Part shown: positions 1 through 64,000 of the stretch, piece after piece
Layout: every line of letters begins with the position of its first letter
Numbering within the stretch: the first letter of the stretch is position 1
Assembly: GCA_037043015.1 (NCBI GenBank)
Contig: CM073330.1
Span: forward strand, 5,419,263-5,483,262
Direction: 5' to 3'
Length of the DNA: 64,000 nt
Source of the DNA: Bryum argenteum
Lineage: Eukaryota > Streptophyta > Bryopsida > Bryales > Bryaceae
Position numbers and translations under genes: made by a program
Notes under the pieces: model-generated
The model's database searches: none
Told to the model about the DNA's origin: nothing
The model's input: only the letters and a program-made list of their open reading frames with translations

Positions 1-1480
1 AACCAAAGCCATAAAAATAAAATATGAAATCTAAGATTACCTATGATTCAAGTGTAAAAGCCCACATGTTAGAGGTGGTCCATCCGTCCATGTAGTTAGG
101 ACCTTTTTACCTCTTGTCTCAAAAGCTGTCATTTTGGACATAAATTGACAACCTGTCACTTAAGACACAACTCACATGTGTTACAAACATCGTCATTATG
201 AACATCAAAGTGATATCCTGTCATTCAAGACACTTCTCAATGCTTTGTTTTTGGCCAATTCCTACTCATGAGAATAGTGATTGTTTGACCTATCCTTGAA
301 TGTATGTACGCTTGGAGATCATAACACCAATGATGGAACTACCTATATAGTTAGAGGGTACGGTTCTGATATGGGTACCCCTCCAAAATAGTGTGATTTT
401 TTCTAAACTACTTTTTTGATAAAAAAACAATATTGAAAAATTTTTCTTACCAAATGGTATTACAGGTGAGACGGATATAGTTGTATACATGTAGTTAAAA
501 AATGGAATTTCTAGCACATATATTAAGAATTACACATAGGTCACACATAATGAGACGCGTCTTAGTGACCAGTACCCATGGATATCAGAACCGTATCCTA
601 AATGCACATACAAATCAATATAATACTCTTCTTTGTTCAGTATGTGTTATCATTGGTGGTAGAGACCTTGATTTTACAACAATCTGACTCTCACTTAATT
701 CCCACCTAAAACTTGGAGTTCTTTAAAACTCCTTAATAGGGTGGAAGCACACTAGGTTGGCATACTTACGGACAAGTGCTATGTACTACAAAGTACAAAG
801 TACCAAAAGTCATTGCCCCTAAATTGCCTAATTTTACCAGTTACTCTACTAGGTATTGACACTCTAAGAATGTAAATTGACATAAAATGCAAGTAGTGTT
901 ACACAGTGGTGCTTGGATTAGATAAACGTTTTCGGACAGACAAAAACGTTGATCTTATCCAAGGGTTGACCAACGAAACAATGCCTCTTTGCATAATAAT
1001 AAAGGGACAGGGACAGAGACAACGTTCTTAACTAGACTTTGATTTTAACAAGGTTGATCTTATCCAGGTAGTACCATTGTATGACTGTGCTCAAAGTAAG
1101 GGGAATTAAAGAGAATTAAGGGAATTCTATTTGCTATTCTTGATTGATGATAAAAGTCACAATAATTGTAACCAACTCCACTAAAACTTTCAAATATTGA
1201 TACTAAGAGTTCAAACAAAGTACTAAATCTTGAATATCTTGCATTTCTCATAAATAGAATTTTGTGTTGAACAAGCTAAGTTACTGAAATTCCCCACATG
1301 TGGATTGAATTAATTCTTTACAACAATATTCTGTACAACAGTATTTATTTTAATTACTATTTCTATACAACAAATACCTTCACTACAATTTTCTAAAATT
1401 GTTCCCTGACTTCCCTCTAAACTCAAAATACCCCAACACCACCATCTTGTATTACACCACATGTCACATCCTCCAACTCT
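1..1480. repeat. Segmental duplication, left copy (3' flank of TAF12 copy 1)
   Basis: No gene is supported here. Stretches at about 270-700 and 1060-1480 match 4240-4440 and 4600-5110 in the same order and orientation, with scattered differences and indels. Each copy lies just beyond the 3' end of a minus-strand TAF12-like unit, so the duplicated block included the gene and more than 1 kb of flank. The short open frames here are not conserved between the two copies and are not called. Confidence 0.75.
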
Positions 1481-1914
1481 AGTTGTTCAATACTAAATTA
1501 CAATCATTCACACATTCAAAAATCATCGGATTCCAAGAAAGTAAAGAAAAAACAGGAAAAAGTAAAAATAAAAGGTGAACTGAAAGAAGAGCAGGCATGA
1601 ACCATCTATGAATACGAGTTGAGAAATATGAAGTATCACCACACTGTTGAATACTTTAATCCAACAAAGAGCACGCTACAACTGAACTGATTGTTCCAAG
1701 AAAACCCTCCTTAATATCATTATCTTTTCGGAGCAAAAGTACCAATACTATCTGACAAGGTATTCGAAACTTTCTGATGCCTAGTGTGCAAAGTAACAAG
1801 CCAATTTGAATCGCTGCAAAAACATGAAGAAGCTCCACTTCTACAAAATTCACATTCCTGCTCATATGTTCATGCCAACCAGTCGTACTATACCCGGGGC
1901 ATCCTGGGCATGCC
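1481..1914 (-). other. 3' untranslated/flanking region homologous among three TAF12 copies
   Basis: This stretch downstream of the minus-strand TAF12 copy 1 matches about 5160-5535 (copy 2) and, in reverse complement, about 15671-16080 (copy 3). Shared landmarks are the stretch just after the stop codon and a segment containing the words for a rapid A/T-rich 3' UTR. Conservation of the 3' region in all three copies shows that the copies arose by DNA duplication and not by retroposition. Confidence 0.6.
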
Positions 1915-3704
1915 TCACGGGGATGGTGAAGGCGAGGCAGCTGCAGTATCAGCCGGCTTCACAGGGGTGGACGCATTTTCAGAGGCTGATGCAGAAGCAA
2001 GCAGGCTAATCGACTCCGTGTCATCACCTTCTGCCTGATCAGCTGCTGCAGATCTTCTCACCGCATCAAGACGCTGCTTGTGCGCTTCACTCAATCTCGG
2101 CCGCTTGTAAGGCCGCAACAGATGGCCACCGAACCCGGGCACTTTGATATTCCACTCCTTCTCCAAGTGAAGCGTCACGTCTTTCACTTCCAACACGTCT
2201 GACTTCCGGTGCTTCGCCAGCTTCGAAGCGAACGAGGTCACACTCTCAACAAATTCATCTGCAATTTCCATCATCGCGTCTTCCACGTCAGGATCCAGTG
2301 TTTCTCCAGGCGCAATCTGCGCTAACAAGTTTTGTATAGAGCGTCTGCTCAGAATGCTCCTCGTTTCATCCAGAGGCTCGGTGGGTGCAGCAGTGGCAAC
2401 AGGTGCTGATGAAGGCAGGGAGTTTTGGGGCTCAACTGCTGCGCCAGCAGTACCCGGTCTTTCTTGATTGCTGGTGGCCAATGACGTCGGGACCATCATC
2501 TGTGGCTGAGCCTGCTGCTGTGGTCGCTGCGTTTCTAGTCCTTGCATCTGTGCCCCTGTGGACGACGCCCTGGCAAGCATGGTGTTACCTGTATTCTGTT
2601 GCATCTGCTGCTCATGCGCCTGTTGAACCCTTTCCCGCTGCTTCGGCATCTCAAGACGATGTTGAGTGGGTTGCTGCTGAGCGAGCAATGCCTGTTGTGG
2701 TTGTTGTACCTATCGGAAAATATGCAACAAGGTAATTACAAAAATTATGTTGCAAACACATGTATCAGGGTCACTTGCAAAAAGACAAGAAACTCAATGC
2801 TCAAGCGAGAGATATAATCTCAAACCGATTTACTATAAGTACTCAATTTTTATCCTTTTACATTGTACACAAATAGCATAAAGTAAGAACCTCTTTTATC
2901 TTCAATAGTAGCTGTTGCTGCCGGAAGGTGTGAGGATCGCTCTGACTTGACGCTCCTAAGATTGATTGCAGCGCATGTCCCAGGTACTGTGTTTGCACCT
3001 GATCCACAATCTGACTAACCTGCACGTGGAACTCAAATCAGGTTAGACTGCAAGCAGGAGAAAGCAAATACTATATTCTCAGGGTGACTGTCTTCGAGGC
3101 TTCTACTTGGCACCTAATCGATGAGGAGGGCATGTTGATGTTGAGCGGTCATGTGCGAATTAAATGTGAATTATTGAACTTTTTGCTTACAGTGACCATG
3201 ACGTATAGTAGCGATTCTATGCGCCTTACATCATGCTCATCCACCACTGAACGCAAATCGTTCGATACCGAAACAAACAAATAGCAACACTCCGCGACAC
3301 TCCAAACAAATCGTTCACCGAATTCATCGAAGGAGCTCCACTTGGCGGCACTCTATATCAATCGTCAACCAGACGAAGGAGATGCTCCGGCACTGGATAC
3401 CAGAATTTAACCGGATTTGCGACATGCAGGAGCTACACTCGGCACTACATTTCCCGACTTCCTGACAGACTCTGCAGTTGAGGCTGAATCACAAAGGCTC
3501 TCGGGTGTCGATTTCAAACATCAAACCACTTAAATACACAGATGTACGCTCGAGTACGAGATTTATACGGCCTCAAAAATGACTTTACTAAGCAGACGAA
3601 GATATCGAACAACGCACGGTCTCCATGTTCTGTAGTTCTATCATTGCTCTGTTGCGATCATTCGGAGTTCCAGCACCAGTACTCCCCAATTGCCGCTCCG
3701 CCAT
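1915..3704 (-). CDS. TAF12-like TFIID/SAGA histone-fold subunit, copy 1 (N-terminally shortened)
   Basis: TAF12 pairs with TAF4 (or ADA1 in SAGA) through an H2B-like histone fold and acts in the nucleus in transcription initiation. My model has three phase-0 exons: 3704-3618, 3019-2891 and 2709-1915, giving 336 residues. The histone fold lies in the last exon, starting near RSILSRRSIQNLLAQI and continuing through IADEFVESV and LAKHRKSDVLEVKDV to WNIKVPGFGG, all typical of plant TAF12. Upstream of it is Gln-rich linker sequence. The start at 3704 (MAERQL) is inferred: it aligns with an internal Met of the intact copy at 13371-15670, and the region that should encode the first part of the protein has an in-frame TAA at 3769-3767. 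Exon 2 has a donor after GAG; the exon 1 donor (ACC/GTGCGT) is weak at its exon side. The protein also ends earlier than copy 3. It could be a working short isoform gene or a young pseudogene. The histone fold itself is open and well conserved. Confidence 0.7.
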
Positions 3705-3930
3705 CGCTGTAATCCTTTGCTGCTGATGATGCTGTTGAGAATTCTTGAGCACTGCTCCTAGCCTGCTTAGAACTCTATTGTAATCATATGCTCCTCTCCA
3801 TTGCCTTGCTGCAATATCACATATTCGCCAAAGCCACCATAACTACCATAGCGAGCATTACGAGGTATGTCTGTGGTGCACTCGGCATTCAAGCGATCGG
3901 GCAATGGAACCATGATCGAGGTTCATGAGC
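3705..3930 (-). pseudogene. Disabled 5' coding part of TAF12 copy 1
   Basis: On the minus strand an ATG at 3913-3911 opens a frame homologous to the start of copy 3 (M-V-P-x-P...), followed by the Tyr/Gly-rich segment and a GEYV-like motif. It ends after 48 codons at TAA 3769-3767. Copy 3 has CAA (Gln, 13527-13529) at the same place, so one C-to-T change explains the stop. The frame beyond the stop is also shifted. This stretch would be 5' UTR with a 48-codon upstream ORF if the gene is still transcribed. Confidence 0.65.
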
Positions 3931-4239
3931 ACCGAAGCCTCGGAGGTAGGTCGGTAGCGCGGGACTCGGGATTCAAATCGCGGCCATCGCAGGAACCATC
4001 CGAACTTCTTGGATATCTCTATACTTTAAAGTCATTAGTGAATTTCTTGAAGAAAATTGTAAGGATTGGTAGTGTACTAGGATAATCCAGGTTATTGGAT
4101 TTCCTTGTGTAAGATCTTGAGGTTTGTAGATGCAAAATTAACACCTTCCAAATAATAAATAAGCACAAGTTTAGGTTAACTGGGTGAATGCACATAGGAA
4201 GGAAGATGAATTCCAAACCTATTTTGAGGCCATCAAGAA

Positions 4240-5535
4240 TAGTGTTTCTTTGACCTCTGCTTGTATGCACGCTTGGAGATCATGACACCAATGATGGAAC
4301 TACCTATATGGTTAAATGCACATACAAATCAATATATATATTACTCTTCTTTGTTCAATATGTGTTATCATTGGTGGTAGAGACTAACTTTAAGTTTACA
4401 ACAAGACTCTCGCTTAATTCCCACCTTAAACTTGGAGTTCTTTGAAGCTCCTTAATAGAGTGGAAGCACACCAGGTTGGCATACTTACAGAGAAGTACTC
4501 TATAGTAAAAAGTACCAAAAGACATTGCCCCTAAATTGCCTAATATAACCATGGGTACTTTATTGACAATCTAAGAATGTAAATTGACATAAAATGCAAA
4601 AAGCGTTACGTGCTCAGAGTAAGGGGAATTAAAGAGAATTAAGGGGATTTCTATTTGCTATTCTTGATTGATGATAAAAGTCACAATAATTGTAGCCAAC
4701 TCCATTATTTAGAATTTTAAAATTGGTACCGAGAGTATCTTGCATTTCTGAAAAGTAGGGCTCCTTTTGTGTTGAAAAAGCTTTAGTTAGTTTCTAAAAT
4801 CCTCCACATGTGGATTGTATTCATATGGTAAGATATAAATTCAGAAATTAGAGCACACGTGTACCGTACATTTATCTAAACTCTTCCACATCCCAAAGTA
4901 GATAGATAGATAGAAACTCCGGTCCTTTCTAAGGGGCCGACGTGAATGAAGTGTCCGTTCGTAATGCTAATATCCCGCATCCTAACTTAGTACTATTTCT
5001 TTACGACAATATTATGTACAAGAATATTTATTTATTATTTCCTTACTTTCAAACCTTTTGTTACAAACTTACAACAAATACCGACACTACAATCTATTAA
5101 AATTGTTCCCTCTAAACTCAACAAACCCCACCACCACCATCTTCTATCACACCACATGTCACATCCTCCGACTCTATTTGTTCAATACAAAATTACAATC
5201 ATTCACACATTCAAAAATCATCTGATTCCAAAAAAGTAATAAATAAAAAAAACTGAAAAAAGTAAAAATAAAAGGTCAACTGAAGAAAGAGCAAGCATGA
5301 ACCAACTAGGAGTTGAGGAATATGAAGAATTCTTGTATCCAACAAAGAGCACGCTACAACTGAACTGATTGTTCCAAGAAAACCCTCCTTATCATAATCT
5401 TTTCGGAGCAAAAGTACCAATACTATCTGACAAGGTATTCGAAACTTTCTGATGCGTAATGTACAAAGCAACAATCCAATTTGAATCGCTGCAAAACATG
5501 AAGAAGCTCGACTTCTACAAAATTCACATTCCTGC
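4240..5535. repeat. Segmental duplication, right copy (3' flank of TAF12 copy 2)
   Basis: This is the second copy of the block seen at 270-1914. It is shorter because of deletions, and has one inserted unrelated piece at about 4860-4990. That piece includes a short dispersed repeat (4901-4976) that recurs in reverse complement at 53852-53929. From about 5160 onward the block is the homologous TAF12 3' flank. No gene is supported. Confidence 0.7.
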
Positions 5536-6984
5536 TCATATGTTCATGCCAACCAGTCGTACTATACCCGGGGTATCCTGGGCATGCCTCAGGGGGATGG
5601 TGAACGCGAGGCAGCTGTAGTACCAGCCGGCTTCACACTTCACAGGGGTGGACGCATTCACGGAGGTAGGTGCAGAAGCAAGCAGGCTAGCGGAATTCAT
5701 CTCAGCAGCTGCTGCCTGACCAGCTGCTGCAGATTTTCTCACCACATCAAGAATCTGCTTGTGCGTTTCACTCAAACTCCGTCCCTTGTAAGGTGGGTAC
5801 TGTCCCCACCGAACCCCGGCACTTCGATATTCTAGTGATCGAAGCGTCAGGTCTTTCGCATCCAACACGTCTGACTCTGGTGTCTCGCGAGCTTTTCAGA
5901 GAACGAGAGACCACAATCTCTATGAAATCATTTGCTATTTTCCCTCCACGTCGGGTTCCAGCGTTTCTCGAGCACAATCTGCGCAAGCAAGTCCTGTTTG
6001 GAGTCCTTGCTCAGAATGCTCCCTGTTGCATCCAGCGGCTCGGTGGTGGCAGCAGTGGCAGCAGGTGCTGATGAAGGTAGGGAATCTTGTGGCTGAGCTG
6101 CTGCTCCAGGAGTGTCTGGACTTGCTTGGTTGTTCGTGGCCAACGACGTCGGGACCATCTGTGGTCGTGCCTGCTGCTGTGGCTGTTGCGGTTGCTGATC
6201 ACATAGAGGTGTCTTAGCATTGATCGCGTGTGTCGTTCGTTTCGCTGGTACGCCCTCCATCTGTGCCCCTGTGGGCGACGCCCTTGCAAGCATAGTGTTA
6301 CCTGAATTCTGTGGCATCTGTTGCTCATGTCTAACCTGCAGGTGGAAATCAAATCAGATTAGGCTGTAAGCTGGAAACACCATATACTTCTTTTAAGAGA
6401 AAGCCTGTATTGCGTTCTCAGGGTGTCGTCGAGGTTTCTACGTGCCGCCTATTCGATGAGGAGTACATGTTGATATTAAGCGGTCATGTGCGAAAAGTGA
6501 ATCGAACTTTTAGCTTATAGTAACAATGAAAGGCCTACGAACCGTCTCTTGATTCGTATCCGGTTCTACATTCGGTTTCGGCGACAATCCACGTTTCGGC
6601 TGGAAATCACAAGGCAAACGAGTGAATTCAATCATTTGATCATTTCTAAAGAATCCTTATGTCGTTGCTCGATAATGAGGTGAATACTATCACTTGAGGG
6701 AGAGCCTAACTATTAATCAGAGGCGCTATTATCATTTCAAGAGCGAATAATTGATGAAAACGATTGCGTATGGTATTCGTGAAAGGCCAACAGACCCGCT
6801 TTGACTCCCTTTCTCTTCTCACTATCAAGTATCTCCTTTTTGTCATTGATAATGGTTCCGTCTCCGTTTCCGTCGGTGTTGACACCGGTAATAACTCTTG
6901 CGCACGCGTCCTTGTAGTGTAGCAAATAGATGGATCATCTGTATCGATTGACGGATCCATCAGAGGAGGTGCACTCGACCGCAC

Positions 6985-7390
6985 GTACGGATTGTCAACC
7001 AAATTCGTCACAGGAGCTGCACTCGAGGGCACTGCATACGGATTTTTACTCTGATAACTCGCAGGCGCTTCTCGAGGCGACACTCCACTTCTTGGCGGCA
7101 CTCCAGACGGATTGTCAACCAAACTCATCACAGGAGCTGCACTCGAGGGCACTGCATACGAATTGTTACTCTGATAACTCGCAGGCGCTTCTCGTGGCGA
7201 CACTCCACTTGGCGGCACTCCAGACGGATTGTCAACCAAACCCATCACAGGAGAGTCACTCGAGGGCACTGCATACGGAATTTTACTCTGATAACTCGCA
7301 GGCGCTTCTCGTGGCGACACTCCACTTGGCGTCACTCCAGACCGATTGTAGTACAAATTCATCACAGGAGCTGCACTCGAGGGCCAATTG
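6985..7390. repeat. Minisatellite, 117-120 bp units, in the intron of TAF12 copy 2
   Basis: Near-identical units start at about 7021, 7141 and 7258, with a further start at about 7375 and a partial unit before 7021; spacings are 120, 117 and 117 bp. Each unit holds a shared core reading actcgagggcactgcatacg. All unit lengths are multiples of three and one minus-strand frame (7599-6706, 297 codons) stays open through the array, giving a roughly 39-residue repeat rich in Pro, Ser and Val. The position matches the single intron of copy 3, so I treat the array as intronic. Confidence 0.85.
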
Positions 7391-7680
7391 TGAACCGCAG
7401 GAGGGAGATGTTCCGGCACTGGAAACCGAGAATTAGCCCAATTCGTTACAGGAGCTACCCTTGGGTCTACATTTATCTGGATCCCTACATTTTGCAAGGT
7501 TCTCGGATTGCTGACAAATCCTGCAGTCAAGGCTGCATCACAAAGGCTCGCGGGTGGCGATTCCTTCAACAGATTCAAAACATCAAACGCGGTTAACACA
7601 CACGATTACGCACAAGTACGAGGTTTAAACTGCCCCGAAAAGGAGATTATTCAACAAACAACAAACCCTGACATCTCACC

Positions 7681-8004
7681 TGCGTGTTCCGTTGTTGGGC
7701 CATCCAAATGTTGCCACCTTGCGGAGTTCCAGCGCCACCAGTCCTCTGATGACCATGCTGACCCCGATTCACGAAGGGCTCGGAGGCCATAGGATAGGCA
7801 TAAGGCTGCTGCTGCGAAGAACCAGCATGTTCCGTTGCGTGTTGCGTGTTCCGTTGTTGCGCCATCCAGATGTTGCCACCTTGCGGAGTTCCAGCACCAC
7901 CAGTCCTCTGATGACCATGCTGACCCCGATTCACGAAGGGATCGGAGGCCATAGGATTGACACAGCACTGCTGCTGGGAAGAACCAGCTTGGAATTGGAA
8001 TTGT
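7681..8004. repeat. 162-bp tandem duplication inside the 5' exon of TAF12 copy 2
   Basis: Sequence beginning tgcgtgttccgttgttg at 7681 restarts at 7843, and the two 162-bp copies differ at few positions. On the minus strand both copies encode a segment containing FVNRGQHGHQRTGG and NIWMAQQRNTQ. 162 is a multiple of three, so the frame is preserved. Copies 1 and 3 do not have the duplication, so it arose after copy 2 separated. Confidence 0.9.
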
Positions 8005-8827
8005 TGTGGTTGATGTTGTCCAGCGTGTGTCACTCTTTGCTGTAGCTGCTGCTGGTAAGGACTAGCACGGGACTGTTGTTGTTGTTGCCCAACGGGAGTC
8101 GCTCTTTGTTCCAGCTGCTGTTGTTGCTGGTCCATCATGATCGGAGTTTCCGAAGCTGCGAACTGCGTTGGATTGATAACTTCACCTAAATCGCTTTCTT
8201 CTGCGCCATCGGGAGGAGGAGGTCGTCGCCTCACCATCGCTGTAATCTCTTGCTGTTGCTGGTACAATTGAGAAACCTCCTGCTTAGAACTCTAACCTGT
8301 GCTCCTCTCTTGTGCCTTGCTGCATTACCACATACTCGCCAAAGTCACCGTAACTACCATAGCGAGCATAACGAGGTATGTCTGAGGCTAGATGTGCTCG
8401 GCATTCGAACAATTGGGCGATGAAACCATAAGCGAGGTTCATGAGCAAGGAAGCCTCGGAGGCAGCTCGGTAGCGCGGGAATCGGGATTCAAATTGCTGC
8501 GAGTGCATCAATCGCTTAAAATATTCAAACTTACTCGATATTTACTATTGTTCACTTATTTTCTTGTGGTAGATGTCTAGTTTGCATTTACTTCATCTAA
8601 GTTATTTATTAATTTGATTTCGTTATTTTGAATTTTGGGGAAAGTAATGAGGATAGTATCATTCTTCATGATTGTGTAAATGCTCAAGTTTTCTTCATTG
8701 CCTTTAGTTACCGTCCTACAAAATTGGATCTTGAAATGGTAAGATAAATTAAAATTTTAGATGCTCTCTTGTAAGAACTTGAGGTTAGTTCACCTATTCT
8801 TTATGAACATATATTGATTATTATGTG

Positions 8828-11800
8828 TTAACCCCTAGTGGCGGAAAACAACATTTTGGATGAAGGGCATAAACTTTGAAGAGCCATAAATGTTTTGTCA
8901 GACTTTGTTTTTGAGGAAATCACTTGGGTTGGGTCACAAATAAAGTCTAGTTTGTGGGGCTAGTATTATAGACCCACTATTTAAGTATGAAATTACTGGC
9001 ATGTATCCTAGTGAAGGCAACTTTTTTTTTTGGGTTTTCAAACATTTAGCATGTTCTACCATTGCAAGTCAAATATGTAAAATCAAATGTACTCTTTCAT
9101 GATTTATTTTTTTTACGTAGTGTGATCTTTGAATGCATCTCAACAACTTTGTGGTTGGAAGTTTTTTTATTTAGATAACTTTGGTATTGGATTTGCAATG
9201 ATGATTCTAGGATGAAAGAAGTGAAAAAATGAATGATTTTTGAAGTGCTATATGTTCTTCCTCCACTGTTAGATTGTCACTTTATCTTTTGTGATAGATT
9301 CCAATTAGTCTAGTTATAGTGGTAGAACCTTGACCTGATTAAAAATACCTTAAAGATAAGGCATGGATTTGCATGTAAGAAGTCTAGTTTTGAACTATTT
9401 TTCTTTGTAGAATATTTGGTGGTTTTCACCATTGTAAGACTATTTCTTGGGCCAAGATACTTTTTTGATGAATTGTTTTGGTACAAGGGTGTTTTTGAGA
9501 TGAAGATGAACAACTCCCTAGTTGGAAATTTCTTTTATTGCAGATTTTGTGTTTGTAGTACTTCCAGTCTTCCACCTCAAAGTGAAAATGATGATAACTC
9601 TGTTGGATGTTCTGCGCACTAATACCAATTCCCTAATCCATAAGATCCCATGGATCAAGTTTTGGTACACATGATCTACAACACCTCTCTTACAAGTTTA
9701 AACGGTTGAGATCTAAGGAGCTTATATTTATTTTCAACTATGACACTTTTTAAGGAATGAATTTTTGGCTAATAATACCCCAAGGATGTCTAGGGATTAA
9801 TCATACATGAGCACAAGAATGTCAAGAAGGAGATTGCTGGTCACCCTACAACAAATTTCACTATACAGATGGACTACAAGTTTATGATGGAAAGTGAACG
9901 ACTTAGTAACAACCACCTGTTGAATGACAATGACCTTTACAATTACGCACTTGAGATAGACAAGTAAATAATTATGTACAAAGAAATTTACCCACCAACT
10001 TCTATAAACAAAATTAATAGTTAAATGAAGGCAGCATGTCGATTTGTAAACAGTAACAAATGGATTCGTGAAATTGGTTTGACAAAAATGTATCACACTC
10101 ACTAAATATCTATTATTTGAATCAAATGAAGATAGATTCATAATAATATGAAATTAAAAAATTCAATAAATAAAAGCGAGTATGTGGACTACTAAATGTA
10201 TGGACTACAACAACAAATGGACATGTGAAATCGATTTGACAAAATTTTGTCCCATTCAAGAAAGATTTGTTACTTGAATAGATTTCATAAATAGGAATGA
10301 AGATAGAGTTACAACAATATGAAACTAAAAACTTCAACAAGGTAATAAAAATAGATTCAAGGAAAATGCATTAATTTAGAAAAGCATGAAAGGAAACGGA
10401 AAGGAGCACGGAACAAGAAGCAAAGGGAGGAAATGAAAATCAGACAAAGGAAACGGGAAGCGGAAGAAGGAAGGGGGAATGCAGACGATGTGTACGCACA
10501 TATTTATATGCACATATTTGTAGGAAAGCGATGGGAATAGTTCGGGAACATGATTGACGGTGGCCGCACAAATTTGCACAAAATGTTGATGCCTTCTAGA
10601 CTAGGCTAGCCTTTCTCGAGTAGAAAATATCTATTTGATATATCTTGAGACAGGCATGTAAGTTAGTTCCATCCCTTATTAATAGTGAATCTTGAATATA
10701 ACATGTATAGATATATATCAAACATCAACAAATACATATTCCATAATAAGCTAACCACTAATAGAAAATGGTGTCCAAAATTTGTCCGTAATTACGCGTT
10801 CAGAATTACATATTAAAAGCGATTGTATAATAAAAGCGAATTTTTTTCATAAGTTTGTGCTCTTCAATCAATTATTACAATTATTACAATGTATTCCTTC
10901 TAGTGCATCTTCTTAGTAAGTATGTCACAAATCTTCTAAATTTTTAAATAAAAAAACCATTAGTAGCATCCTTAGCCCCTTAACGTCCTTGGGTATTTTT
11001 AGCCAAATACTCATTTGTGAATATTAAAAGTCCTTGGGTATGGTTAGCCAAAATACTCATTTGTGAATATTAAAGTGACGTAGATAAAAATAAAAATAAA
11101 CTATTCAGATTTCAACCGTAAACACTTGTAATAGACTTGTTGTAGATTATGTGGACTAAAACTTGACTCTTGGAACCTTATAGATTGCCACATTGCCAAA
11201 TTGCCTGATTGCCAGATCACGAGATCATAACGTTCTAGTGCCAAAAGAGGTTACAAATACTATCATTTTTACTTTGAAGTGAAACTACCACACAAAATTT
11301 GCAATAAAAAAATCACCAACTAGAAAGTCGTTCATCTTCATCTCAAGACTCTATTGTACCAAAATAAATTCATGAAAAGAGTAACTTGGCTCAAATAGTA
11401 GCCTTGCAATGGTGAAAAGTGCCAAACATTTTACGAGTAAAAATAGTCCAAAACTAGACTCCTTACATGCAAATCCATGCCTTACCTTCAATATATCATT
11501 CATTGGGTCAAGGTTTCTACTACTAAAACTAGACTATAATTTGAAGTCATCCCAAAAAATAAGGTCAAATCTAACAATGGATGAAGGAGATATAGCTCCT
11601 CAAAAATCATCCATTTTTTCACTTCTTCATCGTAGAAACATCATTGAAAATCCAAAACCAAATTTATCCAGGTCAAAAGACTTCCCACTACGAAGTTGTT
11701 GGAATGCTTGCCATTTATTCATACTTTATCGTATGGTCTGCAATTTCTACTACACAAACTAGACATGATTTTTACCCAACCCAAGTGATTTTGTCCAAAA

Positions 11801-11885
11801 CGGAGTGAAGAAGTTATGGCTCTTCAAAGTTTGTGCCCTTCATCCAATATGTCTTTTTTTGGCACTAGGGGCGTTTTGGGGTTAA
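8828..11885. mobile_element. Possible 3.06-kb TTAA-bounded foldback element with long diverged arms
   Basis: The left end is TTAA followed by CCCCTAGTGGCG (8828 on); the right end is CACTAGGGGCGTTTTGGGG followed by TTAA (ends 11885). About 8832-9560 and about 11310-11881 are inverted copies of each other. Shared landmarks include cacttgggttggg / cccaacccaagtg and gcatggatttgcatgtaag / cttacatgcaaatccatgc. Identity is clearly below 100 percent and the left arm is longer. The interior (about 9600-11300) holds no convincing coding sequence, so the element would be nonautonomous. Alternatively these are two independent insertions of one repeat in opposite orientation; related sequence also occurs at 28480-28870 and 45960-46470. 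Confidence 0.5.
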
Positions 11886-13370
11886 GAGACTAGTGATTGA
11901 ACTCTAAAAGTAGCAAGGGAAGAGGGACTGTTGAATTAGCACCCTTCTAAATCAACACCCTTCCACAACAATCTTATTAGATGTCGATTTTAAATTCCGC
12001 CCGCCATCACATGAAGACAAAAGTTTAAGAGTATCTGAAATGAAAAACTCCGAGATTACCAAAAGAGAGGCTAGTATCTTCTAAAAGGCGGACTAAAATC
12101 TCCCAAAAATGATGCTAAATCTAAAAACAGTCAATGTAAGTGGAATGAACAATGTCTAAGTGGGATTTGGCTAGGTAGCTTGGCATGTAGTAGGGCTAGG
12201 AAAGGCGCTACCTTTGCTAAGTCAAGACCTCTCTTTTGAGGGCAATCAAAGGTAGTATATGGAAGAGCCACTATATGCTCTGGTTCAAGTTGTCTTTATT
12301 CATTCAATTAATACACTAATTAGTTACAATAGCAATAATAACAGCCTTCTAAAATAGGTAATTTTTGCCCCAAAAATTTGCTTAAACTCTTTGCAAGAAG
12401 GAAAAAATTGTCTACAACTTCAAACATTATGATCTCACAAAAATTAAGATCTTAGAATTAAGATTTCCATATACATGTATAAGTTGGCCAATATATTTCA
12501 TCATTCCAATCCTCAAAATACATCATAAATTGAAACTTTACCTTCTATTGAAAAAGGGCATAATTTTTGAGTGTGGATTGTCAATTTAAAGTGTCAAAAT
12601 CAACGAGTTTTGAGCACTCGAGGGATTAATAATACTCATATTATGCCTCAGAGTCAAAAAAATATAGAACTTGTGGTCAATATTCAAAAGCACATAATCA
12701 ACGCATAAAGGTCCAAGCTTTTTTTGGATCTCCATACTCAAAAATTGCGATTCTTGACCACCTTGTGGAGATAGAGGTAAGTCAAAAAAATTAACAAGTT
12801 TAAAGAATTTTCAACCGTAAGATCTCAAAGGAAACTACGATTAGAAATACCATGCCAAATATCAAACGATGGATTTGCACCAATTGTAAGATCGTAGTGT
12901 TCAAATTCGATACATAACTTTTCATACATTGAGCAAAGTGAGACTAGATGATTGTTGCCCAAAGTTGCAAAGTCCCATTTTGCGTTTTCTCAATCTTTAG
13001 GGATTGAACATTCATAAGACACAAAATTTTTAATATAAAAAGAATCCAATCATACAAACAAGTAAACCTACCTGAACTCCTCAAACGAGATAATCCAAAG
13101 TATTAAGTTACTCTAACAATCTCTTCAATTAGTTAGAAGTAGGTTATGGGGAGGCTTGTAAGTGAAATTCCATGTTACTGGTAATTCTCAAAGATCCTAA
13201 CAAACTCAAACTAAAGTGAAGTTAACTAAAACAAAGGCTTAATACTAATTTACCGAGTAAGTTTTTTTTGCATGTTTTTTGCAATTGTTGCACTTGCCAT
13301 AATTGGAATTCCGATTCCCGCGCTACCGACCTGCCTGCCTCCAAGGCATCGTTCTTCATCAACCCCACTT
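11886..13370. other. AT-rich intergenic region
   Basis: I see no gene, RNA or clear repeat array. The region ends at the chosen start of TAF12 copy 3. The stretch from about 13300 resembles the upstream side of the other two TAF12 copies, so the promoter and 5' UTR probably begin near here. Confidence 0.4.
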
Positions 13371-15670
13371 ATGGTGCCATCGCCCAATCGCTCGAATGCC
13401 GAGCGCTCCTCCGGCATCCCTTATAATGCTGGCTATGGTGGCTATCCTGTCTATGGTGGATATCCTGGCTATGGCGAGTACGTGGTAATGCAGCAAGGTC
13501 CTGGGGAAGATCAGAGATTAGGGTTCCAAGCAGGAGCAGCAGGGTTTCCTCAACGGTACCAGCAGCAGCAGCAGCAGCAGATCGCAGCGATGGCGGGGCG
13601 GCCACCTTCTTCCGCAGGCGGAGGCGGAGCGGGCAATCCTCAGCTTTACAATCCGCAGCAGTTCGCAACTTCCACTGGGGCGGTAACTCCGATGATGATG
13701 GTTCAGCAACAACAGCAGCAACAGCAGAGGCCTGGACAGCAGCAGCAGCAGCTACAACAAAGAGCGACTCCCGTTGGACAACAACAACAGCAACAAATTC
13801 GTGCTGGCCCTTACCAGCAGCAGCAATACGTTCATCATATGCCCTCCGCCACGTCCGTGAATCAGGTCCGGCCCGGTCCTCAGGGGACTACTGGTGTTGG
13901 AACTCCGCATTACAGCAATATGTCGATGACGCAACAACAGAACATGCAGGTGCGTTGTTAGGGTTTGTTGCTTGTTGAATAAGCTCATTTTTGTGGCAGC
14001 AAAAACCTCGTACTTGGGCGTAGTTCTGTGTGTTAATCGGTTTGATACTTGAAATTGCCCTTTGTGATTCAGCCTCGAATCTGTCAGGAATTCGGGAAAT
14101 GTTTCGTTGAGTGTAGCTCCTGTCGGGAATCCGGTCAAATTTTGGTATTTAGTGTTGGAACATCTCTCTCATCTGCTTAACGATTGGTATAAAGTGCCGG
14201 AAAGTGTAGCCCCTGTATCAAATTCGGGTAGGTTAACGATTGGTACGGAGTGCCACCGAATGTAGCTCCTCTGTTTGATCCGTTAAACGATTTGAGCCCA
14301 ATGGTGGATGAGCATGATGTGAGGCGTAAAAAATTTGCTGCTTGGGGTTGAGAGGTATTGATGTCTCGTTGCCAAGATGGAAAGAAACGGGATCATGGAT
14401 TCACTCGTTTGCTTTGTGGTATCCAGCCGAAACACGAATTACCGACGGAACCGAATGTAGAATTGGATACGAAGCAGGAGATAATTTGTAGGCCTTTCAT
14501 GGTTAATATAAGCTAATAGTTCGATTCACTTTTCGCACATGTATGACCGCTTAATATCAAATTGTACTCATCACCGAATAGGTGCCAAGTTGAAACCTCG
14601 AGGATACCCTGAGAAAGTGGTATAGGCTTTCTCTCGAAAGCAGCAGTGTCCTCAGCTTAGAGCTAACCTGATTTGATTTCTGCCTGCAGGCTAGACAGAA
14701 GGCTGGTCAGGTGCAAACACCCTACATGGGAACATTGCCGCAACAAAACCTGGGAGCTGCAAGACAAGGTGTTCCTCTCACCACACAGCAGCAGCAGCAA
14801 CAACAACAGGTACAGCAACAACAGGCATTGCACACCCAACAGCAGCTCACTCAACAACGTCTTGGGACGCCACAGCAGCAGGCAATGGCTCGACAGACGC
14901 ATGGGCAACAGATGCTACAGAATCCAGGTAACACCATGCTTGCAAGGGCGTCGTCCACAGGGGCACAGATGCAGGGAGTAGCAACGCAGCAACCAATGTA
15001 CGCGATGGCTAAGACTCCTCAATATCAGCAACCACAACAGCCACAGCAGCAGGCACGACCACAGATGGTCCCGACGTCGCTGGCCACCAACAACCAAGCA
15101 AGACCAGGCACTCCTGGAGCAGCAGCTCAGCCACAAAATTCCCTGCCTTCATCAGCACCTGCTCCCACTGCTGCCAACACCGAGCCACTGGATGCAACAA
15201 GGAGCATTCTGAGTAAGCGTTCTATACAGGACTTGCTTGCGCAGATTGATCCTCGAGAAACGCTGGATCCCGACGTGGAAGACGTGATGCTTGAAATTGC
15301 AGATGATTTCATAGAGAGTGTGGCCTCGTTTTCTGTGAAGCTGGCGAAGCACCGGAAGTCAGATGTGTTGGAGGCGAAAGACGTGATGCTTCACTTGGAG
15401 AAGCACTGGAATATCAATGTGCCCGGGTTCGGTGGCGATGAGTACCGATCTTACAAGCGGCCGAGTGTGAGTGAAACGCACAAGCAGCGTCTTGCTGTGG
15501 TGAGAAAATCTGCAGCAGCTGGTCAGGCAGCAGCTGTTGACACGAAATCCACAAGCCTGCTTGCTTCTGCACCTGCCTCTGTGAATGCATCCACCCCTGT
15601 GAAGCCGGCTGGGGCCGCAGCTGCCTCGCCTTCGCCATCGCCAGGCATGCCCAGGATACCTCGGGTGTAG
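13371..15670 (+). CDS. TAF12: TAF12, TFIID/SAGA histone-fold subunit (intact copy 3)
   Basis: This is the intact member of the cluster. Two exons, 13371-13949 and 14690-15670, join in phase 0 (CAG/GTGCGT donor, CTGCAG acceptor), giving 519 residues. The N-terminal half is Tyr/Gly-rich, then strongly Gln-rich with several CAG/CAA tracts. The H2B-like TAF12 histone fold is at about residues 362-440, from RSILSKRSIQDLLAQI through EIADDFIESV and LAKHRKSDVLEAKDVMLHLE to NINVPGFGG. An Ala/Ser/Pro-rich tail follows. TAF12 dimerises with TAF4 or ADA1 and bridges activators to TFIID and SAGA. I chose the ATG at 13371 because it is conserved in all three copies; the frame is open further upstream to 13272, which would add 33 hydrophobic residues of no family resemblance. 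Copy 1 has an extra intron (2710-2890) where copy 3 is continuous, so an intron was lost here or gained there. Confidence 0.9.
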
Positions 15671-17109
15671 GGCCACTGGTTGGCATGAACATACGAGCAG
15701 GCTTGTGAATTTTGTAGGGACCGAGCTTTTTTTTGTTTTTGCAGCAGTTCAAATTGGATTGTTGCTTTGTACATTACGCATTCGGAAAGTTTTGATTACC
15801 CTTTTAGTATTGGTACTTTGCTTCCAACAGATTAAGAAAAGGAGGGTTGGAACAATCAGTCGATTGTAGCATGCTCTCCTTTCGATACATCATTGAGGTT
15901 TGTGATAATACCTCAGATTTGTTTACTCCGAGTTGGTTCATGCTTGCTCGTTTTACATTTCGTCTTTCATTTTGTTTGTTCCTTCTTTTTGGAATCAGAT
16001 GATCCTTGAATGTGAGGAGGATTCGACTTTTGTATTGAACGAAGTTTGAGGATGTGACATGTGGTGTGATACAAGATAGTGGTGGAGTAATGGTTAAAAT
16101 GTTTCTTCACACTATAGTTAACTATGAATTTTCTTAAACCCTTGTCTGACCCTGTGTCTGAAATTCTAAGGAACTACAGGGTTTAAGGTGTTGAAGTATC
16201 CAGAGTATCCAGAGGTACGGAACGGGCCGTTTCGGCTATGATCATCTCTGTGTATTCTCGACTCTGAAGCCTGAAGTTGCCTGTATTGTGGGTTGTAGTA
16301 TCTTGGGTTGCCGAAAAGACGTTGTGTGCTTCAAAATTCCTCATATTCGAGGAGATATTCACTAACAAAGTTTGAAAATACTGTTATTATGCTAATTTAT
16401 CCTTGAAATCTGCCAAAGAATCATTTTGATTGCAGTAACATCAAATATTCACTACAAATTGTGATTTTGCTTTCTTTCAAATTTTGTTTATTGTACATGT
16501 CGAAGGTACCAAGGGATGATTTCATAGTTAGATGTTCAATCCAACAATTTTTCATTTGCCTTTTGAATTACTTCAACATAACTCCATGTGAATAACTTCT
16601 TGAGGATTAAGAGTGATATGGCGCAACAATCACTCGACCTTGTCATATGGATATGCCTACGTAAGATTCAGTGAAGGGCAATAGGAGAAAACCTTTGAAG
16701 CTCCTTTTATCAATCAGCTACTGTGGGGTTTAGGGTTTAGGATTGTGAAAAAGCATCAGAATGTCTAGACACATTGATCAATGACTACGTCCACATGAAC
16801 TCGTTTGTTGCAAGTATGCTTAATAAGTGCAGTACGAGGAATTTATACAGATGGAGACAGATAATCACATGTCCAATACATTTATACCATGTCAAAATTT
16901 TACCGAGCACTTCAATGAAGATTCGTTTGGTATCGGTGACAAAATTGAAACATTTCATTTTCGTTTTGATTGCATGAAACAAAATCACTCTCGAATCTTT
17001 GATCTTGCTGGAGTCTTCACATCCAAAACCTCTGTACTGTGAAAGGAAGCTCGGTTGTGGTACTACGATACCAGTTCTCTTCGTGTGTAAGAAAATATAC
17101 TCAAGTACC
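15671..17109. other. TAF12 3' flank, then intergenic
   Basis: About 15671-16080 is the 3' UTR and flank of TAF12 copy 3, homologous in reverse complement to 1481-1914 and 5160-5535. From about 16080 to 17109 nothing coding is supported. It is also the 3' flank of the minus-strand gene that ends at 17110, so the two genes converge tail to tail. Confidence 0.6.
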
Positions 17110-20100
17110 CTATTTAGCAGGTGGATCGTCTTTGGATCCGGAGGTCGAGCCTTTCTCTTTCTGTTGAACAGTATCAGAAATGGCTTCAAGATGACCAAGC
17201 ACTTCTTTAATGTTCTGTTTGATGGTCCCTTGCATCTTCTCATCGAAAAACTCCTCTCCAGCAGCACCCTTCTTCTTTGCTGACCCGCCGCCCTCTTCAT
17301 CGGCTTTCTTTCTCTTCGCGGCCTCTTCATCGGCTTTCTTTTTCTTCGCGGCCTCTTCAGCTGCCCGTCGGGCTGCTTCGTCGGCCTCTCTTTTCTTTCG
17401 AGCCTCGTCTTCTGCTGCCCGTCGGGCTGCTTCTTCGGCTTCTCTTTTCTTTCGAGCCTCGTCATCTTCTGCTGCCCTCTTTCTCCTTGCCTCTTCTTCA
17501 GCTGCCCGTCTTGCCGCTTCATCTTCTTCCATTTTCTTCCGCCTTGCTGCTTCCTCCGCTTCTCTCTTTTTCCTTGCGGCTTCCTCCTCAGCCTTCCTCC
17601 TTGCTAATGCCTCCGGTGTTTTATCCGGACTCGTGATCTTCACTTTCGTATTTAGATCTTTGACATCAACGACGAAATCGCCCGGTTTTAATTGTTGAGA
17701 ATCAAGCTCAATGGTGAGATTTTCTAACCATTTGCTCACATCTACTTGTTTCTTCCTTAGTGCCTCTAACTCCTCACGGAGCCGTCGCGCCTCTGCTTCC
17801 AAATCTCTCCTTGGTCTAGCCGCACCAAATTCTAACTTATCCATCATGTCTATGAAAGTGTTTTCGGCATCACCTACATCTTTCACGAATGCATCTTGCA
17901 TCTCCTCGTATGCAGAATGATCGCCACCCGGGGATCCTATGTTAGCATGCGGTCTAGCTTGAGGTGAGCCGGATCCTGGTGCAGTCTCAACGAACGTGTT
18001 CATAGCTTTATTGACCGCTTTCAGGTACTGTGCTCGAATTGCATCGAAGTCTTTGTTGACAGTTGATGTTGTTGACCCTGAGCCGGGGGAGGACGGCGAC
18101 GTTGCCAAATCCGAGTCGCTATCGCTCTTTAAGTCTTTGAGTTTTCCCATTTTTGGACTTGATTTCTTTGTGCTCTTCGAAGAATCCATACCTGCCATTC
18201 CTGCTGCTATGGCTGCTGCCGTTGCACGATCGGCGTTTTCTTTTCGAACAATTCGAATTTGTTCACCTAATGCTGAAGTTTGTCTTTGTATCCGCATGCC
18301 TTCTTCTTTTTCCCGCGTTAACATGTTTTGGAGTACTAGTGTGTGACTCTCTAATTGTCCTGCTTTGCTGAGTGCATTTCTTGTGTTATATTGAGCGTCA
18401 ATGGCATCTGCTTTCGCTTGATCTATGTCTTTTTTCATTTGTGCTATAATATCTTTTGAGTTCTGTAACATAAATTTCAGTTTCCAGTAAAATCAGTAAT
18501 CATTAGGTGCGTTTGATGTTAATATAATTATAATGATCATTTATGAATCTTTTTAAAAATAAAATAAATTAAAGTTTCATGTTTATTGTTTTTATTTCCA
18601 AATAAGGAAACAATCGCAAAATAAGGGAAACAAACTTAATTTTTTATTTTCATTTCTCATCACTAGTAAACATATTGAAGTTAATATGAAGAAGATTGTC
18701 ATTTTAGCACATTGAAGCTAATATAGAGCTTCTTAGTTTTGCTTTTGAAGCCATACTAGGAAATTTTTTCTTTCCCTCTTTGCAGATATTTGAGATAGTT
18801 CCCCTATTTGTAAAATTTTTACAGAAGTGTTCCTTTTTATGATAATTCCTGAAAATTCTAAGATAATGAATCTATAGATTAAAAGTCATGATGTGGATAT
18901 AGTAAGGCTTACTTTTATTTGTATTTCTATTTTACTGATCTTGGCTTTTAATTTGGCTATGTTCTCTCGAAGTCGTACAACTCCATTGTTTTCAATGCAA
19001 ATTTTATGATAAAATACTCGTAATCGCCGAATCATTTTCTGCAATCTCCTTGTTTCTGATGCAAACACATCTCTTTCTGTAAAGGCTTCCTAAAAATGAG
19101 TTGAAAATTAGTCACCTTAAATACTCTCGAATAAATTATATATACAACCTTTAGCAATATTGCTTAAATTGTTGATAGGAGAAATACAAATAGAAGGGCA
19201 GTTTCATTAAATCAAGACTTACGGCAATATTTTTTCAATTAAAGAGGTATTTAAATTAAGAAATTTTTGGACTTAATATGTCTCTCGGGGTACAATTTTT
19301 TTTTGAACTAAAACTTTTTAAGCCAATTACAGGATGACATTTGTCAAATTTAGGTAACATTTATATAAGAATTTGAGAACATATGGTATAATTGAAAATT
19401 TCTTAAATTGAGACTTTTGGTAGTATCTCTTTAATCATGGCTATCAAAATTAGTGAGACGTTTTACGACCAAGAAAGTCTCTTTAGTTTTCAAGAATCCT
19501 AATCTATTGAATTTTCCCATTTAGAAAATATACCTTCGTAAATGAAACTCTTGTATCTCTTTTTAATATTTCAATTTCATCTCTTTGTATCGTCAAAATG
19601 TTGTAGCATTCTTGTTGTCTACACTTTAGACCTATACAAAATAAAAAATCATAAACTACTTCATAGGATAATCCATTACAAATAATGAATATTTTCCACT
19701 AGTAGAAAACTAAGTTCTATGCTTAGTCTACAACGACTTGAAGAATTATAAACCAGTCATGAATGGTCGTTTATTACTACCTACAGTCATAGTGGACTAG
19801 TTATAAACCTCATTTCTTTCACTAATGATTATAAAATAGAATATTAAAGTTTATATTTTATTCTATTATAATATAAAAATATAAAAGGGGATAATTTAGG
19901 ACACAATAAATATATTACTTTACCAAATTATAAATCTCAAGCATATTTGTGATGAATCTTGTGAGCAAATCTTGACTAAGGAGTCAAAAAATGATATAAA
20001 ATCTCACAAGTATCTTAGTTTGCATTGACGGAAAGGAAATAAGACCTAATATTCTAGCTTTTAGTTGAGATGGAGCCCCTGTCCTTGGAGCTTGCAAACC

Positions 20101-20874
20101 ATGTGCCGTTTCCAATTCTTGAATAAGCACTTCCATCCTACTGAGAATTGAGTAAACAAAGAAGATAATATTAGTTTAAATTTTGATAAATCTATTTGGA
20201 CTTTCATGGAAAAATTCTAGGATAATAAGTATACCTAGCAATTTGAACAAGATTTTTAAATTTATCATAGTGAGAAATATCCCAAATAAAAGGTATCTAC
20301 ATGATTATTGAACTAATGATTTTATATCAATCCAATGTACAACAAAATCTGCTATTGTTTTTTCTTTGTTGCATAGATACCTTTGTTCTTTATCAATGGT
20401 TTCATGATGTACTTTATGAAGTTGCAAATGGTACAATTGGTCACACAATGCTTCTTTTAAAGCCAAACATTCTTCTAGCAATGATTCTTTGTCTCGAGAA
20501 GTTCCTTTCATTCTAGATTCTATAGCTTGCAACATACTTCTCTCTGCAACTGCTTCTGCAATTTCAGCTGCAAGTTCTTCTGCATTGTGATTTTCACCTA
20601 GTATATCAAGTGTTTGTTTTGCTGAAGTTTCGTGAGTTGATTCTGAACCATGTTGTAAACTTTTTCGTCTTTGGTTAGCACTTCCTGTCCTTTGTGAAAC
20701 TCTTCTTTCAAGAGGTTGAGTAGGACCATGATGTGTATTGGGTCGCTTTTGAGGAGCTGGGATTTTCAAAGGACCAAAATCAGATGGCCTTCGAGCAAGC
20801 TCTGTAAAAGATGCTTGCCTCCCACAACAATTGCAATTTGAATGGTGCGGAAGCTGTATATTATTTTTTGTCAT
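17110..20874 (-). CDS. Unrecognised Cys-motif / coiled-coil protein, paralog A
   Basis: I do not recognise the family. Five exons, 20874-20381, 20137-20046, 19631-19534, 19089-18913 and 18462-17110, join with consistent phases (2, 1, 0, 0) to give 737 residues. Exon 1 starts with a CNCCGRQASF motif (three Cys near the N-terminus), then a basic/Pro segment and an acidic helix. Exon 4 encodes a long basic helix (ETRRLQKMIRRLRVFYHK). The last exon has predicted coiled coil, a Ser-rich middle, then a long Ala/Glu/Lys/Arg charged helix built of repeats such as EEARRKRAAEDDEARKKREA, and ends with a conserved IKQNIKEVLGHLE segment. There is no signal peptide or membrane segment. The gene at 22925-26476 has the same exon plan and motifs. 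A structural or cytoskeletal role is possible, but that is only a guess from composition. The repeated charged DNA at about 17380-17520 has near-duplicate units. Confidence 0.85.
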
Positions 20875-22570
20875 TTTTTCTTAATTTACCAAATAATATA
20901 AGCTATTCCCAGTTTCCTGGAACTTACATCCTTGCAATTCAATACGAATAAAAAGAATTGATATAATATTTGTAGCATGATTGCAAATTTGTGTGATTTT
21001 CAAGATTTCAAATTATATTCTTGTAAAAGGAGTGAAAAAAGTGACATTTGAAGTGTATCACATAGTGTCTTCCAAAGTGCTTTTTATAGATTTGTTGAAT
21101 CATTGATGTTGATACTCTTGTTCGTTTATCAACATATCTAAACATCAACTCTGTACAATTTTTTAAGTACATTATAAACAATGTACAATGACCAATACCA
21201 AAAACCTTATGGTTTTAAATTATATTTCTATTAAGATTTGATTTAGCGACCACGTAAGTAAAATGAGGTTTATCTTGCTAATTCAAGTATTAAGTTGTTT
21301 GCAATACACACTTGTCTTATCTGTCTTTAGATCCTTAGAATGTAAACACAGAATTCTTCAATTGCAACAATATTCAACATGTGTGCTATAACTTCTTTGT
21401 GTCTGATATGAATCCTATCTATCATTCTTGTTGAGTGGTATATTGATTAGTCATATAAGTCTTGAGAAGTAAAATTTGCAAAAAGGTTTTACATGATAGT
21501 ATACTGTTCATCAAGTTTCTCATAATGTTTTTTACAATGTAAATATGAGACTAAAAGATACAAGTAAGGAGTGAGGTTCTTGTCAAGGTTTATCTTAAAA
21601 CTAATCTAATTTACATCTTCCTAATAGAAACAAGAGTGAAGCGTGAACGGTTGTTGAAATTAACATCGAAGAATCAATAAGGATGAAATGATAACATTAT
21701 AGGAAGTCTCAAAAAATACCAAAAACTTTCTATGCTTTACCTTTTCATATCTTAAATTTGATATCTCCGTATTTCAACAGTTTTAAGGATTTTATAGATC
21801 AATATATGAATTGTGGAATACTATTGTTTGTCTTAGACAATCTAAAATACTTCTTTCAGTGAGTACATTTTGAATAGAAGCTCGTATGTTTTAATTTCTT
21901 TTTTGTACAATTATGAAATAAATAAATTAAATCAATCGTTTAACATTAGACTCTTAAAGATGCCACAATTATCATACAAAAGTCATGATTTATTTCAAAC
22001 CCATCCCTTTTCTTTTATCCTTCTTATTATCTCACATAGAATGTATTAATATATGTATAAGCTTAGAATAATTTGAATATATATAGCAATTTACAAAATT
22101 CTGATTCCAATAAATATTACATAGTCTTTGAATCAAGAAGTCTCTTCTAATTAAGAATTATCTAAAGTTAAACTAAAAAAAACACCCACCAATTTTGGGC
22201 AGCGCACCTTTTATGTATATACACTTAGAGTCTAAAATTATCAATTTAATTTTCAGTTTACTTTGTTAAATTTTCAAAGTGCTTAGTTTTGAGCAAATAC
22301 TATTCACATAAAGGAAAGTGATTAAAAAAATAACATAAGAACAAACCTCATTATAATTTGACTTCAACCAATCAAATAGAGACTTTTCATTGGAGGATCC
22401 TATTGTAAATGACACAATAAATGTGTGAGCTTTATGGAAGGACGTCATCAAGGGATCACTCCATAATTCAAATATATGACCCCTTTGTATTGTTTAAGCC
22501 TTGATGATAAATTTTTTATACTTTTGTACATAGTTAATTGAAAGTTCTAAAGTTGGTTCAATATGGCATT

Positions 22571-22609
<39 letters not shown>

Positions 22610-22924
22610 GAAAAAATAAAAAATAAAAAATAAAATGGTGATTTACTCTATAATCTCGACTCACTCTTACAAATAGTGAATCCTTCACTATTTGCCCGAT
22701 AGAAATCCTTACACTTAAGAGTACATGATGTACATTAACCTTTTGTGAAATGCCATAGTAAATCAATTCAAGGCACTAATGACTCATTCTATTATTCCAT
22801 CAAAGAATGATAAAACCAAGAGAAATCTTAGACATTCATGGAATTTTGTATGATTCACAAAAGAACTAAATACTTCAAATCCTCAAAATTGTTAATGTAT
22901 GAAATTAAGACATCTGATAGGTAT
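20875..22924. other. Intergenic spacer between the two paralogs, with an (AT)n microsatellite
   Basis: Very AT-rich. An AT dinucleotide run sits at about 22574-22605, followed by an A-rich stretch. The spacer should hold the promoter of paralog A (near 20875) and the 3' end of paralog B. No further gene, RNA or transposon is seen. Confidence 0.6.
22574..22605. repeat. (AT)n microsatellite
   Basis: About 16 uninterrupted AT dinucleotides. It lies beyond the 3' end of paralog B. Confidence 0.95.
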
Positions 22925-25900
22925 TTATTTCTTTGGTTGGTCAAGCTTATCCAAGATATCTTTAGCAGTCGATTCAGCAGTGCCTGAAACGGTAGCCTTT
23001 TGTTGAACAGATTCAGTGATGACTTCCAAATGGCCAAGCACTTCTTCAATGTTCTTCTTAATAATGTTCGTTGTTTTGTCATCGAACAGTCCTTTGCCTT
23101 TCGCAGCTGCCGACGATTCGGCAGCTGCAGCAGCGGCCGCAGCTTGTCTTGCAGCTGCAGCAGCTTTCTCCGCATCGGCTGCTCCCTTAGCTGCGGCTTC
23201 AGCATCTCGTTTCGCCTGCGCTTCGGCGTCAAGCGCCGCTTTCGCAGCATTTTCAGCAGCAGCTTTCTTTGCTGCTGCAGCTTCATCTTCTGCCGCTTTC
23301 AATTTCCTCGCCTCTTCTTCCGCAGCTCGTCGTTTCGCGTCTTCGGCGTCTTTCAATCGCCGCGCTTCATCCTCCGCTGCCTTTCTCGCTAACGCTGAAG
23401 GTCTTCTACCAGGGCTTGTAATTACAACCGTAGTTGCGGAGTCTTGCACATCAACTTCGTACTCGTGTGGCTTCATTATTTGATCATCAATTTGTACCGT
23501 TAGATTTTGCAAGAAAGCTTCAGTACTTGATGCTTTCTGCAGCGCTTCTTGTTCTGCAGCTAATCGTTTGGCTTTATCTCTTGCACTACGTTCCTTAGAT
23601 CGCGGTGATCCGAACGAAACTGTATTTATGGAATTCAAGAATCGTTGCTCGCTTTCACTAATTTCATCTTCGAAGCCGCTACGGAGAAGTTCATATTCGG
23701 AGTGAGCACCTGATGTCCCACCGGCGGGAGATCCCGCTCGAGATGCAGATCCGCTTTCTGCGAACTTCGTTGCTGCAGTTTTGATTTCTTTCAAGTAGGC
23801 CTCTTTTGCTCCAGCAAGTGCTTTAGCGTCTGCACCGCCTTTACCGCCTTTCTTTCCTTTCTTGCCGCCTTTACCATCGGAGTCGGCATCCGAACCATCG
23901 CCATCGGATCCTAGTGAAGAAGCGTCTGATGCTTGTGAAGCTAATCGAGATGCGTTGGCAGCTGCTTTCTCAGCTCTCCTCGCGTCTGCAGCCGCTTTCG
24001 CAGCTGCTGCGTCTGCATCTGCTTGAGCCTGTGCAGCTGCCATTTTTGCCGCAAGTTCCCGATCTGCATTCTCTTTCTTGACGTTGCGAGTTTGTTCTGT
24101 CAAAGCAGAGTTTTGAGCGTGGATTGCTCTTCCTTCTTCTTTTCCTCGAATTAGCATGTCTTTCAACACCAGTGCATGTGATTGGAGCTCGTCCGCTTTG
24201 TAGTTTGCGTTTCGTGCTTGTTTTTGAGCTTGAATTGCATCGTATTTTGCCTTATCAATGTCCAGTTTCATTTGATCTATCAAGCTCCTCTTCTCCTGTA
24301 CATAAGCAGTTGAATGTGAACTTTTATTTGTTTACTGTTGTTTTATAAGTTAAGAAGAATGTTTTACATTGAGTTCAAACATGTTCAACAAAGTCAAATT
24401 AATATGTAAGTTCTTTATTTTTTGGATTATAGTATCATGACTATCTTACTTTGAGGTTTGTTTCCAAGTTTTTAATTTTGATGATCAACTTTGCAATATC
24501 TTCTCGTAGACGAGCAACTTCATTATTCTCAACACACACTTTGTGATAGAATGTGCGTAATCGTCGAACCATTTTTTGTAGTCGTCTAGTTTCTGTTGCA
24601 AATACGTCTCTCTCTACATCGGCTTCCTACAACATTGTTTATTCTCTCAATCAAAATGCATATAAATGTTTATAAGATACATTATGAAATTAGAGACTCT
24701 CAAATTTTTGATTTTGTCTATATTGGAATACTCTTACAATGATCAAATTAGAGGGAGACATTGTATGAATTGCAATACATGACTTACTTTAACTTGATTG
24801 TTTTTAGCATAGTTTAGTTATTATTGTAACATGAATCATTATGGTACGATATGGTAAATACAGTACCAATTTTGTTATTGATTTCTCTATTTGAGTAGTT
24901 TTTAGTTACGTAAAATATTTGTTTTGTATTACATTCTTTTTAATTGCCAAATTCTACTCATTCACTACTCTGCATACAACTCTTATGATTGCAAAGTACC
25001 TCAAAAAAAAAGGACGATGATGTAGATAATACATCATTGTACAACACTTTTTAAGCAAATGAAATTTATATGGTTGTTTTGAGGTCCTTGTTATAGGCAT
25101 TGAATGTAGCTTCCTTATCAAATACAAAAGAACTTGAGTTGATTCCTTGACATTTCTATACAAGAGACATAAACCTAGTGCAATTTCTTTTTTGGTATTA
25201 GAATTCCATTTTGTTTGAAATTGTGGTATTAATGAAGGCTCAAAAATACAATGTCTCTCCTTTAACCAATGTATTTTCCATGTAATGACGTATTGTATAA
25301 CTACCTTGACCAAACTTATTGTCAAATCAAAATAACTCAACGTTTACAAAAATATGCATATACAATCAATAATATGTGATTGCTTACATTAGTAAAAGAA
25401 ACGCGAGGATCTTTTCTTAAAGCTTCAAGGTCATCTCGTATTGTTGTTAATATTGTAAAGTATTCAACTTGTCTACATTTTAAACCTATATTCAACTTCT
25501 ATGTATGTGTTAAAAACATCAACCAATAGTTTGTGCCTATATTTATGAAAATTAGAACTTGTATTTTATACTTTTGGATGATAAATCATCTAAGCTTCTT
25601 ATGTAGCAAATAATCTACAATACTAATTTCAATTACATTTAGAAGTTTTGTAAATGCAACAAAGAACAAAGAATTATGATTCTTACATAAAATCTAGGTA
25701 CCTGCCTAAGAACTTGGCTTTAAGTCTAGAAGAACCTCCAGTTCGAGGAGCCTCCAATCCATTTGCCATTTCCAATTCTTCAATTGCAATTTCTATTCTC
25801 CTATAAGTCATCACGTTTCCGAATTACTTTATTATCTTCATCAATCATAAGGCTTAGAGATGGTGCTCCAAATAAGTAAAACTTGAATAGTTAAATATGT

Positions 25901-26476
25901 ATAATGTATAGATTAAAGTATATAGTATTAGAAAAAAAGTAATACATATCATGCTAATTTATGTGTTGTATACAAAAGTTATGTCAAAAACCTCTGTTCC
26001 AAATATACAGATTCATAATGAACTTTGTGCAATTGCAAGTGATAACGTTGATCAGCCAATGCAATTTTTAAATTGGAGCATTCTTCCAATAGCGATTCTT
26101 TATCACGGTGAGTTCTTTTCAACCTAGATTCCTTGGCTTGTAAATTAGTCCTATCAGCCACTTCGTCAGCAATTTCTTCACCTAGGTCTTCATAAGTATG
26201 GTCTTCACCAGATAGTTTCTTATAAGTATCTTCGGGAGAGGTTTCTTTATTGGCTTCATTTCCATGTTGCAAACTTTTTCTTCTCTCAGCTGCAGTAGCT
26301 GCTCTTTCAGGAGATTTAGGAGCACTGGGTGGCGCTGATTTTTTTGTTGGCAAGGGCGCGGATTTTAGAGGACCAAAACCGGATTGAGACCTTGAAAGTT
26401 TTGCAAATGAAGCTTGTTTCCCACAACAATCACAGTTTGGAGGGTGGTGATTAATTAACATGGGTTTTTGTGCCAT
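22925..26476 (-). CDS. Unrecognised Cys-motif / coiled-coil protein, paralog B
   Basis: This is the head-to-tail paralog of the gene at 17110-20874, with the same five-exon structure. Exons are 26476-25992, 25800-25706, 25485-25388, 24626-24450 and 24295-22925, giving 741 residues. It shares the N-terminal CDCCGKQASF motif, the RRKSLQHG segment, the HRDKESLLEEC and YHLQLHKVH segments at the end of exon 1, the ETRRLQKMVRRLR helix in exon 4 and IIKKNIEEVLGHLE near the C-terminus. The C-terminal low-complexity part is Ala-rich here (AAAAAKAA-type), while paralog A is richer in Glu/Arg. The intron after exon 2 appears to use a GC donor (TTAG/GCAGGT): splicing at the nearby GT would bring in a stop at once. 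The function is unknown. Strong divergence with retained exon phases suggests that both copies are under selection. Confidence 0.85.
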
Positions 26477-29223
26477 TGTTGATTAAATTGAATATACTTT
26501 TACATTTTTCTCAAGTTTATATGTTTTCTCTACTTATTGACTAATACTTTGATTTCTATTCAAATTTTCCTGTCAACTTGGAATTTATCAAAGAAATTGG
26601 TTGTTTCTTTGAGCTCAAAAAGATAAGCACATTTGCACTTTTTTCGAGTTTTTATTGGCTATATAGTGTCAATAATATAATGAAGAAGGAAACTGTAGTC
26701 CTCATATAAATATAATCCAACATTGCATATACAACATTTGTATATTAAGGAAGATTGTATTTTTGGTTTCTCTTATATGCATCTATTTAATGATGTGTTG
26801 TAGTGCCCTTTACAACTTCGTGTTGTAAGAATTATTGTTGAAACAAAATCAAGCTTCGTTGATACTCATCTAACAAAAATCTCATTTGTACTCAATGCAC
26901 TTTACTCGTTGGAAAGGATGAAATAGGAAGCCCTTCAATTATTTTCTAGCATTATATAACAATCATGGGAAGACATAAAGTTTAACTACCAATGAAGTTG
27001 AAAAATCAGACATCATAACTTCTATATCACAAATGTAGTTTATCAAATCCTTCTCTAGCTTATGAAGTAGATTGATATAATGTGTAAGGACATAACACTT
27101 ATAAATTAGCACCATGAATAAAAAGGAAGAATAGTTAGACATGGTATATCTAGATTTAAACTATGATAAAAAATATTAGTTCGTAAAATTGATATAAGCT
27201 CTAAATACTAGTTCATCAAAATTGAAGTGCTAATCCTAAACACCATATACTTTAATATCTAAAAAAACTAAAACTAGAATGTAAAATTCAATGATGTCAA
27301 GTTTGTAAATGTTTGTGTTAAGGTTTATCATCATTTAGACTTGGTTCCATAAATCTTTTTGTCTACATATGTGTTAATTTTAACCACTAATATAAAAACA
27401 ATGTATTTTTGAAAACCTTTCATACTTTGTCTTTTAATATCTTAGAGGAGGTAACTGCGTGTATCTAGTATGATCTTATGTGGTTTAGTACATCCTCTTC
27501 AAGTCTTTTTCTCATTTACTATGTGAATATGAATAACTTAAGAATATGAATTACTTAACCCCTGAACAACCACGTTCACCAATTTGAATGTTTTGCTATT
27601 TTGGACAGCTCAATTGAAGGTATTAGAATAAATTTTTTTGCCTAATATTATTATTGTGTGTTCCCGATACCACAAGGTGTATATGGCAAAAATTGCAAAG
27701 TCAGACTCCACTTTTTGAGTTTTTTAACACAAACTTCAGTTTCAGCCTAGGGCAAGCACGTATATTTCTTACTCTTTAACTTTTTGTTAGGATTTGTTTT
27801 TTGGAATCTTTTTTTGACTAATTTCCAAGTGACCAAAGTTGAAACTTTTACCAATTTTACAAGGGCAGCTTTCAAAAATTTCAATCACTAGTTTTAAAGT
27901 TATCACTTATTATATTCTATTTCTTCTTTCAAAATATATTAAAATTCAAACTTTAAGATTATATTCCTTTTTTTCTTCTTAAAATTCACAAACTTATGAA
28001 GGTACCTACTGAGCGTTCTCTTTTTTTCCAAACCAAATACAATCAACCTGTAGGTCTTACCAAATCTTTATTTTTGACCTTCCTCTACAAAATATATTGC
28101 ATGAAGATCCAAAAAGCCAAATCAATGTACAAAATTCTGCATGAGCCTGCCCAACTTAGTTATCAACATGAGAAAAATATGAAGAAAATGTAGGAGGTAC
28201 TGATCATCAAGATTTCAAGATTTCCCTCCGCACAAAGCAGAATGTGTTAGCCGATAAAAAATTTGTATCAACTTTAAATGTTATGATCTTACAAATGGCA
28301 AAGATCCAATGGTTGATATTTTACCCATCACCTCCAATGGTAGTTCTCTTCAAGATTTTACAACTGAAACTTTCAAAAAAGTGTGAAGGATTTTCTCGCA
28401 ACCCAAAGTTTATAAGATGGTATAAAATTGTTGTTTTGGAAATTGGAGTTTCCAAAACACCATGGTCGTTATAGGGGTTATGGTACATTTCTCATCACTT
28501 CAGATCGATCTACACATTCATGGTGTCGAAGTGACATTTTGGATAACATACTCAAATTTTGAAAAGCTATAACATTTTATTTTTTTTACAGTTTTTTTAA
28601 AACTTGGTCCAAAATCAAGTCTATTTATACAAAAACCTCCAAAACCAACCTGTACGACATGACCTTACGGTATGCAACTTTTGTTTTAGGCTTTTCAAAC
28701 ATGAGACATGTTTCACCATTGCAAATCTATCATATGTAAGCAAAATTAAATTTTCATACATATGGTCTTAAGAAAGACTTTTAAAAAACTGGTAAAAGAA
28801 TTTAGATTCAAATAATTATGGTATTGGATCTGCAATGATGTTCCTATTCTAAAAAAACTGAAAGATTCAAAACTGATGCAAACGACAGGCGACGTGGTGG
28901 GGCTATCAACACCTACAGACAACGACCGACGCTACTTCGTCCGTCCCCGATCCAGCTTCGTTCGCCCAAACCTCAACAAAGCATCACTTCTCGTTCGTCG
29001 GTCAAAGAGAAGGCGGGCAACAATGCCGTCGTCTTCTCAGCTTCAGAAAGGAATTTCGATACTGAGTTCCCCAGAATTCCCCAGAATTATGTCGGTCACT
29101 GAATGACTCCCCATCACTCTCGAAAAAAATCCCCTGCTCAAAAATTTTCAGCTGATTCACTTTGATCCACACGAACTTCGGGTTTTCTTGCGAATTTGAG
29201 GCTTGTTTTGTATACAATCAGCG
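26477..29223. other. Intergenic region and NAPRT 5' flank with repeat fragments
   Basis: AT-rich up to about 28870. About 27590-27900 matches 62630-62940 (same orientation, diverged). About 28480-28870 resembles the arms of the element at 8828-11885. From about 28870 the base composition becomes GC-richer and probably holds the NAPRT promoter and 5' UTR; a 76-codon open frame at 28876-29106 lies there, without recognisable similarity. Confidence 0.5.
27590..27900 (+). repeat. Dispersed repeat, copy 1
   Basis: Shares a series of collinear blocks with 62630-62940, including gcctaatatt, ttgcaaagtc and an acaagggc(a/g)g block followed by ctttcaaa-like sequence. No terminal repeats are evident, so the class is unknown. 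Confidence 0.5.
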
Positions 29224-32200
29224 ATGGAGGTAAAGAGCCAGGCCGATGGCGACGCTCCATTGAGTCCTCCGACGAATCCCATGGTGACGCCGCTGTTGAC
29301 GGACATGTACCAAATCTCCATGGCCTACGCTTACTGGAAAGCTGGCAAGCACAACGATCCCGCAGTGTATGTCTCTCTACGCAGTAATTCGCCGTTCTTC
29401 TGGGTTTTGGGCTTTATCACTCTTTTTATCCAGAGAGCCCTTTCTCATTCTCATGGCTATAATTGCAATGCTTGACTAAATTACACCACTACTCAAAGTA
29501 TAATTGCAGTTCGCTTCATGTAATCGAGATTCTTGTTGTATTTTGTGCTCGGGGCTTGCAATTTGTGAGACACTTACGGAATCGGGCTTCCATTCTTGAT
29601 TCATTCATTGTGGATCACATTATTCACCATATGAGTAGCTTTCATTTTCGCAAAATTCCATGTAGTTGAGACAAACCCTGACTGAATTTGCACAACAAGC
29701 CAGCAGTGTACGTCCCTCCCTTTCAACTTGCATCACCCTGGGTTTTGGTTTTAATTAGTTCTTTATTAATAAGAATCTTGGATCCCGTATAGACAATGAA
29801 GCTCTTGCTCGTTCATTCTCCTGAGCTTTTTGGTCTTATCTTAAGAATGTAATCAATTTAAGTGTAATCACAGTTGACTTCTAGAGTTTGTGATTCTTGT
29901 TGTAGTTTGGCTTTGGAGCTTGCAGTTTGTGCCTTTCTGCGGGAGACACTGTGGTTTATGCAATTGGACTATTCTTGATGGATTCGAGTGATGTATCGAT
30001 CACGTGATGATAAGCTTTCATTCTTGCAATAATGTATGCAGGATTTTCAAACCCTGGCTGCATTTACATTTAGGTCTATTCCGGTGATCCAGCCTTGATT
30101 CTTTTTGTGTTGATGGCTAATGAGTGGAGTTGTGTCTCATGCTGGCTCGCAGCTTTGATTTGCTGTTCCGGAAGAATCCGTTCGGGGGAGAGTACACAGT
30201 GTTCGCAGGTCTCGAAGAATGTGTTCGCTTCGCTGCCAATTTCAAATTCAAGGATGATGATATCGAGTATCTTCGGACTATCATGCCCCCCACTTGTGAG
30301 GTCAGCATCGCTTATAGTGCTCAATGAATTAAACCCCTCATTATACAGTGAGCATTTTACCATTTGCATCTTAGCTCTTTTAAGAGTCTCAAATGGCTAT
30401 GTCGATGAATGACATCGGTCATTTTGATAATTGATTTTTATTTGTAATTTTCAGGATGAATTTTACGTTTTTCTGAAGACCGTGGATTGCTCTGGAATCG
30501 AAATATATGCCATGCCAGAAGGCTCTGTGGTGTTCCCTCGCATCCCATTGATACGCGTTGAAGGACCCCTCTTAGTAAGCTTCTCTACCAATCTAACATC
30601 TATAGTGGAAATGAATTTTTCAGGAGGCTTTAACAAAATAGACCAGTCATCATGGCCTGACATAGCTTTTGTAAGTACTGCGTGCTTGCTTCTATAGCTG
30701 AAATAAGTTATTCATGAAGCTTTTTGGATGTACCATCAGAGAATAGAATATATAGCTCGCAATTTTGAATGATCAGTTTCGGTGAACCATTTTAACATTC
30801 TTCGTTGCTGGGTATGCTTGTTGGTTGAGTTGATTTTTGATAGGAGGTGGTGCAATTTAAATGTGTCGGTGTAGTAGTTTAAAATGTGTCGGTGAAGTAG
30901 TAGTTTAAAATGTGGGCTTCATTCGGGGTTGCAGATAGCACAATTGCTGGAAACCACATTTTTGACATTAGTGAACTACGCCTCGTTGGTAGCCACCAAC
31001 GCTGCTAGGCATCGCCGTGTTGCTGGGAAGGAGAAAGTGCTCCTTGAATTCGGCTTGAGACGAGCACAGGCGAGTGTCTCCTCTTTTCTTTTTTTTTTTA
31101 ATTTCTTTTTTCGCTCTGTGAAAACAACTTTGTTTGGTGGTATGCAAAGTCTCAAATGCCAAATCAGCCTGATTATCTGATAATGTGTGGCCCGAAGAAC
31201 TCATGAATCAGATGTTCGTGCAGGGCCCAGATGGAGGAGTGAGTGCATCGAAGTATTGCTACTTGGGAGGCTTCGATGCTACCAGGTGAGCTTGAAATAA
31301 CTCACTCAGATCTTCGGACTTTATTCTGACAAATATTCTCAACATTCTATACACTTAAGCTGATACATTTTGTTACTTTCCATATCATGAATGATTTTAC
31401 AAGTTTTCTAACATAGAAAAGCCTCAGGAAAAAATCTAACATTTATTTTGACACTCTTTCCTTTATGAGCACATTTTGGACATAAAGTGCTTGTCATGAT
31501 AGTTAAGCATGAACTTATAACTGCACTTTCAGTCTCTAGTATGAAGTCTTTCATGGTGCGAGGTTGTTGTTGTTGTTGTAGTAATGTCGATGCAGGTCGA
31601 AGGTTCGGAATTCCTGTTCGAGGAACTCACTCTCATGCCTTTGTCAGCTCGTTCATGGTATAACACCGAACCATTCCTTCCCTTTTTCATGTTGGATCAT
31701 TCAGTAATAAAGATGATTTCATGTCTGTATGATCTGTTTCAGGATTCTAATGAAATTACGGAGAGGTTCCTGGCATATGCAAAAGGCGGTAGCAAATGTG
31801 ACGACTTCGTTCATTTGACTCAATCGTGCCTCCGCCGCATGCAGGTAGTTGCTTAAACCTCTCACTTGATATTGTTTCATATTCCTATTTGTTGTCTCAT
31901 GTCGGACTTTATTTTTTTGATGCAGGAAGCGCCTGCATTGCGTGATTATTTTCATGAGACTAATCATAGTGAGCTAGCAGCTTTCACCTCGTATGCACTT
32001 GCGTTCCCTACAGCATTTCAAGCCCTTGTGGATACCTACGATGTATGTATCTCTCCCATCTCCTTCAATTGCCACTATTGTTTCTCATATGTGGAGAGTT
32101 TCATCAGGGTTCAGACTCTTGTAAGGGGATGTTATATATGATTTATGAGTTCGTCGTTACATGAATCATGAATAAGATTCTTTGCATGCACCTCACTTGG

Positions 32201-35116
32201 TGATATCATATGTCCTAAGTGGAGTGAGATTGGTGCTAAATCTTGACCATTCTTGCCATAAGCTACATATTTCCTCTTTTTCTGATCACTATTTTAAGCT
32301 ACCATCTGTATTCCTTTTGTATTAGTTTCCTTTCTCTACTTACTTCAGAAGCCACCATCTTTACTGTGCCATTTTCTGCATCAAATTAACAATAGGTAAC
32401 GGAATTGAGGCTTATGGCGTTGTCTGAGTCTTGGATTATTGGATATATCACTGCTTTTTTTATGGGGGAGCTATAGTCAATTGAAATGGTTTCGATTTTG
32501 CAGGTGATAAGGAGCGGGATACCCAATTTCTGTGCAGTTGCACTGGCACTTCATGAACTCGGGTATGCATTGTCGATGATATTTCTCAATCATGAAATTT
32601 GTAGCTCAAACACTTATGGCCTCTTTTTATAATGTGCAGGTACAAAGCCCTTGGTATCAGACTGGACTCTGGCGATTTATCATACTTCTCCTTTCAAGCA
32701 CGCGATTTTTTTCGGGCTGTGGAGAAAGAGTTCAATGTTCCTGGGTTTGGGAACCTCGTCATTGTCGCCAGCAATGACATCAACGAAGAAACCCTTGATG
32801 CTCTAAACAAACAGGTCTACCTTCAACCTCAGCCTCTTTACAAGCATATTTCTTTCACCTCAATGCCCCAAATTTTAGACACCTCGTGATAGGTCTCTCT
32901 TATATCATCGAAGTCCATTTACTTCTGTTGATTTTAACGCCACTAACCTGCTCGTTTACTACACTGATTTGGTACCACACTAATTGCTGATTTAGTTCCT
33001 GACTTATCTTACATTTGTAATCTAATTTTCCGAGTACAGAGAGAAGATGTTACCCTGAAACCAAGGGTAAGATATCAATAAAAATCCAAAAAATGCATCG
33101 TCATCTCAAACTAGTCTTAGAACTGATGGTTTCAAAAGTCTTCAAAATAACAGATATGACAACTTACTATGTTCACAAAGGTATCGCTTATGGGTGTCCT
33201 TGCTGTTGATGCAATCCCTCCACCTTGTTGTAATAGATTTCCAAGTTGAGTGAGTGTACCTTACGAGTTGGTTTTTGAATAATATAACGGAGTATTCTCT
33301 ACTACAGTATGCTAGCAATCGGTTTGTCTACTTGCTCATTAAATTTAAGTTTCTATTAAAATTGTAGAGTGCTATGGGGTGTATTCTCTACCATAGCAAC
33401 TGGTTTGTTTACCTGCTCATTGAACTTGAGCTTCTAATAGAAGTTTAAAGTGCTTTGGGGTGTATTCTCTTTCAGACTAATTAAGTATGTTGGCATCTGG
33501 TTTGTACTCCTGCTCATCAAATCAGAAGGCTGATAAAACTTGTGTGATGGCAGGGTCATGAGATAGATGCATTCGGGATAGGCACAAATCTAGTGACCTG
33601 CTTCTCACAGCCGGCGCTTGGTTGTGTGTACAAGTTGGTGGAAATCAGCGGGCAACCACGTATCAAGCTCTCGGAAGATGTGACCAAGGTATGAAACTGC
33701 ACTCTCTTTACATGATTCTCTTTGAGCTCCATTTCTAAACATGTGTTTGTGGCAGGTCACCATCCCCTGCAAGAAGCAAGCGTTTCGGTTGTATGGACGA
33801 GAGGGAGTAGCACTAGTGGATCTTTTACTCGGCGAAACCGAACCGTATCCCAAGGTCTCCCTTACTCTCCAAGCATCCTATTTAGAACGTATTTCTTTGT
33901 ATAATCAGTAAAAGCAATCGGAACATCAGTAAGAGACCTCATAGCACTCATTGATCATTAATCATTTATGAATCATAAAAGTTTCAAGCATAGGATACCT
34001 TCTTAACCTCTAGATGCAAAATTGCCTAAACTACGAATAATTACCTTCTACTCCAGGCTTATGAAAACGTAATCTAATCATGATTTAGAAGATTTAACTG
34101 TATGATCCTCAAGTTGGCTTGACATTTTATTTACAATATTGAACTGTTGAATTTTCTTCATTTGTGAGATCATAATGGTCAACCGTTGACTGAATTCTTT
34201 CTGCGATTCTTTTCTTGCGGGAACCCCATAAAGCCATTTCGGCTTTCTTGAATCTTTAGGGGTTAACTCTTCCCTTCTGAACTTCCATCACTTACTCAAA
34301 CGCCTCTGTTGAAACTGATGGAAATTCAACTGGCAATCTGGGGTCTGTTTGCTTCTGTTTAATCGATTCATTACATTTTGAAGAAATCAATTGTTGCAGA
34401 TATAAGGTAGAAGTTCTATGTATCGGTAGACTGACGATTATGATTCACTGTTACTAATTCCATTTGCTAATTTCCACTGTCAGTGTTATTACTCTTCGGT
34501 TTGTTAAATTGATGAGTGAAATTTTTGTCACTGACTTTGTGCAGGCTGGTGAACGGATTCTGTGCCGACATCCTTTCAGCGAGTCAAAACGAGCTTACGT
34601 TGTGCCATCTCGTGTTGAGGCTCTTTACAAGTGCTACTGGAGTGGAAAATCTGGTAAACTGTTCAAACAGCACATGCTAACAATCTCATTCTCGTTTCTA
34701 AGTGTCAATCCTTACAACGGAGAAGAGTCAGAGAGTGCTAAAGGTGGTACCGCTTTGTTGATTCAGGAGAAAGAGAGCCACTACCTTCCTTGTTACAGCT
34801 TCGAAAACATTGTGCTGAACAATTGGCTGCCATGCGTACTGACCACATGCGAGCCCTCAATCCCACTCCTTACAAGGTTCTTATTCTCACTTAAATTTGC
34901 TTCTATTAGGCTTCTGAATGTGAGTGGCGCCCTTCTCATGAGGCCCTGCCACTCAAAGTGTATGTATTTGTCAGGGAGTGGATGCACTTCACGAGTACAT
35001 GGCTTTGATATTTGGTCTTTTGATTATTGGGTTGGCAGGTGAGTGTGAGTGGCAAGCTCTACGACTTTATTCACTTCTTGTGGCTAAACGAAGCTCCTGT
35101 CGGTGAGTTACAGTAG
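29224..35116 (+). CDS. NAPRT: Nicotinate phosphoribosyltransferase
   Basis: It converts nicotinate and PRPP to nicotinate mononucleotide, the first step of the Preiss-Handler salvage route to NAD. Fifteen exons join in frame: 29224-29366, 30153-30300, 30455-30574, 30935-31069, 31224-31285, 31582-31657, 31743-31844, 31926-32042, 32504-32562, 32640-32814, 33554-33688, 33756-33854, 34545-34653, 34767-34876 and 35039-35116, giving 555 residues, the usual plant length. Diagnostic segments are [15 protein letters not shown] near the start, [32 protein letters not shown] (with the active-site His), [14 protein letters not shown] and [14 protein letters not shown] followed by [13 protein letters not shown] (phosphate/ribose binding). 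No targeting peptide is obvious, so the protein is probably cytosolic. Intron 4 starts with GC (CAG/GCGAGT), a rare but known donor type. The start codon matches the family N-terminus. Confidence 0.97.
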
Positions 35117-36546
35117 AGCAACGATGTCACCATTGCTACTCTTTGAGAAGGGTCTTACCTTTATTCTTTTATAAGCAGCGTAGTTAGCACAGAAATAGGA
35201 ATAAGACAGAACTGATTTATGGCACTAGTATATGTTTTCAAGTGTTATGTTTCACTCAAGTGAAGGTATGTACAGCCTGAAGACTTAAATTGGTTCCCAT
35301 TGAGCATGATTGTCATTGGTGAGACCTCTGCATTTTGGGACGGATGCCAGCTTGAATGGACACGAGTAAATTGTGTTTGATTATGGGTAATCAATCATGT
35401 GTATGTTGGTTATAAGTGCTTGAAAATGGAGTGGTATCAATAATGTAGCTCTAAGCTTCTTCACCTGTATGTATGTATATAGTGAACATTATAGGGTGTC
35501 AATTTAGGGCACCATTTTCGAAACACCTATGAGGCCATCTTCAAAAATTCATAGCAAGTTGTAGAAAAGTCCAAATTTGATGAATCCGTTTGGACTATCC
35601 TTCGACTTACTTAACCTGTGCACAAAAATTGCTTATATTGACTATAAACTTTCGATGCTAAAATCTGAGCGGTTATTGAGCAATCTCATGTGTGGAGTGT
35701 TTAGTGTTCGAGCATGTAAAGGTAATGATGTGGCAAACTCTGCCCTACCCATGAATGGATGTGTAGATGTGGGTAGACGTGAGAGTTTATCTAACCTGTG
35801 AGAGTTTATCCAAGCTATAAAATCTCATAAATAACAACATCTGGTTGTCAAACTTATCTATTACTCACAGTAATAAGAAGCAAGTAAAGAATGCAACCGC
35901 CAACTTCTATCATCTTGATTTATTAAAATACAAAACATCTATGGTCCGGAATTCTTAAAACAATAAATTACATGAAGAGATACAAGAACTTTTGCTTCCT
36001 TATTTGTCATAGTAAGTCCAAAAACATTTAAGAACTCTACCACCAAAGTACATCACTTTCAAGTGTTAAAAAGAAAAAAACATTGTTCCATATTTTAGTT
36101 TAGAAAATTGTACAAGTCCCATTTGCCAAAGACATGGGCCCCTACCTTACCTTAATGCGAAAAAGGGAATGGGTTCTAGCAAAAGCCTGTCGAAGCCTCA
36201 GCTTTCGTATCAACGAAGCGCGATTCCGTGGGGAAGGTTTTCCAACTACCATTCTTTTCGATGAAAAAAATAGAAAATCACGGTCGCTTCCATCCACTTT
36301 CCATTATCTTTTCACTCATCGCCCCGCGAAAACGAGCAAGAAGAGAGGCCTCATCTCTCTCATCAATCATCACTCAAGCTTCTCATGCTCCAATACTACT
36401 GTATCTCAGCTTCCACAAGTCCCATTACTTCGAAATTCTTTTCACTGAATCCTCATCTGACTGAACAAGGGTCAGTGCGGCATGTAGCAATAGGAACATG
36501 TCGCGTCTGTTGAGAATGACCGTGTATTAAAAAGCTTGTGACGAAG
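35117..36546. other. Intergenic region
   Basis: Holds the NAPRT 3' end and the upstream region of the SRPBCC gene. About 35485-35660 is a diverged copy of the dispersed repeat also found at 40480-40730 and 44930-45230. No other gene is seen. Confidence 0.5.
35485..35660 (-). repeat. Dispersed repeat fragment (family with 40480-40730 and 44930-45230)
   Basis: Shares ordered blocks with 40540-40690: gggcaccatttt/c, gaacacctat, ttgtagaa(a/g)agtcca and gcacaaaaattg. The copy at 44930-45230 is in the opposite orientation. Confidence 0.6.
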
Positions 36547-38905
36547 ATGGCAGCCTTCGGAGGAGGCGCTCACGTAACTCTTCTGCACAGAAATTCTTCG
36601 CGACTTACCTCAGCTTGCCCCAAGCAGAATCTAGTGCAGAAGCAAAATATTGATAGCCCCGCTGCTTTTCCCAATTTGAGATTGCTTAGGTTACGGACTA
36701 CTCCAGGGGCACAATGGAAGCAATTGAAGGCGTCTCTCCATGAAGGTACTGGACATTCTCTCTTTATTGGACAGAAATTTCTTGAAACCCGGATAATCTT
36801 CTTTGTAAATGTGGGGTGGCACAATTGAGATTCTTTCTTTATTGCAGTAATTAAGTTCTGGAAACTCCGAAGTAGGGGTTTGAATCTTATCGTAAGTGTG
36901 GGGGGTGGAAGCAGAAGTGTCTGTGAATGGGGAGGAGGAGGTGGAGGCGCCAGCCAATGCATTGGAGTTTACTCATAAAGTTTCGCTCGACGTATTAGCC
37001 CCACTGGATTTAGTGTGGGCGTTTTGGACCGACATCAAGAGCGCGCCTCTCTGGTCAGTCATCCTACTCTAACTCAATGAGATTCTTTCCTTGCCCGGCT
37101 CCGCATGAAATTGAAAGCGTAGAAAACCGTTTCTGGATCATAGCAAGAAGCTATACATTATCCAGATGTTTGATGATAATATAGTCCATGTTGAGCTGCC
37201 TCCGTAGACTTTCTTGCTGCAACTAGGGTTTTAGGCAACGAGGTTTTTGCCATTTTTGTGAGGTGAGCATTTGAGCATGTTTCGTTTTCTTACAGGGTAA
37301 CCTGCTCAATAATGGCTCAAATCTCAGCATCTGTAGTGGAATTAGACAACAATTTGTGTGCACGGACAAAAATTGGACATACTGGAATCATCTTTGAACT
37401 CTTCTAGAACTTGTCAGTGTGCCCTAGACTGCTCTATCGTTTGACTTGCAATACTGGACGGATGTGGCAGGATGCGGTGGATTGATCGAGTAGACTTCTT
37501 AGACGATGACGAAGGAATCACCGACAATACGGACCTGCCACCCGGACTCAGTCGACTCTCGCGTTGGATTTGCAGCACTATCGGATTCGAGGTGGGTAAT
37601 CTCACAACGGGGTGAAGAATAGGGACCTTCAAAAATTGTTCTGCTTAGCAACACACTGTACTCTCTTTATACGATGTCATGTTTTTTAAAGAATGTTAAG
37701 TTAGGAGGCTCAATAACAGCTCGAAACTCATTCAGGAACTATCAATTGTGCGAAGTATCACACATTGGACATCACTAACTTTGGAATTATCTTAAGTTGG
37801 TTATGAATTTTGAAATTAGAACCCAGAGGTGCGCCTAAAATTGATCAGCCTCAGATTCATAGTTGGAAGGGACAATGAATCTCCTAGTGAGCGGTTTTTG
37901 CCATTCTTCCTGCTTTACAGGCTTCAATCCTCGACATTGAGCTATGAAAGCACCGTACTGGCTATGGACAAGTAGTATCAGATTTTAAGTATGAGTAAGT
38001 TAGGAAGTTATGGGTGGAAAATGGAAGTAGACACTGCGAGGTCTTTTGTAAAGAAACTGCAGAGAAGGGTACATATATACATACGAATGGGTGTTGATGA
38101 TGTTGCAGTGGGTGTGTGTGGAGGAAAGGTCATGTGGGTGGCGAGAGTAGAGCATGTGGAGTCCAATCGACCAGTGCGAGTCTTGAGGTGGGCAACTGTG
38201 GAAGGCCTTCGAAGCCGCGGTGAAGTCACCTTCAAAGAGAATACCTCCAACGGAACTACTGTCGAGCTCTCGGTACGTACCTCCTCTTTTTCTCAACAGT
38301 AACAATCCGAAAGCAGCAAGTCATTAGTAGAGAACGAAATCAAAAGGATGCGGCTCTCTTTAAAATTCATATCGTCTTCACTATTACATTGTTAACCTTC
38401 ACTTTATGCAAAGAGGTTTTAGTAAAGCGAATTCAGCTCTTTGAAGCCTTGGATTGGATTGGATTGGATCGTTGTAACAATTTTTTGGTGACTTGCAGAT
38501 ATCACACTCGTTGCCTGCAGCTCTTGGTCGAGTCATGCAATCAAGCGCTCTCAAGGGCTTGGTCCAGGTGAACCTTCATCAATGCTCCCACTCTAGTGTT
38601 GGATTCTACCTTTTCTTGCATTCTGACACTTTTGGAATCGAAATATTGCATTGCAGGCCACTTTGCAAAGCGATTTGGAGTGCTTTCAAAAGGTATGTCG
38701 TCCATTCTTGATAGCTTTCACCACATATACTTCAAGAGATTTTTGCAGTATTCTTATGATGCATTCTTTTGTTTTGTTATGGTTGCAGTATGCTGCAGAA
38801 GCCATGAATCATCAACAGCTTGATGGCGAGAAAGATGATATTTCGGAACGGAAGGGCTCATTGACTATCATGACAGATTGCAGCCATGAACCAACACAAA
38901 TGTAA
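36547..38905 (+). CDS. Chloroplast SRPBCC (polyketide cyclase/dehydrase, lipid transport-like) protein
   Basis: Seven exons join in frame: 36547-36745, 36915-37053, 37471-37591, 38129-38272, 38499-38567, 38657-38692 and 38789-38905, giving 274 residues. Residues 1 to about 65 are rich in Ser, Leu, Arg and Asn with few acids, as in a chloroplast transit peptide. The rest matches the plant SRPBCC/START-like family resembling Arabidopsis At1g02470/At1g02475: a VSLDVLAPLDLVWAFW strand-helix start, MRWIDRVDF, WVARVEH, LRWATVEGLRSRGEVTF, and a final helix with PAALGRVM, DLECFQKYAAEAM. Such folds bind hydrophobic ligands in a central cavity, and members of this family have no firmly assigned ligand. 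The acidic C-terminal extension (about 35 residues) is not typical. The exon 4 acceptor (AAAG/GTC) was chosen because it keeps the family reading frame. The name from memory is from the family level, not a direct match. Confidence 0.85.
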
Positions 38906-39096
38906 AAAATCATTCGAAGTAAAGCATCCATAGCTACTACCCCTAGCTACTTAGTGTATTGTAAAGCATCCATTCTACTGATTTTGTGGTGTAATCGGCT
39001 GTAGTTTACCAATTTTGAGTTTTAAGGGTTCTCAACAATTTCTTCATATGATAGTAGTCACTTTTTGAGTTACAGAATCTTAGAGCTAAGTTTGTT

Positions 39097-39312
39097 TTAA
39101 CCCCTAAAGGTCTGAGCGTGCCGTGGCGACCAGTAGAATACGGTGTATTTTGGTTGTATTTGGAGTGAATGCACACCTTTAACCCTTAAAAGTCCCTTGG
39201 GGATAGTATGTACGCTGTCGTATAATTAGGATTTGTGCATTCACTCCAAATACAACCAAAATACACCGTATTCTACTGGTCGCCACGGCACGCTCAGACC
39301 TTTAGGGGTTAA
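39097..39312. repeat. TTAA-bounded perfect inverted repeat A-A' (piggyBac-like MITE)
   Basis: TTAA at 39097-39100, arm A 39101-39174 (74 bp, begins CCCCTAAAGGTCTGAGCGTG), loop 39175-39234, arm A' 39235-39308, TTAA at 39309-39312. Comparing the two arms base by base I find no mismatch. TTAA target sites and termini beginning CCC(C)TAA are typical of the piggyBac superfamily. There is no coding capacity. The loop contains arm B of a second inverted repeat. Confidence 0.85.
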
Positions 39313-39459
39313 TGGGTTTGAGTTCAAAGAAGAAGTTGACATTTAAATTAATGCGGTTCTAGTGAGCTATTACAATTCCAGTTTAGAGTTTCTTGTTGGT
39401 AGCAAATCCTAATTATACGACAGCGTACATACTATCCCCAAGGGACTTTTAAGGGTTAA
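39179..39459. repeat. Second TTAA-bounded perfect inverted repeat B-B', interleaved with A-A'
   Basis: TTAA at 39179-39182, arm B 39183-39234 (52 bp, begins CCCTTAAAAGTCCCTTGGGG), arm B' 39404-39455, TTAA at 39456-39459. The arms match without a mismatch. Arm B directly abuts arm A', so the order is A, B, A', about 95 bp of spacer, B'. Confidence 0.85.
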
Positions 39460-41360
39460 TGGCATGAGGACTTGGGTTATGAATGATAACAGCTACAAAC
39501 AGAAGTTGGGTGGTAAAGGTGTGGAAGTATGATTGGTCTAAAGAGCATCGCCGTTGGGTACTGTATTTGTGAAAAACAAATTAAGTTACAAACTTCCATA
39601 ACTTTCCCTCCAAAATGTTGCCATGTCACCTATCACATTATAGAGAAATGGAGATATCATGGAGAAATGGTAAACTTTCAAGTGCAGGGTATCTAGAATT
39701 GTACACTATATCTTTTGCATAATTTGGAACAATTTTCACAATTACAAGGCTATCATGTGAGCAAAGCAAAGACTTTTTTTTTAAGGTACAAGGTATTTAT
39801 GAAACAAAAAATAACAACTCTCCCTAGTTGAAGCCTTTTTTTCTAAAAGCAATAGGCACCTTGCACAAGGTTTTAAAGTTGCATGCTCATGTGTTCCTTT
39901 ATTGTAAAACTCGCATGTTTCTACATTTCATTTGTTTCCAAATTGAAGTGAAAATCTCTTTTACCTCCTTCCTCCAAATTTGAAATGAGTTATGAAGTTA
40001 TCGTAGGAGAAAACACCAGCAAATTTTGATCATTTTAATCTCACAATTATAAGTCAATTAACCATTTAAATCTCGTATGAGAGTAGAATGTCAAATTAAC
40101 TCTCAATACGATTGGATATTCTAAATAATGCTTAGATTGAGCTCTTCAAGACCTAAAGTAGAAGGAGGAGGTCATATAATTTGAAACTATAGGCATTTAT
40201 GCATGAGGGAACTTTAGGGGTTAAAGATTATTGTCTAAGTTGGAGTAAATCTTGTTGGAATCTGAACAAATAATTCTTGATGACAAAAGAGAATTTCTTT
40301 TTCTGTAGAGAACAAGGACATGTTATATCCTTTCCAGATAAGAACTCTTGAGTACAGAGGTCTTAAGTAGAGTAGGTCCCACAACAGGGCTCAAGTAATT
40401 TTCACGCATAGGTTTATGAGTGGTCTAAAATAGTAGGTCCCACAACAGAGCTCTAGTAATTTTTCAAGCATAGGTTTATGATAGCTTCTCCTTACAACAG
40501 CACCATGTACTCATTGCAAAAATTACATGGTATCTCTGTAGGGCACCATTTCAGGAACACCTATATTTTCAACATCAAAAATTCACAGCTCATTGTAGAA
40601 GAGTCCAAAAATGATGATTCCACTTGCTCTAGCTTTCTTATAATTTTCCCATGCACAAAAATTGGGTGCACTAGCATCATCTTTGTAGAATTCCCGTGCT
40701 GAAAATTGCACCATTATTGCCCACCTTAAGTATCTGATTTAGAGGGTTGAGTTCACCAGCTACAGGGGCAAGAGATCGATAGAAATTCTATGGAGGTGGG
40801 CTCACAGAGAAACCTCCAGTGATAAAGGTCGATGTGTCAAAACACCCCCAATAAATAATTTGCTCGATCACAGAAGTAGTTACTGACTAATTTTCTTGAT
40901 ACAGGCAGTCAAACCGTTCACAGCTAGACCGCACAACATTGGTACACCCACAAATTTCTTTCCCTTCTGGCGTTTCTCCATTTCCAAAACTACTCTACGA
41001 AGTGTATGGACAAAGTATAACTATGATGACGGCAGAGAGCAGCTCCGGAAGGGACTGTCAACCAGGACAGCATATCTGGAGTATCTCAACCTGGAATCAT
41101 AGTACTTTGACCCTCCAACACCAGCAGCTTGTAAGGATACACTAAAATTTACCTTACAAAACCATCTCCCATACAGTTGAGAAGCTGATGCTCCATCCGC
41201 GCCATGGCCGAACGAGTAGTAGAGCACCGGAATAGCATGCTTTTACCAATAATAGCGATGGTGAACTCAGCCTTTTCCTATACTGCCCTCCTTGGCTGCT
41301 GCAATCGATAAGCAGTGAATAAAAGGGTAACCAGGGCTAACCTGGGCGAAGGGATGACCT
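39460..41360. other. Intergenic region with repeat fragments
   Basis: About 39990-40230 is a diverged relative of the TTAA elements at 45488-45735 and 46473-46745 (shared atttta/taatctcaca, aataatgcttagattgag and the 3' end tttaggggttaa). About 40480-40730 is a dispersed repeat. Further on is the 3' flank of the minus-strand cyclin gene. No gene is supported. Confidence 0.5.
40480..40730 (-). repeat. Dispersed repeat, reverse complement of 44930-45230
   Basis: Reading the reverse complement gives the blocks seen at 44960-45210: tttgtgcatg, actagagcaagtggaatcatca, aggtgttcct and agaagctat. The two copies are clearly diverged but collinear. Confidence 0.7.
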
Positions 41361-42851
41361 TCACCGACTAGGAGGAGAATTTCTCACGAAATACTGGGAT
41401 AGAGGCTGCTGATGCTGGTACTGTGCATACGACGACGATTTTCGACCTGTGTATGACATGGGAAGTCCAGGAGGTACTCTCCTCTTGAATCTGGGGGACG
41501 TATCTTTCGGAGTTGGGGGAGCACTGCCACGAGGAGTTCCGGGTGAGCTGCTGTACTGACTTGAGGGAACACTTCCGAATGCAGGCAAGCTGCGTTCTAC
41601 ACGCTGCTCTGGTTTCCTCTCAGCTGCTGATATGTCTCTCTCGAGGTACGTACAATAGCTCTCGAACACGCTGATCGACACAGATAACTTGAAATCCAGA
41701 CGGAACAAGAATTCAAGCTCTAGTCGATTTAACTCCACCACGCTCACGCCTCCTACCCTCGCAAAGAAGGCGTTGTTGAAGTGCCTGCAGAAAACAAAAT
41801 AAGAGAGAACGTCAGCCAGAGGTAACATACGATCATTGATCGGGCAAATTACTAGCATAATCAATCAACAATCGTATTGAGGTGTCATTCACAATAACAG
41901 ACCACAATTAAAATCACAGCATTGCTGTGCAAGCAGACGACTTTATGGATCACTCAAGGTAGGGAACTTATACAATAGGACGAGGTTTACAATTAGAAGA
42001 TCTTGAAATGCGAACATCTTCTTAAATTCCGGCCGGTAGGAACCAACGCTAGATTGTACGATACAACTATCACCGGTAATAGGCAATGTACCCTCTAATT
42101 ACTGAGCATGAATTCTGACGACAACTGTGCTGGTGATTACGGACGCTTGCATGATCCCGAACCAGTGACACTAAAGGTCGTCAATGATTTGGTGATACGA
42201 AATCATAGGTAGAGAATGAGTACAGTTCTCATTACAATAAAAACTTGCACGAAGACCTAACTTCGTGTACTCAAGGATTTTCTAAGTAAAAACAGAGCAA
42301 AGATACGTTTGATTCAAGCAGCAAAGAGCTGAGACTTACACATCATCCAGCATTTTCGTGGCCACCATGACGCTAGTTACGAGTAGCCTGTGCACGTTGA
42401 GAGAGGTGACGAGTAAATCAGGTTGGCGGTGGATGAGGCGATCAAGAAATACGTAGCCAACGACAAAGCATGAGGGACTGCAACTGGTGTATTTAAAAAT
42501 ACGCTCCAAGTACTTAGCAATGCTGATGCTGGGTGCTCTCAAACCATGGAAAATTGTGAGCTTCTTCCCCTGCTGGGACGGACTGTTGGCAAATTGTTCA
42601 TTCCTGGCGACAAGACGGTCAAGCACAGCTGCTAAGACATGCAAGACCTTAGGAGCCTCTCTCTCCTCAGACACAGTGGAGTCATCTCCTACATCGTTAT
42701 TGGATTCATAGGTGATTGAGGACGAGGAGGACAGAGGTTTGACAGTGCTGATGGTCAACTGCATTCCTAATGCATCAACGTCGAGCTCTTCAGCCTCGTC
42801 GTCTCTCATGGTCTCTCCTAAAAACCCCGGCGTTCTGCACGCGGGCGGCAT
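41361..42851 (-). CDS. P/U-type cyclin
   Basis: Two exons, 42851-42340 and 41784-41361, join in phase 2 to give 311 residues. The cyclin box is at about residues 70-215: KVLHVLAAVLDRLVARNE, FHGLRAPSISIAKYLERIFKY, CFVVGYVFLDRL, NVHRLLVTSVMVATKMLDDVH, then NNAFFARVGGVSVVELNRLELEFL and a LDFKLSV end. This is the pattern of plant CYCU/CYCP proteins, which are related to yeast Pho80 and bind A-type CDKs. It is longer than the usual roughly 200 residues because of an acidic/Ser N-terminal extension (about 65 residues) and a Pro/Ser/Gly-rich tail (about 80 residues) that contains several SP/TP sites. The GT/AG intron splits the conserved DDVH codon, as expected from the family. Long 5' sequence without ORFs (42852 to about 44650) may be its leader and promoter. 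Confidence 0.92.
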
Positions 42852-44929
42852 CCTTCTAGCCTCGTCCTCCAGCTTTTCTTACTCTGCAGTCACGGCCCCC
42901 TTATCACTACATTTCTTTCAAACCCTTTCACCTCCATGGCTGCCTGTAACAAATTCAAGCAGACCTACACTGCCACCTGCAGATTCTCTCGCCACTGCCG
43001 TTAACCTCGGAATGCGGCTCCTGACCACGCCACATGTTCATCCTCGACTGCCTTCTTCCTTTCAAAACCGGGAGGTATCTCATAGAAACGGAATACTCCA
43101 AGCTCCAGACCCGCACCGGGAAATCTCTGCCTAGCTCAAATTCGAAAACAGTAAAGAACAAGAGCGGCTAGCTAGAGTGAGATGAGCTTGTTGTCTCGTT
43201 CTTCGAAAGTACGAGATCGTGTGCTGACAAGCAACAGAGAAGATACTCGCGTCACATCATCCCGCACCGAAGCTGGCCACACGAAGGTTGGTGGCAGAGG
43301 AGTGACAGAGCTCGACTGTGAGCGTCACCAGGTCACGCACAGCACAAGCACCATGAAGATGTTGGACAAGCAAATCATCCAATAGCAGGCGGAATACGCA
43401 CTCTGTAGACAACCACAGCCACAGAGCTATACACTCCGCATGGCCCGCATTTAGCCTCATTACGCGACCAATGAGACTAAGATAAAGAGCAGCTCATCCA
43501 CCTCCGCTGTAAAGAAAAAACTCATCATACTCATAGCCACATGTGCCTTTTCCTACAATGACACTTGGTGACTCTTGCCTTAAAACTCGACCATATTCTC
43601 GTAACCTAACAAGCACCTAAAAGCAACTTCAAATCCAAAAACACCTAATAAATTACTTGCGCAGAATCAGATTCCCGAGAAAGTCGAAAGACTTTGACTG
43701 TACATCAAACACAAGTTACCTCAATACAAAGTCACACTCTGATACTGTCAAGTCAAAGCACAGAATCACATAGTGCACCTGCAACAGCACACTAACACTT
43801 AAAACAAGTACACCGTGAAAGTTACAGCCAAGCACAGAATCAGACAAAATGTAAGCAAATCAAATCACCTCACAAACAAGAAAAACGCGAAAAACGCTTC
43901 GATCGCTACCAGATTCCCACGAACGTCAAAGTAACAAAGTCAGCTAAAAAGAATCGCATCAAGATCGATGTTATAAGATTGCACTCTACTTTGGTTTCAA
44001 AATCTTTTGTCCTACTACATCGATACGTTCAAAACATTAAAAAATAAAAAATAAAAAATAAAATAACTATTGTCCTGCATCCATCGATTCAGGACTCAGG
44101 AGACGGATCAATGGCGTTCGATATGATCCTAAAAACAGAAACAAGCAAGGTCAACGTAATGTCCGAACAGTAATAAAACTTCCAAAATAGTTCTAAATTT
44201 ATAATTATTACCGCAAGAACCAGCAGTTGAACAGACTTCAAGTCTCCTGACAGCAACAGGATCCAATAATGCAGGGAAGGGAGCTGGAAGGTGAGAGAAA
44301 CTCGGACATAAAAGCGAAATGCGTCATAGCTACAGTAACAAGCTCGTTTTCCCTTCAAATTTTGATTTGCAAATTGCAAAAACACGGCATAAAATGCTAG
44401 CCAGGCGGATCAACTACGTAATGAATCGCAATTTGCGAAACAAATGCGGGTACAGAAACAATGTCAGGCTGATGAAGGAGAAGACTGGGCCCCGGAGAAG
44501 GAGGTTCAGGATCGGGTACGATCCTTGGGTTTGGTCACGAAGCTGAGGATTGGTGAGGCTTGCGACGTGGTGGGCGACAGGGGCTTTGGGTTTTGTCGTG
44601 TAGGACTGCATGTCCTGTGGCTGGCCGTCAGGCATCTTTATTTAGGGTAAGGAGCTAGATACATTGCTTTACCGCCGGATTTTTGAAAGTGGACTTGTGG
44701 TGTAGCCTTTTTGGAGGGTTGCATGCATTGCATTAATTTTGGGCAATGGGTTGTGCAACTTTTTGTTTAAAAATTTAGTGGAAGTGTTTTTTGGTTTTGG
44801 TTTGGAGGCATTTTAGATGTTTCAAGGATTGTATCAATGTTGAGCAATTGTTTAACCCTTAAAGGCGCCTGTCACACCCTCAATTTTTCACTTATTTTTT
44901 AATATCGTCCTGGTCACCTTTTTGTGATG
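42852..44929. other. Probable cyclin 5' flank, then intergenic
   Basis: The first 600 bases are GC-richer than the intergenic average and probably transcribed as cyclin 5' UTR. An AAAAT-type low-complexity run lies at about 44036-44065. The open frames at 44319-44650 show no recognisable family and are not called. A TTAACCCTTAA terminus at about 44854 may mark another TTAA element whose other end I could not fix. Confidence 0.4.
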
Positions 44930-45230
44930 CATCTACAAAGTGAAATATGGTAAGGTGTCCTATAATGGCGCAATTTTCAGCACAGAAAATCTAGAGGAAT
45001 GTTGCCAGTGCAAGCAATTTTTGTGCATGTGGAAAATTAGCAGAAAACTAGAGCAAGTGGAATCATCATTTTTCGACTCTTCTACAGTAAGTAATGAATT
45101 TCTAAAGATGGAAATATAGGTGTTCCTAAAATGGTGCCCTAAAGTGACGCCCTATAATCTTTGCAGTGTGTACATGGTACTGTTGTATGGAGAAGCTATT
45201 ATGTATGTGACAGTGAAGATTACTAGGGCT
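44930..45230 (+). repeat. Dispersed repeat (inverted relative of 40480-40730)
   Basis: Collinear in reverse complement with 40480-40730, and partly with 35485-35660. Three copies in 10 kb suggest a common nonautonomous repeat in this genome. Confidence 0.7.
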
Positions 45231-45487
45231 CCATTTTCGGCACTGCGCCATTTTGGGCTGCTCAACCATACTACAATTCAAATCGCAATTTGTATGAGTG
45301 ATTTGTGCTTTGAAAGGATTGTGGTAGGTAGGTTGGGATTGCACAAAACCTTGTAGGAGGTTGCAAACTCATCATTGATTGGTTCATTCATGCTGCCCAA
45401 GTTCAAAAAGTGCACTATTCAGGTTGCCCAAGTCCAAAAGATGGTGAGATCCAATTCCGGGCTGCTCATTGAGGAGTGGAAGGACCT

Positions 45488-45735
45488 TTAACCCCTAACT
45501 TTCATGGAGGTTCCCGCATGAGAAAAACTCAACCAACTTTGACCATTATAATCTCACAAATGAGGAAGAATGAACGGTTCAAATTTGGTTCATGAGAAAA
45601 ATGTCAAGTGAACTTTAAGATCTTACGGTTGAATCTTTTAAATAATGCTTAGATTGAGGTTTATTGAGCTTAATCTGAAGGGAGGTCAAATTTTGTGACT
45701 TAGACCATTTTGCAACAAGAAAATTTAGGGGTTAA
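45488..45735. mobile_element. TTAA-bounded MITE, copy 1 (248 bp)
   Basis: Starts TTAACCCCTAAC and ends TTAGGGGTTAA. The interior is collinear with 46473-46745: ttataatctcacaaatgag, gaatgaacggttcaaatttgg, taatgcttagattgag and ggtcaaattttgtgacttaga are shared. TTAA ends with CCCCTAA termini are piggyBac-like. There is no coding capacity. Confidence 0.85.
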
Positions 45736-45959
45736 GGGTTAAAACAAGAATATTAGAGTATAAAGAATTATGATTTAAACTCCTAGATGTCTCTCCCTCC
45801 AAAAACAGAAAACACATTCCTAAAAAAAAGTTTCATATATGAAAATGGATATGTAGGCTATTTAGATCTCAACTGTACAATTTTGAAACAAACTTGATGT
45901 AGGTCATGTAGATAAAGATTTAAGTCATGAGGCCTCATAGATTGCAAGATCATGACGTT

Positions 45960-46472
45960 TTAGGACACAAACTAGGCCAACAAAATTCATCATTTTCACA
46001 CTAGATTAGAAATTATACCAACAAAGCTACTCATTGAAAACTGCCAAAAGTTTTATAAAAGGGAAAATAGTCCAAAACCGGACCTTTTTGCTCTCAAATC
46101 TAATGTTTTATCTACAAAACATCTTCGCGTTGGTCAAGATTTATACAACTAAGACTGGATTCTAAATATAATCCATTCCAACAGATTAATTTGAAATCTA
46201 ATGTTGGATGAAGGAGATATAGCTCGTCAAAACTCATTCATTTTTTCACTTTTTTCATTGTCAAAACATCATTGCAAATATAATACCAAAAGTTTTTGGA
46301 TGAAAAATCTTCCAACCAAAAAATTGTAAAATTTTGTTTTATGATCATGGTTATACAAAAAGAACTCATCAAGAACTATTTTATGCTTTCACATAATTGG
46401 CTTGTAGTGGTAAAACATGCCTAATTTTTATAAACCCAAAACTAAAAGTTGGCATCACTAAAATAAATGCCA
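45960..46472. repeat. Repeat related to the arms of the 8828-11885 element
   Basis: Shares ordered blocks with about 11220-11700, for example tggatgaaggagatatagctc followed by tcattttttcacttt, and aatagtccaaaac. It lies between two TTAA MITEs, so the three elements form a nest. Confidence 0.6.
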
Positions 46473-46745
46473 TTAACCCCTAACTTTTCTTAAAACCCAA
46501 ACCGGGTTTTGGAGGCTCTCGGAGGAGAAAAACTTAGCCAACCAATCTGTGACCATTATAATCTCACAAATGAGTAAGAATGAACGGTTCAAATTTGGTA
46601 TGTGTGAAGAATGTCAAGTGAACTTTGAGATATTACGGTTGAATCTTTTGTATAATGCTTAGATTGAGATTTTTTGAGCTTGATTTAAACGAAGGTCAAA
46701 TTTTGTGACTTAGACAATTTTGTAACAAGGAAAATTAGGGGTTAA
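46473..46745. mobile_element. TTAA-bounded MITE, copy 2 (273 bp)
   Basis: Starts TTAACCCCTAAC and ends TTAGGGGTTAA, the same termini as 45488-45735. It has about 25 extra bases near its 5' end and otherwise differs by scattered substitutions. Confidence 0.85.
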
Positions 46746-47721
46746 CTCATAGATGATATGGATGTGCACAATTTTTAATATCACACACGTTCTTTATAAT
46801 ATCAACTTATCTTAGTAGTGTCACCAAGAATTTCATGATATCACAATTTTATGGTTTTTGACCTTGAATGCAGTGTAAGGGCATTATTAATGAGCAGCCG
46901 TTCAAGAGAAATTGCACTTTTTGAAGGGGCGTTATGTCAGAAGACAAATAGTTTTGTGTGGCCTAATGTTTTTGAACAGTAGTTCCGAAATGTTTGGCCT
47001 TTGATGTCAAAAATTAACAAGTACCAATGTTATTATTTTCATTTTAAGCACCCAAAATACGCCATTTTAACAAAATAATGTCATTTGGGAGCTTAAAAAT
47101 TTGTTTTCCATTGCAACTATATAACCTACAAAGTATTTCAGTTAAGTATACTTAATGAGCATATCATAATGAGATTGTTACTTTCTTCTAGGAGTGTTGA
47201 ATTGTGGGTTGTTCAAAACAAGAGCCGCAAGTTGTTTCTCAAAGTGCTAATTCATGAAATCAAGTAATTGCTCCACTTGAAGGATACTAAAAAAATGTAT
47301 TCGCCTCGAAATAAATTATGGCTCACTTGGGCTTTATAAATAATTGAAGTTATAAATCTATAACCAATGAAGTTAATCATTTATAATTTATAACTTTTAT
47401 AATCTATATTTTTATAAATTCATAGTATTAACTAAAGGTAAATGATTAATAAAGTTTGAGGCTACAATGGTCCAAACATAAAAATAATAATGAGAAAATC
47501 CTATTAAAAGAAACTATACAACCATTTGGTTACCTCAATCATGTTGTATATTTGTTGAAGAATGAGGATATCATTTGAGCTCGGGATCAATCTCTTTCCC
47601 CGGTACAATAATCACAAATTATATTCAAACACTAGAGAACTCATCACTAATAACTTTAAGCTTCATTGATGACTTTTGAGACATTTGAAGTTACTATCAA
47701 CACCAAGCCACCCTTACACTA
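46746..47721. other. AT-rich intergenic region
   Basis: No gene, RNA or repeat recognised; a TA target-site duplication of the following element is at 47720-47721. Confidence 0.5.
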
Positions 47722-48655
47722 CAGTGGGGTACAGAAATAATTCGAACTGAATTTGTAGGCAGTTTTTGAAAAAACTTCGAAATGTGCCTACATACTCAAA
47801 AATGATCGGAATTGCAATCCGTAAAGGGTGTTGGAACCACGTTAGAGTGTTTTACACTATCATGGCAAAAAATTGCTTCTTTTTTGTGCAATTGTTCAAA
47901 GAACTAAAACTCTACATGTTCCATCCACAATTGACCATTGTCGCTTTGTGCTTCAATTACAATGTTCATTTTCACTTGCAAAATTGATATGAGTGCCATA
48001 AGTTGTTCTTTAGATACTTGAGCTCATGCTTATTGAATCATTGATATGTTCCTTGTTTTCTTCTTGGGTAGGAGGAATGTCTTAGAATGTGCTTGTGACT
48101 ATTCAATTTTTCTCAAAGCTTTCAAGCCATTCACACCACTAGAAATATCCTACAAGGACTTAAAGGATGGTTTGATAAAGTTAGGGTGCTTACTTTCATA
48201 AGCTCATTGCCAAACTCAAATTCTTTTAGCATTCTCGCCGAGTTTAAATCAAAGTTCAATTTCACACCTTAAGTGTTGATTGGAAATTTATCACAAAACT
48301 ACTCCAACTCAAAAGTTTAGAGGGAGCAAGTATTTTTGAACATTCAACAATGAGCTCAAGTATCTAAAGAACAAATTATGGCATTCATATCAATTTTGCA
48401 AGTGAAAATGAACATTGTAATTGAAGCACAAAGCGACAATGGTCAATTGTGGATGGAACATGTAGAGTTTTAGTTCTTTGAACAATTGCACAAAAAAGAA
48501 GCAATTTTTTGCCATGATAGTGTAAAACACTCTAACGTGGTTCCAACGCCCTTTACGGATTGCAATTCCGATTATTTTTGAGTATGTAGGCACATTTCGA
48601 AGTTTTTTCAAAAACTGCCTTCAAATTCAGTTCGAATTATTTCTGTACCCCACTG
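47722..48655. mobile_element. 934-bp Tc1/mariner-like foldback element
   Basis: Begins CAGTGGGGTACAGAAATAAT and ends with its reverse complement; TA flanks both sides (47720-47721 and 48656-48657). The arms, 47722 to about 48026 and about 48350 to 48655, are almost identical inverted copies of about 305 bp. The central loop is about 320 bp. CAGTG(G) termini with a TA target site fit the Tc1/mariner superfamily. Each arm has a 73-codon open frame which is the same in both arms; it resembles no transposase I recognise and follows from the arm duplication. Nearly identical arms imply a recent origin or gene conversion. Confidence 0.85.
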
Positions 48656-49130
48656 TACAATACTACAACCCATAAAAGCCAAATCCATTGAGGTAGATGG
48701 TAAAATGTAATATAAACAACCCTTTCCTCATTAATGTCAATCACAAATTCAAGACACATAGGACGATGGTATGCTAATTCTTGAATAACACAATTCAAAA
48801 TACATAGGATGATGGTGTAATAATTTTGTGTTATGGTGACATGCCTATTCGTCACAGTTAAGGGATGTAAGTGTATAATACACTTACCTAATATACATAT
48901 TTTTTGCTAAAATACTGATCTCCACAAAAGGCATGGAGTTTCACTTTGTCATTCAAGATGTTGAACTTCAACAATTGCGCTTACGGGTTAAGCAACTTAT
49001 TGAGCGCTGTACATTCTCTGGATGATGCAATCAAAAGCCCTCATTGCTACCTTCTTATTTTTCCCTTCTGAAAATGAAATAAAATTGAGTGATCCACCTC
49101 CGGAATTTTACATGAAGAATGGACCTGCAT
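48656..49130. other. Intergenic region
   Basis: Nothing recognised apart from the probable 3' UTR of the minus-strand thioesterase gene that ends at 49131. Confidence 0.5.
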
Positions 49131-52100
49131 TCAACATGCAGAGTCAGGAGTAACAAGATGGTCGGCGTCGTAGCGTGCAAGGTAGCCTCGTGCTTCTTCT
49201 TCCGTCTCTGGCAGAACTCTCTTGATTGGATTTTTTCTGCTTTGTAATGACTCAGAGCCCAGTGAAAACGTGAAGTGAAATGTATTTGAGATCTGTCACA
49301 CGCAAAATCAAATCTTTAGTCAACTCGGACTTAAGAACCTTCCAAATCACACCAGTTAAGCTCTGCCACATTTAACTAGAAATCAGTTCACTTGAACCGA
49401 ACTAAATTATTCATCGAGCCTGCATGTAAGTCCTTGCTTTGGTATTCATGATTCATCAATGAGGAATATGTGATCTAGAACATAGATTGCACTAACCCAA
49501 TCACTGCCAACTCACGATAATTTCATTATAAGGCAACTCTTTCGAATGACTACACCATTGTAAGGCTACTATAAGGGTGGGTCAACGAAGAAGAGCTTCG
49601 AATTCTGGAACGCATCTTTGACATACGTTGAGTTGTAAATGCATCATGTGCATGGAATTAAATTATCTTACGAAGGAGCAATTTCTTGGGTTCAAGGTTC
49701 TTCACCTCAAAAAGCAGTCTTCTCAATTATTGTAATAGATTATGGGTGCACAGAGATAAGGATGGAGGAGTTTACCTCTGTGGATCTTAATTCTGGCTGG
49801 GTGACATTGGCAACAACTTCGACATGGATGAGAGGCCTTTCCGCTCTCTCTACTTCAGTGTACAAAACGCAAGCCTTGAACCGAAGCAGGTTTCCAACAT
49901 CTACCTGCACAAGCAAGGACTTTTATTAGAATGCAATGTAGCTCCAAACCCATGTAACATTATATAGCCATCAAAGCACTGCAGCTTTTCTACCCACAAA
50001 TGTTGTGATCCAGGATGATGTAACTATGCATACAGACTTTCCCTTTCCATGGTCATCAATTGGACATCACGACTGATTCTAGAGGATGGTAAGCAAGTTA
50101 CGTACCGGTTTCCGAAAGTCGACATGATCGACCTCGAGAAAGAGAGGGCGTGCGCCAGCGAACACATAGCAGGTGGAAAAAGCAAGTTCAAAGGCACGGC
50201 GCATAAGGAAGCCTCCAAAGATGCGACCGTGCATGTTCCGCTGCTGAGGTTGACAGATTATGGCGTTCTCCAGTTTCGTGTGGCGAATCAGCACGGTGTT
50301 CGGGTCTGCTAGCGCCGGCATATCGCACAGAATGCGACCCTGTCAAAGTACGAATCCCGTCATGTAAGATAAGTAACGCACATATTAAGGCTATACCAAA
50401 CCTGCAAACAGAATATAACTTATTTTTGTGGAGCAGATATTCCACAAACCTCAGAAAGAATGTCCTTGAGCCTCTGTTTATCAACTGCATCTTTGGACGC
50501 ATCTGGAATCCCTAGCTTCCGCTGCTGTTTCTTGAGCTCATTCCTCTTCTCGGCCCGATCGAACAACCTCTTCTCCTCGTCTGTCTCTGGGGCCAGCGGA
50601 TTCACTGGGGCTGCTTTCTTGGTCTCCGAATCTCGAGCCACAAATGTGAAATTTGCAACCAGAGCTACGTCCTCTTTCTCTGTCTTTCCTGTTCCACACA
50701 TGCGCAAGCCTTCCTCAGCTGACAGTATCTTGCGAACGATCGATTACTAAACTATATCATAGTAATATACAGAAGCCAACAATCTAGACGATTTAAAAGG
50801 CATCCAAGCTTTATGGGACGTATGGAGAACTCTCGTTTGAAGATGAATATGAAAGGTCAAGCTGATCAACCCCTACTTTATGCATAAGATCAATCTTATA
50901 CTTGCGTCTTTAGAATATTAGAGTTTCAAAAGCCGATACCGTAACCTTCAAAACATCCTTTCTGAAGAAAAATCCGTATGATATGCTCAGTTTCCTCCTC
51001 AAAGTTCTCAAAAGTGAAACTAGCACAACATACAATCAGCCGGACTATCGGATGGATAATCTAGAAGACTATAACAATCTCTATTGTCACTTTTCGTTCC
51101 TGCAAAAAGAGATTCAAGAGTCAACCTCCATCTGGTTGAATAATCTCCATACGAATCTCCATAGAAGATCGACCCACCCATGCAACGGCGCCTTTCATCA
51201 TCAGATCCTTCTCCACGAACAGAGGTTTCTTCATGCTGATTTTGTCCACAGAGGCAGTGACCAAAAGCAGTGGCCGCGTCATGTGATTGTCATCTGAACA
51301 ATGCTGTCACCATATAGGCTCTCATTCTCTAGTCAAATGTGCACTGTGGCCCTACAGCCAATTCAAATTATTGCTCAAAAGAAACAAACATCACTGAAGA
51401 AACTCGTTTCCCTTAACAGTGACAGACTATCATAACTTGGCAGCTGCCAATCTGTTACTCCTTCTGTCCCATTATTATTGTCCAGTAGGTTCTCTCATAT
51501 CTATCTCAAGGGGCAAATATGAGAGAATCCACTGGACAATTATAATGGGACAGAGGGAGTATTATACATAGCTTCAAAACCAAAAAAGGATTCTGCTGCA
51601 ATGTGCAATTTCACACTCGGCGTGCAGTTTAACATGATGAATTCATTAACATTCGGCGACCTTCAAAACTCACAGACCGATCTGCTGCCAATCTAATGAG
51701 ATATACAGCTTCAAATTTAAAGAGAATTCTGCTGCATCAAAAATTTCACACTCGGTGTGCATTCATCAAAGAACCTTACATTTGCTCGACCTTCGTGATT
51801 CAAATTAGACCGTTTTGGCGCCATGTGCAATTCGTTAACTATTTGCCGCAGTTCTGATCAGCAGAAATTGTACACAATAAAACAGCACTGAAGAACATAC
51901 AATGACCAACTCATTTAAGGCGCGCGCAATTGCCATACAAGAAGCTATGAAAAGAAGGAAGCTTCATACCTTCATGGCGATGGTGCCAGCGAGGGCATCA
52001 AGATCCTCAAGGAGCTTGCCAATGCGGCAGCCGTTCCAAGGATTGCGGTACTGCTCGCGGAGGATAGGATCGGAGGCCAAGCCATACGAGACACTGGTGC

Positions 52101-52461
52101 GGCTCATGGCGGGAGTGCGGCTCATGAGCTCAGTGGCAGCGCAGGAGGCCGCTGTGGTCCCGTCGCGCTCCCGGATGCTGGCGCGCGCTTGCCACAGCGC
52201 GGCCGTCACGGGCGAGTGGTACATCCCCGGCCACAGCGTGGACGTCCGGTCCTCGGGCTCCGGCTGCTGCGCCGCGCCCATACTCCACTTCACCCGCCGC
52301 GACGGCACCACGCTCTCCCCAGCCTTGGCCGGATCGCCGGACTTGCTGGCATCGGCGCCATTGCCGGGCTTCGTGTTGGGATCGGCAGGTGCTGGAATTG
52401 TTGCGAGCAAGCGTGCTTGATGATGCAATGACGCTGTGAATCGGTGGCGCACCAACGCCAT
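49131..52461 (-). CDS. Mitochondrial-type acyl-CoA thioesterase (ACOT9/10 family, double hotdog)
   Basis: It hydrolyses acyl-CoA to free acid and CoA. Six exons join in frame: 52461-51970, 51303-51126, 50688-50450, 50339-50106, 49904-49776 and 49292-49131, giving 477 residues. Residues 1-30 (MALVRHRFTASLHHQARLLA...) are basic and Ser/Ala-rich with no acids, consistent with mitochondrial (or plastid) import. The first hotdog follows: MYHSPVTAALWQAR, REQYRNPWN, RIGKLLEDLDALAG, RPLLLVTASVDK and VANFTFVARDSET. The second has MPALADPNTVLIRHT, ICQPQQRNMHGRIFGGFLMRRAFELAF, FLEVDHVDFRKP and then DVGNLLRFKACVLYTEV. The last exon ends with ISNTFHFTFTF and RVLPETEEEARGYLARYDAD, the usual family tail. 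Exon 1 is markedly GC-rich compared with the surroundings. A Stowaway-like MITE lies in intron 1 and a 24-bp minisatellite lies just upstream of the ATG. Confidence 0.95.
51458..51559. mobile_element. Stowaway-type MITE (102 bp) in thioesterase intron 1
   Basis: TA target site at 51456-51457, then CTCCTTCTGTCCCATTAT; the other end reads ATAATGGGACAGAGGGAG followed by TA (51560-51561). CTCCCTCYGTCCCA termini with TA target sites are the hallmark of plant Stowaway elements (Tc1/mariner superfamily). The terminal repeats are nearly perfect, so the insertion is young or well preserved. Confidence 0.9.
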
Positions 52462-52475
52462 CGCTGCTACTTACG

Positions 52476-52684
52476 TCAGTGGAAACAGACTACCGGTATC
52501 GTGCACAGGGATTGTGCTCTAGTGGAAACAAAGAATTATACCTCAGTGTAAACAGAGAATTTTGCATCAGTAGAAACAGACTATTATGCTTCAATGGAAA
52601 CAAAGGATTGTGGAACAGAGGATTGTGTTTCAATGAAAACAGAGGAATGCGCTTCCGTGAAAACAGAGGATTGCGCTTCAACTG
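52476..52684. repeat. 24-bp minisatellite upstream of the thioesterase start codon
   Basis: Degenerate units of about 24 bp, of the form cagtgRaaacagagRattRtgc, recur from 52476 to 52684 with some shorter and longer units. The array begins only 14 bp upstream of the ATG of the thioesterase gene, so it probably lies in its 5' UTR or core promoter. Confidence 0.85.
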
Positions 52685-53851
52685 CCGGCTGGGGAACGGG
52701 GCCATAGTTTCCTTCGTTGCCTGCGCCCGCCTTTGCTCCTCCTTTGTCAAAATTCATATAACATTTTGTATGCATTGAAATATCTTAATTTGCTTGAAAA
52801 GTTTGTCTCAGAATGCTTCAGTTTGAGAGGGGTTCATTGAGCATGACAGCGTTGTATTTTACTCCAATTTTTCTGTAAAATATATTTCTTTCAAGCAAAA
52901 TTTATGGGGACACACCAGACTTGACGTTACTACACACTCACAAAGTTATTGGGCAACATTTTTAGAATTGACCTTAAATTGCCAAATTGAGAAAATCAAG
53001 TTATTTTTCCAGACGAGGGAGTATCTCATTTGTTTTTATACGTTGTTCAAAATAAGTGTCTCTTTTTGTTTTCTTGAATTCCTTTGTATACATCTCATTG
53101 TCTTTCATAATGAAATACACTTCATGTCTATTGTGAAGAGTTTGTTGTGAAAGAAATTCTTAGGTTTACCATATGTTGGTTTTAGTCATGAAACTTAGTG
53201 GAGTCATAGCGTCACTAATTGTTGGCCGATTTAAATTGTTGCATTGGATGCCAAATCAAGAGTACTTTTATTAACAAGTCTATTTTCTATATTAATGGGT
53301 TTCTTTCATCAATGGTTTTTAGTGGTAGTCAGATCTTAGCACAAATTTCAACAACTTTATAGTCTAATATCTAAATTATGATTGCATACTTTTAATATTT
53401 CAAATAGAAATGGTCATTAGGAAGCCGTATCTGACAATATTTTGGGTTGGATGACAATCTAAATTCGGTAGAAGAAATGGCTCAATCTAAGATAATTTGA
53501 GATAAGTTTTATTGAAAGTTCTGTAATGTTAAAAAGCGAAAAACTTACGCTTCCAACAAATGTGCTTTGGATGTTTACAAATGTCTCAAGATGAAATTAC
53601 AATGAGCAATTTCATGACCGCTTTCAAGGAAATGTACCACATGCGTACATAATGCACTGATCTGACTTGATGAAATGTACGCGATTGTAACATATTAGAG
53701 GCCTCATTGTACAGTACACTACGTGATCTCCCAATAGTGTGTGGTGTAAGGTAACCTAATAGTGTGTCATCTCCAAACTAGCGTAGTTATAGTGTCCACC
53801 CTCGAGAGGGGAAGTAGTATTGTTCCAATTTCCCCTTGTCCGGTGGCCATC

Positions 53852-53929
53852 GGGATATTAGCATTACGAACGGACACTTCATTCACGCCGGCCCCTTAGA
53901 AAGGGACCGGAGTTTCTATCTATCTATCT
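53852..53929 (-). repeat. Dispersed 77-bp repeat (reverse complement of 4901-4976)
   Basis: Includes gggatattagcattacgaac, ggacacttcattcac and a ctatctatctatc run, all found in reverse complement at 4901-4976. Near identity over about 75 bp at 49 kb distance shows a recently mobile or recently copied sequence. Confidence 0.85.
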
Positions 53930-54613
53930 GTGTCATCTCCTAAATAGTATGGTACCTTTAGAGTGTTCTTCGGACACTTTGACGTTGAAGTTTTGCAGTC
54001 GCCGTTCTCTCACGTGCTTCGGCTTCGGCCTTTTTGCCTTTAGACACGCGTGGATTGTTCGCGACTAGATCCTTCGTGAGAAATGATCTGAAGAATTTGT
54101 GTCTTCAATCTATTTCTCGTTTTCATTTGGTAGATCGTTCATACTGTGTCACCATACATTCACCATCGTCCTTCTGTTCCAGCTTTGTACGATTGTGGAG
54201 CTGAACGATGAATTTTGCAAACAAATAGGTTATCAGAGTGTCTCCAGTAGTCCAATGAGCCCTACCTGTTGCTGTTTTGCAACTCGTCTGGTGGAATTCT
54301 CTCTTGCAAGCTGACGAGCGATTTTTTTCTTTCCGAGGCGATGAAGCTTTGCCTTTTTTAAGAGCAGCAGTCAGAGAGATGTTGTTTTTTGGATTCTACA
54401 ACATTACATTACAGCAGCTTGAAGACGATGACGTTAGAGATTGAACTTAGAATAGTACCTCGTACGTGAAATGCTCTAGTAGGAATTGGTAGCGTGAGGA
54501 AAATTAAAAGGCCTTATGACTATGATGACGCGCCTGAATTCTCTGCAAGTCCCGCAATGGGGTCGGTGACGAAGTTTTGCCAGTAGGGTTTCAGGAACGA
54601 GTGAAGGAACGAG

Positions 54614-54692
54614 GGTTGTGTTACTCACAGTGGGTGCGTATCCTTAAGCATGGTTGTGTTACTCACAGTGGGTGCGTATCCTTAAGCATGGT
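54614..54692. repeat. 38-bp tandem duplication upstream of the histone-fold gene
   Basis: The unit ggttgtgttactcacagtgg... begins at 54614 and restarts at 54652; the two copies are identical over the unit. It is about 230 bp upstream of the start codon. Confidence 0.95.
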
Positions 54693-54918
54693 CCATTCCA
54701 TTTCTCTCGTCACGCGCTAGATCATCCTTGACTAAGTCAGTTGAAAAGATCAAATCAGTATGTACGAACAAATCAGCACCATGATGCTGAGGAGCTTCAT
54801 GTCATTCCGTTTTTTAACGGATTGTAAGAGAGATTCCGCTAGGGTTTGAGGCTATGGTGGTGCGAGAGTGGGGCAAGGAGTTTCGTTGAGGAGTAAGTCG
54901 CATTATTGAGGTGAGATC

Positions 54919-57900
54919 ATGAGGCTGTTAGGTGACAATGGAGCTGGCTACGAGCTCGCACAGAGGTTGGAAGAGAACGCAGTATGGCGGGCGTGGCTGG
55001 GAGAGAGGGAGTACATATTGCTCCAACCTTACTTATTAACGCCAGGCACCTGGTCGGCTTTTATGCAAAATGAAAACCCTAGCGTCATAGCACTGCAGCT
55101 ACGAGTACGAGCTCTCCTTTTCGACAAGGCATTAGTTTCCCTCAACGTCGAATCTGCAGCAGCTTCTCCACCGAGTGCTTTGGACGCCTCATGTAAGTTT
55201 GCCTCCATCCCGCAATACTTGAAGTAATCACCTTGTTCTACGAGGTTCACGTGAGTGATGGATACTTGACGTGATTCTTTTCGAATTTCTGGTATGTGCT
55301 ACCATATACATTGTTCTCTTCCTGTCCTACTTAGTAGCATCGCTCTTAGAACGGCCTTGGTATATTCATTAAGCAGCTGTAACACATTACAATGTAAAGG
55401 TGAAGTGCAAGGAGCACTTTCGCGATTTTAAAATTTATACAATCAGCAGGTGTGGAGCAAGCCTTTCTAACAAGGTGAATGTACCCTGTACTTGAGCAGT
55501 TTTACAGTTGCATGCGGACAGCGTTTACTTCACTCTGGAACACGAAGTTGAGGATTGGGCAAGGTTGCAAGCGGAGAAATCCCCTACGGTGGCGTCACTA
55601 CTTCTGAAGGTATTGAGCTATGCATGATGTTTTCCTGGCATTGAGAATCGGTTTGCTTCATGAACTTCCTAGTGTCCAGGGTGCTGATCATTGAGCATCT
55701 AGAGGAAGTTTTGATCCTTACATCTGACTGTTTTTATTCTTTTTGTCTCTTGATTTCTGTTTTCTTTCGACAAGCCCTAAATTTCATATTCTTTGTTGAG
55801 TTTATGTTGACAGCATGGATTGGATTCTTCAGTGAGCATTACCAGGTGGATTAGTGCAAACCTTCTTTATTTTTCTCATCGCTAGTACTGATCACTTGAT
55901 CAGTATTACCCGTTGAACCGTTAGCGTTGGTTGCTTGCATTTTGCATTGGAGTTTTAGTTATGCTAGACATCTCTGCTGTTGAGTTCATACTCCTCGTTC
56001 TTCTGATAAAATTTTAAGTTTTTTGTTTTGTTCAGGTCAGGCAAGCTCAATGATGCAGAGAGTGGGATCAGTAGCCGTCCTATCAAGGCTCCTCAATTAG
56101 GTCAAAGTGTTTCAAGTGCTTTGATAAGCCCCAGACAGGTTTGTAATGCTCGTAAGCTTTCTGGAATTTTTTGATGCTAATTAGAGATAATTGAAGGCTT
56201 ATTTGTTCAGCATGTGGAGCATGTTCGATTGTAATAACCCCAGTTTGTCATGCTCGTTGTGCAGCTAGCAAGTCGAACGCATGCAAAAGCAGGCTTCGGT
56301 ATATCTGGCAATACATTGGATCCTCGCACGTTGGGAGAGCTATGGTACACTCAATGCATGCAGAGGGACCTGATGAACAGAATGAATCGGTTAGCACGAC
56401 GCACGGCACAACGTAGCCTTCCATTCGGTGAACAAGAAGCATGTCTGCGTACTCCCATGGAAATGGCAGACTACGTTTCTAGTCAAGCAAATCATCGAAA
56501 ACGGCGGCCAGTCTTTCGATTGGATGCAGACTCAAAGCAAAGTGAGAGATCTGTCTATGGAGGAGGAGACGATGGTGGCGTCTTCATGCCGGAGTTTCAG
56601 TATTTAGCGAATTGTGTGCCGGATAATGCAATTTCTGCTGGACCAAGTCCTTCTCGTGATGGACTTGATGCGCATGGCGCATTCCTCGATAAACTTGATC
56701 ATCTGCGGGATCTTTCATCCGGGAATCTGCTCGTCAGGGGGAAGGACCGACCAGGCGTCTCCTTTCATCGCTCCAAGAAGCTTGCAGGTGGCCGAGGTAC
56801 AGCCCTCCCGTTCCTAGTTTGTTGGGGGATTATTCTCAACGAAACTGTAATTGCTGGCTAAATCGGTCTGATTTTTGAATCTGCTTGTCCAGGGCATTCC
56901 CAAGAGGTGGCTCAAAGAAGCAGAGTCTCTGACGAGATTGCAACGAAGCTTGCCGAGCAAGTAGCAGCAAGATTGGTGGCAGCAGCTGGTTATGAGGGCC
57001 TGACCCAAAGTGCTTTGAAGGTGTTGGGGGAAGTATTGGGATGGCATGTGCAAACGTTAGGAAGTCGGCTTCGCCGCATCGTGGACACTTGCAAGACGGA
57101 ATGCTCTCCAGCAGAGCTTCTAAAGATGTGCCTCACAGATGCGAGTGGCAGGTAACTCGCTGAGACCTTTGGAATGGCTATATGTATACAAACTCATTGT
57201 TCAGACATGCGATATACTTCCTGTGGTCTGAAGCAAGAAACCAATCTTATGGTGCAGCAAGTTGGAAGATCTGAAGGAGTACTATGACAAGTCCGTCCAA
57301 AGACGAAGACAAGCTCCAGTTCAGATGCCTCAGCAAACAAATCAGCAGGTCTCTTTCTAGTTCTTTGGTCTCTTTTGCTTCTTTAGTCACCTCAGATATA
57401 TGTGAGGGAGGACATACTGAAGCAAGTATTCACATGGTGTTCAAGTGCTCGTGAACCCAAGTGGGCACTTGGTTTCCCCTGTTGGAGTTCGAAACGTTCG
57501 TCACAGGGAAGACATCCTCAGTGCCCAGGTCTTCTACTGCTTTGCATGCATCATCAGGTGACTGGGACCAGGTCAAAGTTCGTCCAGAGGTGTTGGTTAT
57601 GGTAACGTCTCATTTGTAGGATCCGTAAGTGCAGTCTACTTCACCCTCTTAGTTCTTTCACGTAGTCAATGAATCGATTATTTCGTAGGACCTCCAGATT
57701 CGGATCAGTAGATTAGTAAGAAGGTAGCAGATATCTGTAGTGGCCTGGATCTTGGTAGTGAAGACACAGTTGGGTGCAGGCTCAAATAGTCCAGCAGCAA
57801 ATAAATCCGCATCCAGCCTCAAGGCCAGTGATGATTCCTTATCAAGCTCAGCAATTGCATCCTGGATATCCAAAGCGGCGCCAATCTTCGAGTCCTGGAG

Positions 57901-58631
57901 GTTTCAACAGGCTTGCTAACGGTGGAGAATTAGCTATAGATTCGTCAAGTGGAGGATTATCTCAGGTGCTTAATCAACCACTGAGCACTGGATTATCTCA
58001 GGTGCTCAATCAACCACTGAGCACTGGATTCTCTCAGGTGCTCAATCAACCATTGAGCCAAGGTCACGTATCCTGGAGTCCACAGGCACCTATACACGCT
58101 GGCTTATCACAAATCCAGCAGCCTCCACCAATGCTACAACATTTCAAGCAACAGCTCTCATCACTACAGATCCCTTCACTACAGCACAAGTAAGAATACT
58201 ATCAGAAAGAATACTATCTTTTTCGAGAGAAAGTTGTTATCGGGACTTAATGTCGTCTTTTACTTCATATCGAGGAGCATTTATAGTTCTACTGTGTTAA
58301 CTTAGCTATATCTTCACTCCTATAATTTTCTGTAGCTTGTCCGGAGCTTTGAAGCTGCCGCCACCAAGACTCCCGGGAATGGCTGATATACTAGCGAGTG
58401 ATAGCATCAAGCATGAGCTCGTTGATCAAGGTGAAGGTTCTCAGTTTCCCCTGAGCACGCAAGTAAGGAAACAGGTAAAGAATGGAAGGGGTTTAGAGTA
58501 CCGACTATTTTCATTTGAGTATCTACATTGGTTATAAGTTCATGTTTATCTGTAATATTTTTATCTCGATCTCGTTACATAATGAATCCACTCTTTGGTC
58601 TTTCCAGCCATTGTATCGAACTAGAAATTAG
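54919..58631 (+). CDS. Bromodomain-associated-type histone-fold protein (SPT7/SUPT7L-like candidate)
   Basis: Ten exons join in frame: 54919-55192, 55500-55609, 55814-55845, 56036-56138, 56265-56796, 56893-57151, 57258-57348, 57780-58189, 58336-58474 and 58608-58631, giving 657 residues. The N-terminus (MRLLGDNGAGYELAQRLE, then VWRAWLG and LQLRVRALLFDKA) resembles the conserved start of plant proteins annotated as bromodomain-type transcription factors. A histone fold of the bromodomain-associated class is at about residues 357-432: EIATKLAEQVAARLVAAAGYEGL, then LKVLGEVLGWHVQTLG and SPAELLKMCLTDA. Such folds occur in TAF3, TAF8 and SPT7, which pair with TAF10-type partners. The C-terminal third is Gln/Pro-rich and contains three 12-residue repeats. 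There is no bromodomain in the model. I infer a nuclear SAGA/TFIID role. The last exon is tiny (8 codons); reading through its intron instead would change only the C-terminus. Confidence 0.85.
57954..58061 (+). repeat. Three 36-bp repeats coding for GLSQVLNQPLST units
   Basis: Units begin at 57954, 57990 and 58026, each 36 bp, coding for GLSQVLNQPLST, GLSQVLNQPLST and GFSQVLNQPLSQ. They are almost identical at DNA level, so the copy number may vary between individuals. Confidence 0.95.
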
Positions 58632-59821
58632 CCTAGGAGTGATACTCTTTAGCTAGTATGCAGGTAACTCACTACCGAAGCCTCCTGTTGCGATTTTGAT
58701 GAGCTAGACAAGTATCTAGTGTTCACCAGCTTAATATTGTCACTTGTTGTTGCAAAGCCGGATAGAATCTAGATAAGTGTAAAGCCCGTTATCGGAAATT
58801 GGACACCTGTGGCATACTGAAAATGTGTGTGTTGCTTTACATGTGCAGAACCAACGAAGCTGGGGCTATAGTGAGTAAAGTGGAAGTCATGCAACTTGAA
58901 AGGGCATTCTCGATTGAGGTGCTTTTCAGTGTGCTGGGTTTATCTTTTTTCTCTAGTTATTAATGACTATACAAGTCTGCGTTACTAGATTACCTGAAAG
59001 AAAGTCAAGGCCATATTGCCTTCAGCCCTTTTAATATACCAGCTCCTTCCACTTTGGATTTTCAGGTCATATAAGGTAGTGTACTTATTTTTGTTAGATT
59101 AGAACAAGGACAAAAAGTGAGCTCGGAGTTTTGTAACCCCGGTATATGTAAATTGCTCCATATTTGGTGACATTCGTGGAAAAGTTTGCAGCGATTTTGT
59201 GAATGCACCTTCTCACCTGTCCAATTGTGGACGTCCAGGCTTTAGCGAAGCACCTTGTGGGAAAGTTTTGTAACACTTTCATTTTAGTCTTCTGTTCATA
59301 CTTAATATGGGTACGGGATATTGGAAGTCTTATGTAATGATTTCGTCTGCTTGTCTAATAGCTTTCACCCTTTTTCAACTTCTAATCGAATCTGGTACTA
59401 TAACTTCTAATTGAGTTCAGTTCAAGTTTGCTTATATAACTTCCAAATGAACTTCAGAAGCTAGACGTAATTGATTTCATCATTTCAGCTTTCGCTTAGT
59501 TGTTTCTTGGTTTCTTTTCCTTAGTCTCTGGGACAGACTTAGATTGATTGAAATCTGTGTGTGATGTGCGTATTGGTGAGTGTTGCATAAACTCCAAAGG
59601 CTTTCTTTACTGGGTAAGTTACACGGGCAATGATCCTTTCTGTTATGAAGTGGTAACCACACGGATCCATATGCTGCAAGAACGGAAATGCTTAGAATAT
59701 GTTACAAATGTATAGAATCCACTCTTGCATTGCTTCCTCAATGAATTTAGATCTCTTTTCAAGTCTCAAATCTAGTCCAGAACTACCACTGACGGTGAGG
59801 CAGAACCGGCAATTTTTGCAT

Positions 59822-59941
59822 TTTGATCACAGAATTTGTTTACATATTAATCACATAATCTGTTTACATATTGATCATAGAATTTGTTGAACATATTGAT
59901 CACCAGATCACAGGTTCATCATATTGATCGCAGAATTTGTT
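59822..59941. repeat. Minisatellite with degenerate units of about 25 bp
   Basis: Repeats the motif catattgatcaYagaatttgt about five times with small indels. It is intergenic. Confidence 0.8.
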
Positions 59942-60120
59942 AGGTATGATACTGAACAACAATGATCCTTTTCTCCCCACCCACAAATTACAAGGATCGA
60001 AGCAACTTTTCAGCAATTATGTATCGTAAATCCCACACGATGTAAGGAATTGGAACAGGTGACATTATGCGAATTTCACATCACACAATTGCTGAAAGCT
60101 TGCTTTATTCCTTGTTACTT

Positions 60121-60210
60121 GTTCGTGTACGCGAGCACCCATGCGCTGCGTGACGTAACATTTTGTAAACACTTTTGATACGCGGCGTATGGGTGCTCGC
60201 GTACACGAAC
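60121..60210. repeat. 22-bp perfect inverted repeat (hairpin)
   Basis: Arm 60121-60142 reads gttcgtgtacgcgagcaccc plus at; its exact complement is at 60189-60210, with a 46-bp loop. GC-rich arms stand out from the AT-rich surroundings. Could be a transposon remnant or a small-RNA type hairpin; no evidence decides. Confidence 0.8.
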
Positions 60211-61117
60211 CAAAGTTATCTTCAGAGCATTCTTACGTTTAAACATATATTCGCTAAAAATCTTTTCGATGTGTACTCTCGCGGTACTATAATTCTTTCA
60301 GTTTTTTCATAGTATTCGGTTTCTACGTTTACTACTGATGTACTCAATGGATTTCAGTGCGTGTAAGACATCAAAAGCGAAATTTCCGAACAGTCTAGGT
60401 TCCCGATTCTTATCGATTGTGATATAAGACTAGATGTTGATGAAGTGACCACTAAGGTGAATTCACAAAAATAACTCTCGGGGATGGAGAATGGTGTGCC
60501 GATTGCAAATTCAGTACTCACTCTTCCGTAATAGTAAATCCAGTCATTCCAATGTACACCGACATAGTTTGAGAAGTAATCACAAAATAAGCACGTTTGG
60601 TGAAAGAGATTCCGATTGTTGGATTAAAACTCTGAAATTAGTGTAATCCAAACATCCAACAAATCTACAGATACTGAGCAACAATGACAGGCGTGTATAC
60701 AATAATGTACCTGCAAGACCTGAATATAAAGATCCTGGTTCCTGGAGGATTCGAAGTCTACCTACACATCGACATCCACATGCTTGCATCGCAACTCTCA
60801 GGCCAGAACTAATTACTGATGTTACTTCCCCTCATATCACTTTGATTACTCCCATCAAGGCATCTGCTCAAGACTTGCCATTCGCAAAAGGACCTCTGAG
60901 AGGCAGGAGCGACAGTAGTCCTCAAGCCATTTGGGCAACTGACCGGCATCGTCTCCAATTAGAGTAGGGCACACTCAGAGCATGAGGAGAAAAGAGATGC
61001 GTGATTAAAGATACAACGAAGTAGGAGACTTACAACATCCCTTGACGGGAACAATGGGGGAATTCTTTCTAGGACTGGTCGACTAATCAAGGACCAAAGC
61101 AATAGTTGTCAAACACT

Positions 61118-62161
61118 CTACAACCCGCTCCTGCCCCACACGACGAGCGACAGGGAGAAGGTGAACATCACCATCAAACCTCCCCACGCCACGCCTGTGA
61201 AGTCGAAAGGAGCTGACTCCGCGGCTGCCAACGCCGGCGTGGCGATGGCCATCATGGACGCTGAGGCTGCGGCCAACATGGCGCGCCGCTGCTGGATGGC
61301 CTGCTCGCTCTTGGACTCGCGCTGTGCAGCTACGCACCTCACTGGTCCCATCTGCACACCGAAGGCATCGAAAATTCCAATTCAATTACGGAACACCACA
61401 AAATCTCATTCCTCGCCATCACAAAACCAAGGCTAATTGCACAAGGAGTTCATAATGTGGAAATCCAGAATTCCGAAACTCGTCACAATGCGGTTCAAAT
61501 TCACCAATGACGACATCTCTACTCTCCAAATCGAAATCTTAAGCAGTAGCACAATGGACCGTCAATTCAAAACTCCGGACCCTACATCCCGCCGAGATTT
61601 GAATAAGCTCGCTCAATTTCATTCCTCCCATCGCTTCCAGGGCGAACAAATCAAATTCTACATTGCACTGCCAGGATTGAGCCCTACAAGCACCTAATGC
61701 AATACTATGTAAGAGTACCTATTCTCTTCAAGTGAACACAAGATGGTGTTCGATTCCTTCCAATTACAACGGAATAAAAACTAACACCAGGCTATACAAT
61801 CTATAGTACAAAGCATACAAAGGGTACTGCTGCCACTCCTCGACATTCCTCCCGATGACAGACTTTCAAATCTTACGTAATTTGCTTCCAATGGGTGCTG
61901 TCTGACATTCCTTCCAACTCCAGAAGAGGTGATAGAAACTTACACCTAACGTCATCAATGCAGATTCTATACAAGAGGGAAACTCATACGAGCAAGGGGC
62001 GAAACCCCAGAGAATGTAGGCACATTCGGGGTGGGGTTGACGAGGGTGCAATGTGGTACCTGGACGGTGGAGACGGAGGCCGTGCGCAGGGCAGGGAGGC
62101 GCTCCCCAGCCAAAGAGGCGCAGGCGCCGACGACGGGAGCAGAGACGGCGAGGGCGGCCAT
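61118..62161 (-). CDS. PETN: Nuclear-encoded cytochrome b6f subunit PetN with plastid/thylakoid presequence
   Basis: PetN is a one-helix subunit at the edge of the thylakoid cytochrome b6f complex, which carries electrons from plastoquinol to plastocyanin. Two exons, 62161-62060 and 61351-61118, join in phase 0 across a 708-bp GT/AG intron, giving 111 residues. The last 29 residues, [20 protein letters not shown] followed by LVVWGRSGL, are nearly the whole plastid PetN with changes mainly in its first half. Before it lies a presequence in two parts: residues 1 to about 60 are Ala/Ser/Arg-rich with almost no acids (stroma import), and the next part ends IATPALAAA, a hydrophobic stretch with an Ala-X-Ala thylakoid peptidase site. 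Cleavage there would leave about 32 residues with the N-terminus in the lumen, as for native PetN. petN is plastid-encoded in most plants; loss from the plastid has been reported in some mosses. An intron, a presequence and a GC-rich first exon make a random plastid insertion unlikely. Confidence 0.93.
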
Positions 62162-64000
62162 GGCTGCTGCTGCGATTGAGAGCTGGGAAAGATTGGAGAG
62201 TTACGGCTGCGAATTGGCAGCGATAGCAGCGTATGATGCAGCAATTGAATTGATCGGTAGGGGGAGGTGGGGCGTGTGCTGCTCTCAATCGCTGTGGAGA
62301 GAGCGAGGCGCGTGTGAGGTGATAGGCTTTCCCTTATCTTGTGTGGATTGCGAGGGCCCTCGGCCCTGCCTTTCGTTGCTCAGTTCCTCACTGGATAACC
62401 CGCGTCCTCACTCCTCCGTCTCCCTTTGGCCTCACTTTTCTCCCTTTGGCTTTTGATACTTTTCTCATCCATTGATTGATGTAGTAAGTTATTTGCTTTG
62501 AGTGATTTTATTTTATTTGGGGTTAAAAAACTCAGGATAATTAGGTGCAAACCCTGATTTGTGTAGTCCACAACCGTTTTTGAGGGGATTAGAAACTTCT
62601 AAAATTTTGTCGCTCTTATGACCCAAAATGGGCATTTGTAATTCGGGGCAGCTTAGATGAAGGGGTTGTAAGTAATATTTATGCCTAATATTTATACTAG
62701 GTGTTAATTATATTGCAAAATCTACGTGGTAAATTTTGCAAAGTCGAATTCCAGTTTTTAAGTCTTTTAGGACAATCCTTGGATTGGGACCCGAAATGGG
62801 GTAGTTGAACAAAGTTTTGTTTTTTACAAAAAAATAAATGGAAATATGTTAATTACTAAATCACTACTTAAGTTCCAGCGTGACTCGAGTCAAAAACTTC
62901 ACCAAATCTACAAGGGCGGCCTCCAACTTTGGAATACGGGGACTTCATGCATCGCGTTATCGAACCTTATTATCTTAATTAAAAGAGTATCTCTATCTCT
63001 ACTTGTGTTTGTCCCTTTTTAATTCGTTGTGTGTTAGAATACAAGGCAAATGAAGGGTTTCAGGGCAGCCCTTCATTCCAGTTCGCCCATATTCTATGAA
63101 GGCTCTCTAGGGCAGCCCTTCATTTTTCATATTTTCCATTGTTTTCAAACTTTTTGGACGCTCAAATTAAAAACATTGTTAAGATTACTTAAGTACCACA
63201 TAATCATAAGGGATAAGTGTTGAGACCTCCACAATTTGTGTACCTCCACCTATTGCAAGCCTCCTCAATACTGTAGTGAACCTCCACATTATAAAATGAA
63301 TAGGTAACTCAACTCTTTTTCATAATTTCCAAACAGGCCTTATATTTGCTTCAGTATGAAGTTCTAATGCATGGTCAAAGTTCACTGGCCAATTTTTTTT
63401 GAAGTGATCAGTCTTCAAAAATTCACTGGATCTGTGTGTGGAGCTTCTCATACTACTGCTCTAGAAGATTCTGGGGTCGCGATTTTGCAAATTGTTTTCT
63501 GAGATATATATAAAAGAGTGTATAGACTAGCTCATTTTGGGATCTCAGAAAATGACCTGAAATTAAATTATCATTTTTAACATAGAAGCTTATCCTCATT
63601 TCCTACATCCACACAATCATGCCTCGACCCATAAACATCGAGCAGAAAACATAAAGCAGAAAAAAGAAACAAACAAACAATGTCAAAAGTGGACAAGTGA
63701 GAAATTGAATTGGAATAACATCAATCACGATACTGTAATAGGTATCCAAAAGTGACTGCCCTCTGAGCAGAAACCCCAAAATGTACAGTACAGCCTCACA
63801 AGCCCTGGAGTGAGAGAAACAATCCTGTCTGTGACAGAAAGGTGACCAATTTTTTTCCCCACAACTACCCACAATTCGCAACTACTGTTTAAAAAGGTCA
63901 ATCAGCTACTGATTTGCAACAACTGGAATTAGTTAGTTAGTGCTCCACTCAATACTACTCTACCTAAAATACATATACATGATAGCACCCTATGAAGCAC
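62162..64000. other. PETN 5' flank, then intergenic to the window edge
   Basis: The first 280 bases upstream of the PETN start are GC-rich and probably promoter and 5' UTR. The rest is AT-rich. About 62630-62940 is the second copy of the dispersed repeat at 27590-27900. A short gggcagcccttcatt motif occurs twice at 63060-63130. No gene is supported up to position 64000. Confidence 0.5.
62630..62940 (+). repeat. Dispersed repeat, copy 2
   Basis: Collinear, diverged match to 27590-27900; shared blocks include gcctaatatt, ttttgcaaagtc and tctacaagggcggc against tttacaagggcagc. Its limits are not exact. Confidence 0.5.

Follow-up and report, generated by a model that had tools for sequence, protein, structure and literature searches.

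A nuclear petN gene in the moss Bryum argenteum with a presequence and intron that appear to derive from PsbTn

Our analyses indicate that the moss Bryum argenteum carries what is most likely a working nuclear petN gene, formed when a copy of petN captured the presequence of PsbTn, a nuclear-encoded photosystem II protein. The gene was found in a 64,000-nucleotide stretch of contig CM073330.1 (hereafter the window), which sits on a 16.8-Mb contig of an assembly of 258.8 Mb in 25 contigs. It lies on the minus strand, running from window position 62161 to 61118, and has a predicted product of 111 residues (Table 1). The original prediction, made from the letters of the window, had the coordinates and splice sites right; the strand, which it did not give, is minus. 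The targeting region upstream of the PetN part, put there at about 80 residues, counts 82. The 708-bp phase-0 intron that it placed inside this region was also borne out as a predicted intron, with GT-AG ends (5' GTACCA, 3' GTGTGCAG) and open exons on either side. The exon boundaries are independently supported because the intron of the PsbTn gene has the same position.

Table 1. Parts of the nuclear petN gene, in window coordinates
Feature	Position	Strand	Size	Content
Exon 1	62060..62161	-	34 codons	First part of the predicted stromal transit peptide; homologous to PsbTn exon 1
Intron	61352..62059	-	708 bp	Phase-0, GT-AG; site is the PsbTn intron site
Exon 2, whole	61118..61351	-	77 codons + stop	
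Exon 2, presequence part	61208..61351	-	48 codons	Predicted end of the transit peptide, RR and hydrophobic lumenal signal to ATPALA, spacer AAESAP
Exon 2, PetN part	61118..61207	-	29 codons + stop	Matches Pfam PF03742 and PDB PetN chains

That the last 29 residues are PetN, as had been claimed, was confirmed by both profile and structure-database searches. Residues 87-111 of the product match the Pfam PetN family (PF03742) with an E-value of 7.5e-11 and 42.2 bits against a cut-off of 20.3, the match spanning positions 5-29 of the 29 in the profile. Each of the five distinct PDB sequences listed for the product at E<=1 is a PetN chain, with E-values from 2.6e-8 to 1.3e-3; they include the spinach chain 6rqf_P (E 2.6e-8) and the Chlamydomonas chain 1q90_N (E 6.1e-6), and 21 of 28 residues are identical to those of spinach PetN. 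The NCBIfam PetN models scored under their cut-offs (NF002709, 30.6 bits versus 63; NF011331, 25.8 versus 56). Since these are equivalog models that NCBI applies to bacterial and archaeal genomes, the shortfall is not counted against a plant PetN. A 29-residue PetN query, its first residue written as M, found a single place in the 258.8-Mb assembly (E<=10; one match among the best candidates scored), and tblastn with spinach PetN matched the gene in the window at E 8.4e-12.

The petN gene lies in nuclear DNA, to judge from the size of its contig, its GT-AG intron and its flanks, which are not plastid-like. When the window was compared by blastn with C12, the plastid contig of the same species, none of the 19 matches at E<=1 fell within positions 60000-63500 around the gene; the best of them covered 31 bases (E 0.012). 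Land-plant plastid petN adjoins trnC. The gene order on C12 is psbM, ycf66, trnC-GCA and rpoB, as named by Pfam (PsbM, E 2e-19; Ycf66_N, 1.4e-18; Rpb2 domains, to 1.2e-116) and by ARAGORN, which called the tRNA-Cys. No petN was found between ycf66, trnC-GCA and rpoB, nor in the rest of the readable sequence, where tblastn reached an E-value no better than 2.1 for the spinach PetN query and 0.79 for the moss one, in both cases with unrelated residues. C12 comprises 114,600 bases; 22,500 of these are N, and the readable 92.1 kb have 25.0% G+C. Some moss plastomes are described as 123-125 kb long; C12 is shorter and may lack further stretches beyond the 22.5 kb of N. The absence of plastid petN holds for the expected place and the readable part of C12 and not for the whole plastome, and a relocated copy could lie in unreadable or missing plastid stretches.

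The unreadable part of C12 also leaves some room for the view that the window holds a non-functional or recent plastid insertion, open by chance, while a plastid petN still works. We regard this as very unlikely. In addition to the absence of plastid-like flanks, the reading frame has an in-frame bipartite presequence and splice sites in common with PsbTn, and its codons have nuclear composition while the encoded residues stay close to those of spinach. In the PetN part, 26 of the 29 codons end in G or C, compared with 568 of 3247 (17.5%) in six long stop-free frames of C12. The combination of nuclear-type third positions with a protein close to spinach PetN points indirectly to long-lasting selection on the nuclear gene, which, judged by its sequence, is most likely a working one.

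When residues 1-88 of the product were used to search the assembly, five places came up at E<=10. Two are the petN exons themselves, two are exons of a gene on contig C3 (E 9.1e-9 and 0.045), and the fifth lies on contig C4 (E 1.7). The C3 gene has an exon 1 of 34 residues and a 496-bp intron, followed by MGPVRCAAKSDAEIVNRRAMIAAAAASVLAIATPAFAVTEGTPQNAGFGLQDQVKKGSKEAKKKFANICVSQPTASICHG. It matched no Pfam family above any cut-off. It matched ten PDB sequences at E<=1. The five top-scoring ones carry the name photosystem II 5 kDa or Tn protein (E 3.8e-8 to 8.7e-5); the remaining five have E-values of at least 0.42 and other names. On the strength of these matches we identify the C3 gene as PsbTn, the photosystem II 5-kDa lumenal protein. 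It is the sole full copy of PsbTn found in the assembly, the second of two matches being the petN presequence. PsbTn has been described as an extrinsic lumenal photosystem II subunit that occurs in land plants and contains two conserved Cys, and its sequences are also reported from mosses and one streptophyte alga (PMC12661325).

The C3 gene and petN are alike in presequence, intron position and lumenal signal and differ in the mature part, which is a lumenal peptide with two Cys in the one and PetN in the other. The alignment of their presequences occupies 82 columns and contains a single gap of 5 residues; identity is 46 of 77. The likeness extends to the DNA, where blastn gave three matches. 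One runs through exon 1 up to the 5' splice site, with 76.5% identity over 115 columns (E 8.9e-17); another covers the 3' splice junction with the opening codons of exon 2 (E 7.8e-5); and the third is the lumenal signal, with 80.3% identity (E 2.9e-10). Intron position and phase are identical in the two genes (VQ|MGPVRC). The intron bodies and untranslated flanks gave no blastn match better than E 0.49. Beyond the predicted lumenal cleavage site 2 of 6 residues are identical, and homology to PsbTn past this point is not demonstrable. The petN presequence is homologous to that of PsbTn, a nuclear gene for a plastid protein, and the homology of both exons together with the shared intron site suggests that petN was joined to a duplicated PsbTn presequence, intron included. 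Presequence and intron thus look inherited from the PsbTn gene. The original prediction of an acquired two-part presequence with an intron is supported by the sequence, with the amendment that the probable source is PsbTn and not a gene of the PsbW, PsbX or PsbY kind.

Alanine-rich thylakoid presequences have a composition in common, and the resemblance might be put down to convergence among them; PsbW of the same genome, its exons joined approximately (locus L028), scored 68 against petN, where 5000 shuffles reached at most 66. The local alignment of petN with PsbTn scored 208, a level far above the 70 that 5000 shuffles reached at most, and the likeness at the DNA level, with the intron at the same place and in the same phase, makes convergence extremely improbable. 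A different concern is that PsbTn was not the donor, either because a third gene gave its presequence to both or because petN gave it to PsbTn. The donor search covered one genome, and exon 1 of PsbTn has no significant match to the PDB PsbTn precursors 8c29_U, which we take to be that of spruce, and 9i4t_U. With the lumenal signal it is otherwise: phmmer aligns this part of the C3 protein, RR included, with both precursors, so that PsbTn seems to have had this signal for a long time and is therefore the likely donor. In the whole genome, moreover, the presequence led to just these two genes and the place at E 1.7. Both versions of this concern seem to us unlikely. The argument for the direction from PsbTn to petN, which we consider likely, is the wide occurrence of PsbTn among land plants (PMC12661325).

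The age of the capture is uncertain. By the Nei-Gojobori method, the petN and PsbTn presequences differ by a dS of 0.70 and a dN of 0.31 (77 codons, 64 synonymous sites), and a dS of about 0.7, at high GC3, is lower than expected for an old moss event. The capture could be younger than the petN losses of mosses might suggest, or divergence could have been slowed by base composition or gene conversion. A separate observation concerns the 5-residue insertion of petN relative to PsbTn, which creates the hexamer AQRESK a little downstream of where the stromal peptidase may cut (window positions 61310-61327, minus strand). The same hexamer occurs at a like place in PsbW (L028, positions 1546-1563), with 15 of 18 bases identical, and may mean either that the presequence is a mosaic or that the motif is common in moss transit peptides.

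Under the capture from PsbTn, the following course of events is proposed. A copy of plastid petN would have reached the nucleus, where a second copy of the PsbTn gene had arisen by duplication, and the two would have fused in frame, the joint falling at the first petN codon or immediately ahead of it. From PsbTn the fusion would have retained the transit peptide, the intron and the lumenal signal, whereas the sequence for mature PsbTn would have gone from the copy. The petN precursor would now enter the chloroplast and be cut by the stromal peptidase after VRC (residue 40), which closes residues 1-40 and which we presume to be a stromal-peptidase-like site. Insertion as a hairpin round a short acidic loop would follow, its two limbs being the RR-led hydrophobic signal (residues 56-76) and the helix of PetN (about 87-105), and the thylakoid peptidase would cut after ATPALA (residue 76). 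The product would be a 35-residue PetN, its N-terminus lumenal with a few extra residues, which would join the cytochrome b6f complex. Both cleavage sites are predicted from known motifs and from the alignment with PsbTn, in which ATPALA of petN is matched by ATPAFA; in petN the acidic spacer AAESAP and then PetN follow. Windows of 13 residues with a hydropathy above 1.3 start at residues 58-60, 63-67 and 85-95, with another group at 1-7 in exon 1, which is hydrophobic at residues 1-19. Given this hydrophobic exon 1, the hairpin is not the sole reading that hydropathy allows, and from the sequence we would put the chances of hairpin insertion at about even.

Precursors of PsbW, PsbX and PsbY carry a two-part presequence before a thylakoid membrane protein, and the petN precursor resembles them, as it does the CFo-II precursor, in this respect. 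All four proteins have been described as spontaneous inserters, PsbW and PsbX inserting without energy or translocases, whereas petN keeps an RR and a presequence that appears to be PsbTn-derived (PMC8790069 for the former). The gene may be as described here and its signal may still use the twin-arginine (Tat) translocase in place of the unassisted hairpin. The RR stands directly before the hydrophobic stretch in petN (QRRAML) and PsbTn (NRRAMI) alike, an RR is likewise present at the signal of the two PDB PsbTn precursors, and the donor PsbTn is itself a lumenal extrinsic subunit (PMC12661325). On the other side, a short acidic loop flanked by two hydrophobic segments corresponds to the plan of PsbW and PsbX, for which insertion without translocases is described (PMC8790069), and the RR of petN may be mere inheritance from the donor. 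We consider the Tat route a serious possibility, though short of an even chance. The delivery originally envisaged, like that of PsbW, PsbX or PsbY, therefore stands as far as the two hydrophobic segments round a short loop are concerned, and is called into question by the RR. That the PetN N-terminus needs to reach the lumen by such a route is something we infer; in the parts of the literature consulted we found no statement on the orientation of PetN itself. A requirement of petN for a two-part presequence is not proven, since PetM, another nuclear-encoded small b6f subunit, has no lumenal signal by eye, and the presequence may simply be what the donor had.

Transfer of petN in mosses was already known; what our analysis adds is the probable capture of the presequence, with its intron, from PsbTn. 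The plastome of Tortula ruralis was reported to lack petN in 2010, when transfer to the nucleus was suggested (PMC2841679). A 2014 paper noted that Tetraphis has no plastid petN while Physcomitrella keeps it, discussed repeated loss, and left the patchy pattern (Tortula and Tetraphis versus Physcomitrella) open (PMC4035505); a 2024 paper describes nearly all mosses as lacking petN (PMC11202921). For Sanionia uncinata a petN gene in the nucleus has been reported, with a PCR check, and the identity of its PetN to the plastid versions of P. patens, A. thaliana and A. formosae is 79%, 76% and 59%, respectively (PMC5877570). Sanionia has a plastome without petN and one nuclear PetN homologue, to which the single PetN match and the lack of petN in the readable part of C12 correspond in B. 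argenteum. The predicted move of petN from plastid to nucleus, which our results support, had already been published for a moss (PMC5877570). The petN passages of that paper mention no intron, no petN lumenal signal and no PsbTn, and its statement on a signal peptide concerns nuclear rpoA (PMC5877570). Among the titles and abstract openings listed from open-access literature we found no description of a PsbTn-derived petN presequence, a weak indication of novelty. In Chlamydomonas PETN is nuclear-encoded, as petN is here, but the lineage is green-algal; there PETN is written beside PETC and PETM (PMC10022631).

Presequence capture as such is known for accD, rpl32 and rps7 (PMC8429499). SODcp-RPL32 and other angiosperm captures placed a transit peptide on a ribosomal protein (PMC8429499), whereas petN would have received a two-part lumenal presequence together with its intron, and is a single-span subunit of a different complex. 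The gene suggests that a lumenal address label from photosystem II was put to new use on a cytochrome b6f subunit that sits in the membrane, and the re-used PsbTn signal offers a natural test of the thylakoid routes open to such signals. More speculatively, one PsbTn presequence capture may have predated the repeated plastid petN losses and enabled all of them, with a Tat-type signal now inserting a single-span protein; we put this forward as a tentative and rather doubtful proposal. If it is true, mosses whose plastids lack petN should share the PsbTn-petN junction, and some mosses with a plastid petN should still carry it. A recognisable donor junction can in any case serve as a marker for the history of petN transfer in mosses: if distant species have the same PsbTn-petN fusion, petN was transferred once and lost from plastids many times, and if their presequences differ, it was transferred more than once.

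Two other genes were considered as donors and rejected. For PsbW, the Pfam hint was under the cut-off (E 0.67, 10.4 bits versus 25.4); the genome search located PsbW at L028, L029 and L030, of which two lie on C3 at a distance of about 12 kb and the third on contig C7, and the one compared with petN was L028. PetM, present at one place (L031), has by eye what looks like a plain transit peptide at its N-terminus. Segmental duplication likewise found no support in the 28 kb around PsbTn that were compared with the window. There were 12 blastn matches at E<=1e-3; the petN-PsbTn exons account for 2 of them, and the other 10 resemble dispersed repeats. A few weak matches appeared at the protein level (E 0.007-0.01). 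No flanking genes shared by petN and PsbTn were found in these 28 kb of C3, a span too small to exclude a duplicated block. A scan for bacterial-type promoters and terminators gave one match each, against 1.3 and 1.6 expected, and is uninformative for a nuclear gene.

Two repeats were seen in passing. A 325-bp stretch of the window (44946-45270) is 97% identical to one in the PsbTn neighbourhood (L026, 6800-7124), with further related pieces, and is probably a recently active dispersed repeat. Downstream of petN, positions 60121-60210 hold an inverted repeat with two 31-nt arms that are 94% complementary and 28 nt apart, possibly the remnant of a small transposon.
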